A stretch of DNA of 64,000 bases from an uncultured Alphaproteobacteria bacterium (GTDB taxonomy: Bacteria > Pseudomonadota > Alphaproteobacteria > HIMB59 > GCA-002718135), in the NCBI GenBank assembly GCA_902621855.1, contig CACNNQ010000001.1, positions 248,001 through 312,000 on the forward strand, written 5' to 3'. Of the stretch, positions 1-64,000 are shown piece by piece (position 1 is the stretch's first letter; each line of letters opens with the position of its first letter). Position numbers and translations under genes: made by a program. Under the pieces are notes generated by a model that had not been told where the DNA came from, did not search any database, and saw only the letters and a list, made by a program, of their open reading frames with translations.

Positions 1-612
1 ATTGTAAAAACTATAAATTCATCTTTAGATAAAAGTGTAATTAAAATGGTCGATGCAAACAGTTGTTATAATTCTGATCAAGCAATAGAAATTGGCAAAC
101 TTTTAGAAGATAATAATGTTACTCATTTTGAAGAACCTTGCCCTTACTGGAAACCAGAAGAAACCAAAAAAGTTACTGACAGTTTGAAGATAGATGTTAC
201 TGGTGGTGAACAAGATTGTGATTTAAGAATTTGGAGAGATATGGTTAAAAGAAAAATTGTTAATATTTTTCAGCCAGATGTTATGTATCTAGGAGGATTA
301 ACCAAAGCTTTAAAAGTTGCTAAAATTATTGAAAAAGGTGGTTTTATTTGTACTCCACATACTGCTAATTTATCTTTAGTAACAATTTGCACAATGCATT
401 TTTTAAAAGCAATAAATAATGCGGGCCCTTATCTTGAATTTTCAATAGAGGGTGAAGACTATTATCCTTGGCAACAGAATTTATTTTTAGGTGATCCTTT
501 TAAAATATCTAATGGAATGGTTAAAATTGAAGATACTCCTGGTTGGGGTGTTGATATTAATCCTCATTGGTTGAATAAATCTGAATATAAAAAGTCAGAA
601 ATAAAAAATTAA
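1..612 (+). CDS. Mandelate racemase/muconate lactonizing (enolase superfamily) enzyme, C-terminal part, truncated by window start
   Basis: Frame open from base 1 (IVKTINSSLDKSVIKMVDANSCY...); VDAN...EEP...GGE motifs typical of enolase-superfamily dehydratases. Confidence 0.8.
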   Translation: MVKTINSSLDKSVIKMVDANSCYNSDQAIEIGKLLEDNNVTHFEEPCPYWKPEETKKVTDSLKIDVTGGEQDCDLRIWRDMVKRKIVNIFQPDVMYLGGLTKALKVAKIIEKGGFICTPHTANLSLVTICTMHFLKAINNAGPYLEFSIEGEDYYPWQQNLFLGDPFKISNGMVKIEDTPGWGVDINPHWLNKSEYKKSEIKN

Positions 613-1271
613 TGATTAAAAATATAATTTTTGATTTTGATGGAGTAATAGTCGATAGTGAAGTGTTAGTCTCTAAAGCATTTGCTAAATATTTTATTAA
701 ATTTGATTATACAATTAAAGAGGAGCAGTTTTATAAATATGCTGGAAAAAAAACAGTTGAAGTTATAGATATATTATCTGATAAATATAATATTCAAAAT
801 AAACAAAAGTTTACAAGCGAAATATTTGACCTTGTTTCAGAAGTCTATTCCAAGGATATAAAACTAGTTTATGGAGCAAAAGATTATATTAGTAAATCAA
901 ATAGAAATCATTTCATTGGATCAAATAGTAATAAAGATAGGATTTTGGAGGGATTAAATCTTGTAGGTTTTGATAAAATTTTTTTAAATGATCAGGTATA
1001 CTCATTTGATATGGTTGAAAAACCAAAACCTGATCCTGAAATATATTTAAGGATTCTAAAAGATAATACACTTAATATAGAAGAAACAATTATTGTTGAA
1101 GATAGCGGAGTAGGTGTTAAAGCAGCTTCCTTAGCAGGGGCTAAGGTATTTGGTCTTACTGCAGGAAAACATTGGCATTCAAATAGACCTAAAAATGAAC
1201 TATTTGACAATGGCGCATTAAATGTGTTTAGTGATTATGAAAGTCTAGGTAAGGCAATAGAGGAGCTTTAA
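612..1271 (+). CDS. HAD-superfamily hydrolase (beta-phosphoglucomutase/phosphatase-like)
   Basis: DFDGVIVDSE motif, KPxPDPEIY, VEDSGVGVKAA. Confidence 0.85.
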   Translation: MIKNIIFDFDGVIVDSEVLVSKAFAKYFIKFDYTIKEEQFYKYAGKKTVEVIDILSDKYNIQNKQKFTSEIFDLVSEVYSKDIKLVYGAKDYISKSNRNHFIGSNSNKDRILEGLNLVGFDKIFLNDQVYSFDMVEKPKPDPEIYLRILKDNTLNIEETIIVEDSGVGVKAASLAGAKVFGLTAGKHWHSNRPKNELFDNGALNVFSDYESLGKAIEEL

Positions 1272-1730
1272 ATGGGGCCAGATGTAAAAGGAAATCCACT
1301 TTATATCTCAGTATATCTTTTGATAGGCTCTTACATATTAGGTGAATTTATTTTTCCTAAATATCCACTTTTATATGTTCTAAACCTTTTAGGAATATTA
1401 ATTATTATTTTAATGTCGATTATATTTTTTTCTTCAATAAATGCGTTTAATGCTCACGAAGAGAAATTACTTCCACAAACTGAAACAAATAAAATTATAA
1501 AAACAGGCATTTATGCTTATTCTAGAAATCCAATTTATCTATGTTTTGTTTTATTTCATTTTGGAATGTTTCTTACTTTTGAAAACACTATGTATTTTCT
1601 TTGTTCTATCGGATTATTTTTTTGGTTAAATAACTTTGTAATATATGAAGAGGAAAAATATCTGAAAAATAAATTTGGAGATGAATTTGAAAGATATTGT
1701 GGCGCAGTTAAAAGATGGATTTTCTTCTAG
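1272..1730 (+). CDS. Isoprenylcysteine carboxyl methyltransferase/PEMT-like membrane methyltransferase
   Basis: TGIYAYSRNPIYLCF ... EEEKYLKNKFGDEFERYCGAVKRWIFF, typical C-terminus of this family. Confidence 0.75.
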   Translation: MGPDVKGNPLYISVYLLIGSYILGEFIFPKYPLLYVLNLLGILIIILMSIIFFSSINAFNAHEEKLLPQTETNKIIKTGIYAYSRNPIYLCFVLFHFGMFLTFENTMYFLCSIGLFFWLNNFVIYEEEKYLKNKFGDEFERYCGAVKRWIFF

Positions 1731-2587
1731 TTAAAATTTATTGTAGAAATTTTATGATTTTTTTCAAATTTTATAACTAGTTGGGCTTTTTTATTTAAAT
1801 CTTTTATCATCCACTTAGTTATCTTCTCATAATGTTGAATAAAAATTTTTATTTCATCTGCAGACATTCTTTTAATTTTTTTATTTTTTGATTGATTAGT
1901 CTTTTCCTGTTTTAACCTCCATTTATAAACATTATCGAAAGAGGATGCCCTCAAAAATATAAGTTCATCAAATAGTTTAAATAAATTTTTGTATTCAATT
2001 TTCAGTTTATTATTGTAGAAATCTCTCCATTGATTATTTGGATCATTAATCCTTTCTAAATTATTTATATTTTTATAAAGAAATTTTTTAGGAATTTCTG
2101 AGCTACCACAACACCAACCTTCTAAAAAAAGAATATCGCATTTAGTTTCAATTATTTTTTTTGATTTTGATTTATCATCAATCAGCTTATCAAAAAGAGG
2201 AGTAGAGATTGGGTAATTTCCATGATTAAATTTTTTTATATTTTCTACTAACTTTCCAATATCATGTGTTCCTGGAACACCCCTCGTTATTAATAAATTA
2301 TGAGTATTTTTTGATAATAATAACCGCTGTTTTTTTGATAAATAATAATTATCTAAACTAAGCAAAAGTATTTTTTTATAATAAAATTTTTCTATAGCTT
2401 TAGAAATAATACTAATAAATGATGATTTACCAATACCCTGAGAACCTCCAAATAAGAACCTTTTTGATTTACTAGAGTTAATATAATTTATTATAGGAAC
2501 TAATTTATCTTCTATATATTTTTTTGAATATCTTTTCTTATATGTAATATGTATTTCTTTTTGAATATAGTCTATTAATTCACTCAT
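1727..2587 (-). CDS. P-loop kinase, D-glycerate 3-kinase-like
   Basis: GGSQGIGKSS P-loop, LDNYYLSKKQR, RGVPGTHD, FLEGWCCG motifs. Confidence 0.7.
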   Translation of the reverse strand: MSELIDYIQKEIHITYKKRYSKKYIEDKLVPIINYINSSKSKRFLFGGSQGIGKSSFISIISKAIEKFYYKKILLLSLDNYYLSKKQRLLLSKNTHNLLITRGVPGTHDIGKLVENIKKFNHGNYPISTPLFDKLIDDKSKSKKIIETKCDILFLEGWCCGSSEIPKKFLYKNINNLERINDPNNQWRDFYNNKLKIEYKNLFKLFDELIFLRASSFDNVYKWRLKQEKTNQSKNKKIKRMSADEIKIFIQHYEKITKWMIKDLNKKAQLVIKFEKNHKISTINFN

Positions 2588-2620
2588 ATTTAAATTTATT
2601 TATAAACAAAATATTTATAC

Positions 2621-3211
2621 ATGAAATTTCTTTTTGATTTAGGGGGTGTTTTTTTTGATTGGGATCCGCATTATTTTTATAAAGATGTATTTACTAATAA
2701 AAAAGACAGAGAAAATTTCTTAAATAATATTTGTAATGATGAATGGAATATTAAACAAGATGCTGGAAGATTAATTAAAGATGCTGAAATTGATCTTATT
2801 AAGAATTTTCCAGATTATAAAGATAAAATAAAATTATATTATAAAAATCATCATAAAATGTTTAGAAAAATCTTTCAGAATTCTGTAAATATTTTAAACA
2901 AGTTAAAAGATAAAAAATATAAGTGTTATGTTTTATCAAACTGGTCTTGGGAAACATTTAACGGCATGAATAGAAAATACCCTTTTTTAAATAAATTTGA
3001 TGGTATTATAATTTCGGGAAAAGAAAAATTAGTAAAACCTGATCTTCAAATATATAAATTAGCAATAGATCGTTTTAATTTAACTCCAGAGGAAACTGTA
3101 TTTATAGATGACAAAAAAGAGAATATTGAAGCTGCAAATAAATTAGGTTTTTTGACTATACATTTAACTGACCCTGAAATAATAAATCAAGAAATTAATA
3201 GATTTATTTAA
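2621..3211 (+). CDS. HAD-family hydrolase
   Basis: FDLGGVFFDWDP, KPDLQIYKLAIDRF, FIDDKKENIEAA. Confidence 0.8.
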   Translation: MKFLFDLGGVFFDWDPHYFYKDVFTNKKDRENFLNNICNDEWNIKQDAGRLIKDAEIDLIKNFPDYKDKIKLYYKNHHKMFRKIFQNSVNILNKLKDKKYKCYVLSNWSWETFNGMNRKYPFLNKFDGIIISGKEKLVKPDLQIYKLAIDRFNLTPEETVFIDDKKENIEAANKLGFLTIHLTDPEIINQEINRFI

Positions 3212-3218
3212 TATACGC

Positions 3219-4370
3219 ATGAATGAAACTTTTGATATCTTGGTTATCGGTGGTGGAATAAATGGTGCTGGGATTGTTAGAGATGCATCGGGAAGAAATC
3301 TAAAAGTCTGTTTGGTCGAAAAAAATACAGTTGGGTCTGCTACTTCGTCTTGGTCTACAAAATTAATACATGGAGGATTAAGATATCTTGAAAATTATGA
3401 ATTCCGTCTTGTCCGTGAGTCTTTGAAGGAAAGAGAAGTAATAAAAAAAATTGCTAGTGATATTACAACACCAATACCGTTTATTATACCTTACCAGAAA
3501 TCTTTAAGACCTAAATGGTTAATTAAACTAGGGTTGTTTTTATATGATAATCTAGGTGGAAAAATGACTATACCAAAATCTTCAACAATAAATATTAAAA
3601 ATGAATTTCCTAATATTTTAAAAGATCAATACAAAACTGGTTTTCAATATTATGATTTACAGATTGATGATAAGAAACTTGTTGAGTTAAATGTAAAAGA
3701 TGCAGAGAAAAAAGGAGCTACAATTATTGAAAATAGGGAGGTTATAAGGGCCAATCGAAATAAAAATGTTTGGGACATAATTTTAGATGATAATACGCTT
3801 CTTAAAACTAAAATTCTTATAAATGCTGCTGGACCCTGGATAAATGATACTTTAACAAAGGTACTAAAACAAAACTCAAAAAAATCAATTAGACTTGTAA
3901 AGGGAAGTCATATTATTACCAAAAGTCTTTATAGGCAAAAAAAGGCCTTCACTTTGCAAAATGAAGATAGCAGAATAATATTTGTTATACCTTATAAAGA
4001 TGAATATTCTCTAATTGGTACTACTGAAACTGAAGTTTTTTCTCCTGAAAATCCTAAAATTGATAATAGTGAAATTGATTATCTAATAAATTCAGTAAAT
4101 AAGTATTTTATTAAACAAATATCAGGAGATGATGTAGTAAGTTCTTATTCTGGAATTAGGCCTCTTATTGAAGATTTTAAAGAAGCTTCAAAAGTTACAA
4201 GAGACTATGTATTTGATTTAAATGAAGATAACTCACAAGCTCCATTGCTCAATATTTATGGAGGAAAGTTAACAACTTATAGGAAATTAGCTGAAAATGT
4301 TATCCTAACACTTAAAAATCATATTGATGTAGATAGTAATGATTCTTGGACTGCTGATCACAAACTATAA
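3219..4370 (+). CDS. glpD: Glycerol-3-phosphate dehydrogenase (GlpD-like), apparently lacking the C-terminal domain
   Basis: FAD motif GGGINGAGIVRDASGRNL, STKLIHGGLRYLENYEFRLVRESLKER, GGKLTTYRKLAE; ORF stops right after the region that normally precedes the C-terminal domain. Confidence 0.8.
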   Translation: MNETFDILVIGGGINGAGIVRDASGRNLKVCLVEKNTVGSATSSWSTKLIHGGLRYLENYEFRLVRESLKEREVIKKIASDITTPIPFIIPYQKSLRPKWLIKLGLFLYDNLGGKMTIPKSSTINIKNEFPNILKDQYKTGFQYYDLQIDDKKLVELNVKDAEKKGATIIENREVIRANRNKNVWDIILDDNTLLKTKILINAAGPWINDTLTKVLKQNSKKSIRLVKGSHIITKSLYRQKKAFTLQNEDSRIIFVIPYKDEYSLIGTTETEVFSPENPKIDNSEIDYLINSVNKYFIKQISGDDVVSSYSGIRPLIEDFKEASKVTRDYVFDLNEDNSQAPLLNIYGGKLTTYRKLAENVILTLKNHIDVDSNDSWTADHKL

Positions 4371-4388
4371 CAGGTATCCCTCTTAAGT

Positions 4389-4412
4389 AACTTTTCTTAG
4401 GGCAGAAAAGTT
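4389..4412. other. Inverted repeat/hairpin downstream of glpD
   Basis: aacttttct-tagggc-agaaaagtt, perfect 9-bp stem followed by TTAT. Confidence 0.5.
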
Positions 4413-4520
4413 TTATAAGAGGAATACTTCTTATAGGAGGAAATAATATGAAAACTCTCTGCCCATATTTATTTTATAAAAATATAAATTATTTGTATTA
4501 AATTATTTAAATAATCATAT

Positions 4521-4544
4521 ATTGCCCCTAAAAACTGGGGCAAT
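4521..4544. terminator. Terminator-like hairpin between the glpD region and the convergent sugar ABC operon
   Basis: attgcccc-taaaaact-ggggcaat, perfect 8-bp stem at the 3' end of two convergent units. Confidence 0.75.
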
Positions 4545-4561
4545 ACTTACTACGATTCTTC

Positions 4562-5668
4562 TTATTTAAATGCTTGGTTTGAGCTATCAAACAAGTGACA
4601 TCTATTTGAAGGAAACCCTACCTTAACCGTGTCACCTACTTTAATATCTGAATGACCTTCTGTTTCAGCTACCAGTGGTTCTCCATCTTTTTCTAAATAA
4701 AGAAAAGTTCCAGATCCTAATTTTTCAACAACAAATACTTTACTTTCCCAAGTACCATCTGAATCCTGGTTAACAAGTACATGCTCAGGTCTAATACCAA
4801 GAGTAACTGCATCACCTTCTGATGAAGAAGCTGACATTTTAGGTACAGTGATTTTAGACATGCCCATTAAATCAACTTCAGTTGCATTACCACTTTTGCT
4901 TGTAATTTTAGATGAAATAAAATTCATCTTTGGAGAACCAATAAAACCACCAACAAACATATTATTTGGTTTATCGTATAATTGAAGAGGCGATCCTTTT
5001 TGAGAAACTATACCTGTATCTAGTACAACAATATCATCAGCTAAAGTCATTGCTTCAGTTTGATCATGAGTAACATATATCATTGTAGCCTCTAACTCAT
5101 TATGTAGTTTAGCCAGTTCGACTCTCATTTGTACTCTCAAGGCAGCATCTAAATTGGATAGCGGTTCATCAAAAAGAAAAACTTTAGGTTTTCTTGTAAT
5201 TGCTCTTCCAATTGCTACTCTTTGTCTTTGACCACCTGATAATTGTTTAGGTTTTCTCTTTAGATAATCTTCAATTTGTAAAATTCGCGCAGCTTCATTT
5301 ACTCTTTCATTGATTTCATCTTTTGATCTTTTTTCTAATTTTAAACCAAATGCCATATTATCAAATACTGTCATATGTGGGTAAAGTGCATAGGATTGAA
5401 AAACCATTGCTATATTTCTTTGCTTTGGTGGCAAATCATTCACGACTTGACCATCAATTGATATAGTTCCAGAATTAATATCTTCCAAACCAGCAATCAT
5501 TCTTAGCATTGTAGATTTACCGCAACCACTAGGCCCAACTAAAACTGTAAAAGATTGACTTTTAATATCTAGAGACACGTCCTTAATAACGTGAACATCT
5601 CCAAAATATTTATTAACTGTATTTATATTTATATCCGCCACTTCATCCTCCTTTGAGCGATCTTTCAA
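4562..5668 (-). CDS. Carbohydrate ABC transporter ATP-binding protein (AglK/UgpC/MalK type)
   Basis: Walker A GPSGCGKSTMLRMIAGLE, LSGGQRQRVAIGRAI, TOBE-like C-terminus. Confidence 0.92.
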   Translation of the reverse strand: MKDRSKEDEVADININTVNKYFGDVHVIKDVSLDIKSQSFTVLVGPSGCGKSTMLRMIAGLEDINSGTISIDGQVVNDLPPKQRNIAMVFQSYALYPHMTVFDNMAFGLKLEKRSKDEINERVNEAARILQIEDYLKRKPKQLSGGQRQRVAIGRAITRKPKVFLFDEPLSNLDAALRVQMRVELAKLHNELEATMIYVTHDQTEAMTLADDIVVLDTGIVSQKGSPLQLYDKPNNMFVGGFIGSPKMNFISSKITSKSGNATEVDLMGMSKITVPKMSASSSEGDAVTLGIRPEHVLVNQDSDGTWESKVFVVEKLGSGTFLYLEKDGEPLVAETEGHSDIKVGDTVKVGFPSNRCHLFDSSNQAFK

Positions 5669-5689
5669 GTGAAGAACTTACAATAAGTT

Positions 5690-6745
5690 CTATTTATTTA
5701 TATCAACCCAGATATTATTGTCATTACTTTTTATGCAAGAATCAATGATTTTTTGAATTTTCGCACCTTGATTAAAGTCTGGCTGTAAATTTTTTTTTGT
5801 TTTGATGGAATCTATAAACTTTTCATAGTTAGTTTTTACTGTACCACACTCTAATGTGTCCCATTGCATTTTATTTATATTCTCATTCTCACATATATGC
5901 AGTGTCGACCATTTGGTTCTTTCTTCATCTAACTCTACTTTTAGACCTCCTTTAGTTAGAAAAACATCTAATATGAGTGAATTTGCGTGTCCAGTTGCAA
6001 CTCTTGTATTAGTTATAGTACCAATTGCTCCGTTCTCAAACCTAACTAATGAAGTAAATCCATCATTGGCATCAAGTTGATATTCGCCAATATTTTTACC
6101 TTTGTCGTAGTAAGTTTTTAAATCTGCAAATATTTTATCAATGTCTCCTACTGCGTTGACTGCAAAATCGAAAATATGAACACCTGTATCGCCCAAAGCA
6201 CCATTGCTTCCATGTTTCGTAGATAATCTCCAAAGCCATTTATCTTCTTCTTGCCAATTCCCCCACTTATTACTTGTAAGCCAAGATTGATAATAACTTG
6301 CACAAACATGTCTTGGAACGCCAAGATCTCCTGACTTAATTATTTCAACTAATTTTTGATATGCGCTAGATTCTCTGTAAGTAAAATTTACCATATTAAT
6401 TTTTTTTGCTTTTTGTGCTGCTTTAACCATTATTTTTGCATCCGAGAAATTTTCAGCTAAAGGTTTTTCACAAAAAATATTTAAACCTCTTTCTAATATT
6501 TTTAAAGAAATATCTTTATGAAATCTATCAGGAGTTGTGTTACTTATTCCATCAAAATTTTTTTCTTTATAGAGCATTTCTTCTAAACTTGAGTAGCCTC
6601 TAATAGATTTATCATGCAATAAAAATTTACTTAAATTTGAATGATTTGTATCGCAAACAGCTTCAATTTTAACTTTATCTATCTTATTAAATTCATGTAA
6701 ATGTTTTAATGAAATATTTCCTGTGCCAACTATTCCTATTTTCAT
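5690..6745 (-). CDS. Gfo/Idh/MocA family oxidoreductase
   Basis: N-terminal Rossmann GIVGTGNIS, FCEKPLAEN motif. Confidence 0.88.
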   Translation of the reverse strand: MKIGIVGTGNISLKHLHEFNKIDKVKIEAVCDTNHSNLSKFLLHDKSIRGYSSLEEMLYKEKNFDGISNTTPDRFHKDISLKILERGLNIFCEKPLAENFSDAKIMVKAAQKAKKINMVNFTYRESSAYQKLVEIIKSGDLGVPRHVCASYYQSWLTSNKWGNWQEEDKWLWRLSTKHGSNGALGDTGVHIFDFAVNAVGDIDKIFADLKTYYDKGKNIGEYQLDANDGFTSLVRFENGAIGTITNTRVATGHANSLILDVFLTKGGLKVELDEERTKWSTLHICENENINKMQWDTLECGTVKTNYEKFIDSIKTKKNLQPDFNQGAKIQKIIDSCIKSNDNNIWVDINK

Positions 6746-7527
6746 TATTTTTCTTTGGTAGGGTGTTCAACTGAAAATCCTTTTTTCTTAATATTTTCAA
6801 TAGGTTTTGGTCTATTGCTTTTTGCAATTGGTGAATGGATATCATCCCAAATATTATTAGTTTTTGGTTTAACAAAATTTATTGCATTAATAATTACTCT
6901 CTGGATATCTTTATTATGATAAGTTGGATAAGCCTCATGACCTGGTCTAAAGTAAAAAATTTGACCATTTCCTCTTTTATATAATAACCCCGATCTAAAT
7001 GTTTCGCCACCTTCAAACCAGCTTGTAAATAATGTTTCGTCTGGTGAAGGTACTTGAAAAGGTTCGCCATACATTTCTTCCATTTCTAACTCTATATATG
7101 GACCCAAACCTTCGCATATTGGATGTGCAGGATTACAAATCCACAATCTTTCTTTTTCACCATATTCTCTCCATGTAAGATTACAATTTGTTCCCATTAA
7201 TCGCTGAAAAATTTTGGAGTGATGACCTGAGTGCAGAACTATTAAGCCCATACCTTCTAGAACTCTTTTATGAACTAAATCAACTGTACTATCAAGTACC
7301 TCTGAATGAGCTTTATGCCCCCACCATATTAAAACATCACAATCTTTAATATTTTTTTTATTAATTCCATTATTATGATCTCCAAGCGTTGCCGTATCTA
7401 TGTGTAAAGTTTTATTAGTCAATAAAAAATTTTTAATGCAACTATGTATTCCATTTGGGTAAATTTTTTTTACTTCCTCATTCTCTTGTTCGTGAATATT
7501 TTCATTCCAGATAATTATATTAGTCAT
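6745..7527 (-). CDS. thuA: ThuA-like (trehalose utilization family) protein
   Basis: DVLIWWGHKAH, LHSGHHSKIFQRLMGT, FRPGHEAYPTYHN. Confidence 0.82.
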   Translation of the reverse strand: MTNIIIWNENIHEQENEEVKKIYPNGIHSCIKNFLLTNKTLHIDTATLGDHNNGINKKNIKDCDVLIWWGHKAHSEVLDSTVDLVHKRVLEGMGLIVLHSGHHSKIFQRLMGTNCNLTWREYGEKERLWICNPAHPICEGLGPYIELEMEEMYGEPFQVPSPDETLFTSWFEGGETFRSGLLYKRGNGQIFYFRPGHEAYPTYHNKDIQRVIINAINFVKPKTNNIWDDIHSPIAKSNRPKPIENIKKKGFSVEHPTKEK

Positions 7528-7530
7528 TTC

Positions 7531-8670
7531 TTACCCCTTAACTGATCCAGCTACCAAGCCTCTAATAAAATATCTTTGAAGTGCAAAAAATATAAATAAT
7601 GGAACCGTCATAGATACAAATGCTCCTGTTGTTAATATCTCCCAATTTTCTCCCCTAGAACCTAAAAGCTCTTTTAACTTTGCTGTTAAAATAATTTCAC
7701 TTGGTACTTGATCTAAGAAAACAAGTCCAACTAATAGATCATTCCAACACCATAAAAATTGTAGAATAAATATAGAAGCAAAGGCAGGAACTGATAATGG
7801 TAATATAATTCTTAAAAAAATATCATAATGTGTTGCCCCATCTACTTTAGCAGCTTCCATCATCTCATTTGGCAATGATTTTAAAAAATTTCTAAGTAAA
7901 AAAGTTGTTGAAGCTAATCCAAATCCAGTATGAGCCATCCACACCCCAGGGTATGATTTGGCGGCTACTCCAAAAAGTGCACCAAAATCATTATATATAG
8001 TCAAAATAGGAATTAATGACATTTGTAAGGGTACAACTAGAGATGCGATAATTATGGCAAGTAAAGTATCTCTTCCAAAAAACTTCATCCATGTAAGGGC
8101 GTATGCAAAAAATGAACAAATTATTAAAGGGATTAATGTGGATGGAAGAGCTACAGCCATTGTATTGATAAATGCTCTTCCTATTCCTTCTTTAAATAAT
8201 ACTTCTCTGTAATTATCAAAAGTAAATGCTGGTGGGCTAAGTGCTGTTATAAAGAGTCTTTTACCTTTCTTTTTTGAAAACTCTTTTTCAGATTTTAAAA
8301 TATATTCACCATCTTCATTTACTGTAACAAAACTATCATCTTTTAATATTGCAATATCATCTACAGCAAATTCATTAATCCTTTTTGAAGTTATCCCAAA
8401 GCTTTGTATTTTTTTTCCAGAGTTACTATCAAATAATTTTCCTTTAATTATAAAAAAATCCCCTTCTTTTATTTGATTTTCCATTCCTGCCATGCGGTAG
8501 ATTTCATTTACTTTAGTTGTAGTTAAAGATGTCCACCAGCCGCTTATTGCCAAAAGATCTTTATCTCTTAATGAGCTTATAAATAAACCGAATGTCGGAA
8601 TTATCCAAATAAGAACAAAAAATAATAGTAAAAGCTGTGAAAAAATTGAAGGTAAAGAAATTTTTTTCAT
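7531..8670 (-). CDS. Carbohydrate ABC transporter permease (AglG-like, with an extra domain after TM1)
   Basis: EAAKVDGATHYDIFLRIILPLS permease motif; about 100 residues between TM1 and the core, as in AglG-type permeases. Confidence 0.85.
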   Translation of the reverse strand: MKKISLPSIFSQLLLLFFVLIWIIPTFGLFISSLRDKDLLAISGWWTSLTTTKVNEIYRMAGMENQIKEGDFFIIKGKLFDSNSGKKIQSFGITSKRINEFAVDDIAILKDDSFVTVNEDGEYILKSEKEFSKKKGKRLFITALSPPAFTFDNYREVLFKEGIGRAFINTMAVALPSTLIPLIICSFFAYALTWMKFFGRDTLLAIIIASLVVPLQMSLIPILTIYNDFGALFGVAAKSYPGVWMAHTGFGLASTTFLLRNFLKSLPNEMMEAAKVDGATHYDIFLRIILPLSVPAFASIFILQFLWCWNDLLVGLVFLDQVPSEIILTAKLKELLGSRGENWEILTTGAFVSMTVPLFIFFALQRYFIRGLVAGSVKG

Positions 8671-9653
8671 TATATTTTTTGCTCTTGTCTATGCTTATAT
8701 AAATTCCATGCTAAAATTGGTATTACTCCAATCATAATAACTATTGCTAAAACACTTCCTCTACCTGAGTCTCCACCACCTCGAAACATCCAATCATACA
8801 TTAAATTTGCTAATACACCCGTTTGCCATTCCCCATTTGTCATGGCAAAAATAATATCAAAAATTCTTAAGACAATAATTGTAATCAACGTCCAAATTAC
8901 TAATATTGTTTGTTCTAGATAAGGTATTATAATTGAAAAAAAAATTTTAATTTCACTGGCTCCATCAATCCTTGCTGCTTCAAGCATTTCTTTAGGTATA
9001 CTTCTTAAAGCAGCACTAAATATAACAAGAGCCAATCCAGTTTGTATCCAAATCATTATTGCCATTAAAAATATATTGTTCCATAATGGTATTGTTAACC
9101 AAGCTTGGGGTTCATAGCCAAATGAAACAATTATTGCATTCAGTAAACCAATTTGAGTATTTTCTGGCCCTCTATATTCATATATAAATTTCCAAATTAC
9201 TCCTGCACCAACAAATGATATAGCCATAGGCATGAAAATTATTGACTTAGCTATTGATCCCCACCAAACACGATCTGCTAAGTTAGCGATTAATAAACCA
9301 AAAAATGTGCTAAGTGTTGGCACTATTAGTAACCAGCCTAAATTATTTAAAATACTTCTTTTAAATTCTGGATCATTTATAGCCCATTTATAATTGTATA
9401 AACCTACAAATTCTCTTCCAAATTTGTCATAAAAACTTAGTCTTATTGTTTCAAATACAGGATATAAAATAAATATAAAAAGTACAATAAAAGCTGGCGT
9501 AATAAAAATAATTACCCGTGCTGAATTTTCAAAATTATACTTTTTATTTTGCCTTCTTTCATAAATATCTAAAAAAAAATTCGCTGCGTGGAAAAATAAA
9601 ACAAAAAAGAAAATTCCTAAAACAACTATGAAAGCTAAATTAGTTATGCTCAT
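8670..9653 (-). CDS. Carbohydrate ABC transporter permease (AglF-like)
   Basis: EAARIDGASEIKIFFSIIIPYL permease motif, multiple TMs. Confidence 0.85.
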   Translation of the reverse strand: MSITNLAFIVVLGIFFFVLFFHAANFFLDIYERRQNKKYNFENSARVIIFITPAFIVLFIFILYPVFETIRLSFYDKFGREFVGLYNYKWAINDPEFKRSILNNLGWLLIVPTLSTFFGLLIANLADRVWWGSIAKSIIFMPMAISFVGAGVIWKFIYEYRGPENTQIGLLNAIIVSFGYEPQAWLTIPLWNNIFLMAIMIWIQTGLALVIFSAALRSIPKEMLEAARIDGASEIKIFFSIIIPYLEQTILVIWTLITIIVLRIFDIIFAMTNGEWQTGVLANLMYDWMFRGGGDSGRGSVLAIVIMIGVIPILAWNLYKHRQEQKI

Positions 9654-9676
9654 TGATTAAGTAAATATATAAAAAA

Positions 9677-9707
9677 AACAGGCGAACAAGTTAATTGTTC
9701 GCCTGTT
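9677..9707 (-). terminator. Intercistronic hairpin between binding-protein and permease genes (attenuator/RNA-stabilising)
   Basis: aacaggcgaacaa-gttaa-ttgttcgcctgtt, perfect 13-bp stem; on the minus strand followed by a T run. Confidence 0.8.
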
Positions 9708-9720
9708 ATTACAAGAGGAA

Positions 9721-11031
9721 TTATTTAATTGCGTCCCAGCTATCTTGGATTGCATCAGCTACATCTTGTGCAGATTTTCCATTGGTATAATCAACCATAC
9801 CAGTCCAGAATGTACCTGCACCAATTGCACCTGGCATTAAATCAGATGCATCAAACCTAAAGGTTGTAGCGCCTGTTAAAATTTCACCAAGTTTTCTAAA
9901 TGTTTCACTAGCATATTTGCTTCCATCAACACCTTTATGAGGAGTTAAGAAACCACCTTTTGCCATCCAATACTCATGAGCTTCTGGATGCATTAAAAAT
10001 TTAATGAACTCAATAGTAGCTTGATTATCATTTGTAGCAGCAACTAATGTACCTGCTCCAAGAACAGGTGTTCCTAAATCTTTAGTTTCATATGCTGGAA
10101 AATAAAAGAAATCATAATCTACACCCGCTTCAACTCCATCAGGAAAAAATGCAGGAATAAAGCTAGCTTGTCTATGCATCATGCATTCTGCCGGTGATGT
10201 AAATAAGCCATTAGGAGCGTCTCTAAAATCAGTTGTTGCAACTGCTTTAGAACCTCCATTTACGAAATCATCATTTAACGCAAATGTTCCAAAGAAATTC
10301 ATTGCCTCTATGACTCTTGGATCATTAAATGGCATTTCATTTGACACCCACATATCATAAACTTGTGGTGAATGAGTTCTTAGCATAATGTCTTCCATCC
10401 AGTCAGTTGCTGGCCAACCAGTCGCTGCACCTGAACCAAGACCTATACACCAAGGTGTATTACCATCAGAAGCCATTTGTCTAGTTAATGAAATTAATTC
10501 TTCCATTGTTGATGGAACTTCATAACCATTATCCTCAAAATTATCAGGTGAATACCATACTAAACTCTTAACATTAGTTCTAAAAAATATTGCATTAAAC
10601 TGGTCATTTCCATTTTCGTCAGCATAAGTTGATAAATCAACCCATGATTGTCCTGCTGCGTAGTTATCTAAAACCATCTGCTTAATGTCATCTCCAAGTG
10701 GAACTAATCCGCCCATTGCAGCCGCGTTAGCAGCAAGTCCTGGTTGTGGGAAGACAACTAAATCTGCAGCACTTCCAGCTTTAAGATCAATCATTACTTG
10801 TTGTTCAAAACTATCAGATCCACCATATTCAAAAGTTGCACCAGTAGCTTTTTCAAATATTGCTCCTACTTCTCTCATTATTTCTTGCTCAGGAGACAAC
10901 CATGGCCCGAACATTACAACTTTTTGGCCACTTAAATCAGGTCCTGAATATAGGTGACCTCCACCAAAGGCTGAAAAGCTTATAAATAATGATGATAAAG
11001 AAGCTAATAAAATTTTACTAAATTTTTTCAT
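9721..11031 (-). CDS. Sugar ABC transporter substrate-binding protein (AglE-like); start set at MKKFSKILLASL
   Basis: Signal peptide MKKFSKILLASLSSLFISFSAFG; extracellular solute-binding fold; ggaggaattaATG ribosome-binding site at the trimmed start. Confidence 0.87.
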   Translation of the reverse strand: MKKFSKILLASLSSLFISFSAFGGGHLYSGPDLSGQKVVMFGPWLSPEQEIMREVGAIFEKATGATFEYGGSDSFEQQVMIDLKAGSAADLVVFPQPGLAANAAAMGGLVPLGDDIKQMVLDNYAAGQSWVDLSTYADENGNDQFNAIFFRTNVKSLVWYSPDNFEDNGYEVPSTMEELISLTRQMASDGNTPWCIGLGSGAATGWPATDWMEDIMLRTHSPQVYDMWVSNEMPFNDPRVIEAMNFFGTFALNDDFVNGGSKAVATTDFRDAPNGLFTSPAECMMHRQASFIPAFFPDGVEAGVDYDFFYFPAYETKDLGTPVLGAGTLVAATNDNQATIEFIKFLMHPEAHEYWMAKGGFLTPHKGVDGSKYASETFRKLGEILTGATTFRFDASDLMPGAIGAGTFWTGMVDYTNGKSAQDVADAIQDSWDAIK

Positions 11032-11065
11032 TAATTCCTCCGAGTTAAAATATATTTTATATTTT

Positions 11066-11081
11066 ACCAAAACGTTTTGGT
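11066..11081. promoter_or_regulatory. LacI-family operator candidate
   Basis: Perfect palindrome accaaaacgttttggt with central CG, between divergent aglE-like and lacI-like genes. Confidence 0.75.
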
Positions 11082-11117
11082 TGTCAATTCATTATTTGTA
11101 AGTTATTCATAAATTTT

Positions 11118-12140
11118 ATGAATATTAAAGAATTAGCCAAAAAACTAGATTTATCGATAACAACAGTTTCTAGAGCTTTAGGAGGATATTCAGACGTAAG
11201 TGAAAAAACAAGGCAGAGAGTGAAAAAATTTGCAATTAAATATCAGTACAGTCCAAATCCTTATGCTAGTACCCTTGCATCAGGAAAGACTAAAACAGTT
11301 GGATACGTTCTTCCAATTTATGGCACAAACACTAGTACCCTGAATCAAGGAAATTTTTTTCAATTTATATCTGGAATGTCTGATGAATTACTATCTGAAA
11401 GCATACAATTGCAAATTCTGTTTGCAAAAAGTGAGCAGGAAGAAATACAAGCTTACAAAAAATTAATTTTTGAACAAAAAATTGAAAATATTGTTTTACA
11501 AAATATAAAGACTGAAGATCTAAGAATTAAATTACTAAATAAATATAAAATTAATTATGTAGCATGGGGTAAAACAGAGTCAAATCAAAATTTTTCATGG
11601 GTAGATCTTGACAACAAAGGTGCAGTTCAAACTATAACTAAGTATTTGATTAAAAAAAATCACAAAAATATATCTTACATAAATATTTCTGAAAAATATA
11701 ATTTTGCTAATGAAAGAAAAAAAGGTTTTCTAGAATGTTTAAAATTAAATAAAATTAAATTTAATAAAAGTTATTACAGATCTATTAAGCTTGAAGAACC
11801 AGGTAAAAGTTTTGAAATAATAACTAACATGCTATTAGAAAATAAAAACATTACCGCTATAATTTGTTCTACTGAATTTTCAGCATTAAGTGCAATTAAA
11901 GCATGTAACAATTTAAATTATGAAATTGGTAAAGATATTTCAATTATAACCTTTGATGGACCATTAGTGAGAGATTTGAGTACTCCTCCTATTACTGCAG
12001 CATCTTTTCCAGTAAAAGAACTTGGGAAAAAAGCAATAAACATTCTTTTAGACAAAAAAAAATCCCAAGATAAAACAATTAATTACCTTGCAAAATCTTA
12101 TATTATAGAGAGGGGGTCTGTACACTTTGTGAATTTATAA
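11118..12140 (+). CDS. LacI-family transcriptional regulator
   Basis: MNIKELAKKLDLSITTVSRALGGYSDVSEKTRQRV helix-turn-helix and periplasmic-binding-like domain. Confidence 0.93.
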   Translation: MNIKELAKKLDLSITTVSRALGGYSDVSEKTRQRVKKFAIKYQYSPNPYASTLASGKTKTVGYVLPIYGTNTSTLNQGNFFQFISGMSDELLSESIQLQILFAKSEQEEIQAYKKLIFEQKIENIVLQNIKTEDLRIKLLNKYKINYVAWGKTESNQNFSWVDLDNKGAVQTITKYLIKKNHKNISYINISEKYNFANERKKGFLECLKLNKIKFNKSYYRSIKLEEPGKSFEIITNMLLENKNITAIICSTEFSALSAIKACNNLNYEIGKDISIITFDGPLVRDLSTPPITAASFPVKELGKKAINILLDKKKSQDKTINYLAKSYIIERGSVHFVNL

Positions 12141-12205
12141 AATTTTAACTTTTTAAAATTAAATTTCTCATTTAATACTTACTAAATCAGGTTTATAGGA
12201 AACTC

Positions 12206-13501
12206 ATGAAATTAGTTATTGTAGGTTCAGGATATGTAGGTCTTGTTACAGGAGCGTGTTTTTCTGAATTTGGATATAAAACAATTTGTGTAGATAAAGA
12301 TCAAGATAGAATTAATCAATTAAATTCAGGGGTTTGCCCATTTTATGAACCTGGCATGGAGGATTTACTAAAAAAACATTTAAAAAATACAAAATTATTA
12401 TCTTTTTCCACTTCCTTGTCTGAGTCTATACACAAAGCTGATATAGTATTTATAACTGTAGGAACGCCTAGCAGAAGATTAGAAGACGATGCAGATCTAA
12501 AATATGTATGGGCTGTAGCTGAAGAAATAAGTCATAATATAAAAAAATATTGTTTAGTTGTAACCAAGTCAACTGTACCCGTTGGAACATCAAATGAAAT
12601 AAAAAGAATTATTGAAAAAACAGTTCCTAAAGAAAATTTTGATGTTGTATCTAATCCTGAATTTTTAAGAGAAGGTTCTGCAATTAACGATTTTATGCGT
12701 CCTGATAGAGTCGTGATTGGAACTGATAATAAAAAATCAGAAAACATAATGAGAGAGCTTTATAGACCATTATATTTAAGAGAAACTCCTATTTTCGTAA
12801 CTTCTATAGAAAGTTCAGAAATAATTAAATATGCTTCAAATAGTTTTCTTGCAACAAAAATTAGCTTTATTAATGAAGTGTCAGATCTTTGTGAAGTCGT
12901 GGGTGCGAATGTTCAAGATGTTTCGGATGCTATGGGCATTGATCAGAGAATTGGGCCTAAATTTTTAAATGCTGGTCCTGGTTATGGAGGCTCTTGCTTT
13001 CCTAAAGATGTAAAGGCATTTATTTCCACTGCAAAAAAATTTGATACTAATTTATCTATAATTAATGCTGTGCATGAATCAAATAAAAAAAGAGTCATAA
13101 AAATTGTTGATAAAATTGAAAAAAATACCAAAAAAAACTCATCTCTTACTATGTTAGGACTCAGTTTTAAACCAAACACAGATGATATAAGAGAATCCAC
13201 TTCAATTAAAATTGCCAATCTACTTAATGAAAAAGGATATCAGATAAAATGTTATGATCCAGAAGCAATGGAAAATGTAAAAAATGAAAAATATAATTTT
13301 CATTTTTATAATACAGCCATAGAGGCATGTAGAGATACAAACGCTATCATTATAGGCACTGAATGGAATGAGTTTCGAGCATTAAATCTTATTGATATTG
13401 GTAAAATAGTAAATGAAAAGATAATTTTTGATTTGCGAAATATTTACAACAAAGATGAAGTAATCAAGATCGGATATAAGTATTATGGAACTGGAAAATA
13501 A
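12206..13501 (+). CDS. ugd: UDP-glucose 6-dehydrogenase
   Basis: MKLVIVGSGYVGLVTGACFSEFG, GPGYGGSCFPKDVKAF. Confidence 0.93.
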   Translation: MKLVIVGSGYVGLVTGACFSEFGYKTICVDKDQDRINQLNSGVCPFYEPGMEDLLKKHLKNTKLLSFSTSLSESIHKADIVFITVGTPSRRLEDDADLKYVWAVAEEISHNIKKYCLVVTKSTVPVGTSNEIKRIIEKTVPKENFDVVSNPEFLREGSAINDFMRPDRVVIGTDNKKSENIMRELYRPLYLRETPIFVTSIESSEIIKYASNSFLATKISFINEVSDLCEVVGANVQDVSDAMGIDQRIGPKFLNAGPGYGGSCFPKDVKAFISTAKKFDTNLSIINAVHESNKKRVIKIVDKIEKNTKKNSSLTMLGLSFKPNTDDIRESTSIKIANLLNEKGYQIKCYDPEAMENVKNEKYNFHFYNTAIEACRDTNAIIIGTEWNEFRALNLIDIGKIVNEKIIFDLRNIYNKDEVIKIGYKYYGTGK

Positions 13502-14891
13502 ATTTCTAATTGAAGATTTTGATCCTGAGGTATTACGTGAATATGATATACGAGGTATTGTTAACAAAAATATTAATGAAAATACTTCTTACACAATAGG
13601 AAGAGTATTTGGCCATATTGTTTTTACAAAAAATAATTCAAACACTGTTGCTGTAGGTTACGATGGTAGACTAACTTCCCCTAAGTTATATAAAGCTCTA
13701 AGTAAAGGATTAATAGACTCTGGTTTAGAGGTGAAGAGTATCGGTATTTGTCCAACACCAATGCTATATTTTGCAGATTATCATCTTAAAACTGATGCTG
13801 CTATTATGATAACGGGATCTCATAATCCTTCTGAATATAATGGTTTTAAGATGGTGCTAAATAAGCATAGTTTTTTTAGTGAAAATATCCAAAACTTTCA
13901 AAATATAGTCCTAAATCATAAACTTGAAAAAAGAAAAGGAAATATTACTCATATTGATTTAGTAGATAATTATGTTCTTAGAGTTTTAAAAAATATTTCA
14001 ATCAAAAGAAAATTAAAAGTTTGTTGGGATATTGGTAATGGGGCTATGGGTGTTGTTATTGATAAAATAATATCTAAACTTGAAAATACTGATAATATAA
14101 TTCTTAATAAGGATGTAGATGGTAATTTTCCGAACCATCATCCAGATCCTACAGTTCCTAAAAATATGGAACAACTAATTAAATCAGTTAAAAAAAATAA
14201 TTGTGATATTGGATTAGCATTTGATGGTGATGGTGATAGATTAGGTGTTGTTGATAATTTAGGTAATATAGTATGGGCAGATCAATATATGCTTATACTT
14301 TGTTCTGAAATAGCAAATATATACCAAGAGCCAAAAGTAATAATGGATGTAAAATGTAGCAAAGTTTTTTTTGATGAATCAAAAAAGATGGGCTGTTTTC
14401 CCATTATGGAGAGAACAGGTCATTCTCCAATAAAAGAAAAAATGAAAGAATTAAATTCACCACTATCTGGAGAAATGAGTGGACATGTTTGTTATAGTGA
14501 TGATTTTTATGGTTATGATGATGCGATGTATGTTGCATTACGTTTATTAAGAATACTATCTAATCAGGAAAAATCATTAAATGAATTAATTAATGTTTAT
14601 CCAAAAACATTTTCAACACCTGAAACAAGGTTTGATGTTGAAGAAGCAAAAAAATTTTTAATTATTGAGGAGATAAAAGAAAGAATAAAAAATAAAGAAG
14701 GTAAAATAATAGACATTGACGGTATAAGAGTTGAAAATGATGATGGGTGGTTTCTCATGAGAGCTAGCAATACTCAAAATCAACTAACTTGTAGAGCAGA
14801 GTCAACTTCTCAAGAAGGTCTTAAATCTCTTATAGCAATTATAGAAAATCAGTTATCTCTTAGTGGTATAAATTATAAATTTACAATCTAA
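13485..14891 (+). CDS. Phosphomannomutase/phosphoglucomutase
   Basis: FREYDIRG-like N-terminus (LREYDIRGIV), TGSHNPSEYNGFK, FDGDGDRLGVVD, GEMSGH. Confidence 0.92.
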   Translation: MELENKFLIEDFDPEVLREYDIRGIVNKNINENTSYTIGRVFGHIVFTKNNSNTVAVGYDGRLTSPKLYKALSKGLIDSGLEVKSIGICPTPMLYFADYHLKTDAAIMITGSHNPSEYNGFKMVLNKHSFFSENIQNFQNIVLNHKLEKRKGNITHIDLVDNYVLRVLKNISIKRKLKVCWDIGNGAMGVVIDKIISKLENTDNIILNKDVDGNFPNHHPDPTVPKNMEQLIKSVKKNNCDIGLAFDGDGDRLGVVDNLGNIVWADQYMLILCSEIANIYQEPKVIMDVKCSKVFFDESKKMGCFPIMERTGHSPIKEKMKELNSPLSGEMSGHVCYSDDFYGYDDAMYVALRLLRILSNQEKSLNELINVYPKTFSTPETRFDVEEAKKFLIIEEIKERIKNKEGKIIDIDGIRVENDDGWFLMRASNTQNQLTCRAESTSQEGLKSLIAIIENQLSLSGINYKFTI

Positions 14892-15978
14892 CAAAACAAT
14901 CACGGTTATATTTTTCTAGCCTTTTACAAGCTGCATACGCTTCTTTTTTAGAAAAGTTTTCAAATCTAGATTCATAAAGTTGTTTGCCGCTAGCTTTAAT
15001 AAGAACTATATTTGAATTTTTATCTTTTGTAGAAATTGGATATCTGCTTTTAATTAATTTGATTTGTTTTTCTGCATTATTTCTATATTTAAATGTTCCA
15101 ACAACAATTGAGTAATTATTTTTTTTTACTTCTTTTATATCTTTAGTAACAATTTCTTTTTTATTATTATTTGTTTTTATATTTAGTTCAGCAAATTCTT
15201 TATCCATTATAATTTTTAATGATTTATTTCTTTGACTCCCTGTGTCTCCACCAAAAATAATTCCAATTAGCCTTTTATCATCTCTTACAGCTGAGAATGC
15301 TAATTGAAAACCAGATGCCTTAATATAACCTGTTTTAATTCCATCTGCACCTTCATAACTTAACATTAATTTATTGTGAGTTTTATAAGTTTTACCTTTG
15401 TAAGAAAACTTTGTATTGCTAAACAATTTATATTCATTTGGAAAATTTGTAATAAGCTTATGACATAGTTTTGAAATATCTCTTGCAGTTGTTAATTGAG
15501 CTCTATTAGGTAGACCAGATGCGTTTTTAAATGTTGTGTTTTTCATACCTAAATTTTTTGCGTAGCTTGTCATAAGTTTTGCAAATTCTTTCTCACTACC
15601 AGAAATATTTTCTGCTACCACTGTGGCCACATCATTTGCAGATTTAATTATAAGTGCATTAATTGCATCCCTAACTTTAATACTTGAACCATCCTTTAAA
15701 TATAACTTACTTGGCGACCTTGATGCAGCAACACTGGATACGCTTAATTGACTATCGAAACTTAGTTTTCCTTTTTTAATATAATCAAACAAAATGTATA
15801 AAGTCATTATTTTTGTAAGAGATGCTGGATAATTTTTTGTATCAGCATTGACCTCAAATAAGACTTCTTCTGTATCAAAATCTATGACTATAGCTGCTTT
15901 TTTTGCAAATAGATTTGATGAAAAGTTTAATATTAAAAAACTATTTAAAATTATGATTAATAGTAAATTATTTTTCAT
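14881..15978 (-). CDS. D-alanyl-D-alanine carboxypeptidase with C-terminal SPOR-like domain
   Basis: YPASLTKIMTLY (SxxK), KSANDVA (SxN), DGIKTGY (KTG); C-terminal YSIVVGTFKYRNNAEKQIKLIKSRYP. Confidence 0.9.
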   Translation of the reverse strand: MKNNLLLIIILNSFLILNFSSNLFAKKAAIVIDFDTEEVLFEVNADTKNYPASLTKIMTLYILFDYIKKGKLSFDSQLSVSSVAASRSPSKLYLKDGSSIKVRDAINALIIKSANDVATVVAENISGSEKEFAKLMTSYAKNLGMKNTTFKNASGLPNRAQLTTARDISKLCHKLITNFPNEYKLFSNTKFSYKGKTYKTHNKLMLSYEGADGIKTGYIKASGFQLAFSAVRDDKRLIGIIFGGDTGSQRNKSLKIIMDKEFAELNIKTNNNKKEIVTKDIKEVKKNNYSIVVGTFKYRNNAEKQIKLIKSRYPISTKDKNSNIVLIKASGKQLYESRFENFSKKEAYAACKRLEKYNRDCFVRL

Positions 15979-16061
15979 TTTTTACTGATTAACATAAGAT
16001 TTTCGATGCTTTCAAACATAAAAATACTTTAAAATATTTAAAAACATATTATTTAATAAAT

Positions 16062-16394
16062 ATGGCAAATGAAGATCAAAATAACAATAATAACGAGGAT
16101 TTTCAAAGAGGTCTATTATTAGACACTAAACCAAAAACAAAAAAACCTTCTATGTATAATGTGTTATTACTAAATGATGATTATACTCCTATGGAATTTG
16201 TTGTAATGGTTTTAGAAAAAATATTTAATAAAAAACAAGAAGAGGCCACACAAATCATGTTACACGTTCACAAAAATGGTATAGGAGTTTGTGGAACATT
16301 TACTTTTGAGGTTGCCGAGTCTAAATGTAAATCAGTAATGGATATGGCAAAAAAAAATGAACATCCTTTACAATGCACTATGGAAAAAAATTAA
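16062..16394 (+). CDS. clpS: ClpS adaptor
   Basis: [24 protein letters not shown]; adjacent to clpA. Confidence 0.95.
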
Positions 16395-18667
16395 TGTTGT
16401 CACAAAATTTAGAAAAAACATTAAGAGATGCATATCAACTAGCAACTAATTATAAACATGAGTATGTGACTCTAGAGCATTTATTGTATTCTCTTTTAGA
16501 AGATCAAGATGCAATTAGTGTTCTTAAAGCATGTGCAGTTGATATATCAAACTTAAAAGAAAGTGTTGAAAAATTTATTATTAATGATTTAGAAAATCTA
16601 AAAGAAAATTTTACGGGAGAACCAAAATTAACAAATGGTTTTCAAAGAGTTTTGCAAAGAGCTGCTATACACGTGCAATCAAGTGGAAGAGAGAGTGTTA
16701 CCGGAGCTAATATGATTGTAGCTTTATTTTCTGAGAAAGAAAGCCATGCAGTATATTTTCTTCATCAACAAAATATGAGTAGACTAGATGCTGTTCAGTA
16801 TATTTCACATGGTATTTCAAAAGCTAATGAAAGTTTCGAAAATGAAGAATTTGTAGATAGCCAAACCAATGAAAGTAACGAACAAAAAAAACCCAAAAGT
16901 GCTTTAGGACAATTTTGCATAAACTTAAATGAAAAATCTCAAGATGGTAAAATTGACAATTTAATTGGTAGAAACAAAGAACTAGATAGAACAATTCAGA
17001 TTTTATGCAGAAGACAAAAAAATAATCCTTTATTTGTTGGAGATCCTGGTGTTGGGAAAACAGCAATTGCTGAAGGATTGGCAAAAAGAATTACAGAAAA
17101 AAAAGTACCTAAAATTATGGAGGATGCCGTAATTTATTCTTTAGATATGGGTGCATTACTAGCGGGCACAAGATACAGAGGTGATTTTGAAGAAAGATTA
17201 AAAGCCGTCCTTAAAGAATTACAAAAAAAAGATAAAGCTGTCCTATTTATCGATGAAATCCATACAGTTATTGGAGCAGGAGCAACGAGTGGAGGCTCAA
17301 TGGATGCAAGTAATTTATTAAAACCATCCCTAGGAAATGGCACTCTTAAATGCATTGGATCAACAACGTATAAGGAATTTAAAAATTATTTTGAAAAAGA
17401 TAGAGCTTTAGTAAGAAGGTTCCAAAAAATTGATGTTAAGGAACCATCAAAAGATGAGACTGTTAAAATTCTTGAAGGTTTAAAATCTTATTATGAAGAA
17501 CACCATGATATTAAATATTCACCGGAAGCAATTATTAGTGCCGTTGAGTTATCGAATAAATATATAGGTGATAGAAAGCTTCCAGATAAAGCAATTGATG
17601 TTATCGATGAAGCAGGGGCATCTCAATATTTATTACCAGAAGAAAAGAGAAAAAAAATTATTCTTTCAAAAGATATTGAAGCAGTAGTTGCTTTAATGGC
17701 TAGAATTCCAACAAAATCTGTTAATCAAAGTGATAAGAACAGTTTAAAAAATTTAGAGAGAGATTTGAAAAATTTTGTCTTTGGTCAAGACAAAGCCATC
17801 GAAGAATTATCATCTTCTATTAAGTTGGCAAGAGCAGGACTAAGAGAGGATGGAAAGCCAATTGGTTCATATCTATTTTCTGGACCTACAGGGGTAGGGA
17901 AGACTGAGGTAGCTAAACAGTTAAGTAATACACTTGGCATTAAGCTTCTTAGATTTGATATGTCTGAATATATGGAGCGTCATACTGTAAGCAGACTTAT
18001 TGGAGCTCCTCCCGGTTATGTAGGTTTCGACCAAGGCGGATTATTAACTGATGGAGTCGATCAAAATCCTCATTGCGTATTGTTATTGGATGAAATTGAA
18101 AAAGCTCACTATGATTTATTCAATATTCTTTTACAAGTAATGGACTATGGAAAACTAACTGATCATAATGGTAAGACGATAGATTTCAGAAACGTCATAT
18201 TAATTATGACAACTAATGCTGGTGCAATAGATGTATCTAAAAACAAAATTGGTTTTAATGCAAAAAAATCTAACGATGATAGCAGTGATGCAATAAATAG
18301 AATTTTTTCGCCAGAATTTAGAAATCGTATTGACTCAATTATTCATTTTAATCATTTATCTAAAAATATTGTACTTTCCATAGTAGATAAATTTATTATA
18401 GAAATTGAAGCACAGCTTGAAGACAAAGGAGTTTCATTATCGATTAATAAAGAAGCAAAGGAATTTTTAGCTGAAGAAGGTTATGATGAAGTTTATGGTG
18501 CTAGAGAATTAGGTAGAGTAATACAAGAAAAAGTTAAAAAACCGATGGCTGAAGAACTTATCTTTGGTAAACTAGCTAAAGGCGGGCATGTTGAAATTAC
18601 ATGTAAAGATAAAAAAATTAACTTTGAATTTTCTAATAAACAAGAAGTAAAAAAAGAATTAGCCTAA
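16394..18667 (+). CDS. clpA: ClpA AAA+ unfoldase; start at the TAATG overlap with clpS
   Basis: Two AAA modules (GDPGVGKTAIAEGLA, GPTGVGKTEVAKQL). Confidence 0.95.
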   Translation: MLSQNLEKTLRDAYQLATNYKHEYVTLEHLLYSLLEDQDAISVLKACAVDISNLKESVEKFIINDLENLKENFTGEPKLTNGFQRVLQRAAIHVQSSGRESVTGANMIVALFSEKESHAVYFLHQQNMSRLDAVQYISHGISKANESFENEEFVDSQTNESNEQKKPKSALGQFCINLNEKSQDGKIDNLIGRNKELDRTIQILCRRQKNNPLFVGDPGVGKTAIAEGLAKRITEKKVPKIMEDAVIYSLDMGALLAGTRYRGDFEERLKAVLKELQKKDKAVLFIDEIHTVIGAGATSGGSMDASNLLKPSLGNGTLKCIGSTTYKEFKNYFEKDRALVRRFQKIDVKEPSKDETVKILEGLKSYYEEHHDIKYSPEAIISAVELSNKYIGDRKLPDKAIDVIDEAGASQYLLPEEKRKKIILSKDIEAVVALMARIPTKSVNQSDKNSLKNLERDLKNFVFGQDKAIEELSSSIKLARAGLREDGKPIGSYLFSGPTGVGKTEVAKQLSNTLGIKLLRFDMSEYMERHTVSRLIGAPPGYVGFDQGGLLTDGVDQNPHCVLLLDEIEKAHYDLFNILLQVMDYGKLTDHNGKTIDFRNVILIMTTNAGAIDVSKNKIGFNAKKSNDDSSDAINRIFSPEFRNRIDSIIHFNHLSKNIVLSIVDKFIIEIEAQLEDKGVSLSINKEAKEFLAEEGYDEVYGARELGRVIQEKVKKPMAEELIFGKLAKGGHVEITCKDKKINFEFSNKQEVKKELA

Positions 18668-19797
18668 TTTTTGAAAGGAAGAAAATCTTCTAATTTTTCT
18701 TTTTGATTGTCAATAAGTGGACTTTCATTATTAAGGAAATTTTGAATAGCTTTACTAAATTCTTGATCTTTTATCCAATGAGCGCTCCATGTTTTTGTGG
18801 GCGCATAACCTCTTTGTAATTTATGCTCACCTTGAGCCCCTGCTTCTACAATTTGAATTTTATTTTGAATGGCATAATCAATTGCTTGATAATAACAGAG
18901 TTCAAAATGTAAAAATGGCACTTCATATTTTGACCCCCATAATCGTCCATACAAATGAGTTTTACTTAAAAAATTAATTGCTGAGGCAACCATTTTATCT
19001 TCTTGATAAGCCATTATAAGTAATATTTTTTTTCTAAAATTATGCAATATTTCAAAGAAAAATTCTTTAGTTAAATAAGTTGAACCCCATTTTCTTCCTG
19101 TTGTATCTAAATAACAATCGTAAAAAAAATTTATATGTTCTTCTTTAATATTATCTCCATTAAGTAATTTTACAGTTAAATTATTATTTTTAATACATTG
19201 TCTTTCTCGTTTTATAATTTTTCTTTTTCTTGAGGATAAGACATTTAAGAATTCATTAAAATTTTTATATTCATTATTGTTCCAATGAAATTGTATTCCT
19301 GATCTAATCATAATATTATCAATATTATTCCAATTTGATACATCATTGACAAAATTAAAATGGAGAGAAGAAACATTTATTTTTTTTGCTTCTTCTATAA
19401 TATTATTAATTACCTGAACTTGCTTTCCCCTTTTATCTTTTACTGATTTGTTTAATACAATTCTAGCACCAGTTACTGGTGTAAACGGTATTGCAGATTG
19501 AAGTTTTGGATAATAGCTTATTCCATATCTATGATAGGCATCAGCCCAAGAATGATCAAAAATATATTCTCCAAAAGAATGATTTTTTATATAAAGAGGA
19601 CATAATGAGATAATTTTTTCATTTTCTTGTTCAATATAATGATATGGCTGCCAACCTGTATTGGTATTTGCACTATTACTTTTTTCTAAAGCGTAAAGAA
19701 ATTCATATTGTAAAAATGGATGATCATTTCCAACACATTCATTCCAATCAGAACTTTTGATGTTACTGAGCGAAGAGCAAAAAAAATGTTCACTCAT
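18664..19797 (-). CDS. GNAT/FemAB-like acyltransferase (DUF482 / PF04339-like)
   Basis: HPFLQYEFLYALE, SWADAYHRYGISYYPKLQSAIPFTPVTGAR, AGAQGEHKLQRGYAPT. Confidence 0.82.
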   Translation of the reverse strand: MSEHFFCSSLSNIKSSDWNECVGNDHPFLQYEFLYALEKSNSANTNTGWQPYHYIEQENEKIISLCPLYIKNHSFGEYIFDHSWADAYHRYGISYYPKLQSAIPFTPVTGARIVLNKSVKDKRGKQVQVINNIIEEAKKINVSSLHFNFVNDVSNWNNIDNIMIRSGIQFHWNNNEYKNFNEFLNVLSSRKRKIIKRERQCIKNNNLTVKLLNGDNIKEEHINFFYDCYLDTTGRKWGSTYLTKEFFFEILHNFRKKILLIMAYQEDKMVASAINFLSKTHLYGRLWGSKYEVPFLHFELCYYQAIDYAIQNKIQIVEAGAQGEHKLQRGYAPTKTWSAHWIKDQEFSKAIQNFLNNESPLIDNQKEKLEDFLPFKN

Positions 19798-19806
19798 CTT
19801 TAGTAT

Positions 19807-20271
19807 TTATTTAATTTTAATTATTGCGTCTATTTCAACTGAAATATTGAGTGGAAGAGCGTTTGAACCAACTGCGAACCGTGAATGTTTTCCTTTGTCA
19901 CCAAAAATATTAACTAATAAATCTGATGCTCCATTTATAATTTTAGGTTGATCAGTAAAGTTGTCATTACAATTAACAAAACCCCCAAGTTTTAAAAAGG
20001 TGTCTAATTTATCCCAATCACCATTTATGGATGTCTTTAGAGCTGCGATAATATTAATACAGCAAATTTCAGCAGCTTTAACTCCTTCTTCTTCAGAAAT
20101 ATCTACTCCAACTTTTCCACTATATAAAATTTTACCATCTATTACTGGTCCTTGACCTGATATATAAACAGTACTATCTGAAACTTTATAAGGCACGTAA
20201 TTTGCTAGTGGTGTAGGCATATCAGGAATATTTAGATCTAATTTCTTGATATTTTCTTCAAAGATGTGCAT
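19807..20271 (-). CDS. RidA/YjgF-family protein
   Basis: YISGQGPVIDGKILYSGKVGVDISEEEG; RFAVGSNALPLNISVEIDAI. Confidence 0.88.
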   Translation of the reverse strand: MHIFEENIKKLDLNIPDMPTPLANYVPYKVSDSTVYISGQGPVIDGKILYSGKVGVDISEEEGVKAAEICCINIIAALKTSINGDWDKLDTFLKLGGFVNCNDNFTDQPKIINGASDLLVNIFGDKGKHSRFAVGSNALPLNISVEIDAIIKIK

Positions 20272-20315
20272 TACACATATATAAAACAATTTGGGTGAAG
20301 GTAAAGAAAACAAAT

Positions 20316-20882
20316 ATGATTAAAATTAAAAAACTATTTATTTTCATCTTCATTTTCTCAATATTTTTAAAAGGAGAGATTTTAATGGCTGATGAAAAAA
20401 AAGATATTATACATATGACACTCAAAGACGGTGTTGTTGTAATAGAGACAAAACCAGATGTAGCGCCAAAACATGTTAAACAAATTAAGCAACTTATAGA
20501 AGAAGGACAATATGATGGAGTCGTTTTTCATAGAGTAATAGATGGTTTTATGGCTCAGACGGGAGATGTAGAATTTGGAAATTCAAGTAATGATAGTTTT
20601 AACTTGTCAAGGGCTGGTACTGGCGGATCAAAACTTCCTGATATAGAGGCTGAATTCTCTTCAGAAAATCATGGTAGAGGGGCAGTTTCAATGGCCAGAG
20701 CTCAAAATCCAAATAGTGCTAATAGTCAATTTTTTATTTGTTTTAATGACTGCTCTTTTCTAGATGGTCAATACACTGTTTGGGCTCAAGTTACTGAAGG
20801 TATGGAATATGTTGATAATATCACTAGAGGTGAACCACCTGCTGATCCAGATAAAATAATTAAAATGGAGATTATTAAATAA
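20316..20882 (+). CDS. Cyclophilin-type peptidyl-prolyl cis-trans isomerase with N-terminal signal
   Basis: YDGVVFHRVIDGFMAQTGD, NSANSQFFICFND. Confidence 0.93.
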   Translation: MIKIKKLFIFIFIFSIFLKGEILMADEKKDIIHMTLKDGVVVIETKPDVAPKHVKQIKQLIEEGQYDGVVFHRVIDGFMAQTGDVEFGNSSNDSFNLSRAGTGGSKLPDIEAEFSSENHGRGAVSMARAQNPNSANSQFFICFNDCSFLDGQYTVWAQVTEGMEYVDNITRGEPPADPDKIIKMEIIK

Positions 20883-20886
20883 TTAA

Positions 20887-21969
20887 ATGTTTGTAGCTGA
20901 CTTGCATAATGATCTTGTGCAAAGAGTTATCGAAGGTGAAGATGTTACTAAACTTACATCGCACGGGCATACTGATATACCAAGGTTATTAAAATCTGAA
21001 ATTGATTTAGAAATTTTAATTATTTGGGTCTCTAGCAATGCTAAAGAACCAAATTTTTTTAAAAGGGCTGATAAAATGTATGATGAGATTGAAAGAATTT
21101 CATCACATGAAGAAATTGTCATTCCAAAAAAACTCTCGGACATTAATGAAGCAATAGAAAAAAATAAGTTAATACTTCCAATCTCAATGGAAGGTGGGGA
21201 GGGTTTAGAAAATGATATCAATAATTTATATCATTTTATTGAAAAGGGTCTTTTCTATTTTGGCCCAACTTGGAATCATTCTTTGGATTGGGTTTCATCA
21301 AATTATGATGAGACGTACAATTTATCAAAACTTAAAAGCCATGGCTTAAATGAATTTGGGAAAGAGGTTATTTCTATATGCCAAGATAATGATGTGTTAG
21401 TCGATGTTTCTCACATTGGAGAGAAAAGTTTTTGGGATATTGCATCTGTGAGTACTAAACCTTTTATTGCTTCACATTCTAGCGTGTATAATTTGTGTCC
21501 ACATTTTCGTAATTTAAAAGATGATCAAATTCAAGCTATCAAAAAATCAAAAGGATTAATTGGTTTAAATCCATATCCTTTTTTTATTGATAAATCTTTT
21601 AAAGAAAGAGAATCAAAAGAAAGGAATAAATATCTTGATGAATTAAATTCTATTGAAAGAAAATATTCCAATAAAACTTCTCAATGGATTGCAAAACAAC
21701 ATTTTCTTCAAAAAAAATTGACATATATATGCCCAAGTATAGAAATATTTGTTGATCATATTGAATATGTAATTAATCAAATAGGTATTGATTATGTAGG
21801 TATAGGCAGCGACTATGATGGACTTGATTGCCTACCTCATTCATGGAATGATTGTTTAGATCATATGATAATTCAAGAGTCTTTAGAAAAAAGAGGTTAT
21901 AAATATTTAGAGATTGAAAAAATTATGGGAAAAAATATTTTAAGAGTCCTGGAAGAAATCTATAATTAA
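20887..21969 (+). CDS. Membrane dipeptidase (peptidase M19 family)
   Basis: ADLHNDL, DVSHIGEKSFWD, FIASHSSVYNLCPHFRNL, GIGSDYDG. Confidence 0.9.
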   Translation: MFVADLHNDLVQRVIEGEDVTKLTSHGHTDIPRLLKSEIDLEILIIWVSSNAKEPNFFKRADKMYDEIERISSHEEIVIPKKLSDINEAIEKNKLILPISMEGGEGLENDINNLYHFIEKGLFYFGPTWNHSLDWVSSNYDETYNLSKLKSHGLNEFGKEVISICQDNDVLVDVSHIGEKSFWDIASVSTKPFIASHSSVYNLCPHFRNLKDDQIQAIKKSKGLIGLNPYPFFIDKSFKERESKERNKYLDELNSIERKYSNKTSQWIAKQHFLQKKLTYICPSIEIFVDHIEYVINQIGIDYVGIGSDYDGLDCLPHSWNDCLDHMIIQESLEKRGYKYLEIEKIMGKNILRVLEEIYN

Positions 21970-22557
21970 CAAAACACCTATTAATACTAAAATAAATCCT
22001 GATATTTTTTGTATTATACCCTGCCTTTTTTGGAAGAAATCATTCATTCCATAACTTGTTATAAGAAGGGTTACAATAATGTACCACACGCCATCAATTA
22101 CAGAAGCAGTAACTACAAGAATTGAATGTGAAAAAAATGAGGCATCAATTTTTACAAATTGAGAAAAGACAGCCGAAAACCATATAAGAATTTTGGGATT
22201 AAAAATTGCTATCGAAAATCCTTGTAGGAAAGAATTAATACTTTTTTGTTCCTTAATTTTATCTATTTCCTCGTTTTGTTTTAATATAAATTGAAAACCT
22301 AAATATAATAAAAAAAGAATTCCAATTAATTGAATTAATTGAAATAATAATGCGTTTGCTGTTAAAATTATTGATAATCCAGTAACTACAAATACAGCAT
22401 ACACGCCCATACCTAATCCATGACCAATAGCTGTCATAAAGCCAGCAAATCGATTAATTGTAATACTGTTTCTTATAATTAACGCTAGACTTGGACCTGG
22501 TGACATTGCTCCTGCAACACAGACACTAGCAAACTGAAGCCAAAATATAAAAGTCAC
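21940..22557 (-). CDS. LysE/RhtB-family translocator
   Basis: GAMSPGPSLALIIRNS, repeated TM segments. Confidence 0.88.
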   Translation of the reverse strand: MTFIFWLQFASVCVAGAMSPGPSLALIIRNSITINRFAGFMTAIGHGLGMGVYAVFVVTGLSIILTANALLFQLIQLIGILFLLYLGFQFILKQNEEIDKIKEQKSINSFLQGFSIAIFNPKILIWFSAVFSQFVKIDASFFSHSILVVTASVIDGVWYIIVTLLITSYGMNDFFQKRQGIIQKISGFILVLIGVLLIIDFFQDS

Positions 22558-23292
22558 TTAATTATTTGTTAGGGTTAAATATTTTTTTATCGTTTCTTGT
22601 AAGCCAAATTCAAAAGTATCACAGATGAGAGCATGGCCAATAGATACTTCTTTAATATTAGTTATATTATCTAGAAAAAACTTTAAATTTTCTAAATTTA
22701 AATCATGACCAGCATTTAATTCAATTTTTGGAAACTCTTTTTTTAGATAGTTTGTTACACCAATATAATCTTTAATTGCTTTTTGCTTATTTTCATTAAA
22801 GGTATGAGCATAATCAAAAGTATAAAGTTCTACTCTGTCAGTTTGTATTACTTCTAAATTTTCTAGTGTTTTTATAGATGGATTAATAAATATTGAAACT
22901 CGAATATCATTTTTTTTAAATTCACTGACTATGTCCGTTAATAAATTTTTGTTAATTTCACAATCCCAACCAAAAGAAGAGGTTAATGCGCCCGGTGGAT
23001 CTGGGACTAAAGTTACTTGATCTGGCTGAACTTCAATTACTTTTTTTACAAAAAAATCTGATGGATATCCCTCTACATTAAATTCCTTATTTTCAAAATT
23101 TGATAATAAATTTTTTAAGGGGTCAAGGTCAGAAAATTTTGCGTGTCTTTCATCAGGACGCGGATGTACTGTAATTCCATCAGCACCGTAGTATAAACAT
23201 TTATTACTAATATCAATTAAGTTTGGTAAATCAGCTCCTCTAGCATTTCTTACTAAAGCAAACTTGTTAACATTAACACTTAATGCAGTCAT
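22558..23292 (-). CDS. pdxJ: Pyridoxine 5'-phosphate synthase
   Basis: LSVNVNKFALVRNARGADLPNL, GADGITVHPRPDERHA, ELNAGHDLNLENL. Confidence 0.93.
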   Translation of the reverse strand: MTALSVNVNKFALVRNARGADLPNLIDISNKCLYYGADGITVHPRPDERHAKFSDLDPLKNLLSNFENKEFNVEGYPSDFFVKKVIEVQPDQVTLVPDPPGALTSSFGWDCEINKNLLTDIVSEFKKNDIRVSIFINPSIKTLENLEVIQTDRVELYTFDYAHTFNENKQKAIKDYIGVTNYLKKEFPKIELNAGHDLNLENLKFFLDNITNIKEVSIGHALICDTFEFGLQETIKKYLTLTNN

Positions 23293-23300
23293 TTTAATTA

Positions 23301-23957
23301 CTAAATTATTTTTCCATATGTTTTCATCATCCATTCATTTACTTTTGGATGATTGTAGATTTCTTCTCTCAATTTTTTTAATCTTTCATATGGTTCTAAA
23401 ATATTCATTGGCACTCCATCTAAAAGACCTGATGTTAGCCAACCTAGTAATCTCCAAATTGCTAGATCAGCTATAGTTAAGTATTTTCCTACAAAAAAAA
23501 CTGATTGATCATTTTGATTATTTAGATTTTCTAAATATTGAAACCATTTTGGCAAATGCCTAGTTGTTAGTATCTCTCTTTCTAACTTCTTTTTTTCTGG
23601 GTCTTTATCTCTGCCAGATAAAGTGACTAGAAAATTTATATCTTGAGCTGCTTCAATAATTTGATCAATTAATGCTGATTTATAATCATCATCTTTAGGA
23701 TATAAGCCAGAAAGTTTACCACAGTATCTTGCAATAGCACCTGTTTGTGCAAAGATTTTTCCATCAACTTCTAAAACTGGCAGTTGTTTAAATGGGGCAA
23801 TTTTGCCGTTAGGTAATTTACCTGTTTTCTTAAACTCGTCATATTCATCTCCTTCAATTCTATGATCATTAAAAGGAATATCAGAAATATATAGAGATAA
23901 ACGTGTTACTTCTGCTCTCCAAAATGGAATTTTAAAATAATATAAAGTTATTTTCAT
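23301..23957 (-). CDS. Glutathione S-transferase
   Basis: N-terminal thioredoxin-like fold, KQLPVLEVDGKIFAQTGAIARYCGKLSGLYP. Confidence 0.88.
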   Translation of the reverse strand: MKITLYYFKIPFWRAEVTRLSLYISDIPFNDHRIEGDEYDEFKKTGKLPNGKIAPFKQLPVLEVDGKIFAQTGAIARYCGKLSGLYPKDDDYKSALIDQIIEAAQDINFLVTLSGRDKDPEKKKLEREILTTRHLPKWFQYLENLNNQNDQSVFFVGKYLTIADLAIWRLLGWLTSGLLDGVPMNILEPYERLKKLREEIYNHPKVNEWMMKTYGKII

Positions 23958-23993
23958 GTTACGAAAGTTTAATAAGTGATATCATATATAATA

Positions 23994-24392
23994 ATGAATA
24001 AAAAAATAGACATATTAATAATCATCATAAATATCTTTTTTTTCCTATATTATGCATTTCAGCTTCTAGTTTTTACAGATGAATTTGCAAGAGCCAATTT
24101 AGGTTTTTTTAATCATGCTGTTGCTGGTTTATCAGAGATTATTGGAATAATATTTGTGACATTCAGTATTGGTTTGATTACAATATTAGTAAGAGGATTT
24201 GACAACCAATTGCCTGTATTTTTTTCAATTTTTGTATTTCAATTAGGTTGCTCTGTAAATTTTTGGAGATATGTTATTACGGATAGTCCTGGAGAAACAA
24301 ATATTGAAGTAATTGCAAATAATGCCTACATATTTACTGCTATAACTTTATTAACAGCTATATTCTTTTTAAGAAATTATTCTAAATTATAA
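23994..24392 (+). CDS. Hypothetical 4-TM membrane protein
   Basis: ORF with four hydrophobic segments; family not recognised. Confidence 0.6.
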   Translation: MNKKIDILIIIINIFFFLYYAFQLLVFTDEFARANLGFFNHAVAGLSEIIGIIFVTFSIGLITILVRGFDNQLPVFFSIFVFQLGCSVNFWRYVITDSPGETNIEVIANNAYIFTAITLLTAIFFLRNYSKL

Positions 24393-24393
24393 T

Positions 24394-24801
24394 ATGAAAA
24401 AAAAAGTACAAACTCAAATTGCAAAATGTCTTTGTGGTGGAATTAAAATAAAAACCATTGGAAAACTTCGTTATGTAATTAATTGTCATTGTAAACAATG
24501 TATGAAAACTCATGGAAATTTTGCTGCTTATACGAACTGTCTTGAAGAAAATATTATTTTTATGAATAAAAGTACTTTGCGTTGGTACAATTCCTCAAAT
24601 TTTGCAAAAAGAGGTTTTTGTAATAAATGTGGTGCAAGTATATTTTATAAAATAAAAAAAAGTAATTCTATTAGTATATCTGCAGGAATGTTTGAAAAAC
24701 CAACAAAACTAAAAACAGATTCAAATATATTTACAAAAGGAAAACTAGATTATTATAAACTTGACCCTAATTTGCGTAAATTTAGTAGATCTGAGGAATA
24801 A
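24394..24801 (+). CDS. GFA (glutathione-dependent formaldehyde-activating enzyme-like) family protein
   Basis: CLCGGIKIKT, CHCKQCMKTHG, KRGFCNKCGASIFYK. Confidence 0.88.
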   Translation: MKKKVQTQIAKCLCGGIKIKTIGKLRYVINCHCKQCMKTHGNFAAYTNCLEENIIFMNKSTLRWYNSSNFAKRGFCNKCGASIFYKIKKSNSISISAGMFEKPTKLKTDSNIFTKGKLDYYKLDPNLRKFSRSEE

Positions 24802-24821
24802 GAATCAATATTTAAAAGGAA

Positions 24822-24896
24822 TGGTGCCACAGGGCAGATTCGAACTGCCGGCTTACTCATTACCAATGAGTTACTCTACCCCTGAGTTACTGCGGC
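24822..24896 (-). tRNA. tRNA-Thr (GGT)
   Basis: Reverse complement gccgcag...actcattGGTaatgagt...gttcgaatc...ctgtggcacca; acceptor stem pairs, CCA encoded. Confidence 0.93.
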
Positions 24897-24992
24897 CATG
24901 ATTTTTATATATTACCATAAATCATGGTTCTTTTAATTTATTTTATTAAAAAAATAATTGATCGCAATATTTATATACAATATAAATTTATT

Positions 24993-25598
24993 ATGGTGGT
25001 GGAGATTGATTTTTGGTTTTCTATAGGAAGCACATATACTTATCTTTCTGTAAATAGATTAGCAGGTGTTGCTAAGAAAGAAAATATAAAGTTTAATTGG
25101 CATCCGTTCAGTGTTCGAAAAATCATGATGGATATGGATAATATTCCTTTTACTCCTCCATCTAAAAAAATTAAGTCAGATTATATGTGGAGGGATATTG
25201 AAAGAAGAGCAAAATTCTATGGATTTTTTGCCAAAGTGCCAGCACCTTATCCGCTAAAAGAATTTGATTTGGCTAATCAACTTGCAATTTTAGGAATGGA
25301 GGAGGGTTGGGGTGTAGATTACGTTACGTTGACATACAAAAGATGGTTTCAGGAAGGAAAAGAACCAGCAACAGAACCCAATTTGACTGAGATTTTACAA
25401 GAATTAAATTTAGATAAAGAAAGATTATTAGCTAAAGCAAAGTCATCAGAAGTAAATCAAAAATATTTAGAAAACACAAATAACGCATATAAAAATGGCG
25501 TATTTGGCAGTCCAACATTTATATATCAAAAAGAAGTTTTTTGGGGTGATGATAGACTAGAAGATTGTATCAAGTGGATACGATTTAATGAAAAGTAA
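24993..25598 (+). CDS. DsbA-family/2-hydroxychromene-2-carboxylate isomerase-like protein
   Basis: VEIDFWFSIGSTYTYLSVNRL, FNWHPFSVRKIM, NGVFGSPTF. Confidence 0.85.
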   Translation: MVVEIDFWFSIGSTYTYLSVNRLAGVAKKENIKFNWHPFSVRKIMMDMDNIPFTPPSKKIKSDYMWRDIERRAKFYGFFAKVPAPYPLKEFDLANQLAILGMEEGWGVDYVTLTYKRWFQEGKEPATEPNLTEILQELNLDKERLLAKAKSSEVNQKYLENTNNAYKNGVFGSPTFIYQKEVFWGDDRLEDCIKWIRFNEK

Positions 25599-25664
25599 TT
25601 AATTTATAATATAAAATTCCCACAATATTCAGAGCTAATTCTAATTAGGTTTATGGTAGATCTT

Positions 25665-25692
25665 AATTTAGTAGGCATTTGACTGCTAAATT
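25665..25692. terminator. Hairpin, possible terminator
   Basis: aatttagtag-gcatttga-ctgctaaatt, 10-bp stem with one G-U. Confidence 0.45.
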
Positions 25693-25732
25693 CATTTTAA
25701 ATAAATTAAAAATTCAATTATAATGCTCTTTT

Positions 25733-25849
25733 ATGAAATATTTAGAATATATTTTTCCAAAAGGTCAGTGGTCCATTACCAGGGTTGTTATTCTGTTTGT
25801 AATATTTATGATTTTAGATTTCATAGTTATTTATTACAAAATTATATAA
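25733..25849 (+). CDS. Putative 38-aa single-TM small membrane protein
   Basis: MKYLEYIFPKGQWSITRVVILFVIFMILDFIVIYYKII, not in ORF track; hydrophobic helix after a basic N-terminus. Confidence 0.4.
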   Translation: MKYLEYIFPKGQWSITRVVILFVIFMILDFIVIYYKII

Positions 25850-25860
25850 AATTTAAAATA

Positions 25861-27675
25861 GTGGTTAGTAATTTATTATTTTCTCTAAGAGAAGTAGAAA
25901 TTAAATTTGGGAAAAAAACAATCTTCCAAGATTTGAATTTAAATTTGCATAAAGGTGATATGGTTGCTTTAGTAGGAAAAAATGGTGTTGGAAAAACTAC
26001 TCTTATGAAAACGATAAGTGGTGATCAGGATATTGATAACGGCATTATCTGGAATTTTCCAAATTTAAAAGTTAGTTATTTTAATCAAAAGTTTGAAATT
26101 ATTAAACATTCGACAATTTTAGAAAATATTAGTGATCTAATCAATCAGAAGAATACTCATTACATTGATATTTTTTGTGAAAGATTAAATTTAAATAAAA
26201 GTTCAAATATAAAAAACTTATCTGGAGGACAGATAAGAAAAGTGTATTTAATAAGATCATTATTAAAAGATTTTGATGTATTGCTTCTTGATGAGCCTAC
26301 AAACCATCTTGATTTAGAATGTATTAAATGGCTAGAAAATTATTTAAGAAAACTAAATAAAACCATTATCTGTGTTAGCCACGATAGAACATTTTTAAGT
26401 AATTTTACTAATAAAGTGTTTTGGTTAGATAGAGGAAAATTAAGAGTTAGTCCTAGTGGATTTAAAAATTTTGATAATTGGTCTTCGGAGCTTTTAGATC
26501 AAGAATATAGAAAATTAAGAAATAGAAAGCAGTTTGTAAACATTGAGCTTGAATGGGCAAATAAAGGAGTTAAAGCAAGAGTAAAACGAAATGAAAAAAG
26601 ATTAAAAAGAGCTAAGGAGCTAAGAATACAATTAGAAAAAGATGAATCATCTTATAGAAGTGCTATCAAATCATTAAAACCTCAAATAGCAAAAAAATCA
26701 ATTGATCAATCTAAATTAATTGCTGAATATAATGATGTAAGTTTTAGGTATCCTAAGCAGGAAAAAAATGTATTTGAAAAACTTTCAATTAAAATTTCAA
26801 AAAATGATCGTATTGGCTTACTTGGAAATAATGGATCAGGAAAATCTACTTTCTTAAAAACACTATTAAATGAAATAAAAATTACTAGTGGAAAAATTAA
26901 ATTAAAAAAAAATTTAGAATTTTCATATTTTGATCAAATGAGAAATGATTTGAATGGTAGAAAATCAATAAAAGATATTTTAGTTCCATCAGGTGGAGAT
27001 TACTTAAAAGTACAAGGGAAAGATCGACATGTATGTAGTTATGTGAAAGATTTTCAGTTTGATCCAAAAAATATCAATCATACTGTTCAAACTTTATCTG
27101 GTGGTGAACAAAATAGACTGCTTCTTGCAAGGGTTTTAGCTAATCCTAAAACTGGACTTATACTGGATGAGCCTACTAATGATCTTGATTTAGAAACTTT
27201 AGATTTACTTACTGAAATGTTATCCAATTATAAAGGTACTTTATTAATTGTTTCACATGATAGAGATTTTCTAGATCAGACAGTTAATAAGATTCTTCAT
27301 TTTAAATCAGATCAAAGTGTATCATTGTTTTTAGGAGGATATAGTGATTTTTTGAAATCACAAACTAATGAAGCTAAAGATAAAAAAATTAAAAAGAATA
27401 TAAATTTTGAAAAAAGTAATAAAAAAGTTAAAAAGTTGACATACAAATTTGAGTATGAATTAAAACAACTCCCTAAAGAAATTGAAATAATTAAAGAAGA
27501 ATTAAAAAAAATTACTGATGAGCTTAAGCAATCAAACTTATATATAGAAAATAATAATAGATTTTTTGAAATAACAGGTAAGATGGAAAAATTAAATCAT
27601 AATCTTGTAATCAAAGAAGAAAGATGGTTAGAACTACTAGAAATTGAGGAAGGTTTTAAAAATAATGAGAATTAA
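25861..27675 (+). CDS. ABC-F family ATPase (Uup-like); start probably GTG at 25861
   Basis: Two ATPase domains (GKNGVGKTTLMKT, GNNGSGKSTFLKT), LSGGQ/LSGGE signatures, coiled-coil C-terminus; homology begins at VVSNLLFSLREVEIKFG. Confidence 0.9.
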   Translation: MVSNLLFSLREVEIKFGKKTIFQDLNLNLHKGDMVALVGKNGVGKTTLMKTISGDQDIDNGIIWNFPNLKVSYFNQKFEIIKHSTILENISDLINQKNTHYIDIFCERLNLNKSSNIKNLSGGQIRKVYLIRSLLKDFDVLLLDEPTNHLDLECIKWLENYLRKLNKTIICVSHDRTFLSNFTNKVFWLDRGKLRVSPSGFKNFDNWSSELLDQEYRKLRNRKQFVNIELEWANKGVKARVKRNEKRLKRAKELRIQLEKDESSYRSAIKSLKPQIAKKSIDQSKLIAEYNDVSFRYPKQEKNVFEKLSIKISKNDRIGLLGNNGSGKSTFLKTLLNEIKITSGKIKLKKNLEFSYFDQMRNDLNGRKSIKDILVPSGGDYLKVQGKDRHVCSYVKDFQFDPKNINHTVQTLSGGEQNRLLLARVLANPKTGLILDEPTNDLDLETLDLLTEMLSNYKGTLLIVSHDRDFLDQTVNKILHFKSDQSVSLFLGGYSDFLKSQTNEAKDKKIKKNINFEKSNKKVKKLTYKFEYELKQLPKEIEIIKEELKKITDELKQSNLYIENNNRFFEITGKMEKLNHNLVIKEERWLELLEIEEGFKNNEN

Positions 27676-27699
27676 TTTTAGCAAATATATAAGCTAATT

Positions 27700-28485
27700 T
27701 TAATATGTTGAAGAGTCAGAATTTTTTGAATCTTTTTCTTTCATTGTATCTACAATTTTTTGCGAATGAAGACTCATAACTCTAAAATCAGATAGTATTG
27801 TCACCAAATCATATCCTATATTAATCATTTCTTTAGCATAATCAGTTGAACCATTATGAATTCCTGCAATTTTACCAAATTTCTTAGCTTTTTCTGATAT
27901 TAGTTTGATGTTTGAAAACACTGGATCTTCTCTGACATCAAATTTTGGAGGAAGACCATAAGATGAACTCATATCTGCAGGACCAATATATACCCCTGTT
28001 AACCCATCTACTGAAAGAATTTCATCTAAATTCTCTATAGCTTGTTTTGTTTCAATCATTGCAAAGCTTAAAATATTTTTATTAGCATTTTGAAAATAAT
28101 TTTCTCCATGTATGAGTTGAGCTCTCATTGGGCCAAAACTCCTTTGTCCAATTGGAGGGTAATAACAGTATGAAATAAAATTTTCACAATCTTTTTTTGT
28201 ATTTATCATTGGAGCAATTATTCCCATTACTCCTAAATCTAACATTTTCATTATTATACCAGGTTCATTCCAAGGCACACGTACCATTGGAACAGAATTA
28301 CTATTAGCAAGAGCTTGTAACATTGAAATACTAGATTGATAATCACTCTGACCATGTTGCAAATCAATTGTCACTGAATCCCAACCCATTTTCCCAAATG
28401 CTTCTGCAGTAAATGAATTTGGAATTGACAACCAACCATTAATTATTGGCTTTTTAGATTTCCATAAACTCAGTAAATTGTTCAT
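27700..28485 (-). CDS. HpcH/HpaI-family aldolase
   Basis: GWDSVTIDLQHGQSDY, MVRVPWNEPGIIMKMLDLGVMGIIAPM, GVYIGPADMSSSYG. Confidence 0.9.
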   Translation of the reverse strand: MNNLLSLWKSKKPIINGWLSIPNSFTAEAFGKMGWDSVTIDLQHGQSDYQSSISMLQALANSNSVPMVRVPWNEPGIIMKMLDLGVMGIIAPMINTKKDCENFISYCYYPPIGQRSFGPMRAQLIHGENYFQNANKNILSFAMIETKQAIENLDEILSVDGLTGVYIGPADMSSSYGLPPKFDVREDPVFSNIKLISEKAKKFGKIAGIHNGSTDYAKEMINIGYDLVTILSDFRVMSLHSQKIVDTMKEKDSKNSDSSTY

Positions 28486-28585
28486 TATAATAAGTCTATA
28501 TACCTTTATATTAATAATTTTATAGCATAAAGTTCGCTATATTATTTAATACTAAAAATATTAAGTTTTATGATAGATAAATAAA

Positions 28586-29392
28586 ATGAAAAGTTTAAAA
28601 ATTTCTCAAATTCAATTCCAAGCACAATCAACCCCACAAGAAAATTGCCATCAACTGTTTAATTATTATAAAAAAACTCTTAAATTCAAACCAGATATAA
28701 TTTGTACTCCTGAATGTTCAAATCTTATTACAGATGATAAAAATCATCTTTTTAAATTTGCTAATTTTGACAAAGATTGTCCAATATTAAATATGAGTAA
28801 ATTATTTGCAAAAGAAAATAAAGTTTTTATTAATATTGGGTCTTTACTACTAAAACAAAAAAATAAAAAAAAATTAGTGAATAGATCATTTTTAATAAAT
28901 ACATACGGCAAAATTCAAAAGTACTATGATAAAATTCATATGTTTGATGTTTCTCTAAATGATAAGGAGGTATATAATGAATCAAATTTTTTCCATTCAG
29001 GTAAAAAAATTGCTTTTACAAAAATTAAAAATATACCTTTGGGATTAACTATTTGCTATGACCTTCGTTTTCCAAATTTATTTAGAAAACTTGCAAAAAA
29101 AGGTGCGCATGTAATTTTAGTTCCTTCAGCATTTACAGTTCCTACAGGAAGGGATCATTGGGAAACGCTTGTTAAAGCTAGAGCTATAGAGAATTCTTCT
29201 TTTATAATAGCAACGAACATGTGTGGTCATCATCATACAAATCGAAAAACTTATGGACACTCATTATTGATCAATCCGTGGGGTAAAATTATTAATAAAA
29301 CATTTAAAAATCCAAATATTTTAAATACAAAAATTAACTTAGATGAAGTTCAGATCGCAAGAAAAAAAATCCCTTCTTTAAAGTATGATTAA
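28586..29392 (+). CDS. Carbon-nitrogen hydrolase (Nit-like amidohydrolase)
   Basis: TPECSN, YDKIHMFDV, GLTICYDLRFPNLFRKLAKKGAHVILVPSAF. Confidence 0.92.
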   Translation: MKSLKISQIQFQAQSTPQENCHQLFNYYKKTLKFKPDIICTPECSNLITDDKNHLFKFANFDKDCPILNMSKLFAKENKVFINIGSLLLKQKNKKKLVNRSFLINTYGKIQKYYDKIHMFDVSLNDKEVYNESNFFHSGKKIAFTKIKNIPLGLTICYDLRFPNLFRKLAKKGAHVILVPSAFTVPTGRDHWETLVKARAIENSSFIIATNMCGHHHTNRKTYGHSLLINPWGKIINKTFKNPNILNTKINLDEVQIARKKIPSLKYD

Positions 29393-30008
29393 AACTAAAT
29401 CTCTAGTACATGGTATAGGCAATGCAGCAAAAACTAAAATCTATTATGATCTTTGGTCAAATGAATACGATATGACATTAAATAAATGGAATTATCAAGC
29501 TCCAAAAAAATCTGCCAATTTATTATTAAAAAAAGTTAAAAATAAACCTCGATATATTTTAGATTTAGCTTGTGGCACTGGACTTTTTGGCAGTGAATTA
29601 AAAAAACTCTATAAAGACTCACTTATTTATGGATCTGATATTTCAAAAAAAAGCTTAAAAATAGCTGCACAAAAAAATATTTACCATTTTTTAGTACAGC
29701 AGAATTTTGAAAAAAAATACATATTTGGTAGAAAATTTGATCTAGTCTCAATTATTGGAGCTATGACCTATTGTAAGAATTTTGATAAACTTTTCTCAAA
29801 CATTAAATTTTATTTATCTACTAATGGATATGTTATTTTTTCTCATCGTATTGATTTGTGGAAAAGTCAAAAATTTGATGATATTTTGGCAGAATATAAT
29901 AATTTTTTTAAAATCTGTACCGTATCTAAGCCATATAATTATCTACCTCTTAATAAGGACTTTCAAAATAAAATAAAAATTAGATTGGTATTATTACAAA
30001 AACTTTAA
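29385..30008 (+). CDS. Class I SAM-dependent methyltransferase
   Basis: ILDLACGTGLFGSEL motif I, YGSDIS. Confidence 0.85.
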   Translation: MIKTKSLVHGIGNAAKTKIYYDLWSNEYDMTLNKWNYQAPKKSANLLLKKVKNKPRYILDLACGTGLFGSELKKLYKDSLIYGSDISKKSLKIAAQKNIYHFLVQQNFEKKYIFGRKFDLVSIIGAMTYCKNFDKLFSNIKFYLSTNGYVIFSHRIDLWKSQKFDDILAEYNNFFKICTVSKPYNYLPLNKDFQNKIKIRLVLLQKL

Positions 30009-30097
30009 ATTTTTTTTCAAAAAAAGAAGTAATTTTCTATCATTTTAAGAATCGGTTAAGATACTTTATGGTAAATTTAAAATTATTTAATAATAAT

Positions 30098-30132
30098 AAA
30101 AGAAGGGATGATTTCGCCGTATCCCTTCTTTT
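30098..30132. terminator. Rho-independent terminator-like hairpin
   Basis: aaaagaagggat-gatttcgccgt-atcccttctttt, perfect 12-bp stem with flanking A/T tracts, between convergent genes. Confidence 0.85.
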
Positions 30133-30163
30133 CTTTAAAATTAATCTTTGAAATTTGAAGAAA

Positions 30164-30559
30164 TTAAACATTTTTTTTAGCATTAAACTTATTCATTTTT
30201 TTTAATGTTTTATCACTAACATGATGTTCTATGCCTTCTGCATCAGCAGAGGCTGTTTTTTCATCTAATCCTAAATTTAATAAAAATTTAAAAACCGTAT
30301 TGTGTCTTTTTTTTGAATGACTAGCTATTTTTTGACCTTTGACGCTCAAAAAAATAGATCTGTATGGTTCTCTTTTAATAAAACCTTGATGTTGTAATCT
30401 TTGAATTGTTTTATTTGCTGTAGCTTGAGCTATTCCTAATCGATTTGCTATATCAACTATCCTTGCCTCTCCTTTTATTGTCAGTAATTCAGAAATTAAT
30501 TCTAAATAATCTTCTGTATTTTCCGTTTTATGAGCATTTCTGACTTTTTTAAAAGACAT
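30164..30559 (-). CDS. mntR: MntR-like DtxR-family manganese-responsive regulator
   Basis: DYLELISELLTIKGEARIVDIANRLGIAQATANKTIQRLQHQGFI; divergent Mn transporter. Confidence 0.88.
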   Translation of the reverse strand: MSFKKVRNAHKTENTEDYLELISELLTIKGEARIVDIANRLGIAQATANKTIQRLQHQGFIKREPYRSIFLSVKGQKIASHSKKRHNTVFKFLLNLGLDEKTASADAEGIEHHVSDKTLKKMNKFNAKKNV

Positions 30560-30599
30560 ATTTAAAAATATCATAAATAATAAAAAAAAGTAATAGATT

Positions 30600-30615
30600 T
30601 ATAGCCATAGCTATA
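30600..30615. promoter_or_regulatory. Candidate MntR box
   Basis: tatagc-cata-gctata perfect inverted repeat with the ATAGC-N4-GCTAT core of the enterobacterial MntR box. Confidence 0.65.
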
Positions 30616-30646
30616 CTATTTAGCTATGTATACTTTTAGTTAAAAT

Positions 30647-31798
30647 ATGAATGCCTTAATTAACGCTATAAATAGTAAAAAAAAACTTATATTTGCTAAT
30701 GAAGGCAGATTATTAAAAAAATCTTTTTTTGGGTTGTTAATTTTAGCCTTAGCTTTTCAGGGTGGAGATTTTGGAAACATAATAAGAAGTTCAATGATCG
30801 ACGCTTATGTTCAGGTATCTGTTTTTGTAGGCTTTACTCTTTTCGTTTTTATAGGACTTGATAGCTTAACAAAATTTGATGTAAAATTATTTTTAACTAA
30901 AACTGAAAAAATTCATGTACCTTTAGCAGCTTTCTTAGGGGCAATACCAGGTTGTGGAGGAGCAATTATTGTAGTAACTCAATATATACAAGGACGAATA
31001 TCATTTGGTTCTTTAGTTGCCGTTCTTACAGCCACTATGGGGGATGCTGCATTTTTAATTTTGGCTATGGAGCCATCAACTGGATTATTAATATTTGGTT
31101 TGGGAATTATAGTTGGATCAATTTCTGGAATTTGTGTAGATTTGTTACATGGTAAATCATTTATGCAGCAAAAATCAAATATAAAAATTGAATATGAAAA
31201 AATCAAAAAAACTTTTGTTTCAAATTTTAATATTTTTTGGATTTTAATTTTTATACCAGGTTTTATATTAGGTATATTAACAGCATTTCAAGCTGAATTT
31301 GATTCGAAGATATATAATTCTTTTTTTGTTTTAACAGCCTCAGCTGGGGCAATACTTTCAATATTCATGTGGTCTTTAAATCCCTTAAGTGATTTTCAAT
31401 GCTCAACCGATAAAAGTAGAGGTTACTTATCCAGAGTGGTAGATACTACAAACTTTGTAACAACATGGGTAATAAGTGGTTTTCTAATATTTGAAATATT
31501 TATGTATTTTACAAATATTGATTTAAAAATATTTTTTGATCTTTGGCTTCCCTTAGTGCCTTTAGTGGCAATTCTATTTGGATTTTTACCTGGTTGTGGC
31601 CCTCAAGTTGTTGTCGCTACATTTTATCTAAACGGATACATTCCTCTTTCTGCTGAAATTGGAAATGCGATATCTAATGATGGTGATGCTTTATTCCCCG
31701 CTATAGCACTAGCTCCAAAAGCTGCAGTTTTAGCTACATTGTACAGCGCAATACCTGCGATAATTGTTGCATACTCATATTTTTACATCTTTGAATAA
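30647..31798 (+). CDS. Putative manganese transporter (ArsP_2/DUF2899-like 10-11 TM family)
   Basis: [45 protein letters not shown] and second repeat [40 protein letters not shown]. Confidence 0.82.
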
Positions 31799-31943
31799 AA
31801 AGTTAAAAAAAAATCTACCCTACAAAATTTGCGTAGTTTGCAATAGATCATTTTATTGGAGAAAAAAATGGGAAAGAGATTGGAAGAATGTTATTTATTG
31901 TTCAAAAAGGTGTTCAAAAAAAAATAATAAATCTCAATTATGA
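31791..31943 (+). CDS. DUF2256-like small zinc-ribbon protein (TTG start suggested)
   Basis: Absent from ORF track; [50 protein letters not shown] with CxxC...CxxxC and WRKKW. Confidence 0.8.
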
Positions 31944-32074
31944 CAGAAAATAAGAATAAGAATATTAAAAACAAAACTAAAAAAAATAAAAAACAGGCTA
32001 GGTTAAAAAGATTGGAAGCTCAATTGAAAGCAAATATTTTAAAGAGGAAAAAAGTACAATTAAAGAATGGATAA
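31940..32074 (+). CDS. 44-aa Lys-rich small protein upstream of and overlapping murA
   Basis: [44 protein letters not shown]; overlaps DUF2256 stop and murA start. Confidence 0.55.
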
Positions 32075-33323
32075 ATTAATAATTCAAGGAAAAGAAATAC
32101 TTAAAGGCACCATTAATGTTCATGGGGCAAAAAATTCTTCATTACCTATACTTGTTTCCTCTTTACTAAGTGAAGAAAGTTTAAGTTTATTTAATGTGCC
32201 AAACGTGGATGATGTAAATAATATGATAACTTTATTAAAATGTTTTGGTGCAAAAATCCGTAAAAATAAAAAACAGCTTAGTATAAATTGTAAAAATTTA
32301 AAAAATATATCTGCTGATTATGACATAGTTAGAAAGATGAGAGCATCAATCTTAATTTTAGGACCTTTGTTATCAAGATTTGGGAATGCAAAAATTTCAT
32401 TACCAGGCGGATGTGCAATAGGAACAAGACCTATTGATATTCATTTGAAAGGTTTAGAAAAATTAGGGGTCAAATTTGAAATAGCAAATGGATTTGTTAT
32501 TGGTAATATTTCTAATAAATTAGTTGGAAATAAAATAAAACTCCCTTTTCCAAGTGTTGGCGCCACAGAAAACCTGATTATGGCCTCAGTAATGGCAAAA
32601 GGAGAAACATTAATAGAAGGTGCTGCAAGAGAACCTGAAATTGAAGATTTATGTAAATGTTTAATTTCTATGGGAGCTAATATTGACGGGTTAGGGACAA
32701 ATAAAATATCTATCCAGGGGGTAGAAAATTTACGTAAAGCAAGACATAGAATTATTTCAGATCGAATAGTTGCTGGAACATTTATTATTTTAGCAGTTAT
32801 GACAAATAATAAATTAGAAATTAAAAATGTAAATCCTCAACATTTGGTTTCTTTAATTAAAATTTTATTAAAAATGGGAGCTAATTTAAAAACTTTAAGT
32901 AAATCAATCATAGTTTATCCCTCCAAAAAAATAAATGGAACAAAAGTAAAAACAGGCCCATATCCAAATTTTCCCACTGATCTTCAGGCCCAGTTGATGT
33001 CTCTGATGAGTATCAGTAATGGAAAATCACAAATAAAAGAAACAATTTTTGAAAATCGTTTTATGCATGTATCTGAACTTAATAGACTAGGTGCTAATAT
33101 CAAAGTTAATAAAGATACAGCTTATATTCATGGTAATCAAACATTTAAAGGAGCTCAAGTAATGGCTAGTGATTTAAGAGCTAGTGTGAGCTTAGTTCTT
33201 GCTGGACTTTCTGCTGAAGGTAAAACTATATTAAACAGAGTGTATCATTTAGATAGAGGGTATGAAAAAATAGAAGAATACCTTGGGCATATTGGGGCAA
33301 AAATAAAAAGAAAGAAAACATAA
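32067..33323 (+). CDS. murA: UDP-N-acetylglucosamine 1-carboxyvinyltransferase
   Basis: NVHGAKNSSLPIL, SLPGGCAIGTRPIDIHL, FPTDLQAQLMSLMSI, DLRASVSLVLAGLSAEG. Confidence 0.95.
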   Translation: MDKLIIQGKEILKGTINVHGAKNSSLPILVSSLLSEESLSLFNVPNVDDVNNMITLLKCFGAKIRKNKKQLSINCKNLKNISADYDIVRKMRASILILGPLLSRFGNAKISLPGGCAIGTRPIDIHLKGLEKLGVKFEIANGFVIGNISNKLVGNKIKLPFPSVGATENLIMASVMAKGETLIEGAAREPEIEDLCKCLISMGANIDGLGTNKISIQGVENLRKARHRIISDRIVAGTFIILAVMTNNKLEIKNVNPQHLVSLIKILLKMGANLKTLSKSIIVYPSKKINGTKVKTGPYPNFPTDLQAQLMSLMSISNGKSQIKETIFENRFMHVSELNRLGANIKVNKDTAYIHGNQTFKGAQVMASDLRASVSLVLAGLSAEGKTILNRVYHLDRGYEKIEEYLGHIGAKIKRKKT

Positions 33324-33371
33324 CTTTTTCTAGTCTTTATCATTATGACAATATATTAAGTTTCAATTTTA

Positions 33372-34019
33372 ATGAGTAAAATAATTTTAGCCATACCAAG
33401 AGGTAGAATAACAAAGGAATGTAAAAAATTTCTATCCAAAACTTCATTTGCTCCTGATCCAGAGTTATATGACAAGGACTCAAGAAAATTAAAATTTAAA
33501 TCTAAAAATAAGCATGTCGAGTATATTAAAGTGAGAGCTTTTGATGTTTGTACTTTTGTTGCATTTGGTGCTGCTCAATTAGGTGTAGCAGGAGAGGATG
33601 TTATTGAAGAATTTGATTATTCTGAGGTTTATGCACCTTTAGATTTAAATATTGGACATTGTAAAGTCTCTGTAGCAGCGGAAAAAAAACTTTTAAGAAA
33701 AGAGAATCCTGATACTTGGAGCAATATAAGAGTTGCAACTAAATACCCTAATATTACAAAAAAATATTTTTCATCAAAGGGTATTCAAACTGAAATAATA
33801 AAATTAAGTGGATCAATGGAATTAGCACCAACTTTAAATATGTGTAAAAGGATAGTTGATTTAGTTTCAACAGGACAAACACTTAAAGTCAATGGTCTTA
33901 AAGAAGTAGAAACTATTATGAAAATTCAATCCAAATTAATTGTTAATAGATCAACTTATAAAACGGATTCATCTAAAATAAGAAGAATGATTTCTGAATT
34001 AGAAAATATTATTAAATGA
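33372..34019 (+). CDS. hisG: ATP phosphoribosyltransferase
   Basis: ILAIPRGRITKE, VRAFDVCTFVAFGAAQLGVAGEDVIEE, followed by hisD. Confidence 0.92.
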   Translation: MSKIILAIPRGRITKECKKFLSKTSFAPDPELYDKDSRKLKFKSKNKHVEYIKVRAFDVCTFVAFGAAQLGVAGEDVIEEFDYSEVYAPLDLNIGHCKVSVAAEKKLLRKENPDTWSNIRVATKYPNITKKYFSSKGIQTEIIKLSGSMELAPTLNMCKRIVDLVSTGQTLKVNGLKEVETIMKIQSKLIVNRSTYKTDSSKIRRMISELENIIK

Positions 34020-35299
34020 AAATTATCAAATTAAATAATAAACATTCACATATTAAATTAAAAAATATTTTAGATAATAGAAATACTATTAGGAATGAAA
34101 AATTAACATTAAATGTTAAAAATATAATTAATAATGTAAAAATAAATGGTGATACGGCTTTATATAAATATGCAAAAAAATTTGATAAAATTTCAGTTAA
34201 AAGGAATCAACTTAAATTAAATCTCAATTATAAAATATCAAATTTATCTGTTGATATAAATATATTAAAAAGTTTTAGACTTGCTATTAAAAACATTACT
34301 AAATTTCATAAACTACAGTACCCTTCAAATATAATAAAAAAAGAAAATAATATTATTTTGCAGTCACAATGGAAAGCAATTGACTCAGTCGGGTTATACG
34401 TACCAGGAGGTAAGGCTTTTTACCCTTCTTCACTAATAATGAATGTTGTACCTGCTAAAATTGCTGGTGTTAAAAGAATAGTTTGTGTGACTCCGCCTTC
34501 AAAAGAAATTAATCATTATTTTCTAGCTCTAATCAAAGAACTCAAAATTGATGAAGTATATTTTGTTGGTGGTGCTCAAGCAATAGCAGCCTTGGCGATA
34601 GGTACCAAAACAATTAAACCAGTTAATAAGATATTCGGACCCGGAAATGCTTTCGTAGCAGAGGCTAAAAGACAATTATTTGGAAAAGTTGGTATTGATC
34701 TTATTGCTGGTCCATCAGAAATTGTTGTTGTCGCTAATAAAAATAATAATCCAAAATGGGTAGCTTCAGATCTAATCGCCCAAGCAGAGCATGATGCTAA
34801 TGCGCAATCTATATTAATAACTGATAATACAAAGTTTGCTGATTTGGTTCTTCTAGAAGTAAAAAAATTATCTCAATTGAGTCAAAAAAAACAAATCATT
34901 GAAAAGAGCCTATCTACAAATGGCATAGTTTTAATTGTTAATAATATAAATGAATGCTCTAATGTAATTAATGAAATTGCCCCTGAGCATTTACACATTC
35001 AAATTAAATCATATAAGAAATTACTTTCTAAAATAAACAATGCTGGAGGAATATTTTTAGGAGAATATTCAACTGAAGCATTTGGAGATTATATTGTTGG
35101 AACAAACCATGTATTACCTACTTCTGGCGCAGCAAAGTTCTCATCAGGTTTAGGCGTTCTAGATTTTATGAAAAGAAATTCTATTGTTCAAATAAATTCA
35201 AAATCATTTGATAAACTCAAACAAGATACTATTAATATGTCTAGCATAGAAGGACTCGATGCGCACAAAATGTCAGTTAAAATTAGACAAAAGAATTAA
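34016..35299 (+). CDS. hisD: Histidinol dehydrogenase
   Basis: GLYVPGGKAFYPSSLIMNVVPAKIAGV, GPGNAFVAEAKRQLFGKVGIDLIAGPSEI. Confidence 0.95.
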   Translation: MKIIKLNNKHSHIKLKNILDNRNTIRNEKLTLNVKNIINNVKINGDTALYKYAKKFDKISVKRNQLKLNLNYKISNLSVDINILKSFRLAIKNITKFHKLQYPSNIIKKENNIILQSQWKAIDSVGLYVPGGKAFYPSSLIMNVVPAKIAGVKRIVCVTPPSKEINHYFLALIKELKIDEVYFVGGAQAIAALAIGTKTIKPVNKIFGPGNAFVAEAKRQLFGKVGIDLIAGPSEIVVVANKNNNPKWVASDLIAQAEHDANAQSILITDNTKFADLVLLEVKKLSQLSQKKQIIEKSLSTNGIVLIVNNINECSNVINEIAPEHLHIQIKSYKKLLSKINNAGGIFLGEYSTEAFGDYIVGTNHVLPTSGAAKFSSGLGVLDFMKRNSIVQINSKSFDKLKQDTINMSSIEGLDAHKMSVKIRQKN

Positions 35300-35332
35300 A
35301 TTTAATTATATGAAGAATAAAAAAGGATTTTA

Positions 35333-35551
35333 ATGCCAAAAGAGGGATCAATTGAATTTCAAGGGGTTGTATTAGAATTACTTCCCAATGCAATGTTTAA
35401 GGTTAAATTAGAAAACGATCACGAGATCTTAGCTCATTCATCAGGTAAAATGAGAAAAAATAGAATAAGAGTATTAGCTGGTGACAAAGTAACAGTGGAA
35501 ATGACTCCTTATGACTTAACTAAGGGTCGCATTACCTTTAGATGGAAATAA
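35333..35551 (+). CDS. infA: Translation initiation factor IF-1
   Basis: [53 protein letters not shown]. Confidence 0.96.
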
Positions 35552-35721
35552 AAAATATTAAAAAAAAAATATTATCATTGAAAAAAAAGATTAAGTGTCC
35601 AGTTTGTAAAAAACTTGCTAACGAACCTTTTATACCATTTTGTTCTAAAAAATGTGCAAGTATTGATCTCATGAAGTGGTTAAATGATGAATATCAAACA
35701 AAAATAAAAACTGACGAATAA
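35542..35721 (+). CDS. yacG: YacG-like zinc-binding protein (DNA gyrase inhibitor family)
   Basis: Absent from ORF track; [59 protein letters not shown], CxxC...PFCSxxCxxIDLxxW. Confidence 0.85.
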
Positions 35722-35773
35722 TCGAAATATTTAATTGAATATAAACTCAAAACACTTTATCAGTTTATTTAAT

Positions 35774-35849
<76 letters not shown>

Positions 35850-35907
35850 TAAATTAAGTAAATATACTTCATAAAAATTTAAATCTGTTTAAATAGTTAT
35901 TTAGTTT

Positions 35908-36804
35908 ATGTCTAAAAATAAAATAATTGTTAGCTCATGCGATATTAAATATTTTCCACTTCTTAAGGAGTTATTTTTATCATTAAAAAAAAATGACATT
36001 TTAAATGAATATGAGTTCGCTGTGCTTGACACAGGAATGAGTGAAGATCAATTAACATATTTAAGAGATAATAAAATTTTATTAAAAAAAGCCATATGGA
36101 ATGCGCAGGTATCTAGTTATAAAATATTAGGAAGAGATCATCTCAAAACTCAAGTAGCAAGAGCTTTTTTACCTGATTATTTTGAAAATTACAAAGTGTA
36201 TATTTGGTTAGATGCTGATGTTTGGATTAATGATGCTAATTCGTTTTATCTATATGAAAAAGGAGCTTTAAAAGATTGTTTAACAATAACTCCTCAAGCA
36301 GATAGGGCTTATTTTAATAATGCAAATGTTGAATGGTTTCTTAATTTTCCTATTAAAGTAAAAACAATTAACTTTAAAAATATTAAAAGATCAATTTCAA
36401 GCTTTTTAGCAAAAAAATATGCTTTTTATTCAACATTAAATGCTGGTGCCTATGCAATTAGTTCTAAAAAAGAAATTTGGAATTGTTTTCAAAAAAATGT
36501 AAAACTAGCTGCAAAAAAAGGAAGAATTTTTGGCACTGATCAGGTAGCTCTTGCACTAAGTGTTCATGAAGACAAGATACCTACAGAATTTCTCCCAGCA
36601 TATTGTAATTGGATGTGTGAATTCCACTTACCTATTTTTGATCAAAAAAATAATAAGTTTGTTGAGCCATATTTGCCTCATCATCCATTAGCTTTAATTC
36701 ATTTAGCAGGTTTGGATGATATACGTGCCGATAAAAATATTACAGTTGAAATAAAGAATATTGATGGAAAAATATTACATAAATCATTGAGGTTTGATGT
36801 TTAA
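35908..36804 (+). CDS. Glycosyltransferase-like (nucleotide-sugar transferase fold) protein
   Basis: YIWLDADVWINDAN DxD-like motif, GTDQVALAL. Confidence 0.6.
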   Translation: MSKNKIIVSSCDIKYFPLLKELFLSLKKNDILNEYEFAVLDTGMSEDQLTYLRDNKILLKKAIWNAQVSSYKILGRDHLKTQVARAFLPDYFENYKVYIWLDADVWINDANSFYLYEKGALKDCLTITPQADRAYFNNANVEWFLNFPIKVKTINFKNIKRSISSFLAKKYAFYSTLNAGAYAISSKKEIWNCFQKNVKLAAKKGRIFGTDQVALALSVHEDKIPTEFLPAYCNWMCEFHLPIFDQKNNKFVEPYLPHHPLALIHLAGLDDIRADKNITVEIKNIDGKILHKSLRFDV

Positions 36805-37504
36805 ATTTGATAAACTAGTATTTGGAGATTCAGGATGGGGTGATGAATTTTTAATTGCTACATTAATGACTTTATTAGTCAGTATATTATCTATGGGTTT
36901 AGGTCTTTTCTTGGCCATAATTACTGTATGGGCAAAAATAGTTCAAAACAGAATTACTAGGTTTATAGCAAATTTTTATACGACAGTAATTAGGGGTGTT
37001 CCTGAATTATTAGTAATTTATTTAATTTTCTTTGGTGGCAATGCTGTTGTTATGAGTATCGCTAAAGTATTTGGTTATAATAAGTATATTGAACTTAATG
37101 CGCTTACAATTGCAACAATAGCTATTGCTGTAATATCAGCAACATATTCTAGTGAAGTGTTGAGAGCTGCTTATTTATCAATATCCAAAGGTCAAATAGA
37201 GGCAGCAAGATCACTGGGCATGAATAAATTTAGCATTTTTTTTAAAATTATTTCACCTCAAGTAATAAGACATGCCTTACCAGGAATAGGAAATGTATGG
37301 CAAATAACTCTCAAAGATACATCTCTAATTTCTGTAACGGGACTTGTTGAAATTATGCGTCAATCTAGAATATCTTCTAACGTTGAGCATTCACCTTTAA
37401 CTTTCTTAATAACAGCCGCAATCTTGTATTTATCTTTAACAACCATCTCTGGCAGAGTTTTTAAAACGCTAGAAGTAAATTATTCAAAAGGATTTTCGAC
37501 ATGA
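36797..37504 (+). CDS. Polar amino-acid ABC transporter permease (HisQ/ArtQ-like)
   Basis: VIRGVPELLVIYLIFFGG, EAARSLGMNKFSIFFKIISPQVIRHALPG. Confidence 0.88.
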   Translation: MFKFDKLVFGDSGWGDEFLIATLMTLLVSILSMGLGLFLAIITVWAKIVQNRITRFIANFYTTVIRGVPELLVIYLIFFGGNAVVMSIAKVFGYNKYIELNALTIATIAIAVISATYSSEVLRAAYLSISKGQIEAARSLGMNKFSIFFKIISPQVIRHALPGIGNVWQITLKDTSLISVTGLVEIMRQSRISSNVEHSPLTFLITAAILYLSLTTISGRVFKTLEVNYSKGFST

Positions 37505-38211
37505 TTGAATTTTTAAATAGTATTCAAAATTCTCTAATTTATAAAAATTTCTTTTTGGTCCTATCTGGCTTAGATAATACAATTTTATTATTATTAATTT
37601 CATTACCACTTGGTTTTGTTTTAGCATTATTATTTGCTCTAGCAAGAGTTTCTAAAATTACATTATTATCAAAAACAATTGCTAGTTACATTTTTGTCAT
37701 TAGAGGAACCCCTTTACTTGTTCAAATATATTTAATTTATTTTGGTTTAGGTTCTATAAAATTTATTAGAGAAAGTTTTTTGTGGTATGCATTAAAAGAA
37801 CCTTTTTGGTGCGGGGTAATCGCACTTACAATTAATACTGTTGCATATGGAGCAGAAATTTTTCGAGGTGGCATTCAATCAATTGAAAAAAGTCAGGTTG
37901 AATCAGGTTTATCACTAGGATTTGGAAAATTTTCACTTTTAAGAAAAATTATACTACCTATAGCTATACGAAAAGTTTTACCATCCTACGGTAACGAATT
38001 AATACTAATGGTTAAAGCAACCTCCTTAGTTAGTCTTACAACTTACATGGAAATGACAGGTATCGCAAGAAAGATAATGGCTAAAACATTTGCGCCAGTA
38101 GAAGCATTTATTGCTGCAGGTATACTTTATCTATTTTTAAATTTTTTAATGGTACAATTCGTTAAATATTTAGAATGGAAATATAATCCACACTTAAGAT
38201 TAAATAATTAA
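37501..38211 (+). CDS. Polar amino-acid ABC transporter permease (HisM/ArtM-like)
   Basis: VIRGTPLLVQIYLIYFGLG, ESGLSLGFGKFSLLRKIILPIAIRKVLPSYGNELI. Confidence 0.88.
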   Translation: MIEFLNSIQNSLIYKNFFLVLSGLDNTILLLLISLPLGFVLALLFALARVSKITLLSKTIASYIFVIRGTPLLVQIYLIYFGLGSIKFIRESFLWYALKEPFWCGVIALTINTVAYGAEIFRGGIQSIEKSQVESGLSLGFGKFSLLRKIILPIAIRKVLPSYGNELILMVKATSLVSLTTYMEMTGIARKIMAKTFAPVEAFIAAGILYLFLNFLMVQFVKYLEWKYNPHLRLNN

Positions 38212-38657
38212 TTTCTAAACTTTTTGTGACATGCCCCACAATTTGCTGACATTACTTTAAAAGCATCATTTAGCATTTCACTATCTTCTAATTCAGCACT
38301 AAGTGAAATCATTTCAATATCACTAACAAACTTATCGTTTAATTCATTAAAAGTTTCTCTATCATTCCATATTTCTTCACTAGCTCCTTTGTGCTGACTG
38401 CCTTCAGGATAGTGATCTTTAAATTCCGATGCTGCGTGTAACAAAGTTTCATTTAATTCAAGAATTGCTTCATAATCATTAGTTTTTAATAATCTAAATA
38501 TTTTAGATGACGTACTTTTAACTTTTTGCATTAAAGCCATTCTATTATTAACGATCTCTTCAAGAGATTTATCTTCTAAAGTTACTTTATGACCCATCAA
38601 AATGGTAGGCATAATCAAAAATATTGCTATGAGTACAATTTTAAAGCGTGTAGCCAT
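38208..38657 (-). CDS. Cytochrome c'/c556-like protein
   Basis: Signal peptide, C-terminal NCGACHKKFRN haem motif. Confidence 0.87.
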   Translation of the reverse strand: MATRFKIVLIAIFLIMPTILMGHKVTLEDKSLEEIVNNRMALMQKVKSTSSKIFRLLKTNDYEAILELNETLLHAASEFKDHYPEGSQHKGASEEIWNDRETFNELNDKFVSDIEMISLSAELEDSEMLNDAFKVMSANCGACHKKFRN

Positions 38658-39534
38658 TTTTTCTTAATGTAGATGAAAGGTAATTATATCCAATTTTAGC
38701 ATATTCAAGTGGGTTAGCTTTTTTAGGATCCTGTTCAGCTTCAATTATGAGCCATTTTTGATACTTTTCTTCAAATAATATTTTAATTAATGGTCCATAA
38801 TCAATGCATCCATCTCCTGGAACAGTGAAAACACCATCTAAAAAAGACTCTCTAAAACTTAAGTCATCTTTAATTGATTTTAAAAAAACATCTTTTCTAA
38901 TATCTTTACAATGAACATGGTTAATTCGAGAAATATAATTTTTTAATACTCTTTCGTAATTTGCTTCGGCAAACATTAAGTGTCCAGTATCATAAAGCAA
39001 AAATGTATTTTGATTTGTTATATCCATAAATCGATTTACATCTTCCTCAGATTGTATAATAGTTCCCATATGCTCATGATACGACATTGGCATTCCTTCA
39101 TCCATCAGCATATTAGATAATTCACTGATTTTTTTGCAATAGCTATCCCATTCATCTTTTTCCAGTATTGGCCTTTTACTAAGAGCCTTTGATTGATCAC
39201 CTTGGATTGATCCAGATACATCAGCAAAAACAAAAACATCTGCATTTATTAATTTTAATAAATTTAAATGATCTTGAAGTGCTAACCATTCTTCTTTAAC
39301 ACTTCTTCTTCTTAATAATGCTCCATACCAACCACCTGGCATTTTTAAATTAAATTTTTCTAAAAGATATTTTGTAATTCCTGGGTTTCTTGGAAATTTT
39401 CCACCTAATTCAATACCTGTAAACCCGGATATGCTTGCATCCTCTAAACATTTTTCAATAGGGGTGTCACCTCCAAGTTCTGGCATATCATCATTACTCC
39501 AGGCAATTGGGGCAATACCAAGTTTAATTTTCAT
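38641..39534 (-). CDS. iolE: Inosose dehydratase-like (IolE) TIM-barrel enzyme
   Basis: LGIAPIAWSNDDMPELGGDTPIEKCLEDASISGFTGIELG, YHEHMGT, LLYDTGHL, HVHCKDIR. Confidence 0.82.
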   Translation of the reverse strand: MKIKLGIAPIAWSNDDMPELGGDTPIEKCLEDASISGFTGIELGGKFPRNPGITKYLLEKFNLKMPGGWYGALLRRRSVKEEWLALQDHLNLLKLINADVFVFADVSGSIQGDQSKALSKRPILEKDEWDSYCKKISELSNMLMDEGMPMSYHEHMGTIIQSEEDVNRFMDITNQNTFLLYDTGHLMFAEANYERVLKNYISRINHVHCKDIRKDVFLKSIKDDLSFRESFLDGVFTVPGDGCIDYGPLIKILFEEKYQKWLIIEAEQDPKKANPLEYAKIGYNYLSSTLRKNGYTL

Positions 39535-39577
39535 GAAGTTTTACTTATTTCATGATAGATCAAAAATAAAGATAAAA

Positions 39578-40399
39578 ATGAACATTTTATTAATTGATGG
39601 AAATGAAAAAGAAGCCTCAGATAGGTACACAAAATTGGGTATGGATACTCAGTTTCAAGTATACGAAAACATTTTAAAAAAATATTCTAATTCTAAAATA
39701 AATGTAACTACAATTCATCCCGCTATTAACGATAATTATCTTCCTTTAGGCATAAGTCTCGATGACTTCGAAGCAGTTGCTTGGACAGGTAGTCTACTTA
39801 ACATATACAATATGACGAAATCTATTACTAATCAAATAGAGCTAGCTAAAGAATTATTTAAAAGAAAGAATAAAATATTTGGAAGTTGTTGGGGGCTTCA
39901 GGTTTTAGTTACTGCTGCCGGAGGAAAAGTAAGAAAAAATCCAAATGGACTTGAAGCAGTTTTAGCCAAAAATATTGTATTAAATCAAGATGGCCAAATT
40001 CATCCTATGTACAAGAACAAAAAAAAATCATTTAATGCCCTTTGTTGGCATTATGATGAAGCAGAAAATCTTCCTAAAGAAACAAAAGTTTTAGCTTCTA
40101 ATAAGTTTAGTCAATATCAATCTATAAGCTTTGATATAAACCAATCAAGTGTCTGGGCAGTACAATATCATCCAGAATTTAATTCTAAATGGATGGCTGG
40201 ATTAATGGAAATGAGAAAAGATATTTTGTTGGAAGAAAAAGTATATCAAAATTTATCAGAGTTCGAAAAAGAGAAGATGATTTTACAAAATCCCTATAAT
40301 TTTGAAAAAAAAGAAATACAAATATATGATGATGTAGTTGATGATGAAATCCATTCTTTAGAACTTTCAAATTGGTTAAATCTTAATAAAAATTATTGA
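39578..40399 (+). CDS. Class I glutamine amidotransferase-like protein
   Basis: IFGSCWGLQVLVTAAGGKV nucleophile elbow, VQYHPEFNSKW. Confidence 0.85.
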   Translation: MNILLIDGNEKEASDRYTKLGMDTQFQVYENILKKYSNSKINVTTIHPAINDNYLPLGISLDDFEAVAWTGSLLNIYNMTKSITNQIELAKELFKRKNKIFGSCWGLQVLVTAAGGKVRKNPNGLEAVLAKNIVLNQDGQIHPMYKNKKKSFNALCWHYDEAENLPKETKVLASNKFSQYQSISFDINQSSVWAVQYHPEFNSKWMAGLMEMRKDILLEEKVYQNLSEFEKEKMILQNPYNFEKKEIQIYDDVVDDEIHSLELSNWLNLNKNY

Positions 40400-41864
40400 C
40401 AGTGTTGATAATTAATTTCCATTTTCTAACATTAGATTTGGAGATGGATTTACTAATATTTGCTTTTACGATTTTATTTTTTTTCCAAAGTTTATTGATT
40501 TGGCTTGTACTATTTAAATATCCGGATTGAATAGCTGCAAGATATGCAGCACCTAGAGAAGTAGTTTCTACATTATTTGGCCTAATGATTTTTATTTGAG
40601 AGACATTTGCCAAACTTTGAAGAAAACTATTATTTTTTACCATACCTCCATCAACTCGAATTTCGCTAATCTTTATTTTAGAATCTTTTTCCATACATTC
40701 AATTAATTCATAGGTTTGAAAAGATAGACTATCTAGTGATGCTTTGATAATATCTTCTTTAGAAGTTTTTCTGGTTATGCCAAAAAATGTTCCTCTTGCA
40801 TTAGGGTTCCAATACGGTGCGCCAAGTCCAGTCAAGGCCGGAACAAAATATAAATTCTCATCTTTATTAGCTTTTTTATACAGTTTATCAGTTTCACCAG
40901 TATCTTTTATAAGTTTTAAATTATCCCGAAGCCATTGTATTACAGAACCTGCTACAAAAATACTTCCTTCATAACAAAACATTTTTTTACCATTTATTTT
41001 AAAAGCAACAGTTGTAAGCAGTCTATTCTTTGATAATTTAAATTTTTCACCAATATTCATGAGAAGAAAACAGCCTGTACCATAAGTACTTTTTGATTGT
41101 CCTTTTATAAAACAAGCTTGCCCAATTGTTGCAGATTGTTGATCTCCAGCCATCCCTCCGATAGGTATTTCATTACCAAATAATTTAGTAGAGCCAAAAT
41201 CAAATGTATTTTCAACTACAGTTGGTAAAATTTTCTTTGGAATATTTAATATTTTTAATATTTCGTCTGACCATTTTTCTTTTTGAGAATCAAAAATCAT
41301 AGTTCGTGAAGCATTTGATATATCTGTTAAGTGAGATTTTCCATTAGTCAAATTCCATAACAGCCAGGTATCTATAGTTCCAAAAAGTAAATTATTACTC
41401 TTTAAATTCTTCTTTACTTCCTTTACGTTATCGATAATCCATTTAATTTTAGTTCCTGAAAAATAAGGATCAACTTCTAAACCCGTGATTTTTTGTATCT
41501 TTTTATTAATTCCTTGCTTCTTTAACTTTTCACATAGTTTAGTTGTTCTTCTATCTTGCCAGACTATTGCTCTGTAAATCGGTGTTCCAGTTTTTTTATT
41601 CCATAAAACTGTTGTTTCTCGTTGATTTGTAATTCCAATTGAAATTATATTTTTCGAAATCAACTTATTTTTTTTTAGTATTTTTGCAATTAGATTTTTT
41701 ACATCGTTCCAAATTTCTGTCGCATCATGTTCTACCCATCCTTCGTTTGGGAAAAATTGCATAAATTCTTTTTGAATAATATCAAAAATTTTAAAATGTT
41801 TATCGTAAAGTACAATCCTCGAACTTGTTGTGCCTTGATCTATTACCAAAAAATACTTATTCAT
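40383..41864 (-). CDS. glpK: Glycerol kinase
   Basis: IDQGTTSSRIVLYD, EGWVEHDATEIWNDV, GITNQRETTVLWNKKTG, GLGAPYWNPNARGTFFGITR. Confidence 0.95.
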   Translation of the reverse strand: MNKYFLVIDQGTTSSRIVLYDKHFKIFDIIQKEFMQFFPNEGWVEHDATEIWNDVKNLIAKILKKNKLISKNIISIGITNQRETTVLWNKKTGTPIYRAIVWQDRRTTKLCEKLKKQGINKKIQKITGLEVDPYFSGTKIKWIIDNVKEVKKNLKSNNLLFGTIDTWLLWNLTNGKSHLTDISNASRTMIFDSQKEKWSDEILKILNIPKKILPTVVENTFDFGSTKLFGNEIPIGGMAGDQQSATIGQACFIKGQSKSTYGTGCFLLMNIGEKFKLSKNRLLTTVAFKINGKKMFCYEGSIFVAGSVIQWLRDNLKLIKDTGETDKLYKKANKDENLYFVPALTGLGAPYWNPNARGTFFGITRKTSKEDIIKASLDSLSFQTYELIECMEKDSKIKISEIRVDGGMVKNNSFLQSLANVSQIKIIRPNNVETTSLGAAYLAAIQSGYLNSTSQINKLWKKNKIVKANISKSISKSNVRKWKLIINTVNNFY

Positions 41865-41867
41865 TAA

Positions 41868-43817
41868 TTAGATATCTACGCTATCAATAAAATTAGCATT
41901 ATTTTGAATAAATTTAAAACGTAACTCCGCTTGTTTTCCCATTAAGGTTTCAAATAAATTTTCTGTATTTTTCAAATCTTTTTTAGCTTTTTCAGAATTG
42001 ATTAATATTAGATTTCTTTTATTTTGATCCATTGTTGTCTCTTTTAATTGATCAGATGGCATTTCGCCTAATCCCTTAAATCTTGTAATGTTGTAATTGT
42101 CAGACTTAAATTCTCTCTCAATTAATTTATTTTTCTCTTTTTCATCATATGCATAAAAAATTTTATTTTTGTTATAAATTTTGAATAAAGGCGGCATTGC
42201 AAGATAGAGTTTATTTTCGTCAATTAAACTTTTCATATATTTATAAAAAAAAGTTATAAGTAGAGTTGCTATATGTGATCCATCCACATCTGCATCTGTC
42301 ATTAATATGATTTTTTCATAACGAAGTTTTGAAATATCAAAATTTTTACCTATACCACAACCTAAAGATTGAATTAGATTTTGTATTTCATTATTATCTG
42401 CAATCTTAGATAAACCAACGTTATAAACATTTAATATTTTTCCTCTTAAAGGAAGTATTGCTTGAAATTCTCTATTTCTTGCTTGCTTAGCGGAACCTCC
42501 TGCACTGTCTCCTTCTACAATAAATATTTCTGAATTTTTTATTGATTTACTTGAGCAATCTACCAATTTACCTGGAAGACGATTTCTTTCTTTAATACTT
42601 TTTCTGTCTAACTCTTTAATTTTTGACAAATCAGTTCTCTGAAGCGCTCTTTCAATTAAATTATCTAAAAGTATTTTTGAATTCTTCTTATTGGCATTCA
42701 ACCATAATAAAAATTCTTGTTGTGTTTTTGTTTCAATTTCTTTTTGTAAATTTGGCATTATTATTCTTTTTTTTGTTTGCCCTTCAAAACTTGGATCATT
42801 AATGAAAATGGAAATAATAACGTTAGAGTAATCAAAAATATCACTGTTATTGATATTACTTATTTTTGAAAATTGATTTTTTTGACCGTAAAGTTTAATA
42901 GCTTTAATAATTCCATTACGAATACCATTTTCATGAGAACCACCATCTGGTGTTTCAATGGTATTACAATATGACATTAAGCTTGAAGTTTCATTTGAAT
43001 TAAATGAAATTAATGTTTCAAAGTTTTCATTATCTTTAATTTTTGATTTTAATAAAAAATTTTTGTCAAATAATTTAATGTTGTTTTTGTATTCTAATTG
43101 AAAGTAATCTTCAATTCCTCTTTTATAAAAAAAACTTTTATTGTTGGGAGTATTATCTTTTATTAATTCTTTATCAATTTTAAAGTTGATGGTTGTGCCC
43201 CCCACCAATACTGATTTCATATTTATAAAATTATATAATTTTTTTGGAACAAATTGCGTTTCTTCAAATATACTTGGATCTGGTATAAAAGAAATTTCTG
43301 TACCTCTTAATTTCTTGCTACATTTTTCAATTTTTATTTTTGTTTTAACTTTCCCTTTTGAATAATCTTGTCGATATACTTTTCCATTTTTGAAGACCTG
43401 AACATTTAACAAAGAGCTTAATGCATTTACAACAGAAATTCCAACTCCGTGCAATCCTCCCGAAGTTTTATACGCATTGCTGTTAAATTTACCACCTGCA
43501 TGAAGTGTTGTTAAGACTACTTCAAGAGCTCTTTTATTTTTATATTTTGGATGAAAATCAATAGGAATACCTCTTCCATTATCTTTTATTTTTATCGAAC
43601 CATCTTTTTTATAATGAAAAGATATATCAGTGGCGTGCCCAGCTAAAACTTCATCTATACTATTATCTAATACCTCATTAACTAAATGATGTAGTCCATC
43701 TTGGTTTGTACTTCCAATATACATTCCTGGTCTTTTACGAACAGGTTCAAGACCCTCTAGTACTTCAATATCTCTGGCATTATAAGTAGATTTTTTAGCC
43801 ACAAATATTTTTATCAA
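41868..43817 (-). CDS. parE: Type II topoisomerase B subunit, ParE-like
   Basis: RDIEVLEGLEPVRKRPGMYIGSTNQDGLHHLVNEVLDNSIDE, EGDSAGGSAKQARNREFQAILPLRGKILNV, MTDADVDGSHI. Confidence 0.9.
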   Translation of the reverse strand: MIKIFVAKKSTYNARDIEVLEGLEPVRKRPGMYIGSTNQDGLHHLVNEVLDNSIDEVLAGHATDISFHYKKDGSIKIKDNGRGIPIDFHPKYKNKRALEVVLTTLHAGGKFNSNAYKTSGGLHGVGISVVNALSSLLNVQVFKNGKVYRQDYSKGKVKTKIKIEKCSKKLRGTEISFIPDPSIFEETQFVPKKLYNFINMKSVLVGGTTINFKIDKELIKDNTPNNKSFFYKRGIEDYFQLEYKNNIKLFDKNFLLKSKIKDNENFETLISFNSNETSSLMSYCNTIETPDGGSHENGIRNGIIKAIKLYGQKNQFSKISNINNSDIFDYSNVIISIFINDPSFEGQTKKRIIMPNLQKEIETKTQQEFLLWLNANKKNSKILLDNLIERALQRTDLSKIKELDRKSIKERNRLPGKLVDCSSKSIKNSEIFIVEGDSAGGSAKQARNREFQAILPLRGKILNVYNVGLSKIADNNEIQNLIQSLGCGIGKNFDISKLRYEKIILMTDADVDGSHIATLLITFFYKYMKSLIDENKLYLAMPPLFKIYNKNKIFYAYDEKEKNKLIEREFKSDNYNITRFKGLGEMPSDQLKETTMDQNKRNLILINSEKAKKDLKNTENLFETLMGKQAELRFKFIQNNANFIDSVDI

Positions 43818-43841
43818 AAGTGTTGTTCTAAAAACATAAAA

Positions 43842-43863
43842 AAAACCGCTCTAAGGCGGTTTT
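43842..43863 (-). terminator. Terminator downstream of glnA
   Basis: aaaaccgc-tctaag-gcggtttt hairpin between glnA and parE, both minus. Confidence 0.8.
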
Positions 43864-43885
43864 CTTTATATAGATAAGTCTAATT

Positions 43886-45316
43886 CTACACGTCGTAGTA
43901 TAATTTGAACTCGTGTGGATGAGGTCTAATATTAATTGGGTCAACCTCACTCTCTTTTTTATAGTTAATATAGGTTTCAATTACATCTTTAGTAAACACA
44001 TCGCCCTCTAATAAAAATGCATGATCTTTTTCAAGAGCCTCAAGAGATTCAGCTAAAGATCCTGGAGTAGATTGAATTTTAGATAAAACTTCATCGCTAG
44101 CAGCATAGAGATTTATATCTGTAGGATCACCAGGATCGATTTTATTTTTAATTCCATCTAATCCTGCCATTAACATTGCTGAGAATGCTAAGTATGGGTT
44201 TGCACTTGGATCAGGGCATCTAAATTCCATTCTTTTTGCTTTAGGACTTTGAGAATAAGCAGGAATTCTTACTGATGCAGTTCTATTTCTTTGAGAGTAA
44301 ACAATGTTTACCGGAGCCTCAAATCCTGGTACCAATCTTTTGTAAGAGTTAGTAGTAGGGGCACAAAAAGCTAATAGTGCAGGAGCATGTTTAAGAATAC
44401 CTCCAATATAACTTAGTGCTAAATCACTTAAGTTGGCATAGTTACCTTCTTTGTACATAAGTGTATCACCATCTTTCCAAACACTTTGATGAACGTGCAT
44501 ACCTGAACCATTATCTTCAAATAAAGGTTTAGGCATAAATGTAGCTGTCATTCCGTGCTGCTTTGCAACATTCTTAACGACATATTTATATTTCATCATG
44601 TCATCTGCCATTTTCAAAAGAGGTGAAAATTCTAAATCTATTTCACATTGTCCACCTGTTGCAACTTCATGGTGATGTGCCTCAACAGTTAAACCAATGT
44701 CTTGCATAGTCATTACCATTTCAGTTCTAACATCTTGAAGTGTATCCACAGGAGGTAGAGGGAAATAACCTTCTTTGTGTCTTGGCTTATGACCAAGATT
44801 TGGATTTTCATCGGCACCACTATTCCAAGTACCCTCTATTGAATCAACTTCGTGGAATGCAAAATTTGATCCTGAATCAAATTGAACATTATTAAATACA
44901 AAAAATTCTGCTTCTGGACCAAAAAATGCTGTATCTCCAATTCCAGATGATTTTAAATATGCTTCTGCTTTTTTAGCAATATTTCTCGGATCACGACTAT
45001 AATCAACCAAAGTTACGGGATCTTTAATATTACAATGTAATGCTAAGGTTTTTTCAGAAAAAAAAGGATCAACATAAGCTGTTGCAGCATCAGGTAATAC
45101 GATCATATCACTATCTTGAATTTCTTGAAATCCCCTTACTGATGATCCATCAAATCCTAGTCCGTCAGAAAATATATCTTCATCTAGAAATTTAATTGGA
45201 ATTGTAAAATGTTGTGTTGTTCCTGGTATATCAGTAAAGCGCATATCGACCATTTTAATGTCCATATTTTTAATCTCAGACATTAAATCTTTTGGAGTCG
45301 AGCTTTTTAATTTCAT
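43886..45316 (-). CDS. glnA: Glutamine synthetase type I
   Basis: [68 protein letters not shown]. Confidence 0.96.
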
Positions 45317-45401
45317 ATCTATCTCCTTACTTCAACAAAAGGGTATGCTTTCCAGCTATTACCCGGTTAAATCATGCTCTAGTTATGAAATCTGCTATTT
45401 A

Positions 45402-45457
45402 TGCGCGTTCCTTCAGCAAATGCTTACTTCCGACCTGCATGAGCAGGTTGAACGATT
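45402..45457 (-). ncRNA. glnA RNA (glutamine riboswitch) candidate, 3' (glnA-proximal) copy
   Basis: Minus strand atcgttcaacctgctcatgcaggtcggaagtaagcatttgctgaaggaacgcgca; P1 CGUUC/GAACG, P2 ACCUGC/GCAGGU, P3 AGCA/UGCU, conserved CGGAAGUA and GAAGGAACGC. Confidence 0.88.
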
Positions 45458-45469
45458 TATAACTTTTGC

Positions 45470-45523
45470 ATGCGTTCCTTCAGCACAATGCCTACTTCCG
45501 ACTCAAAAAGAGTTGAACGATTA
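45470..45523 (-). ncRNA. glnA RNA (glutamine riboswitch) candidate, 5' copy
   Basis: Minus strand atcgttcaactctttttgagtcggaagtaggcattgtgctgaaggaacgcatgc; P2 ACUC/GAGU differs from the other copy but preserves pairing; same conserved core. Confidence 0.88.
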
Positions 45524-45562
45524 TTAGATAATTACTACCTTTTAAAGAAAAGTAAAGAAAAA

Positions 45563-45904
45563 TTAGACAGCATCACTGTCTTTTTCTCCAGTTCTTATTC
45601 TTACTACCTGCTCTATATTTGATACAAAAATCTTACCATCACCAATTTTTCCAGAATAAGCATTAGATTTTATTGATTCTATGACCTCATCAACTTGCTT
45701 GTCTTCCACTATGACTTCTAATTTCATTTTTGCTAAGAATTCGTCATCGTAAGCATCCCCAGAATCTATTCCTCCAGTTGAACCTCTTTGTCTTCCAAAG
45801 CCTTTGACATCAACAAGAGTCATTCCTGATATTCCTAGTTCATGAAGAGAGTCCTTAACTTGAGATAGTTTAAATGGTTTAATTATTGCTTCAATTTTTT
45901 TCAT
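45563..45904 (-). CDS. glnB: Nitrogen regulatory protein P-II
   Basis: MKKIEAIIKPFKLSQVKDSLHELGISGMTLVDVKGFGRQRG ... GKIGDGKIFVSNIEQVVRIRTGEKDSDAV. Confidence 0.95.
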   Translation of the reverse strand: MKKIEAIIKPFKLSQVKDSLHELGISGMTLVDVKGFGRQRGSTGGIDSGDAYDDEFLAKMKLEVIVEDKQVDEVIESIKSNAYSGKIGDGKIFVSNIEQVVRIRTGEKDSDAV

Positions 45905-47058
45905 ATTGCAGATAATCTTTTAATAGCTTCTTTAATGTTTTCTAAAGAATTAGCAAAACTTATTCTTACAAAATGATCAGCATTATCTCCAAAACTTGAC
46001 CCAGGCACTAAAGCAACCCCCTTTTCTTCTAGAGCTATTTTAGAAAATTCACTGCCATTTAGTCCAGATTTAGAAATGTTTGGGAAAGCATAAAATGCTC
46101 CACCCGGTTCAAAACAAGAAACTTTATCTAGTTTATTAAGCTCATCATAAACGTATTCTTTTCTTTTTTGAAATTCAGAAACTATTTTTAATATTTCTAT
46201 TTGTGAACCATTTATAGCTTCTAAACCAGCATATTGAGATATGGAAGTAGCACATGAATTATAGTTTACACAAATTTTATTTGCATGTTCAATTAATTTA
46301 TCTGGCCATATACTCCATCCTAATCTCCAACCTGTCATACAGTAGGTCTTACTCCAACCTTCAAGAACAATTAATCTATTCATTAAATTTGGATACTCTA
46401 ATAGTGATGGCATTTTTTCATCATTAAAAATAATATTACTATATATTTCATCACTTAAAATACTCACATTTGGGTAATGATCTAGCAAATTTACAAGATC
46501 ATGAATTTTCCTTTTGTTCATAAATGATCCAGTTGGATTATTTGGATTATTTACAATTATTAAACTAGTTTTATCTGTAATTAATTCCTTCAGATGATCT
46601 ATATCAATTTCAAAATTATCTTTTTCAGAAAGTTTTAATGGAACAGCTTTTGCACCACTATATTTTATCATTGATCTATAAATTGGGAAGCCAGGATCTG
46701 GATAAATTATTTCATTATCCTCTCCACCCAATAATAAAGCAGAGATAAATATTACAGGTTTACCTCCTGGAGTTATTAATACATTTTCTGGCTTAATCTT
46801 TGCATTGTATTTATCTAATACCAATTTAGATATTGCTTCTCTTAATTCTGGTATCCCATTTGATGCAGTGTAACCGTGATGACCATCTCTAATTGCTTTT
46901 ATAGCTGCCTCTTGAATATTTATTGGAGTATTAAAATCAGGTTGCCCAATTCCTAAATTTATAATATTCTTTCCTTCAGATGCTAATTTATTGGCTTTTG
47001 CTAAAACTGCAAAGGCAGTTTCAGTTTCTAATTCAAATATTCTTTTTGAAACTTGCAT
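45901..47058 (-). CDS. Class I/II PLP-dependent aminotransferase (AspC-like)
   Basis: GIGQPDFNTPINIQEAA, NNPNNPTGSF, EGWSKTYCMTGWRLGW. Confidence 0.92.
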   Translation of the reverse strand: MQVSKRIFELETETAFAVLAKANKLASEGKNIINLGIGQPDFNTPINIQEAAIKAIRDGHHGYTASNGIPELREAISKLVLDKYNAKIKPENVLITPGGKPVIFISALLLGGEDNEIIYPDPGFPIYRSMIKYSGAKAVPLKLSEKDNFEIDIDHLKELITDKTSLIIVNNPNNPTGSFMNKRKIHDLVNLLDHYPNVSILSDEIYSNIIFNDEKMPSLLEYPNLMNRLIVLEGWSKTYCMTGWRLGWSIWPDKLIEHANKICVNYNSCATSISQYAGLEAINGSQIEILKIVSEFQKRKEYVYDELNKLDKVSCFEPGGAFYAFPNISKSGLNGSEFSKIALEEKGVALVPGSSFGDNADHFVRISFANSLENIKEAIKRLSAI

Positions 47059-47110
47059 ATATTTGGTATAGCGAAATAATATAAAAATAAAAACCTTTTT
47101 TAAATAATAT

Positions 47111-47188
47111 GGCGAACGTAGCTCAGTTGGTTAGAGCGCAGGCTTGTGGTGCCTGATGTCGTGGGTTCGAATCCCATCGTTCGCCCCA
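47111..47188 (+). tRNA. tRNA-His (GTG)
   Basis: G-1, gcgaacg/cgttcgc acceptor, ggcttGTGgtgcc anticodon arm, CCA encoded. Confidence 0.94.
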
Positions 47189-47261
47189 TTTTTTTGATAA
47201 AACTTTTATTAATTTTCTCTATTGTTTTTTAATACAAACTACATAAAAGCAAATATTAATT

Positions 47262-47346
47262 GGGCCGGTGGTGGAATTGGTAGACACGCTAGATTTAGGT
47301 TCTAGTGCTGAAAAGTGTGAAGGTTCAAGTCCTTTCCGGCCTACCA
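47262..47346 (+). tRNA. tRNA-Leu (TAG)
   Basis: gggccggtggtggaattggtagacacgctagattTAGgttctag...ggttcaagtcc...ccggcctacca, long variable arm. Confidence 0.93.
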
Positions 47347-47365
47347 AATTTTTGGAGTAATGATT

Positions 47366-48715
47366 ATGAATGTTAAAGAGATGAAATCAAAAAAGTTATA
47401 CAAAGAATATTCAATCGTAATTCCATCTGAAGATATAGATAAAGAAGTTAATCTAAAAATTTCCGACCTTATACCAACTATCACAATTCCTGGTTTTAGA
47501 AAAGGAAAAGCTCCATTAAGCATTGTTAAAAAAAAGTATGAAGATAGTGTTTTAAATGAAGTAATACAAAAAGTTGTTAGTACAAAAACAAATGACTTAA
47601 TCAAAAACAAAAAATTAAATTTATTTAGACAACCTAAGATTGATTTGAAAAAATTTGAAAAAAATAAACCTATTGAAATACAAATAAAAATTGATCTACA
47701 ACCGGAGATTAAATTAAATGATTTTAAAAAAATTAAACTTAATAATTATGAAATAAGTTTATCAAAAAAAAATTTAGAAGATCAATATAAAATATTTTTA
47801 GATAGCCAAAAAAGTTATAAAAAAATTAACAAAAACAGATTAATAAAAAAAAATGATAGGGTAATAATAAGTTTTAATACTTCCGACACTAATGTTCCAG
47901 ACTATTTAAAATTTCAAAAAAATTTTCCAGTTGATACAGATATGGATAAAGAAATATTACCTGGTATTAACAAATTGTTAATATCAAAGTCTAAAGAAGG
48001 TGATAAAAAAAATATTGCCATTGATTTATCCAAAGAATTAAAAAGTAAAGAATTTAAAAAGGTTATGTATGAAATAGAAGTAATATCTATTGAAGAAAAA
48101 GTAAAATTTCAAATTACTGAAGATTATTTAAAATCGAATGGTTTTAAAAATGAAAATGAATTAAAAAATTTTTTAAAAAAAAATACCACGGAGCGTTTTG
48201 ACGAGGGTTTAAAGCAGATTGAAAAGAAGCAGTTAATGGATTTATTAAACGAGGAATATAACTTTGATTTACCCGAAGGAGTTCTTGAGGAGGATTTTAA
48301 CCAAATTTGGAGTAGAATCGAACACGCAAAAAAAAATAAAACATTGGATGATGACGATAAATCTTTAACTGTAGATCAGTTAAAAAAACGATATAAAAAA
48401 ATATCAGAAAGAAGAGTAAAGCTTGGTGTTCTTCTGCAATATATTGGAAATAAAGAAAAAATTTCTATATCAGATGATGAGTTAAATAAAGGAATAATTC
48501 AATATACCAGCCAATATCCTGGACAGGAAAAACAAATTTTAGAATATTTAAGAAAAAACCCTTCTGCTGTTGAAAGTATAAAAGGCCCTTTATTAGAAGA
48601 AAAAATTATTAATAATATTAAATCTAAAGTTGCTAGAATATCGAAAAAAATTGATAGTGACCAATATAAAAAACTTGAAGATGAAGTTTTTGATATTAAG
48701 AGAGATAAAATATAA
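47366..48715 (+). CDS. tig: Trigger factor
   Basis: [27 protein letters not shown]; upstream of clpP-clpX-lon. Confidence 0.94.
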
Positions 48716-49326
48716 TGAAAGATCCATTAGATAATTTAACAAATAATTTAATACCAATGGTTGTAGAACAATCATCCAGAGGCGAAAGAGCGTATGATAT
48801 TTATTCTAGATTACTTAAAGAAAGAATAATTTTTCTTACTGGTCCAATTGACGACAATATCGCAAGTTTAATTTGTGCACAAATATTGTTTCTTGAATCA
48901 GAGAATCCAAAGAAGGAAATTTCATTTTATATAAATTCACCTGGCGGTATTGTTTGGTCAGGTTTAGCTATTTATGATACTATGCAATATGTTTCTTCTA
49001 AAATTATGACTATTTGTGTTGGACAAGCCGCATCTGCTGGCTCATTATTATTAACTGCAGGAGAAAAGAATATGAGATTTTCTTTACCTAATTCTCGAAT
49101 AATGGTTCATCAACCGAGTGGAGGATACCAAGGTCAAGTTACGGATATTGAAATTCAAACAAATGAAATTAAAAAAACAAAAAATAGACTTAATGAAATT
49201 TATGCCAAACATACTGGAAAAAAAATAAATGATGTTTCTAATATTATGGAAAGAGATAAGTACTTTTCACCAGAAGAAGCGATTAAGTTTGGACTCATAG
49301 ATAAAATTGTAGAGAATAGAAAATAA
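48715..49326 (+). CDS. clpP: ATP-dependent Clp protease proteolytic subunit
   Basis: [47 protein letters not shown]. Confidence 0.97.
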
Positions 49327-50585
49327 TGTCAAAAAAAAATGATAAAGACTCACTTTTTTGCTCTTTCTGTGGCAAAAATCAAAAAGAAGTAAAAAAACTT
49401 ATTGCTGGTCCAACTGTATTTGTTTGTGATGAATGTGTTGAATTATGTATGGATATTATCAAGGAAGATAATAAAAATAGCAAATCAAAAATTAAAAAAG
49501 ATATTCCTAAACCTTCTGAAATTAATAAGTTTTTAGATGATTATGTAATAGGCCAAGAAATTGCAAAAAAAGTTCTCTCAGTCGCAGTTTATAATCATTA
49601 TAAAAGACTAGCTAATTCTGATTTTGACAACTTAGAAATAGCTAAATCTAATATTCTTTTAGTTGGTCCTACAGGTACAGGAAAAACACTTCTAGCACAA
49701 ACACTAGCTAAAATAATAGATGTTCCTTTTACGGTTGCAGATGCTACTAGTCTAACAGAAGCTGGCTACGTAGGAGAAGATGTTGAAAATATAATTCTAA
49801 AATTGCTTCAAGCTTCAGAATATAATGTTGAGCGTGCTCAAAAAGGAATTGTTTATATTGACGAAATAGATAAGATAGGTAGAAAAAGTGATAACCCATC
49901 TATAACAAGAGATGTTTCAGGAGAGGGGGTTCAACAAGCACTTTTAAAAATAATGGAAGGCACCATAGCAAGTGTACCTCCGCAAGGAGGAAGAAAACAT
50001 CCGCAGCAAGAATTTTTACAAGTAGATACATCAAACATACTTTTTATTTGTGGAGGTGCTTTTTCTGGTTTAGAAAATATAATCAAGTACAGACTTAAAG
50101 GTAATACTATAGGTTTTAATTCTTCAATAAATTCCAATCAGGATAAATTAGACAACAGTTTAGATAGTTTAGAAAATAAAGATTTACTTAAGTTTGGAAT
50201 GATACCAGAATTTGTAGGAAGACTTCCTGTGATCACAACTCTAAAAGAATTAAATGAAGAAATGCTGGTACAAATAATGACTGAGCCAAAAAATGCACTT
50301 ATAAAACAATTTCAAGCCCTATTCAAGATGGACGGTATTAATATCGAATTTAAACAAGACTCCCTTAAAGAAATGGCTAGATTAGCGGTAGAACAAAACA
50401 CTGGAGCTAGAGGGCTAAGAAGTATTATAGAAGACACTTTAATGGAGCTCATGTTTAATTCTCCTGATTATAAAGATTTAGAAAAAATTATTATTAATAA
50501 AGATGTTGTTATGAATAAATCTGAACCAATTTTAATATTTTCTTCCAAACAAAATACACAAAAAATAATAGCAAACAACTCTTGA
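49326..50585 (+). CDS. clpX: ClpX AAA+ unfoldase
   Basis: [30 protein letters not shown] zinc finger, [15 protein letters not shown]. Confidence 0.97.
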
Positions 50586-50615
50586 ATTTAATATAACCAA
50601 GATCATCTTATATAT

Positions 50616-53009
50616 ATGACTAAGTTAAACCTTCCAGTTCTTCCACTTCGAGACATAGTTGTATTCCCTCATATGGTCGCACCATTGTTTGTAGGCAGAA
50701 AGCAATCTGTTAATGCACTTAATAATGTAATGATTGCCGACAAAAAAATATTATTACTTTCTCAAAAAAATTCAGAGATTGATAATCCAAGTGAAAAAAA
50801 TTTGTACAAATATGGAACTATTGCAAAAGTTTTACAATTGCTTAAGCTACCAGATGGTACCCTAAAGGTTTTAGTCGAAGGAATTTCTAGAGCAAAAGTT
50901 AGTTCTCTTAGTTTTAATAAGGACTTTATCAACGCTACAATTGTTGAAATTAAAAATACAAAAAAAAATAATTCAAATATAAAAGCCTTACAAAAATTAA
51001 TTATTGAACAATTCCAAGACTATCAAAAAATAAATAAAAAAGTATCAATTGATGTGGTTAATAACCTCAAGATAATTATAGATACAAACAAAATAGCTGA
51101 TATTATTACTGCCAATATTAATATAAGCCTAGAACAAAAACAAGAAATACTAGAAATTGAAAATACAGAACAAAGATTAAATAAAATTTATGGATATTTA
51201 ATTTCTGAGATTGACTCATTCCAAGTGGAAAAAAAGATTAAAGGAAGAGTTAAAAGACAAATGGAAAAAACTCAAAAAGAATATTATTTGAATGAACAAA
51301 TGAAAGCAATACAGAAAGAGTTAGGTGAGAGTGAAGATCTTGATGAAGTAGGTGAATTAGAAAGAAAGATTAGCGATATCCCACTTCCTAAAGAAGCAAA
51401 AGATAAGTGCAGATCTGAATTAAAAAAATTAAAATCAATGAGTCCTATGTCAGCGGAAGCAACTGTTATAAGAAACTACTTAGATTGGGTACTTTCAATT
51501 CCATGGAATAAAACAAATCAGATATCTAAAAACATAAAAAAAGCATCTACTATTCTTGAAAGTGATCATCACGGTCTAAAAAAGGTCAAAGATAGAATTT
51601 TGGAATATCTAGCAGTTCAAAAACGAATGGATAAAATCAAAGGTCCAATATTGTGTCTGGTTGGACCTCCTGGAGTAGGAAAAACTTCTTTAGGTAAATC
51701 AATAGCAAATGCAACCGGACGAAGCTTTGTAAGAATGTCTCTTGGTGGAGTTAGGGATGAAGCAGAAATAAGAGGTCATAGGAAAACTTATATAGGCTCA
51801 ATGCCAGGAAGATTTATTCAGGCAATGAAAAAATCTAATTCTTCAAATCCTTTGATTTTGTTAGATGAAATAGATAAATTAGGTTCTGATTGGAGGGGTG
51901 ACCCATCTTCTGCATTACTAGAGGTTTTAGATCCTGAGCAAAATAATAAATTTAACGATCATTATTTAGAACTAGACTACGATCTATCTGATGTAATGTT
52001 TATTTGCACTGCTAATACTTTAAATATTCCACCAGCTCTTCTTGATAGAATGGAAGTTATTAGAATACCAGGGTATACAGAAAAAGAGAAAAATCAAATA
52101 GCTCAAAAATATCTTGTACCTAAACAGATCAAAAATCATGCTCTCAAAAAAAATGAAATTAAATTTAATACTAAACTTATTAGTAATATAATAAGATTTT
52201 ATACTAGAGAAGCTGGAGTAAGAAATTTAGAGAAAGAAATATCTAAAGTTTGCCGCAAAGCAGTTAAAGTTTTAGAAACAACAAATAAAAAGAAAATAGA
52301 TATCAATCCTAAAACACTGCAAGATTTCCTTGGTGTTACCAAGTACAGAAACAATGAAATAGAGAAAAAAAATCTTATAGGAATTACCAATGGCCTTGCC
52401 TGGACTGAAGTCGGAGGTGAAATTCTTTCAATTGAAGTCTTACTATCTATTGGTAAAGGTAAATTGACAATTACTGGTAAACTTGGCGAAGTTATGAAAG
52501 AATCCATTCAAGCAGCCGCATCATATGTAAGATCTAAATCACTTATCTTAGGCATAAATCCTAAAGATTTTGATAGTTATGACATTCATATTCATGTACC
52601 AGAAGGTGCTACCCCTAAAGATGGTCCCAGTGCTGGAATAGCTATTTTTAATTCATTAGTTTCATCTTTTACAAATAATAAAGTAAGGAAGGATATTGCG
52701 ATGACTGGTGAAATAACCTTACGAGGTAGAGTTTTGCCAATCGGAGGTTTAAAAGAAAAAATATATGCCGCTAGTAGAGCTGGAATAAAAAAGGTTTTAA
52801 TACCAGATGAGAATAAACATGAGGTCACAGAATTTGACAAAGAAATATTAAAAAATATAGAGATAATTCCAGTATCTGAGGCAACTTCTATTTTAAAACA
52901 CTCTCTTTCAAAACCAGTTTTACCTATAAATTTAAGCGAATCTTCACTTAAAAATCATCAAAAAAACACTCCTTCTGCGGATCAAACTAAAGAAAATATT
53001 ACCCATTAA
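50616..53009 (+). CDS. lon: ATP-dependent protease Lon
   Basis: LPVLPLRDIVVFPHMVAPLFVGR, GPPGVGKTSLGKSIA, PKDGPSAGIAI. Confidence 0.97.
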   Translation: MTKLNLPVLPLRDIVVFPHMVAPLFVGRKQSVNALNNVMIADKKILLLSQKNSEIDNPSEKNLYKYGTIAKVLQLLKLPDGTLKVLVEGISRAKVSSLSFNKDFINATIVEIKNTKKNNSNIKALQKLIIEQFQDYQKINKKVSIDVVNNLKIIIDTNKIADIITANINISLEQKQEILEIENTEQRLNKIYGYLISEIDSFQVEKKIKGRVKRQMEKTQKEYYLNEQMKAIQKELGESEDLDEVGELERKISDIPLPKEAKDKCRSELKKLKSMSPMSAEATVIRNYLDWVLSIPWNKTNQISKNIKKASTILESDHHGLKKVKDRILEYLAVQKRMDKIKGPILCLVGPPGVGKTSLGKSIANATGRSFVRMSLGGVRDEAEIRGHRKTYIGSMPGRFIQAMKKSNSSNPLILLDEIDKLGSDWRGDPSSALLEVLDPEQNNKFNDHYLELDYDLSDVMFICTANTLNIPPALLDRMEVIRIPGYTEKEKNQIAQKYLVPKQIKNHALKKNEIKFNTKLISNIIRFYTREAGVRNLEKEISKVCRKAVKVLETTNKKKIDINPKTLQDFLGVTKYRNNEIEKKNLIGITNGLAWTEVGGEILSIEVLLSIGKGKLTITGKLGEVMKESIQAAASYVRSKSLILGINPKDFDSYDIHIHVPEGATPKDGPSAGIAIFNSLVSSFTNNKVRKDIAMTGEITLRGRVLPIGGLKEKIYAASRAGIKKVLIPDENKHEVTEFDKEILKNIEIIPVSEATSILKHSLSKPVLPINLSESSLKNHQKNTPSADQTKENITH

Positions 53010-53072
53010 CCCAGATATTCTGTTATTTTTTTCTTAAATCCCTGAATTTCTGGGAATTTATTTATAATATTA

Positions 53073-53100
53073 TTGACTTAGGAAAAATTCACAGAATACT
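53073..53100 (+). promoter_or_regulatory. Possible sigma-70-type promoter upstream of the HU gene
   Basis: ttgact-16 nt-aatact; weak -10 match. Confidence 0.3.
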
Positions 53101-53130
53101 TAAAAAAAAATTATTCAAAGGAGACTAATT

Positions 53131-53406
53131 GTGAATAAAAATGACCTTATTGCATCAGTTGCATCTTCCGCTGGACTTTCTAAATCTGATGCTACCAGAG
53201 CTATAGAAAGTTTTTTAGACTCAATAACCAATGCCCTAAAAAGGGATGAAAAGGTAAGTATTGTTGGTTTTGGTAACTTTAGTGTAAGCCATAGAAAAGC
53301 AACTACTGGTAGAAATCCTAGAACAGGTGAATCTATTCAAATTCCAGCTTCGAAAAGACCTAAATTTACTGTGGGTAAAGCTCTTAAAGATTCAGTAAAT
53401 AACTAA
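53131..53406 (+). CDS. hupB: HU-family DNA-binding protein
   Basis: MNKNDLIASVASSAGLSKSDATRAIESFLDSI...GRNPRTGESIQIPASKRPKFTVGKALKDSVN. Confidence 0.95.
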   Translation: MNKNDLIASVASSAGLSKSDATRAIESFLDSITNALKRDEKVSIVGFGNFSVSHRKATTGRNPRTGESIQIPASKRPKFTVGKALKDSVNN

Positions 53407-53424
53407 AATATTTTTTTCTTGCAC

Positions 53425-53449
53425 CGGCTGTTAAATAATTTAACAGCCG
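53425..53449 (+). terminator. Rho-independent terminator after the HU gene
   Basis: cggctgttaaa-taa-tttaacagccg followed by TTTTGATTT. Confidence 0.88.
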
Positions 53450-53458
53450 TTTTGATTT

Positions 53459-53534
53459 GGGTGTTTAGCTCAGTTGGTAGAGCATCTCGTTTACACCGAG
53501 AGGGTCGGGAGTTCAAGTCTCTCAACACCCACCA
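53459..53534 (+). tRNA. tRNA-Val (TAC)
   Basis: gggtgtttagctcag...ctcgttTACaccgag...agttcaagtct...aacacccacca. Confidence 0.95.
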
Positions 53535-53537
53535 TGC

Positions 53538-53614
53538 GCGGGAGTAGTTCAGCTGGTTAGAACGCTGCCCTGTCACGGCAGAGGCCGCGGGTTCGAATCC
53601 CGTCTCTCGCGCCA
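53538..53614 (+). tRNA. tRNA-Asp (GTC)
   Basis: gcgggagtagttcagctggttagaac...ccctGTCacgg...ggttcgaatcc...ctctcgcgcca. Confidence 0.95.
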
Positions 53615-53714
53615 CCTAATTTAGTGTTTTTTTGTGTACTAAAGTCGCAACTAGACACGTTGTTATTGTTGAATAAATCGTTAAATACATTACTAATTTA
53701 ATTGTGAGATTATA

Positions 53715-54080
53715 GTGTCAGAGTTTCTATTTGAATATTTACCAATATTAATTTTTATTTTCATCGCATTGGCGTTGGCTCTTGGAATGACTTTATTATC
53801 TTTTGTAGTTGGAGACTCTCAGCCAGATCAAGAAAAATTGTCAGCTTATGAGTGTGGATTTGAGGCTTTTGATGATGCTCGTGGAAGATTTGATGTAAGA
53901 TTTTATTTAGTAGCAATCTTATTTATTATCTTTGATTTAGAAGTTGCCTTCTTGTTTCCGTGGGCAATAACACTTGGTAAAATTGGATTGTTTGGTTTTT
54001 GGTCAATGATGATTTTTCTGACTGTATTAACTATTGGTTTTATTTATGAATGGAAAAAAGGTGCTTTAGAATGGGAGTAG
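53715..54080 (+). CDS. nuoA: NADH-quinone oxidoreductase subunit A
   Basis: [44 protein letters not shown]. Confidence 0.96.
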
Positions 54081-54583
54081 ATGAAGCAAAAAAAATTGTT
54101 GATGATACTCTAAACACAGAATTATCCTCTAAGGGTTTCTTAGTTGCTAGCTATGATAAAATTCTTACCTGGGCTAGAACTGGTTCATTATGGCCTATGA
54201 CATTCGGATTGGCATGTTGTGGAGTAGAAATGATACATTCTTATATGGCAAGATATGATCTAGATCGTTATGGAGTTATACCAAGAGGTAGTCCTAGACA
54301 ATCTGATGTAATGATTGTTGCTGGAACACTAACAAATAAAATGGCACCGGCTTTAAGAAAAGTTTATGATCAAATGCCTGAACCTCGGTGGGTGATATCA
54401 ATGGGTTCATGTGCAAATGGTGGTGGATATTACCACTACTCGTATTCAGTAGTTAGAGGGTGTGATAGGATAGTTCCTGTTGATGTTTACGTACCAGGAT
54501 GCCCCCCAACAGCAGAAGCATTAGTTTATGGTATATTGCAATTACAGAAAAAAATTAGAAGAGAAAATAAATTTAAAAGATAA
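54071..54583 (+). CDS. nuoB: NADH-quinone oxidoreductase subunit B
   Basis: [52 protein letters not shown]. Confidence 0.97.
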
Positions 54584-54588
54584 TTTAT

Positions 54589-55170
54589 ATGATTAAATTT
54601 CTTACTAAAATAGATGGCATAAATAATATTTTAGAGAATAATAATTTGTTAGAAATAGAATTTGAAAAAAATAATATTATAAAAATTTTTAACGAATTAA
54701 GAGATAATACTGAGCTTAATTTCAATCAATTATTAGATATTACAGCTGTAGACTATCCTTCAAGAGAATTTAGATTTGATTTGATTTATATTTTGCAAAG
54801 TTTAACTAAAAATAAAAAAATTATTTTAAAAACTTTTATTAAAGAAAATGAAAACATAGAATCAATTACCAATATTCACAAATCTGCGGATTGGTATGAA
54901 AGAGAATGTTATGATTTATTTGGAATTCAATTTATTAACCATCCTGATTTAAGAAGGATAATGACGGATTACAATTTTGAAGGTTATCCGTTGCGCAAAG
55001 ATTTTCCTTTAACAGGACATACAGAAGTACGTTACGATGACCTTGAAAAAAAAGTAATATATGAGCCTGTTAAGTTAACTCAAGAATTTAGAAATTTCGA
55101 TAGTGAATCTCCTTGGGAAGGAATGGAAAACAAACTTTTTGGTGATGAGAAATCTACTGGTGAAAATTAA
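54589..55170 (+). CDS. nuoC: NADH-quinone oxidoreductase subunit C
   Basis: SADWYERECYDLFGIQFINHPDLRRIMTDYNFEGYPLRKDFPLTG. Confidence 0.96.
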   Translation: MIKFLTKIDGINNILENNNLLEIEFEKNNIIKIFNELRDNTELNFNQLLDITAVDYPSREFRFDLIYILQSLTKNKKIILKTFIKENENIESITNIHKSADWYERECYDLFGIQFINHPDLRRIMTDYNFEGYPLRKDFPLTGHTEVRYDDLEKKVIYEPVKLTQEFRNFDSESPWEGMENKLFGDEKSTGEN

Positions 55171-56349
55171 ATGAAAGAAGTAGAGCTTAATACAACTACA
55201 ATTAACTTTGGCCCTCAACATCCAGCCGCGCATGGTGTTTTACGTTTAGTAGTTGAGCTTGAAGGTGAAGTAGTTCAAAGAGCAGAACCACACATCGGAT
55301 TGTTACATAGGGGGACAGAAAAATTAATTGAATATAAAACTTATCTTCAGGCTGTCCCTTATTTTGATAGACTTGATTACGTTTCACCAATGTGTCAAGA
55401 ACACGCTTTTGCATTGGCAACCGAAAATCTCCTAGGTATCAATGTTCCTGAAAGAGCTAAATATATTCGGGTTATTTTTGCAGAAATTACTAGAATACTA
55501 AACCATTTATTAAATATACCTGCCTATGCTGCTGACATTGGTGCAGTGACACCTTTTTTATGGTGTTTTGAAGAAAGGGAAAAGCTTTTGGAGTTTCATG
55601 AAGCCGTATCTGGAGCAAGATTTCATGCAGCCTATTTTAGACCTGGCGGCGTTCATCAGGATATGCCAGAAGGAATGGAAGAAAAATTATTTGAACATTT
55701 TAAAACTCTTCCAAAATTTATTGATGATCTTGAAAGCTTGCTTACTAATAACAGAATTTTAAGACAAAGATCAGTTGATATAGGAATAATTTCAAAGTCA
55801 GAAGCAATTGAATGGGGGTGTTCCGGTCCTGTATTAAGAAGTGCAGGTGTAGCATGGGATTTAAGAAGATCTCAACCTTATGACGCCTATGATCAAGTTG
55901 ATTTTGAAGTTCCTGTTGGAAAAAAGGGTGATTGTTTTGATCGATATTTGGTTCGTATAGAGGAAATGAGACAAAGCATTAGTATTATTAACCAATGTTT
56001 AAATAAAATCAAACCAGGTCCAATATCAATTGAGGATAATAAAATTACACCTCCTAAAAGAAATCAAATGAAAAAATCAATGGAAGCTTTAATTCATCAT
56101 TTTAAACTTTTCACTGAAGGTTACCGTGTTCCCGCTGGTCAAGTTTATAGTGCAGTAGAAGCTCCAAAGGGTGAATTTGGCGTTTACCTTGTGTCTGATG
56201 GATCTAGTAAACCATATAGATGTAAAATAAGAGCACCAGGTTTTGCACACCTTCAAACATTGGATCATTTATCTAAAGGTCACTTAATGGCTGACATAGC
56301 TGCTATACTAGGTAGCTTAGATATTGTTTTTGGAGAGATAGATAGATAA
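55171..56349 (+). CDS. nuoD: NADH-quinone oxidoreductase subunit D
   Basis: [42 protein letters not shown]-terminus. Confidence 0.97.
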
Positions 56350-56948
56350 TGCATCATCCTGGTACAAATAATAAAGTTTATAAAAAAATTAATGATAATT
56401 TTGAATGGTCATCAGAAAATTTTAAAAAAATTTCTGAAATAATAAAAAAATATCCATCAAACCGTATTCAAAGCGCAGTTATTCCTTTACTTGATTTAGC
56501 ACAAAGACAAAATAATGGATGGCTAAGTAAAAACTCAATGGAAAAAGTAGCTGAAACTCTAAGTATGTCTTATATAAGAGTGTTGGAAGTTGCCACTTTT
56601 TATTCCATGTTTAATTTAGAACCTATTGGTAAAAATTTTGTACAAATTTGTAGAACGACACCTTGTTGGTTAAGAGGGAGTGATAAACTGTCTAAAGTTG
56701 CACAAGAAGTTTGCGAAACTAATATTGGTGAGACAAGTGATAATGCAATATTTACAGTTGTTGAAGTTGAATGCTTAGGTGCATGTTGCAATGCTCCTAT
56801 GGTCCAGATCAATGATGATTATTATGAAGATTTAGATGAAGAGAGTTTTAAAAAAATACTTCAAGATTTAAAAAATAATAAATCAATAAAAGTAGGTTCA
56901 CAAATTGGTAGAAAATCATCACAACCTGAAAGAAAATTTGATGCTTAA
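56349..56948 (+). CDS. nuoE: NADH-quinone oxidoreductase subunit E
   Basis: [47 protein letters not shown]. Confidence 0.95.
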
Positions 56949-58215
56949 AGAAAAAGATAAAATTTTTAAAAATTTATACGGTTTTGATGACTGGAAATTA
57001 GAAGGTGCCAAAAAAAGAGGTATTTGGTCAAATACTAAAGAACTTATTAAAATGGGTAGTGAAAAAATTGTTGAGGAAATTAAAAATAGTCAATTAAGAG
57101 GAAGGGGAGGAGCAGGTTTCCCTGCGGGACTTAAGTGGTCATTTATGCCAAAAGACTCTGGAAAAGATCATTACCTTGTTGTTAATGCAGATGAGTCAGA
57201 GCCAGGCACATGTAAAGATCGAGAGATTATGAGAAACGACCCACATCTTCTTTTAGAAGGTTGTTTAGTTGCTGCCTTTGCTATGCATGCACATACTTGT
57301 TATATTTATATTAGGGGTGAATATTATTCTGAATCTTCTAATTTACAAAAAGCAATAGATGAAGCCTACGCAAATAATTTAATTGGTAAAAATGCATGTG
57401 GTACAGGGTGGGATTTTGATATTTATCTTCATAGAGGAGCAGGAGCATATATTTGTGGTGAAGAAACTGCTTTACTTGAAAGTTTAGAGGGTAAAAAAGG
57501 TCAACCTCGATTAAAACCTCCTTTTCCCGCTGGCGCAGGTTTATATGGATGCCCAACAACAGTTACAAATGTTGAAACAGTTGCTGTTTCACCAACTATT
57601 TTAAGACGTGGTTCAAAATGGTTCGCTAATTTAGGAAGTGCCAACAATACAGGTACAAAAATTTTTAGTATTTCAGGACACGTTAATAATCCATGCAATG
57701 TAGAAGAGGAAATGGGGATACCATTAAAAGAATTGATTGAAAAACATGCAGGTGGTGTAATTGGTGGTTGGGAAAATTTATTAGCTGTAATTCCTGGAGG
57801 TGCAAGTGTGCCTTTATTACCTAAGTCTATTTGCGATACAGTTAAAATGGATTTTGATAGCCTAAAAGAAGTTCAAAGTGGATTAGGAACTGCTGCTGTT
57901 ATTGTAATGAATAAATCAACAGATATTGTTGAAGCAATAGCTAGATTATCACATTTTTATAAACATGAAAGCTGCGGTCAATGTACACCTTGCAGAGAAG
58001 GTACTGGATGGATGTACAGAATGATGGAAAAAATGGTTCATGGAAATGTTGAACATCAAGATATTGATAAAATTTTAGACGTGACTAAGCAAATTGAAGG
58101 TCATACTATTTGTGCCTTAGGCGATGCTGCTGCTTGGCCTATTCAAGGTTTGTTTAGACACTTTAGACCTGAAATTGAAAAAAGAATTCAAGAAAGAAAT
58201 AAAAGAGTAGCCTAG
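56941..58215 (+). CDS. nuoF: NADH-quinone oxidoreductase subunit F
   Basis: [31 protein letters not shown]. Confidence 0.97.
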
Positions 58216-60254
58216 TGCCAAAGATAACAATTGATAATAAAGAATACGAATTTGAAAACGGCATGACCGTAATGCAAGCTTGTGAACAAGCAGGAACTGA
58301 AATTCCAAGATTTTGTTATCATGAAAAACTCTCAATAGCAGGAAACTGTAGAATGTGTTTAGTAGAAATGGAAAAAGCTCCAAAACCTATTGCATCATGT
58401 GCCATGCCAGCTGCAGATGGAATGGTTATAAAAACAAAAACAGAAACAGTTAAAAAAGCTCGAAAAGGTGTAATGGAGTTTCTTCTCATTAATCATCCAT
58501 TGGATTGCCCTATTTGTGATCAAGGAGGAGAATGTGATCTTCAAGATCAAGCGATGTATTATGGTTTTGATAAAACTAGATATGAAGAGAACAAAAGAGC
58601 AGTTCAAAATAAAAATATGGGACCACTCGTCAAAACAATTATGACAAGATGTATACATTGTACAAGATGCGTAAGGTTTTCTACAGAAGTTGCGGGTGTT
58701 GATGATATAGGATTACTTGGCAGAGGTGAAAATGCTGAGATCACGACGTACTTAGAAAAAACTATTGAGTCAGAATTATCTGGAAATGTAATTGATTTAT
58801 GCCCCGTAGGTGCTTTAACAAGTAAACCATATGCATTTAAATCTAGACCATGGGAGTTAACTAAGACAGAAACATTTGATGTGTTTGATGGTATAGGTTC
58901 AAGTATAAGGATTGATACAAGAGGAAAAAAAGTTTTAAGAGCTCTTCCTAGAATAAATGAAGAAACCAATGAAGAATGGATAAGTGATAAATCTAGATTT
59001 GCAATTGATGGACTCTCAAGTCAAAGATTGGATAATGTATATTCTAAATCAAATAAAAAACTCCAAAAATCTTCATGGGATAATGCATTTGAATTAATAA
59101 AAAAAGAAATTACAAAAAGAGGTAAAGAAAATACTGTATTCCTATCTGGTAAGTTTACCGATATTGAAACTTTATATTCTGCACAAAAATTTAGCAATTC
59201 ACTAAAATCAAAAAACTATGATTGTAGATTTGATAATACACAAATTATCGATAATTCATCTTCAAGTTATAAATTTAATTCAACAATTCAAGAAATTGAA
59301 AAGGCTGATGCTATTCTTTTAATCGGATCAAACCCGAGATGGGAAGCAGCTGTACTAAACGCTAGAATTAGAAAGGCATATATTGAAAATAACTGCAAAA
59401 TTGGACTTATAGGTCCTAAATTAGATCTTACTTACGATTATCATCATTTATCTGATTCTTTAGATTACCTTAATAAATTATCTAATAATAAATCTGAATT
59501 CAATAAAGTTTTAAAATCTGCAAAAAACCCACTTATAATATTAGGTACTTCAGCAATAAATAATGATCATGGAAAAAAAATATTAGAAACTGCAGGATTA
59601 ATTGCGAAAAAAATTCAAAAAAATAAAAATATAAATCCGTTAAATATTCTTAACCAAGATATTTCTAGAGTAGGAGCATTAGATTTGAAATTTTATAATA
59701 AAAAATTTGATAATGATTACAATAAACAATTAAAAAAACATATTGATCAAACAAAGCCTGTAGTTTTCTTAATGGGGTTAGATGAGATAAATTTTTCAAC
59801 ATTTGAAAATGCTTTTGTTGTTTATCTTGGTCATCATGGAGATGTTTCAGCATCTATAGCTGATATAATTTTACCAACCCCTGCATATACTGAGAAAAGT
59901 TCTACTTATATGAATATAGAAGGTAGAGTTATTCAAACAACTAAGTGTCATAATCCAATAGGTGAAGCAAAAGAGGAGTGGAAAATTTTTAGAGTTTTAA
60001 GTGACTTATTTGAAAAAAATTTAAATTTTAATAATCTTGGGGAGCTTCGAAATGAGCTTACAAGTACCTATGGTCAATTTGCTCTCTTAAATGAAGTTAA
60101 TTCTATTGGCGAAATAACTTTTGCTAAAAATAATAAAATTGAGAATATTAAAATTAAATATAACATTGAAAATTTTTATATGAATGATTCTATTTCTAGA
60201 TCTTCTGAAACAATGGCAAAATGTACTAAAGATATTTTAAATAAGGCAGCATAA
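58215..60254 (+). CDS. nuoG: NADH-quinone oxidoreductase subunit G (GTG start)
   Basis: 2Fe-2S N-terminus PRFCYHEKLSIAGNCRMCLVE, CPICDQGGECDLQDQ, TRCIHCTRCVRFSTEVAG. Confidence 0.96.
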   Translation: MPKITIDNKEYEFENGMTVMQACEQAGTEIPRFCYHEKLSIAGNCRMCLVEMEKAPKPIASCAMPAADGMVIKTKTETVKKARKGVMEFLLINHPLDCPICDQGGECDLQDQAMYYGFDKTRYEENKRAVQNKNMGPLVKTIMTRCIHCTRCVRFSTEVAGVDDIGLLGRGENAEITTYLEKTIESELSGNVIDLCPVGALTSKPYAFKSRPWELTKTETFDVFDGIGSSIRIDTRGKKVLRALPRINEETNEEWISDKSRFAIDGLSSQRLDNVYSKSNKKLQKSSWDNAFELIKKEITKRGKENTVFLSGKFTDIETLYSAQKFSNSLKSKNYDCRFDNTQIIDNSSSSYKFNSTIQEIEKADAILLIGSNPRWEAAVLNARIRKAYIENNCKIGLIGPKLDLTYDYHHLSDSLDYLNKLSNNKSEFNKVLKSAKNPLIILGTSAINNDHGKKILETAGLIAKKIQKNKNINPLNILNQDISRVGALDLKFYNKKFDNDYNKQLKKHIDQTKPVVFLMGLDEINFSTFENAFVVYLGHHGDVSASIADIILPTPAYTEKSSTYMNIEGRVIQTTKCHNPIGEAKEEWKIFRVLSDLFEKNLNFNNLGELRNELTSTYGQFALLNEVNSIGEITFAKNNKIENIKIKYNIENFYMNDSISRSSETMAKCTKDILNKAA

Positions 60255-60261
60255 TAATTAG

Positions 60262-61263
60262 ATGACTTATGATATATTAATTACAGGGTTAATAATCATT
60301 GCCCAAATACTTGCTGTTGTTGTGCCAGTTTTAATATCTGTAGCTTTTTTAGTTTATGCTGAAAGAAAAGTATTAGCATTAATTCAATTAAGAAGAGGTC
60401 CAAATATAGTAGGGCCTTTTGGTATATTACAAAGTTTTGCTGATGCATTAAAACTTATTACTAAAGAAAATATTATACCTAGTGGATCAAATAAAATTGT
60501 TTTTATTTTAGCACCCATAATAACAATGGTACTTAGCTTAGCAGGTTGGGCAGTAATACCTTTTGCTCCAGGATGGGTAGTCTCTGATATTAACGTAGGT
60601 ATCATGTATCTGTTTGCAGTATCATCTCTTGGAGTATACGGAATAATAATGGCTGGATGGGCTAGTAACTCTCAATATCCTTTTCTAGGAGCATTAAGAT
60701 CAGCTGCTCAAATGGTTTCATATGAAGTATCTATTGGATTTGTAATAATTACTGTATTATTATGTGTAGGTTCTTTAAATTTATCAAAGATAGTTTTAGC
60801 TCAGCAGACTGTATGGTTTGCAATTCCATTATTACCTATGTTCATTATTTTTTTTATTTCTGCATTAGCTGAAACAAATAGATTACCTTTTGATCTTCCT
60901 GAAGATGAATCAACACTTGTTGCAGGATTTTTTACTGAATATTCATCTGCTTCATTTGTATTATTTTTTTTAGGTGAATACGCGAGTATGATTTTAATGT
61001 CTTCTATGACTGTCATTCTTTTTTTAGGCGGATGGCTTCCTCCATTTGATGTATACCCATTAAATGTTGTTCCTGGAGTAATCTGGTTTACTGTGAAAGT
61101 TATATTTATATTATTTTTATTTATTTGGGTTAGAGGAACTTTCCCAAGATATAGATATGATCAGTTAATGAGACTTGGATGGAAAGTTTTTTTACCGTTT
61201 TCTTTGTTTTGGGTTGTGGCAACTTCTGGTTTTTTAGTATATTTTGACATGCTGCCAAATTAA
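60262..61263 (+). CDS. nuoH: NADH-quinone oxidoreductase subunit H
   Basis: [58 protein letters not shown]. Confidence 0.97.
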
Positions 61264-61264
61264 T

Positions 61265-61744
61265 ATGTATAAATTAATTAAATCTTTTACTTTATTTGAA
61301 TTATTTCAAGGACTATTTTTAACTTTCAAATACATATTTAAATCTAAAGTTACAATAAATTATCCTCACGAAAAAGGTCCATTAAGCCCACGTTTTAGAG
61401 GCGAGCATGCTTTGAGAAGATATCCAAGTGGGGAAGAGAGATGTATCGCATGTAAACTTTGTGAAGCAGTATGTCCTGCTCAGGCAATTACAATTGAAGC
61501 AGAGCCAAGAGAGGATGGAAGCAGAAGAACAACAAGATATGATATAGATATGACTAAATGTATTTATTGTGGTTTATGTCAAGAATCTTGCCCAGTTGAT
61601 GCGATAGTAGAAGGACCAAATTTTGAATTTGCCACTGAAACAAGAGAAGAATTAATTTATAATAAAGATAAACTTTTAGAAAATGGAGATAGATGGGAGC
61701 AAGAAATTGCTCAAAATATTCATCTTGATAGAAAATATAGATAA
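61265..61744 (+). CDS. nuoI: NADH-quinone oxidoreductase subunit I
   Basis: [41 protein letters not shown]. Confidence 0.97.
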
Positions 61745-61746
61745 GA

Positions 61747-62358
61747 ATGGTTCTTTATTCATTAACATTTTATCTTTTTTCATCTGTTGCAGTTCTTTCT
61801 GCTCTAATGGTTATAAGTGCAAAAAATCCAGTTCATTCAGTCTTGTTCTTAATTTTAAGCTTTGTTAACGCATCAGGACTCTTTGTTTTATTAGGTGCTG
61901 AATTTTTGGCAATGATCCTTGTCGTTGTATATGTTGGAGCTGTTGCCGTCCTTTTTCTATTCGTTGTAATGATGCTTGATATAAATTTTGTAAAGTTGAG
62001 AGAGGGTTTTTTGCAATATTTACCTTTTGGAGCATTATTAGGGATAGTTCTAGTAATTGAACTTGGAATACTTTTTTTAACAGATAGATCGTCTAATATT
62101 TATAACAATCAAACACCACTACAACCTATAGTTAATGAAGTGGAAAATACAAAAATGATTGGGCAAATACTCTACACTGAATATTTTTATTTATTTCAAA
62201 TATGTGGGATAATTTTATTAGTCGCAATGATTGGCTCTATTACACTTACATTAAGAGATAAAGGTGGTGTTAAAAGGCAAAATATAGATTCTCAAAATAC
62301 AGTTGATGCATCAACAGCTATAGAAAAGAAAAAAGTAAAAATAGGCGAAGGAATTTAA
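61747..62358 (+). CDS. nuoJ: NADH-quinone oxidoreductase subunit J
   Basis: NPVHSVLFLILSFVNASGLFVLLGAEFLAMILVVVYVGAVAVLFLFVVMML. Confidence 0.96.
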   Translation: MVLYSLTFYLFSSVAVLSALMVISAKNPVHSVLFLILSFVNASGLFVLLGAEFLAMILVVVYVGAVAVLFLFVVMMLDINFVKLREGFLQYLPFGALLGIVLVIELGILFLTDRSSNIYNNQTPLQPIVNEVENTKMIGQILYTEYFYLFQICGIILLVAMIGSITLTLRDKGGVKRQNIDSQNTVDASTAIEKKKVKIGEGI

Positions 62359-62361
62359 TTC

Positions 62362-62667
62362 ATGATTACTCTTGAACATTATCTTTTTCTCGGCGCAATT
62401 ATTTTTACCTTAGGTGTTTTAGGAATATTTTTAAATAAGAAAAATTTAATTATAATTTTAATGTCTATAGAACTCATCTTGTTGTCGGTAAATATTAATT
62501 TTATTGCCTTCTCAGCGTATATTAATGATATCTCAGGGCAAATTTTTGCAATGCTTACACTTACTGTTGCAGCAGCTGAAGCAGCAATTGGACTTGCCAT
62601 ACTTGTAGTATTTTTTAGAAATTTAGGATCAATAGAAGTAAATAAAATTAATCAGCTTAAGGGATAG
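62362..62667 (+). CDS. nuoK: NADH-quinone oxidoreductase subunit K
   Basis: [42 protein letters not shown]. Confidence 0.96.
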
Positions 62668-62670
62668 TAG

Positions 62671-64000
62671 ATGGCAACCTCAATTATATTTTTACCTCTA
62701 CTTGGTTTTCTTTTTTGTTTTTTGCTAGGTAAACAGTTCCACTATAAGATTCATCAAATATCAACAACTTCAATTCTTTTTCTTTGCGCATTATTTTCTT
62801 GGATAATATTCATTCAGTTTATTAATAATAAGGAAACTGAAACAATCTTTATTCTTAACTGGATTACTTCTGGAAACTTTATTGTTGATTGGTCAATAAG
62901 ATTAGACACGTTAACTGCCGTAATGTTCATTGTGGTTACAACTGTTTCCGCTTGTGTTCACTTATATTCAATAGGTTATATGGAAGAAGATCCATCAAAA
63001 ATAAGATTTATGGGCTATCTAAGCTTATTTACTTTTTTTATGCTTGTGCTTGTATCAAGTAATAACTTGTTGCAAATGTTTTTTGGTTGGGAGGGTGTTG
63101 GACTAGCCTCATATTTATTAATTGGTTTTTGGCACCATAAAGACTCAGCCAACAAAGCTGCTATAAAAGCATTTGTCGTAAATAGAGTTGGAGATTTTGG
63201 ATACGCAATTGGAATTGCAGGAATTTTTTACATTTTTGGTACGATAAGTTTCGACAGTATATTTGAGCAAGTGGATCAATTTAGTGAGCATCAAATTCAA
63301 TTCCTTTCATTTAGTTTACCAACTTTAGATTTTTTATGTTTTCTTTTATTTATAGGAGCAATGGGTAAATCTGCCCAATTAGGTTTACACACATGGCTGC
63401 CAGATGCTATGGAAGGACCTACTCCTGTTTCTGCGCTAATACATGCTGCAACAATGGTAACAGCTGGCGTATTTTTAGTTGCAAGAATGAGTCCTCTTTA
63501 TGAGTTTGCTGCATTTACTAATTTATTCATTACTTTTGTAGGCGCGGCTACAGCTATTTTTGCCGCCTCTATAGCCTTAACACAAAATGATATTAAACGA
63601 GTCATTGCATATTCAACATGTAGTCAATTAGGATATATGTTTTTCGCAGCTGGTGTAGGTGCTTATAATGCATCAATATTTCACTTAACAACCCATGCCT
63701 TTTTTAAAGCTCTTCTATTTCTTTCTGCAGGTTCTGTAATTCACGCAATGCATCATGAACAGGATATGAGAAAAATGGGCGGACTTTTCAAAAAAATACC
63801 TTTTACCGCTACAATGATGTGGATTGGATCTCTTGCAATTATTGGTTTCCCGTATCTATCTGGCTACTATTCAAAAGAAAGTATTTTAGAAAATGCTTTC
63901 TATGCATCAAATGGAATTGCATATTTTGCATATTTAGTAGGTATTTTAACTGCTCTACTTACAGCTTTTTATTCATGGAGATTATTATTTCTAACATTTC
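62671..64000 (+). CDS. nuoL: NADH-quinone oxidoreductase subunit L, truncated by window end
   Basis: ATG at 62671 and open to the window end; encodes [60 protein letters not shown]. Confidence 0.96.

Follow-up and report, generated by a model that had tools for sequence, protein, structure and literature searches.

The glnA leader of this alphaproteobacterium carries two tandem aptamers of the glnA RNA class, and on balance we favour reading it as a dual-aptamer glutamine riboswitch coupled by a helix (P4), with a shared platform that lowers glnA expression, and as a stand-in for the glutamine input of GlnD/GlnE. The window, by which we mean the whole stretch of 64,000 nucleotides analysed, encodes on its minus strand an aminotransferase, glnB, the tandem aptamers and glnA, in this order. 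The initial annotation had recognized a P-II/glutamine synthetase locus, and this was borne out by PF00543 for glnB and TIGR00653 for glnA, both on the minus strand; its assignment to an alphaproteobacterial host was also judged right. The glnB–glnA gap measures 246 bases in the host genus versus about 45 bases, without an aptamer, in the sister family. The features of the locus are as follows.

45563–45904, minus strand: glnB, PII protein of 113 aa with a divergent T-loop (PF00543; T-loop comparison)
45469–45521, minus strand: aptamer 1 (5′ copy), RF01739, 60.3 bits, model 1–53
45459–45472, minus strand: inter-aptamer linker (CAUGC-AAA-AGUUAU), candidate 5′ strand of P4; conserved, complementary to 45373–45386 and overlapping the 3′ flank of the aptamer 1 match
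45402–45456, minus strand: aptamer 2 (3′ copy), RF01739, 63.4 bits, model 1–53
45387–45391, minus strand: trailer AUUUC, possible (weak) anti-Shine-Dalgarno or anti-P1 element; UYC is complementary to GGA of P1 in aptamer 2 in RNAalifold
45373–45386, minus strand: trailer past aptamer 2 (AUAACU-AGA-GCAUG), candidate 3′ strand of P4 from complementarity, conservation and folding
45341–45364, minus strand: P5, a hairpin (GGGUA...UACCC) with UUUU behind it, read from the sequence; candidate for the expression platform
45323–45328, minus strand: Shine-Dalgarno (SD) AAGGAG of glnA, read from the sequence
43886–45316, minus strand: glnA, type I glutamine synthetase of 476 aa (TIGR00653, 665 bits against a cut-off of 429)

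Read directly on the minus strand, each copy has the order AUCGUUCA-hairpin-CGGAAGUA-hairpin-GAAGGAACGC. P1 is CGUUC/GAACG in aptamers 1 and 2 alike, and P2 is ACUC/GAGU in the 5′ copy versus ACCUGC/GCAGGU in the 3′ copy, which confirms the earlier description of an identical P1 and a differing P2 with pairing retained. Comparison with Rfam release 15 by cmscan agreed with the direct reading that two successive hairpin-bearing copies lie 5′ of glnA, and the suggested class held, since both full-length matches (60.3 bits, E 8e-11 for aptamer 1; 63.4 bits, E 1e-11 for aptamer 2) are well above the RF01739 gathering score of 35 bits. No other Rfam family scored above cut-off in the leader, the glutamine-II riboswitch (RF01704) reaching 18.1 bits against a cut-off of 33 bits. 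In a set of 31 non-redundant leaders with tandem aptamers, we counted two-sided compensatory changes in 142 cells of P2 and P3 from both copies, versus 45.6 ± 8.4 in shuffles, an excess that places the tandem aptamers far beyond chance; P1 is silent in this respect because it is invariant. The core segments CGGAAGUA and GAAGGAACG are unchanged across the 31 leaders. With scores above cut-off, a P1–P2–P3 fold supported by covariation in P2 and P3, and a nitrogen-metabolism gene downstream, the window element adds a member to a known RNA class. Given this membership, both aptamers would be expected to bind glutamine. Ames and Breaker reportedly showed glutamine binding of the glnA RNA in 2011.

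A 2010 study (PMC2864571) described the RNA class, its link to glutamine synthetase and ammonium transporters and its tandem copies, and a 2022 review counted 157 doublets and 4 triplets, which it filed as pseudo-cooperative (PMC9481103). The tandem arrangement mentioned in the initial annotation is therefore a property of the class already known in marine bacteria, and a sharper response from tandem copies is plausible. The window's leader resembles the described glnA RNA in its aptamer core, P1–P3, its position before glutamine synthetase or ammonium transporter genes, its tandem copies and its marine setting. Relative to RF01739 in the literature searched, the window's leader type differs in a P4 that would enclose aptamer 2, in the putative shared platform and in a circularly permuted (CP) ATP-grasp operon as a target. 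P4, the partition between aptamers and GlnD/GlnE and the ATP-grasp target were not found in the main texts searched; the main text of PMC10308909, which equates AEGEAN-169 with HIMB59, makes no mention of riboswitches, glnD, P-II, ammonium, glutamine or nitrogen regulation.

Comparison of the tandem leaders indicates conservation of the linker between the aptamers, mostly CAUGC-A(1–3)-AGUUAU, and of an element past aptamer 2 on its 3′ side, mostly AUARCU, 2 or 3 nt and GCAUG; the two are complementary to each other over 5+6 bp. The complementarity pattern is present in 98 of 98 complete tandem loci of the window's type; the other 8 of 106 loci fall outside this count as contig-end cuts, by one base that differs after GCATG, or as SAR86-type leaders. 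P4 belongs to the minimum-energy structure in the window, with pair probabilities of 0.90–0.95, and its lower half was predicted unprompted by RNAalifold. The upper half scored 65% on the MAFFT alignment, depressed by misplaced gaps in the linker, so we recounted P4 on 13 haplotypes that were registered by hand and padded with N. On these, pairing holds in 95% of cells versus 13–35% with the partners slid. We propose that P4 pairs the linker with the trailer, and in the modelled structure it would abut P1 of aptamer 1 while enclosing aptamer 2. Alternatively, no helix forms and something else maintains the two elements, for instance protein binding or an inverted repeat acting at the DNA level. 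Their primary sequence is conserved beyond the needs of pairing, the 13 haplotypes hold no two-sided compensatory changes, and GCATGC is a palindrome. However, the few changes in P4 mostly preserve pairing (A-U to G-U, U-A to U-G), the strands are co-conserved across three gene families and the helix emerges unprompted in folding, and we regard the non-helix explanation as unlikely. For SAR86 leaders, a helix resembling P4 (CAGGAU:AUCCUG) was considered and dropped because the UCCUG motif recurs in leaders whose short linker offers it no partner.

The anatomy of the leader points to two aptamers on one platform. We found no terminator, SD or open reading frame in the 12 nt between the RF01739 matches, thus both aptamers would have to share a downstream platform, which we take to comprise P5 and the SD region. 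The one hairpin called in a scan for intrinsic terminators lies at the glnB stop (45565–45581); none was called between the copies or after the aptamers. Two homologous aptamers, the first without a platform of its own, correspond to the glycine-like dual-aptamer type; the tandem glycine riboswitch, although unrelated in aptamer and ligand, is our candidate for a system that works alike, since it also joins two homologous aptamers, one platform and a helix that involves the linker. In the glycine riboswitch the partner of the linker is the leader segment upstream of aptamer 1, whereas here it would be the trailer 3′ of aptamer 2. Tandem glutamine riboswitches have instead been described as creating pseudo-cooperative systems (PMC9481103), in which two switches act independently in series. 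Those systems share same-class doublets with the window's leader, and the description would apply here if each aptamer had its own expression platform. The first copy lacks one, there being neither room nor element for it in the mere 12 nt between the copies, and a conserved linker complementary to the trailer argues against independent action, which makes serial switching improbable for this leader.

We propose that, when glutamine is plentiful, the shared platform would lower glnA expression, with the initiation of translation as the most likely step. A shared platform that lowers glnA is the most likely arrangement, while the direction of control and the choice between translation and termination are less firm; lowering is preferred chiefly on physiological grounds. 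The P5 stem is retained as AGGUA/UACCU in one other leader (L117), and others keep a hairpin of different sequence. Termination of transcription at P5 would agree with the UUUU that follows it (45341–45364) and with the longer U runs after the hairpin in several glnA leaders, such as L029 and L075, but P5 was not called by the terminator scan, ammonium transporter leaders lack a U run after the hairpin and no antiterminator pairing was recognized by eye. We therefore consider termination less likely than translational control, though the least improbable of the rival readings. The conserved UUUC(C)AU beside P4 offers the SD its best partner in 21 of 22 distinct ammonium transporter leaders but in just one of 17 glnA leaders, and in the window's own glnA leader it does not; as an anti-SD element the trailer is convincing in the ammonium transporter leaders only and weak before glnA.

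Forcing P1 of both copies, as in bound aptamers, adds pairs to P4 in nested folding and raises the median freedom of the SD from 0.35 to 0.78 in ammonium transporter leaders and from 0.60 to 0.82 in glnA leaders, in a model that leaves out pseudoknots and the tertiary aptamer fold. Occlusion of the SD upon ligand binding was not reproduced at this level; the folding even gives the reverse, a more accessible SD. These results fit an ON switch, in which glutamine would stabilize P1 and P4, keep the trailer off the SD and raise expression, and in cyanobacteria a glutamine ON switch is known on an inhibitor of glutamine synthetase. Before glnA and ammonium transporter genes, however, such a switch would impose positive glutamine feedback on glutamine synthetase and ammonium uptake, which is physiologically unexpected, and the folding ignores those same parts of the aptamer structure. 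We judge an ON switch to be doubtful and retain lowering of glnA by glutamine as the preferred direction.

We compared the regulators of the host genus with those of a sister family of the same order. Aptamers occur in 36 of 37 genus genomes, with two to eight in each, and in 0 of 24 sister-family genomes. The single genus genome without aptamers (G015) also lacks glnA above cut-off, thus its glnA contig is probably missing from the assembly. GlnD (TIGR01693) was found in 24/24 sister-family genomes versus 0/37 in the host genus, and GlnE (PF03710) in 22/24 versus 0/37, all genus genomes being incomplete; GlnD was not found in the genus member G221, which is 96% complete. NtrC offered no contrast as a comparator, with no genome above the curated cut-off. 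PII is encoded in both groups, mostly in two copies in the sister family and one in the host genus. Its T-loop is canonical in the sister family, GHTELYRGAEYVVDF, and in the genus reads GSTGGIDxxDxYDDEF, with the tyrosine kept but diverged from the canonical HTELYRGAEY form. The loci compared were the window's glnB (45563–45904), L178, L179 and L137, and the divergence accompanies the loss of GlnD.

GlnD passes the glutamine signal to PII by uridylylation. With GlnD absent, PII in the genus cannot take the glutamine signal by this route, and it may still sense 2-oxoglutarate/ATP/ADP. The initial proposal that both RNA and P-II sense glutamine is not what these genomes suggest, with GlnD and GlnE both at 0/37 and the T-loop diverged. 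The aptamers would be the obvious replacement, and judging from gene distribution the RNA probably supplies the glutamine input normally given by GlnD rather than adding to it, standing in for the lost GlnD/GlnE cascade in the host lineage. Like the GlnD/PII/GlnE cascade of Proteobacteria, the arrangement would adjust glutamine synthetase to glutamine, and PII is still encoded beside glnA; unlike it, GlnD and GlnE are absent and sensing would have shifted to the mRNA leader. Mutual exclusion of GlnD and the riboswitch as a general rule was ruled out: in f10, another alphaproteobacterial family, 23/32 genomes have GlnD and 23/32 the aptamer, and both occur together in some SAR116, SAR86, SAR92 and betaproteobacterial genomes. 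The replacement reading is thus lineage-specific and correlational.

In 387 genomes drawn from the class, the riboswitch was found in the host genus and f10 only. Tandem pairs in the genus precede glnA, the CP-ATP-grasp operon and ammonium transporter genes, the last in some cases as two in succession with about 2 kb between them; a common leader on these nitrogen genes favours the riboswitch reading. In the window's genome (88.5% complete) no ammonium transporter was detected; a further tandem pair lies there on contig C4, before CP-ATP-grasp and then alpha-E and transglutaminase-like genes (L155:1600-5039 in G000:C4). The f10 aptamer, mostly a single copy, precedes the same CP-ATP-grasp gene in 7 of 10 f10 loci examined, and its presence there in both groups links this uncharacterized operon to glutamine. 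Several CP-ATP-grasp leaders (L006, L007, L047 and others) have an apparent short ORF of about 15–20 codons, which follows the aptamers and a hairpin with AAAGG in its loop and precedes the ATP-grasp start.

A pattern scan of named genomes gave at least 120 tandem stretches, in uncultured marine alphaproteobacteria, SAR116, SAR86, SAR92 and others. Ten of the leaders (L038, L042, L050, L080, L081, L089, L090, L138, L141, L147) have linkers of 5–8 nt; such short-linker leaders, mostly from SAR86 and other proteobacteria, carry an SD-containing hairpin directly 3′ and then a short ORF, and the putative products, small and basic, may correspond to the cyanobacterial glutamine synthetase inactivating factors. 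Among SAR86-type leaders, tandem aptamers precede a TonB-receptor-like gene (L043, L096, L150) and triple aptamers an outer-membrane-like gene (L046, L107), both named by eye only. In one f10 genome (G470), two contigs (L174, L175) each carry a single RF01739 aptamer, the two being identical, with a phage tail-like open frame nearby, which suggests viral DNA in, or binned with, this genome; phage copies of the glutamine riboswitch are known (PMC9004378).

Our broadest proposal, which we advance tentatively and at rather less than an even chance, is that a previously undescribed, physically coupled unit of two aptamers and P4 on one platform has replaced the GlnD/GlnE glutamine input across a marine lineage. 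The idea that a riboswitch could take over from a classical protein sensor is appealing for streamlined marine bacteria. The order offers a clean comparison in its two sister families, which have the glnB–glnA locus in common, the one having GlnD/GlnE without aptamers and the other aptamers without GlnD/GlnE. The proposed P4 would provide a defined coupling element, open to mutation, through which to ask why pairs are so common among glutamine riboswitches.
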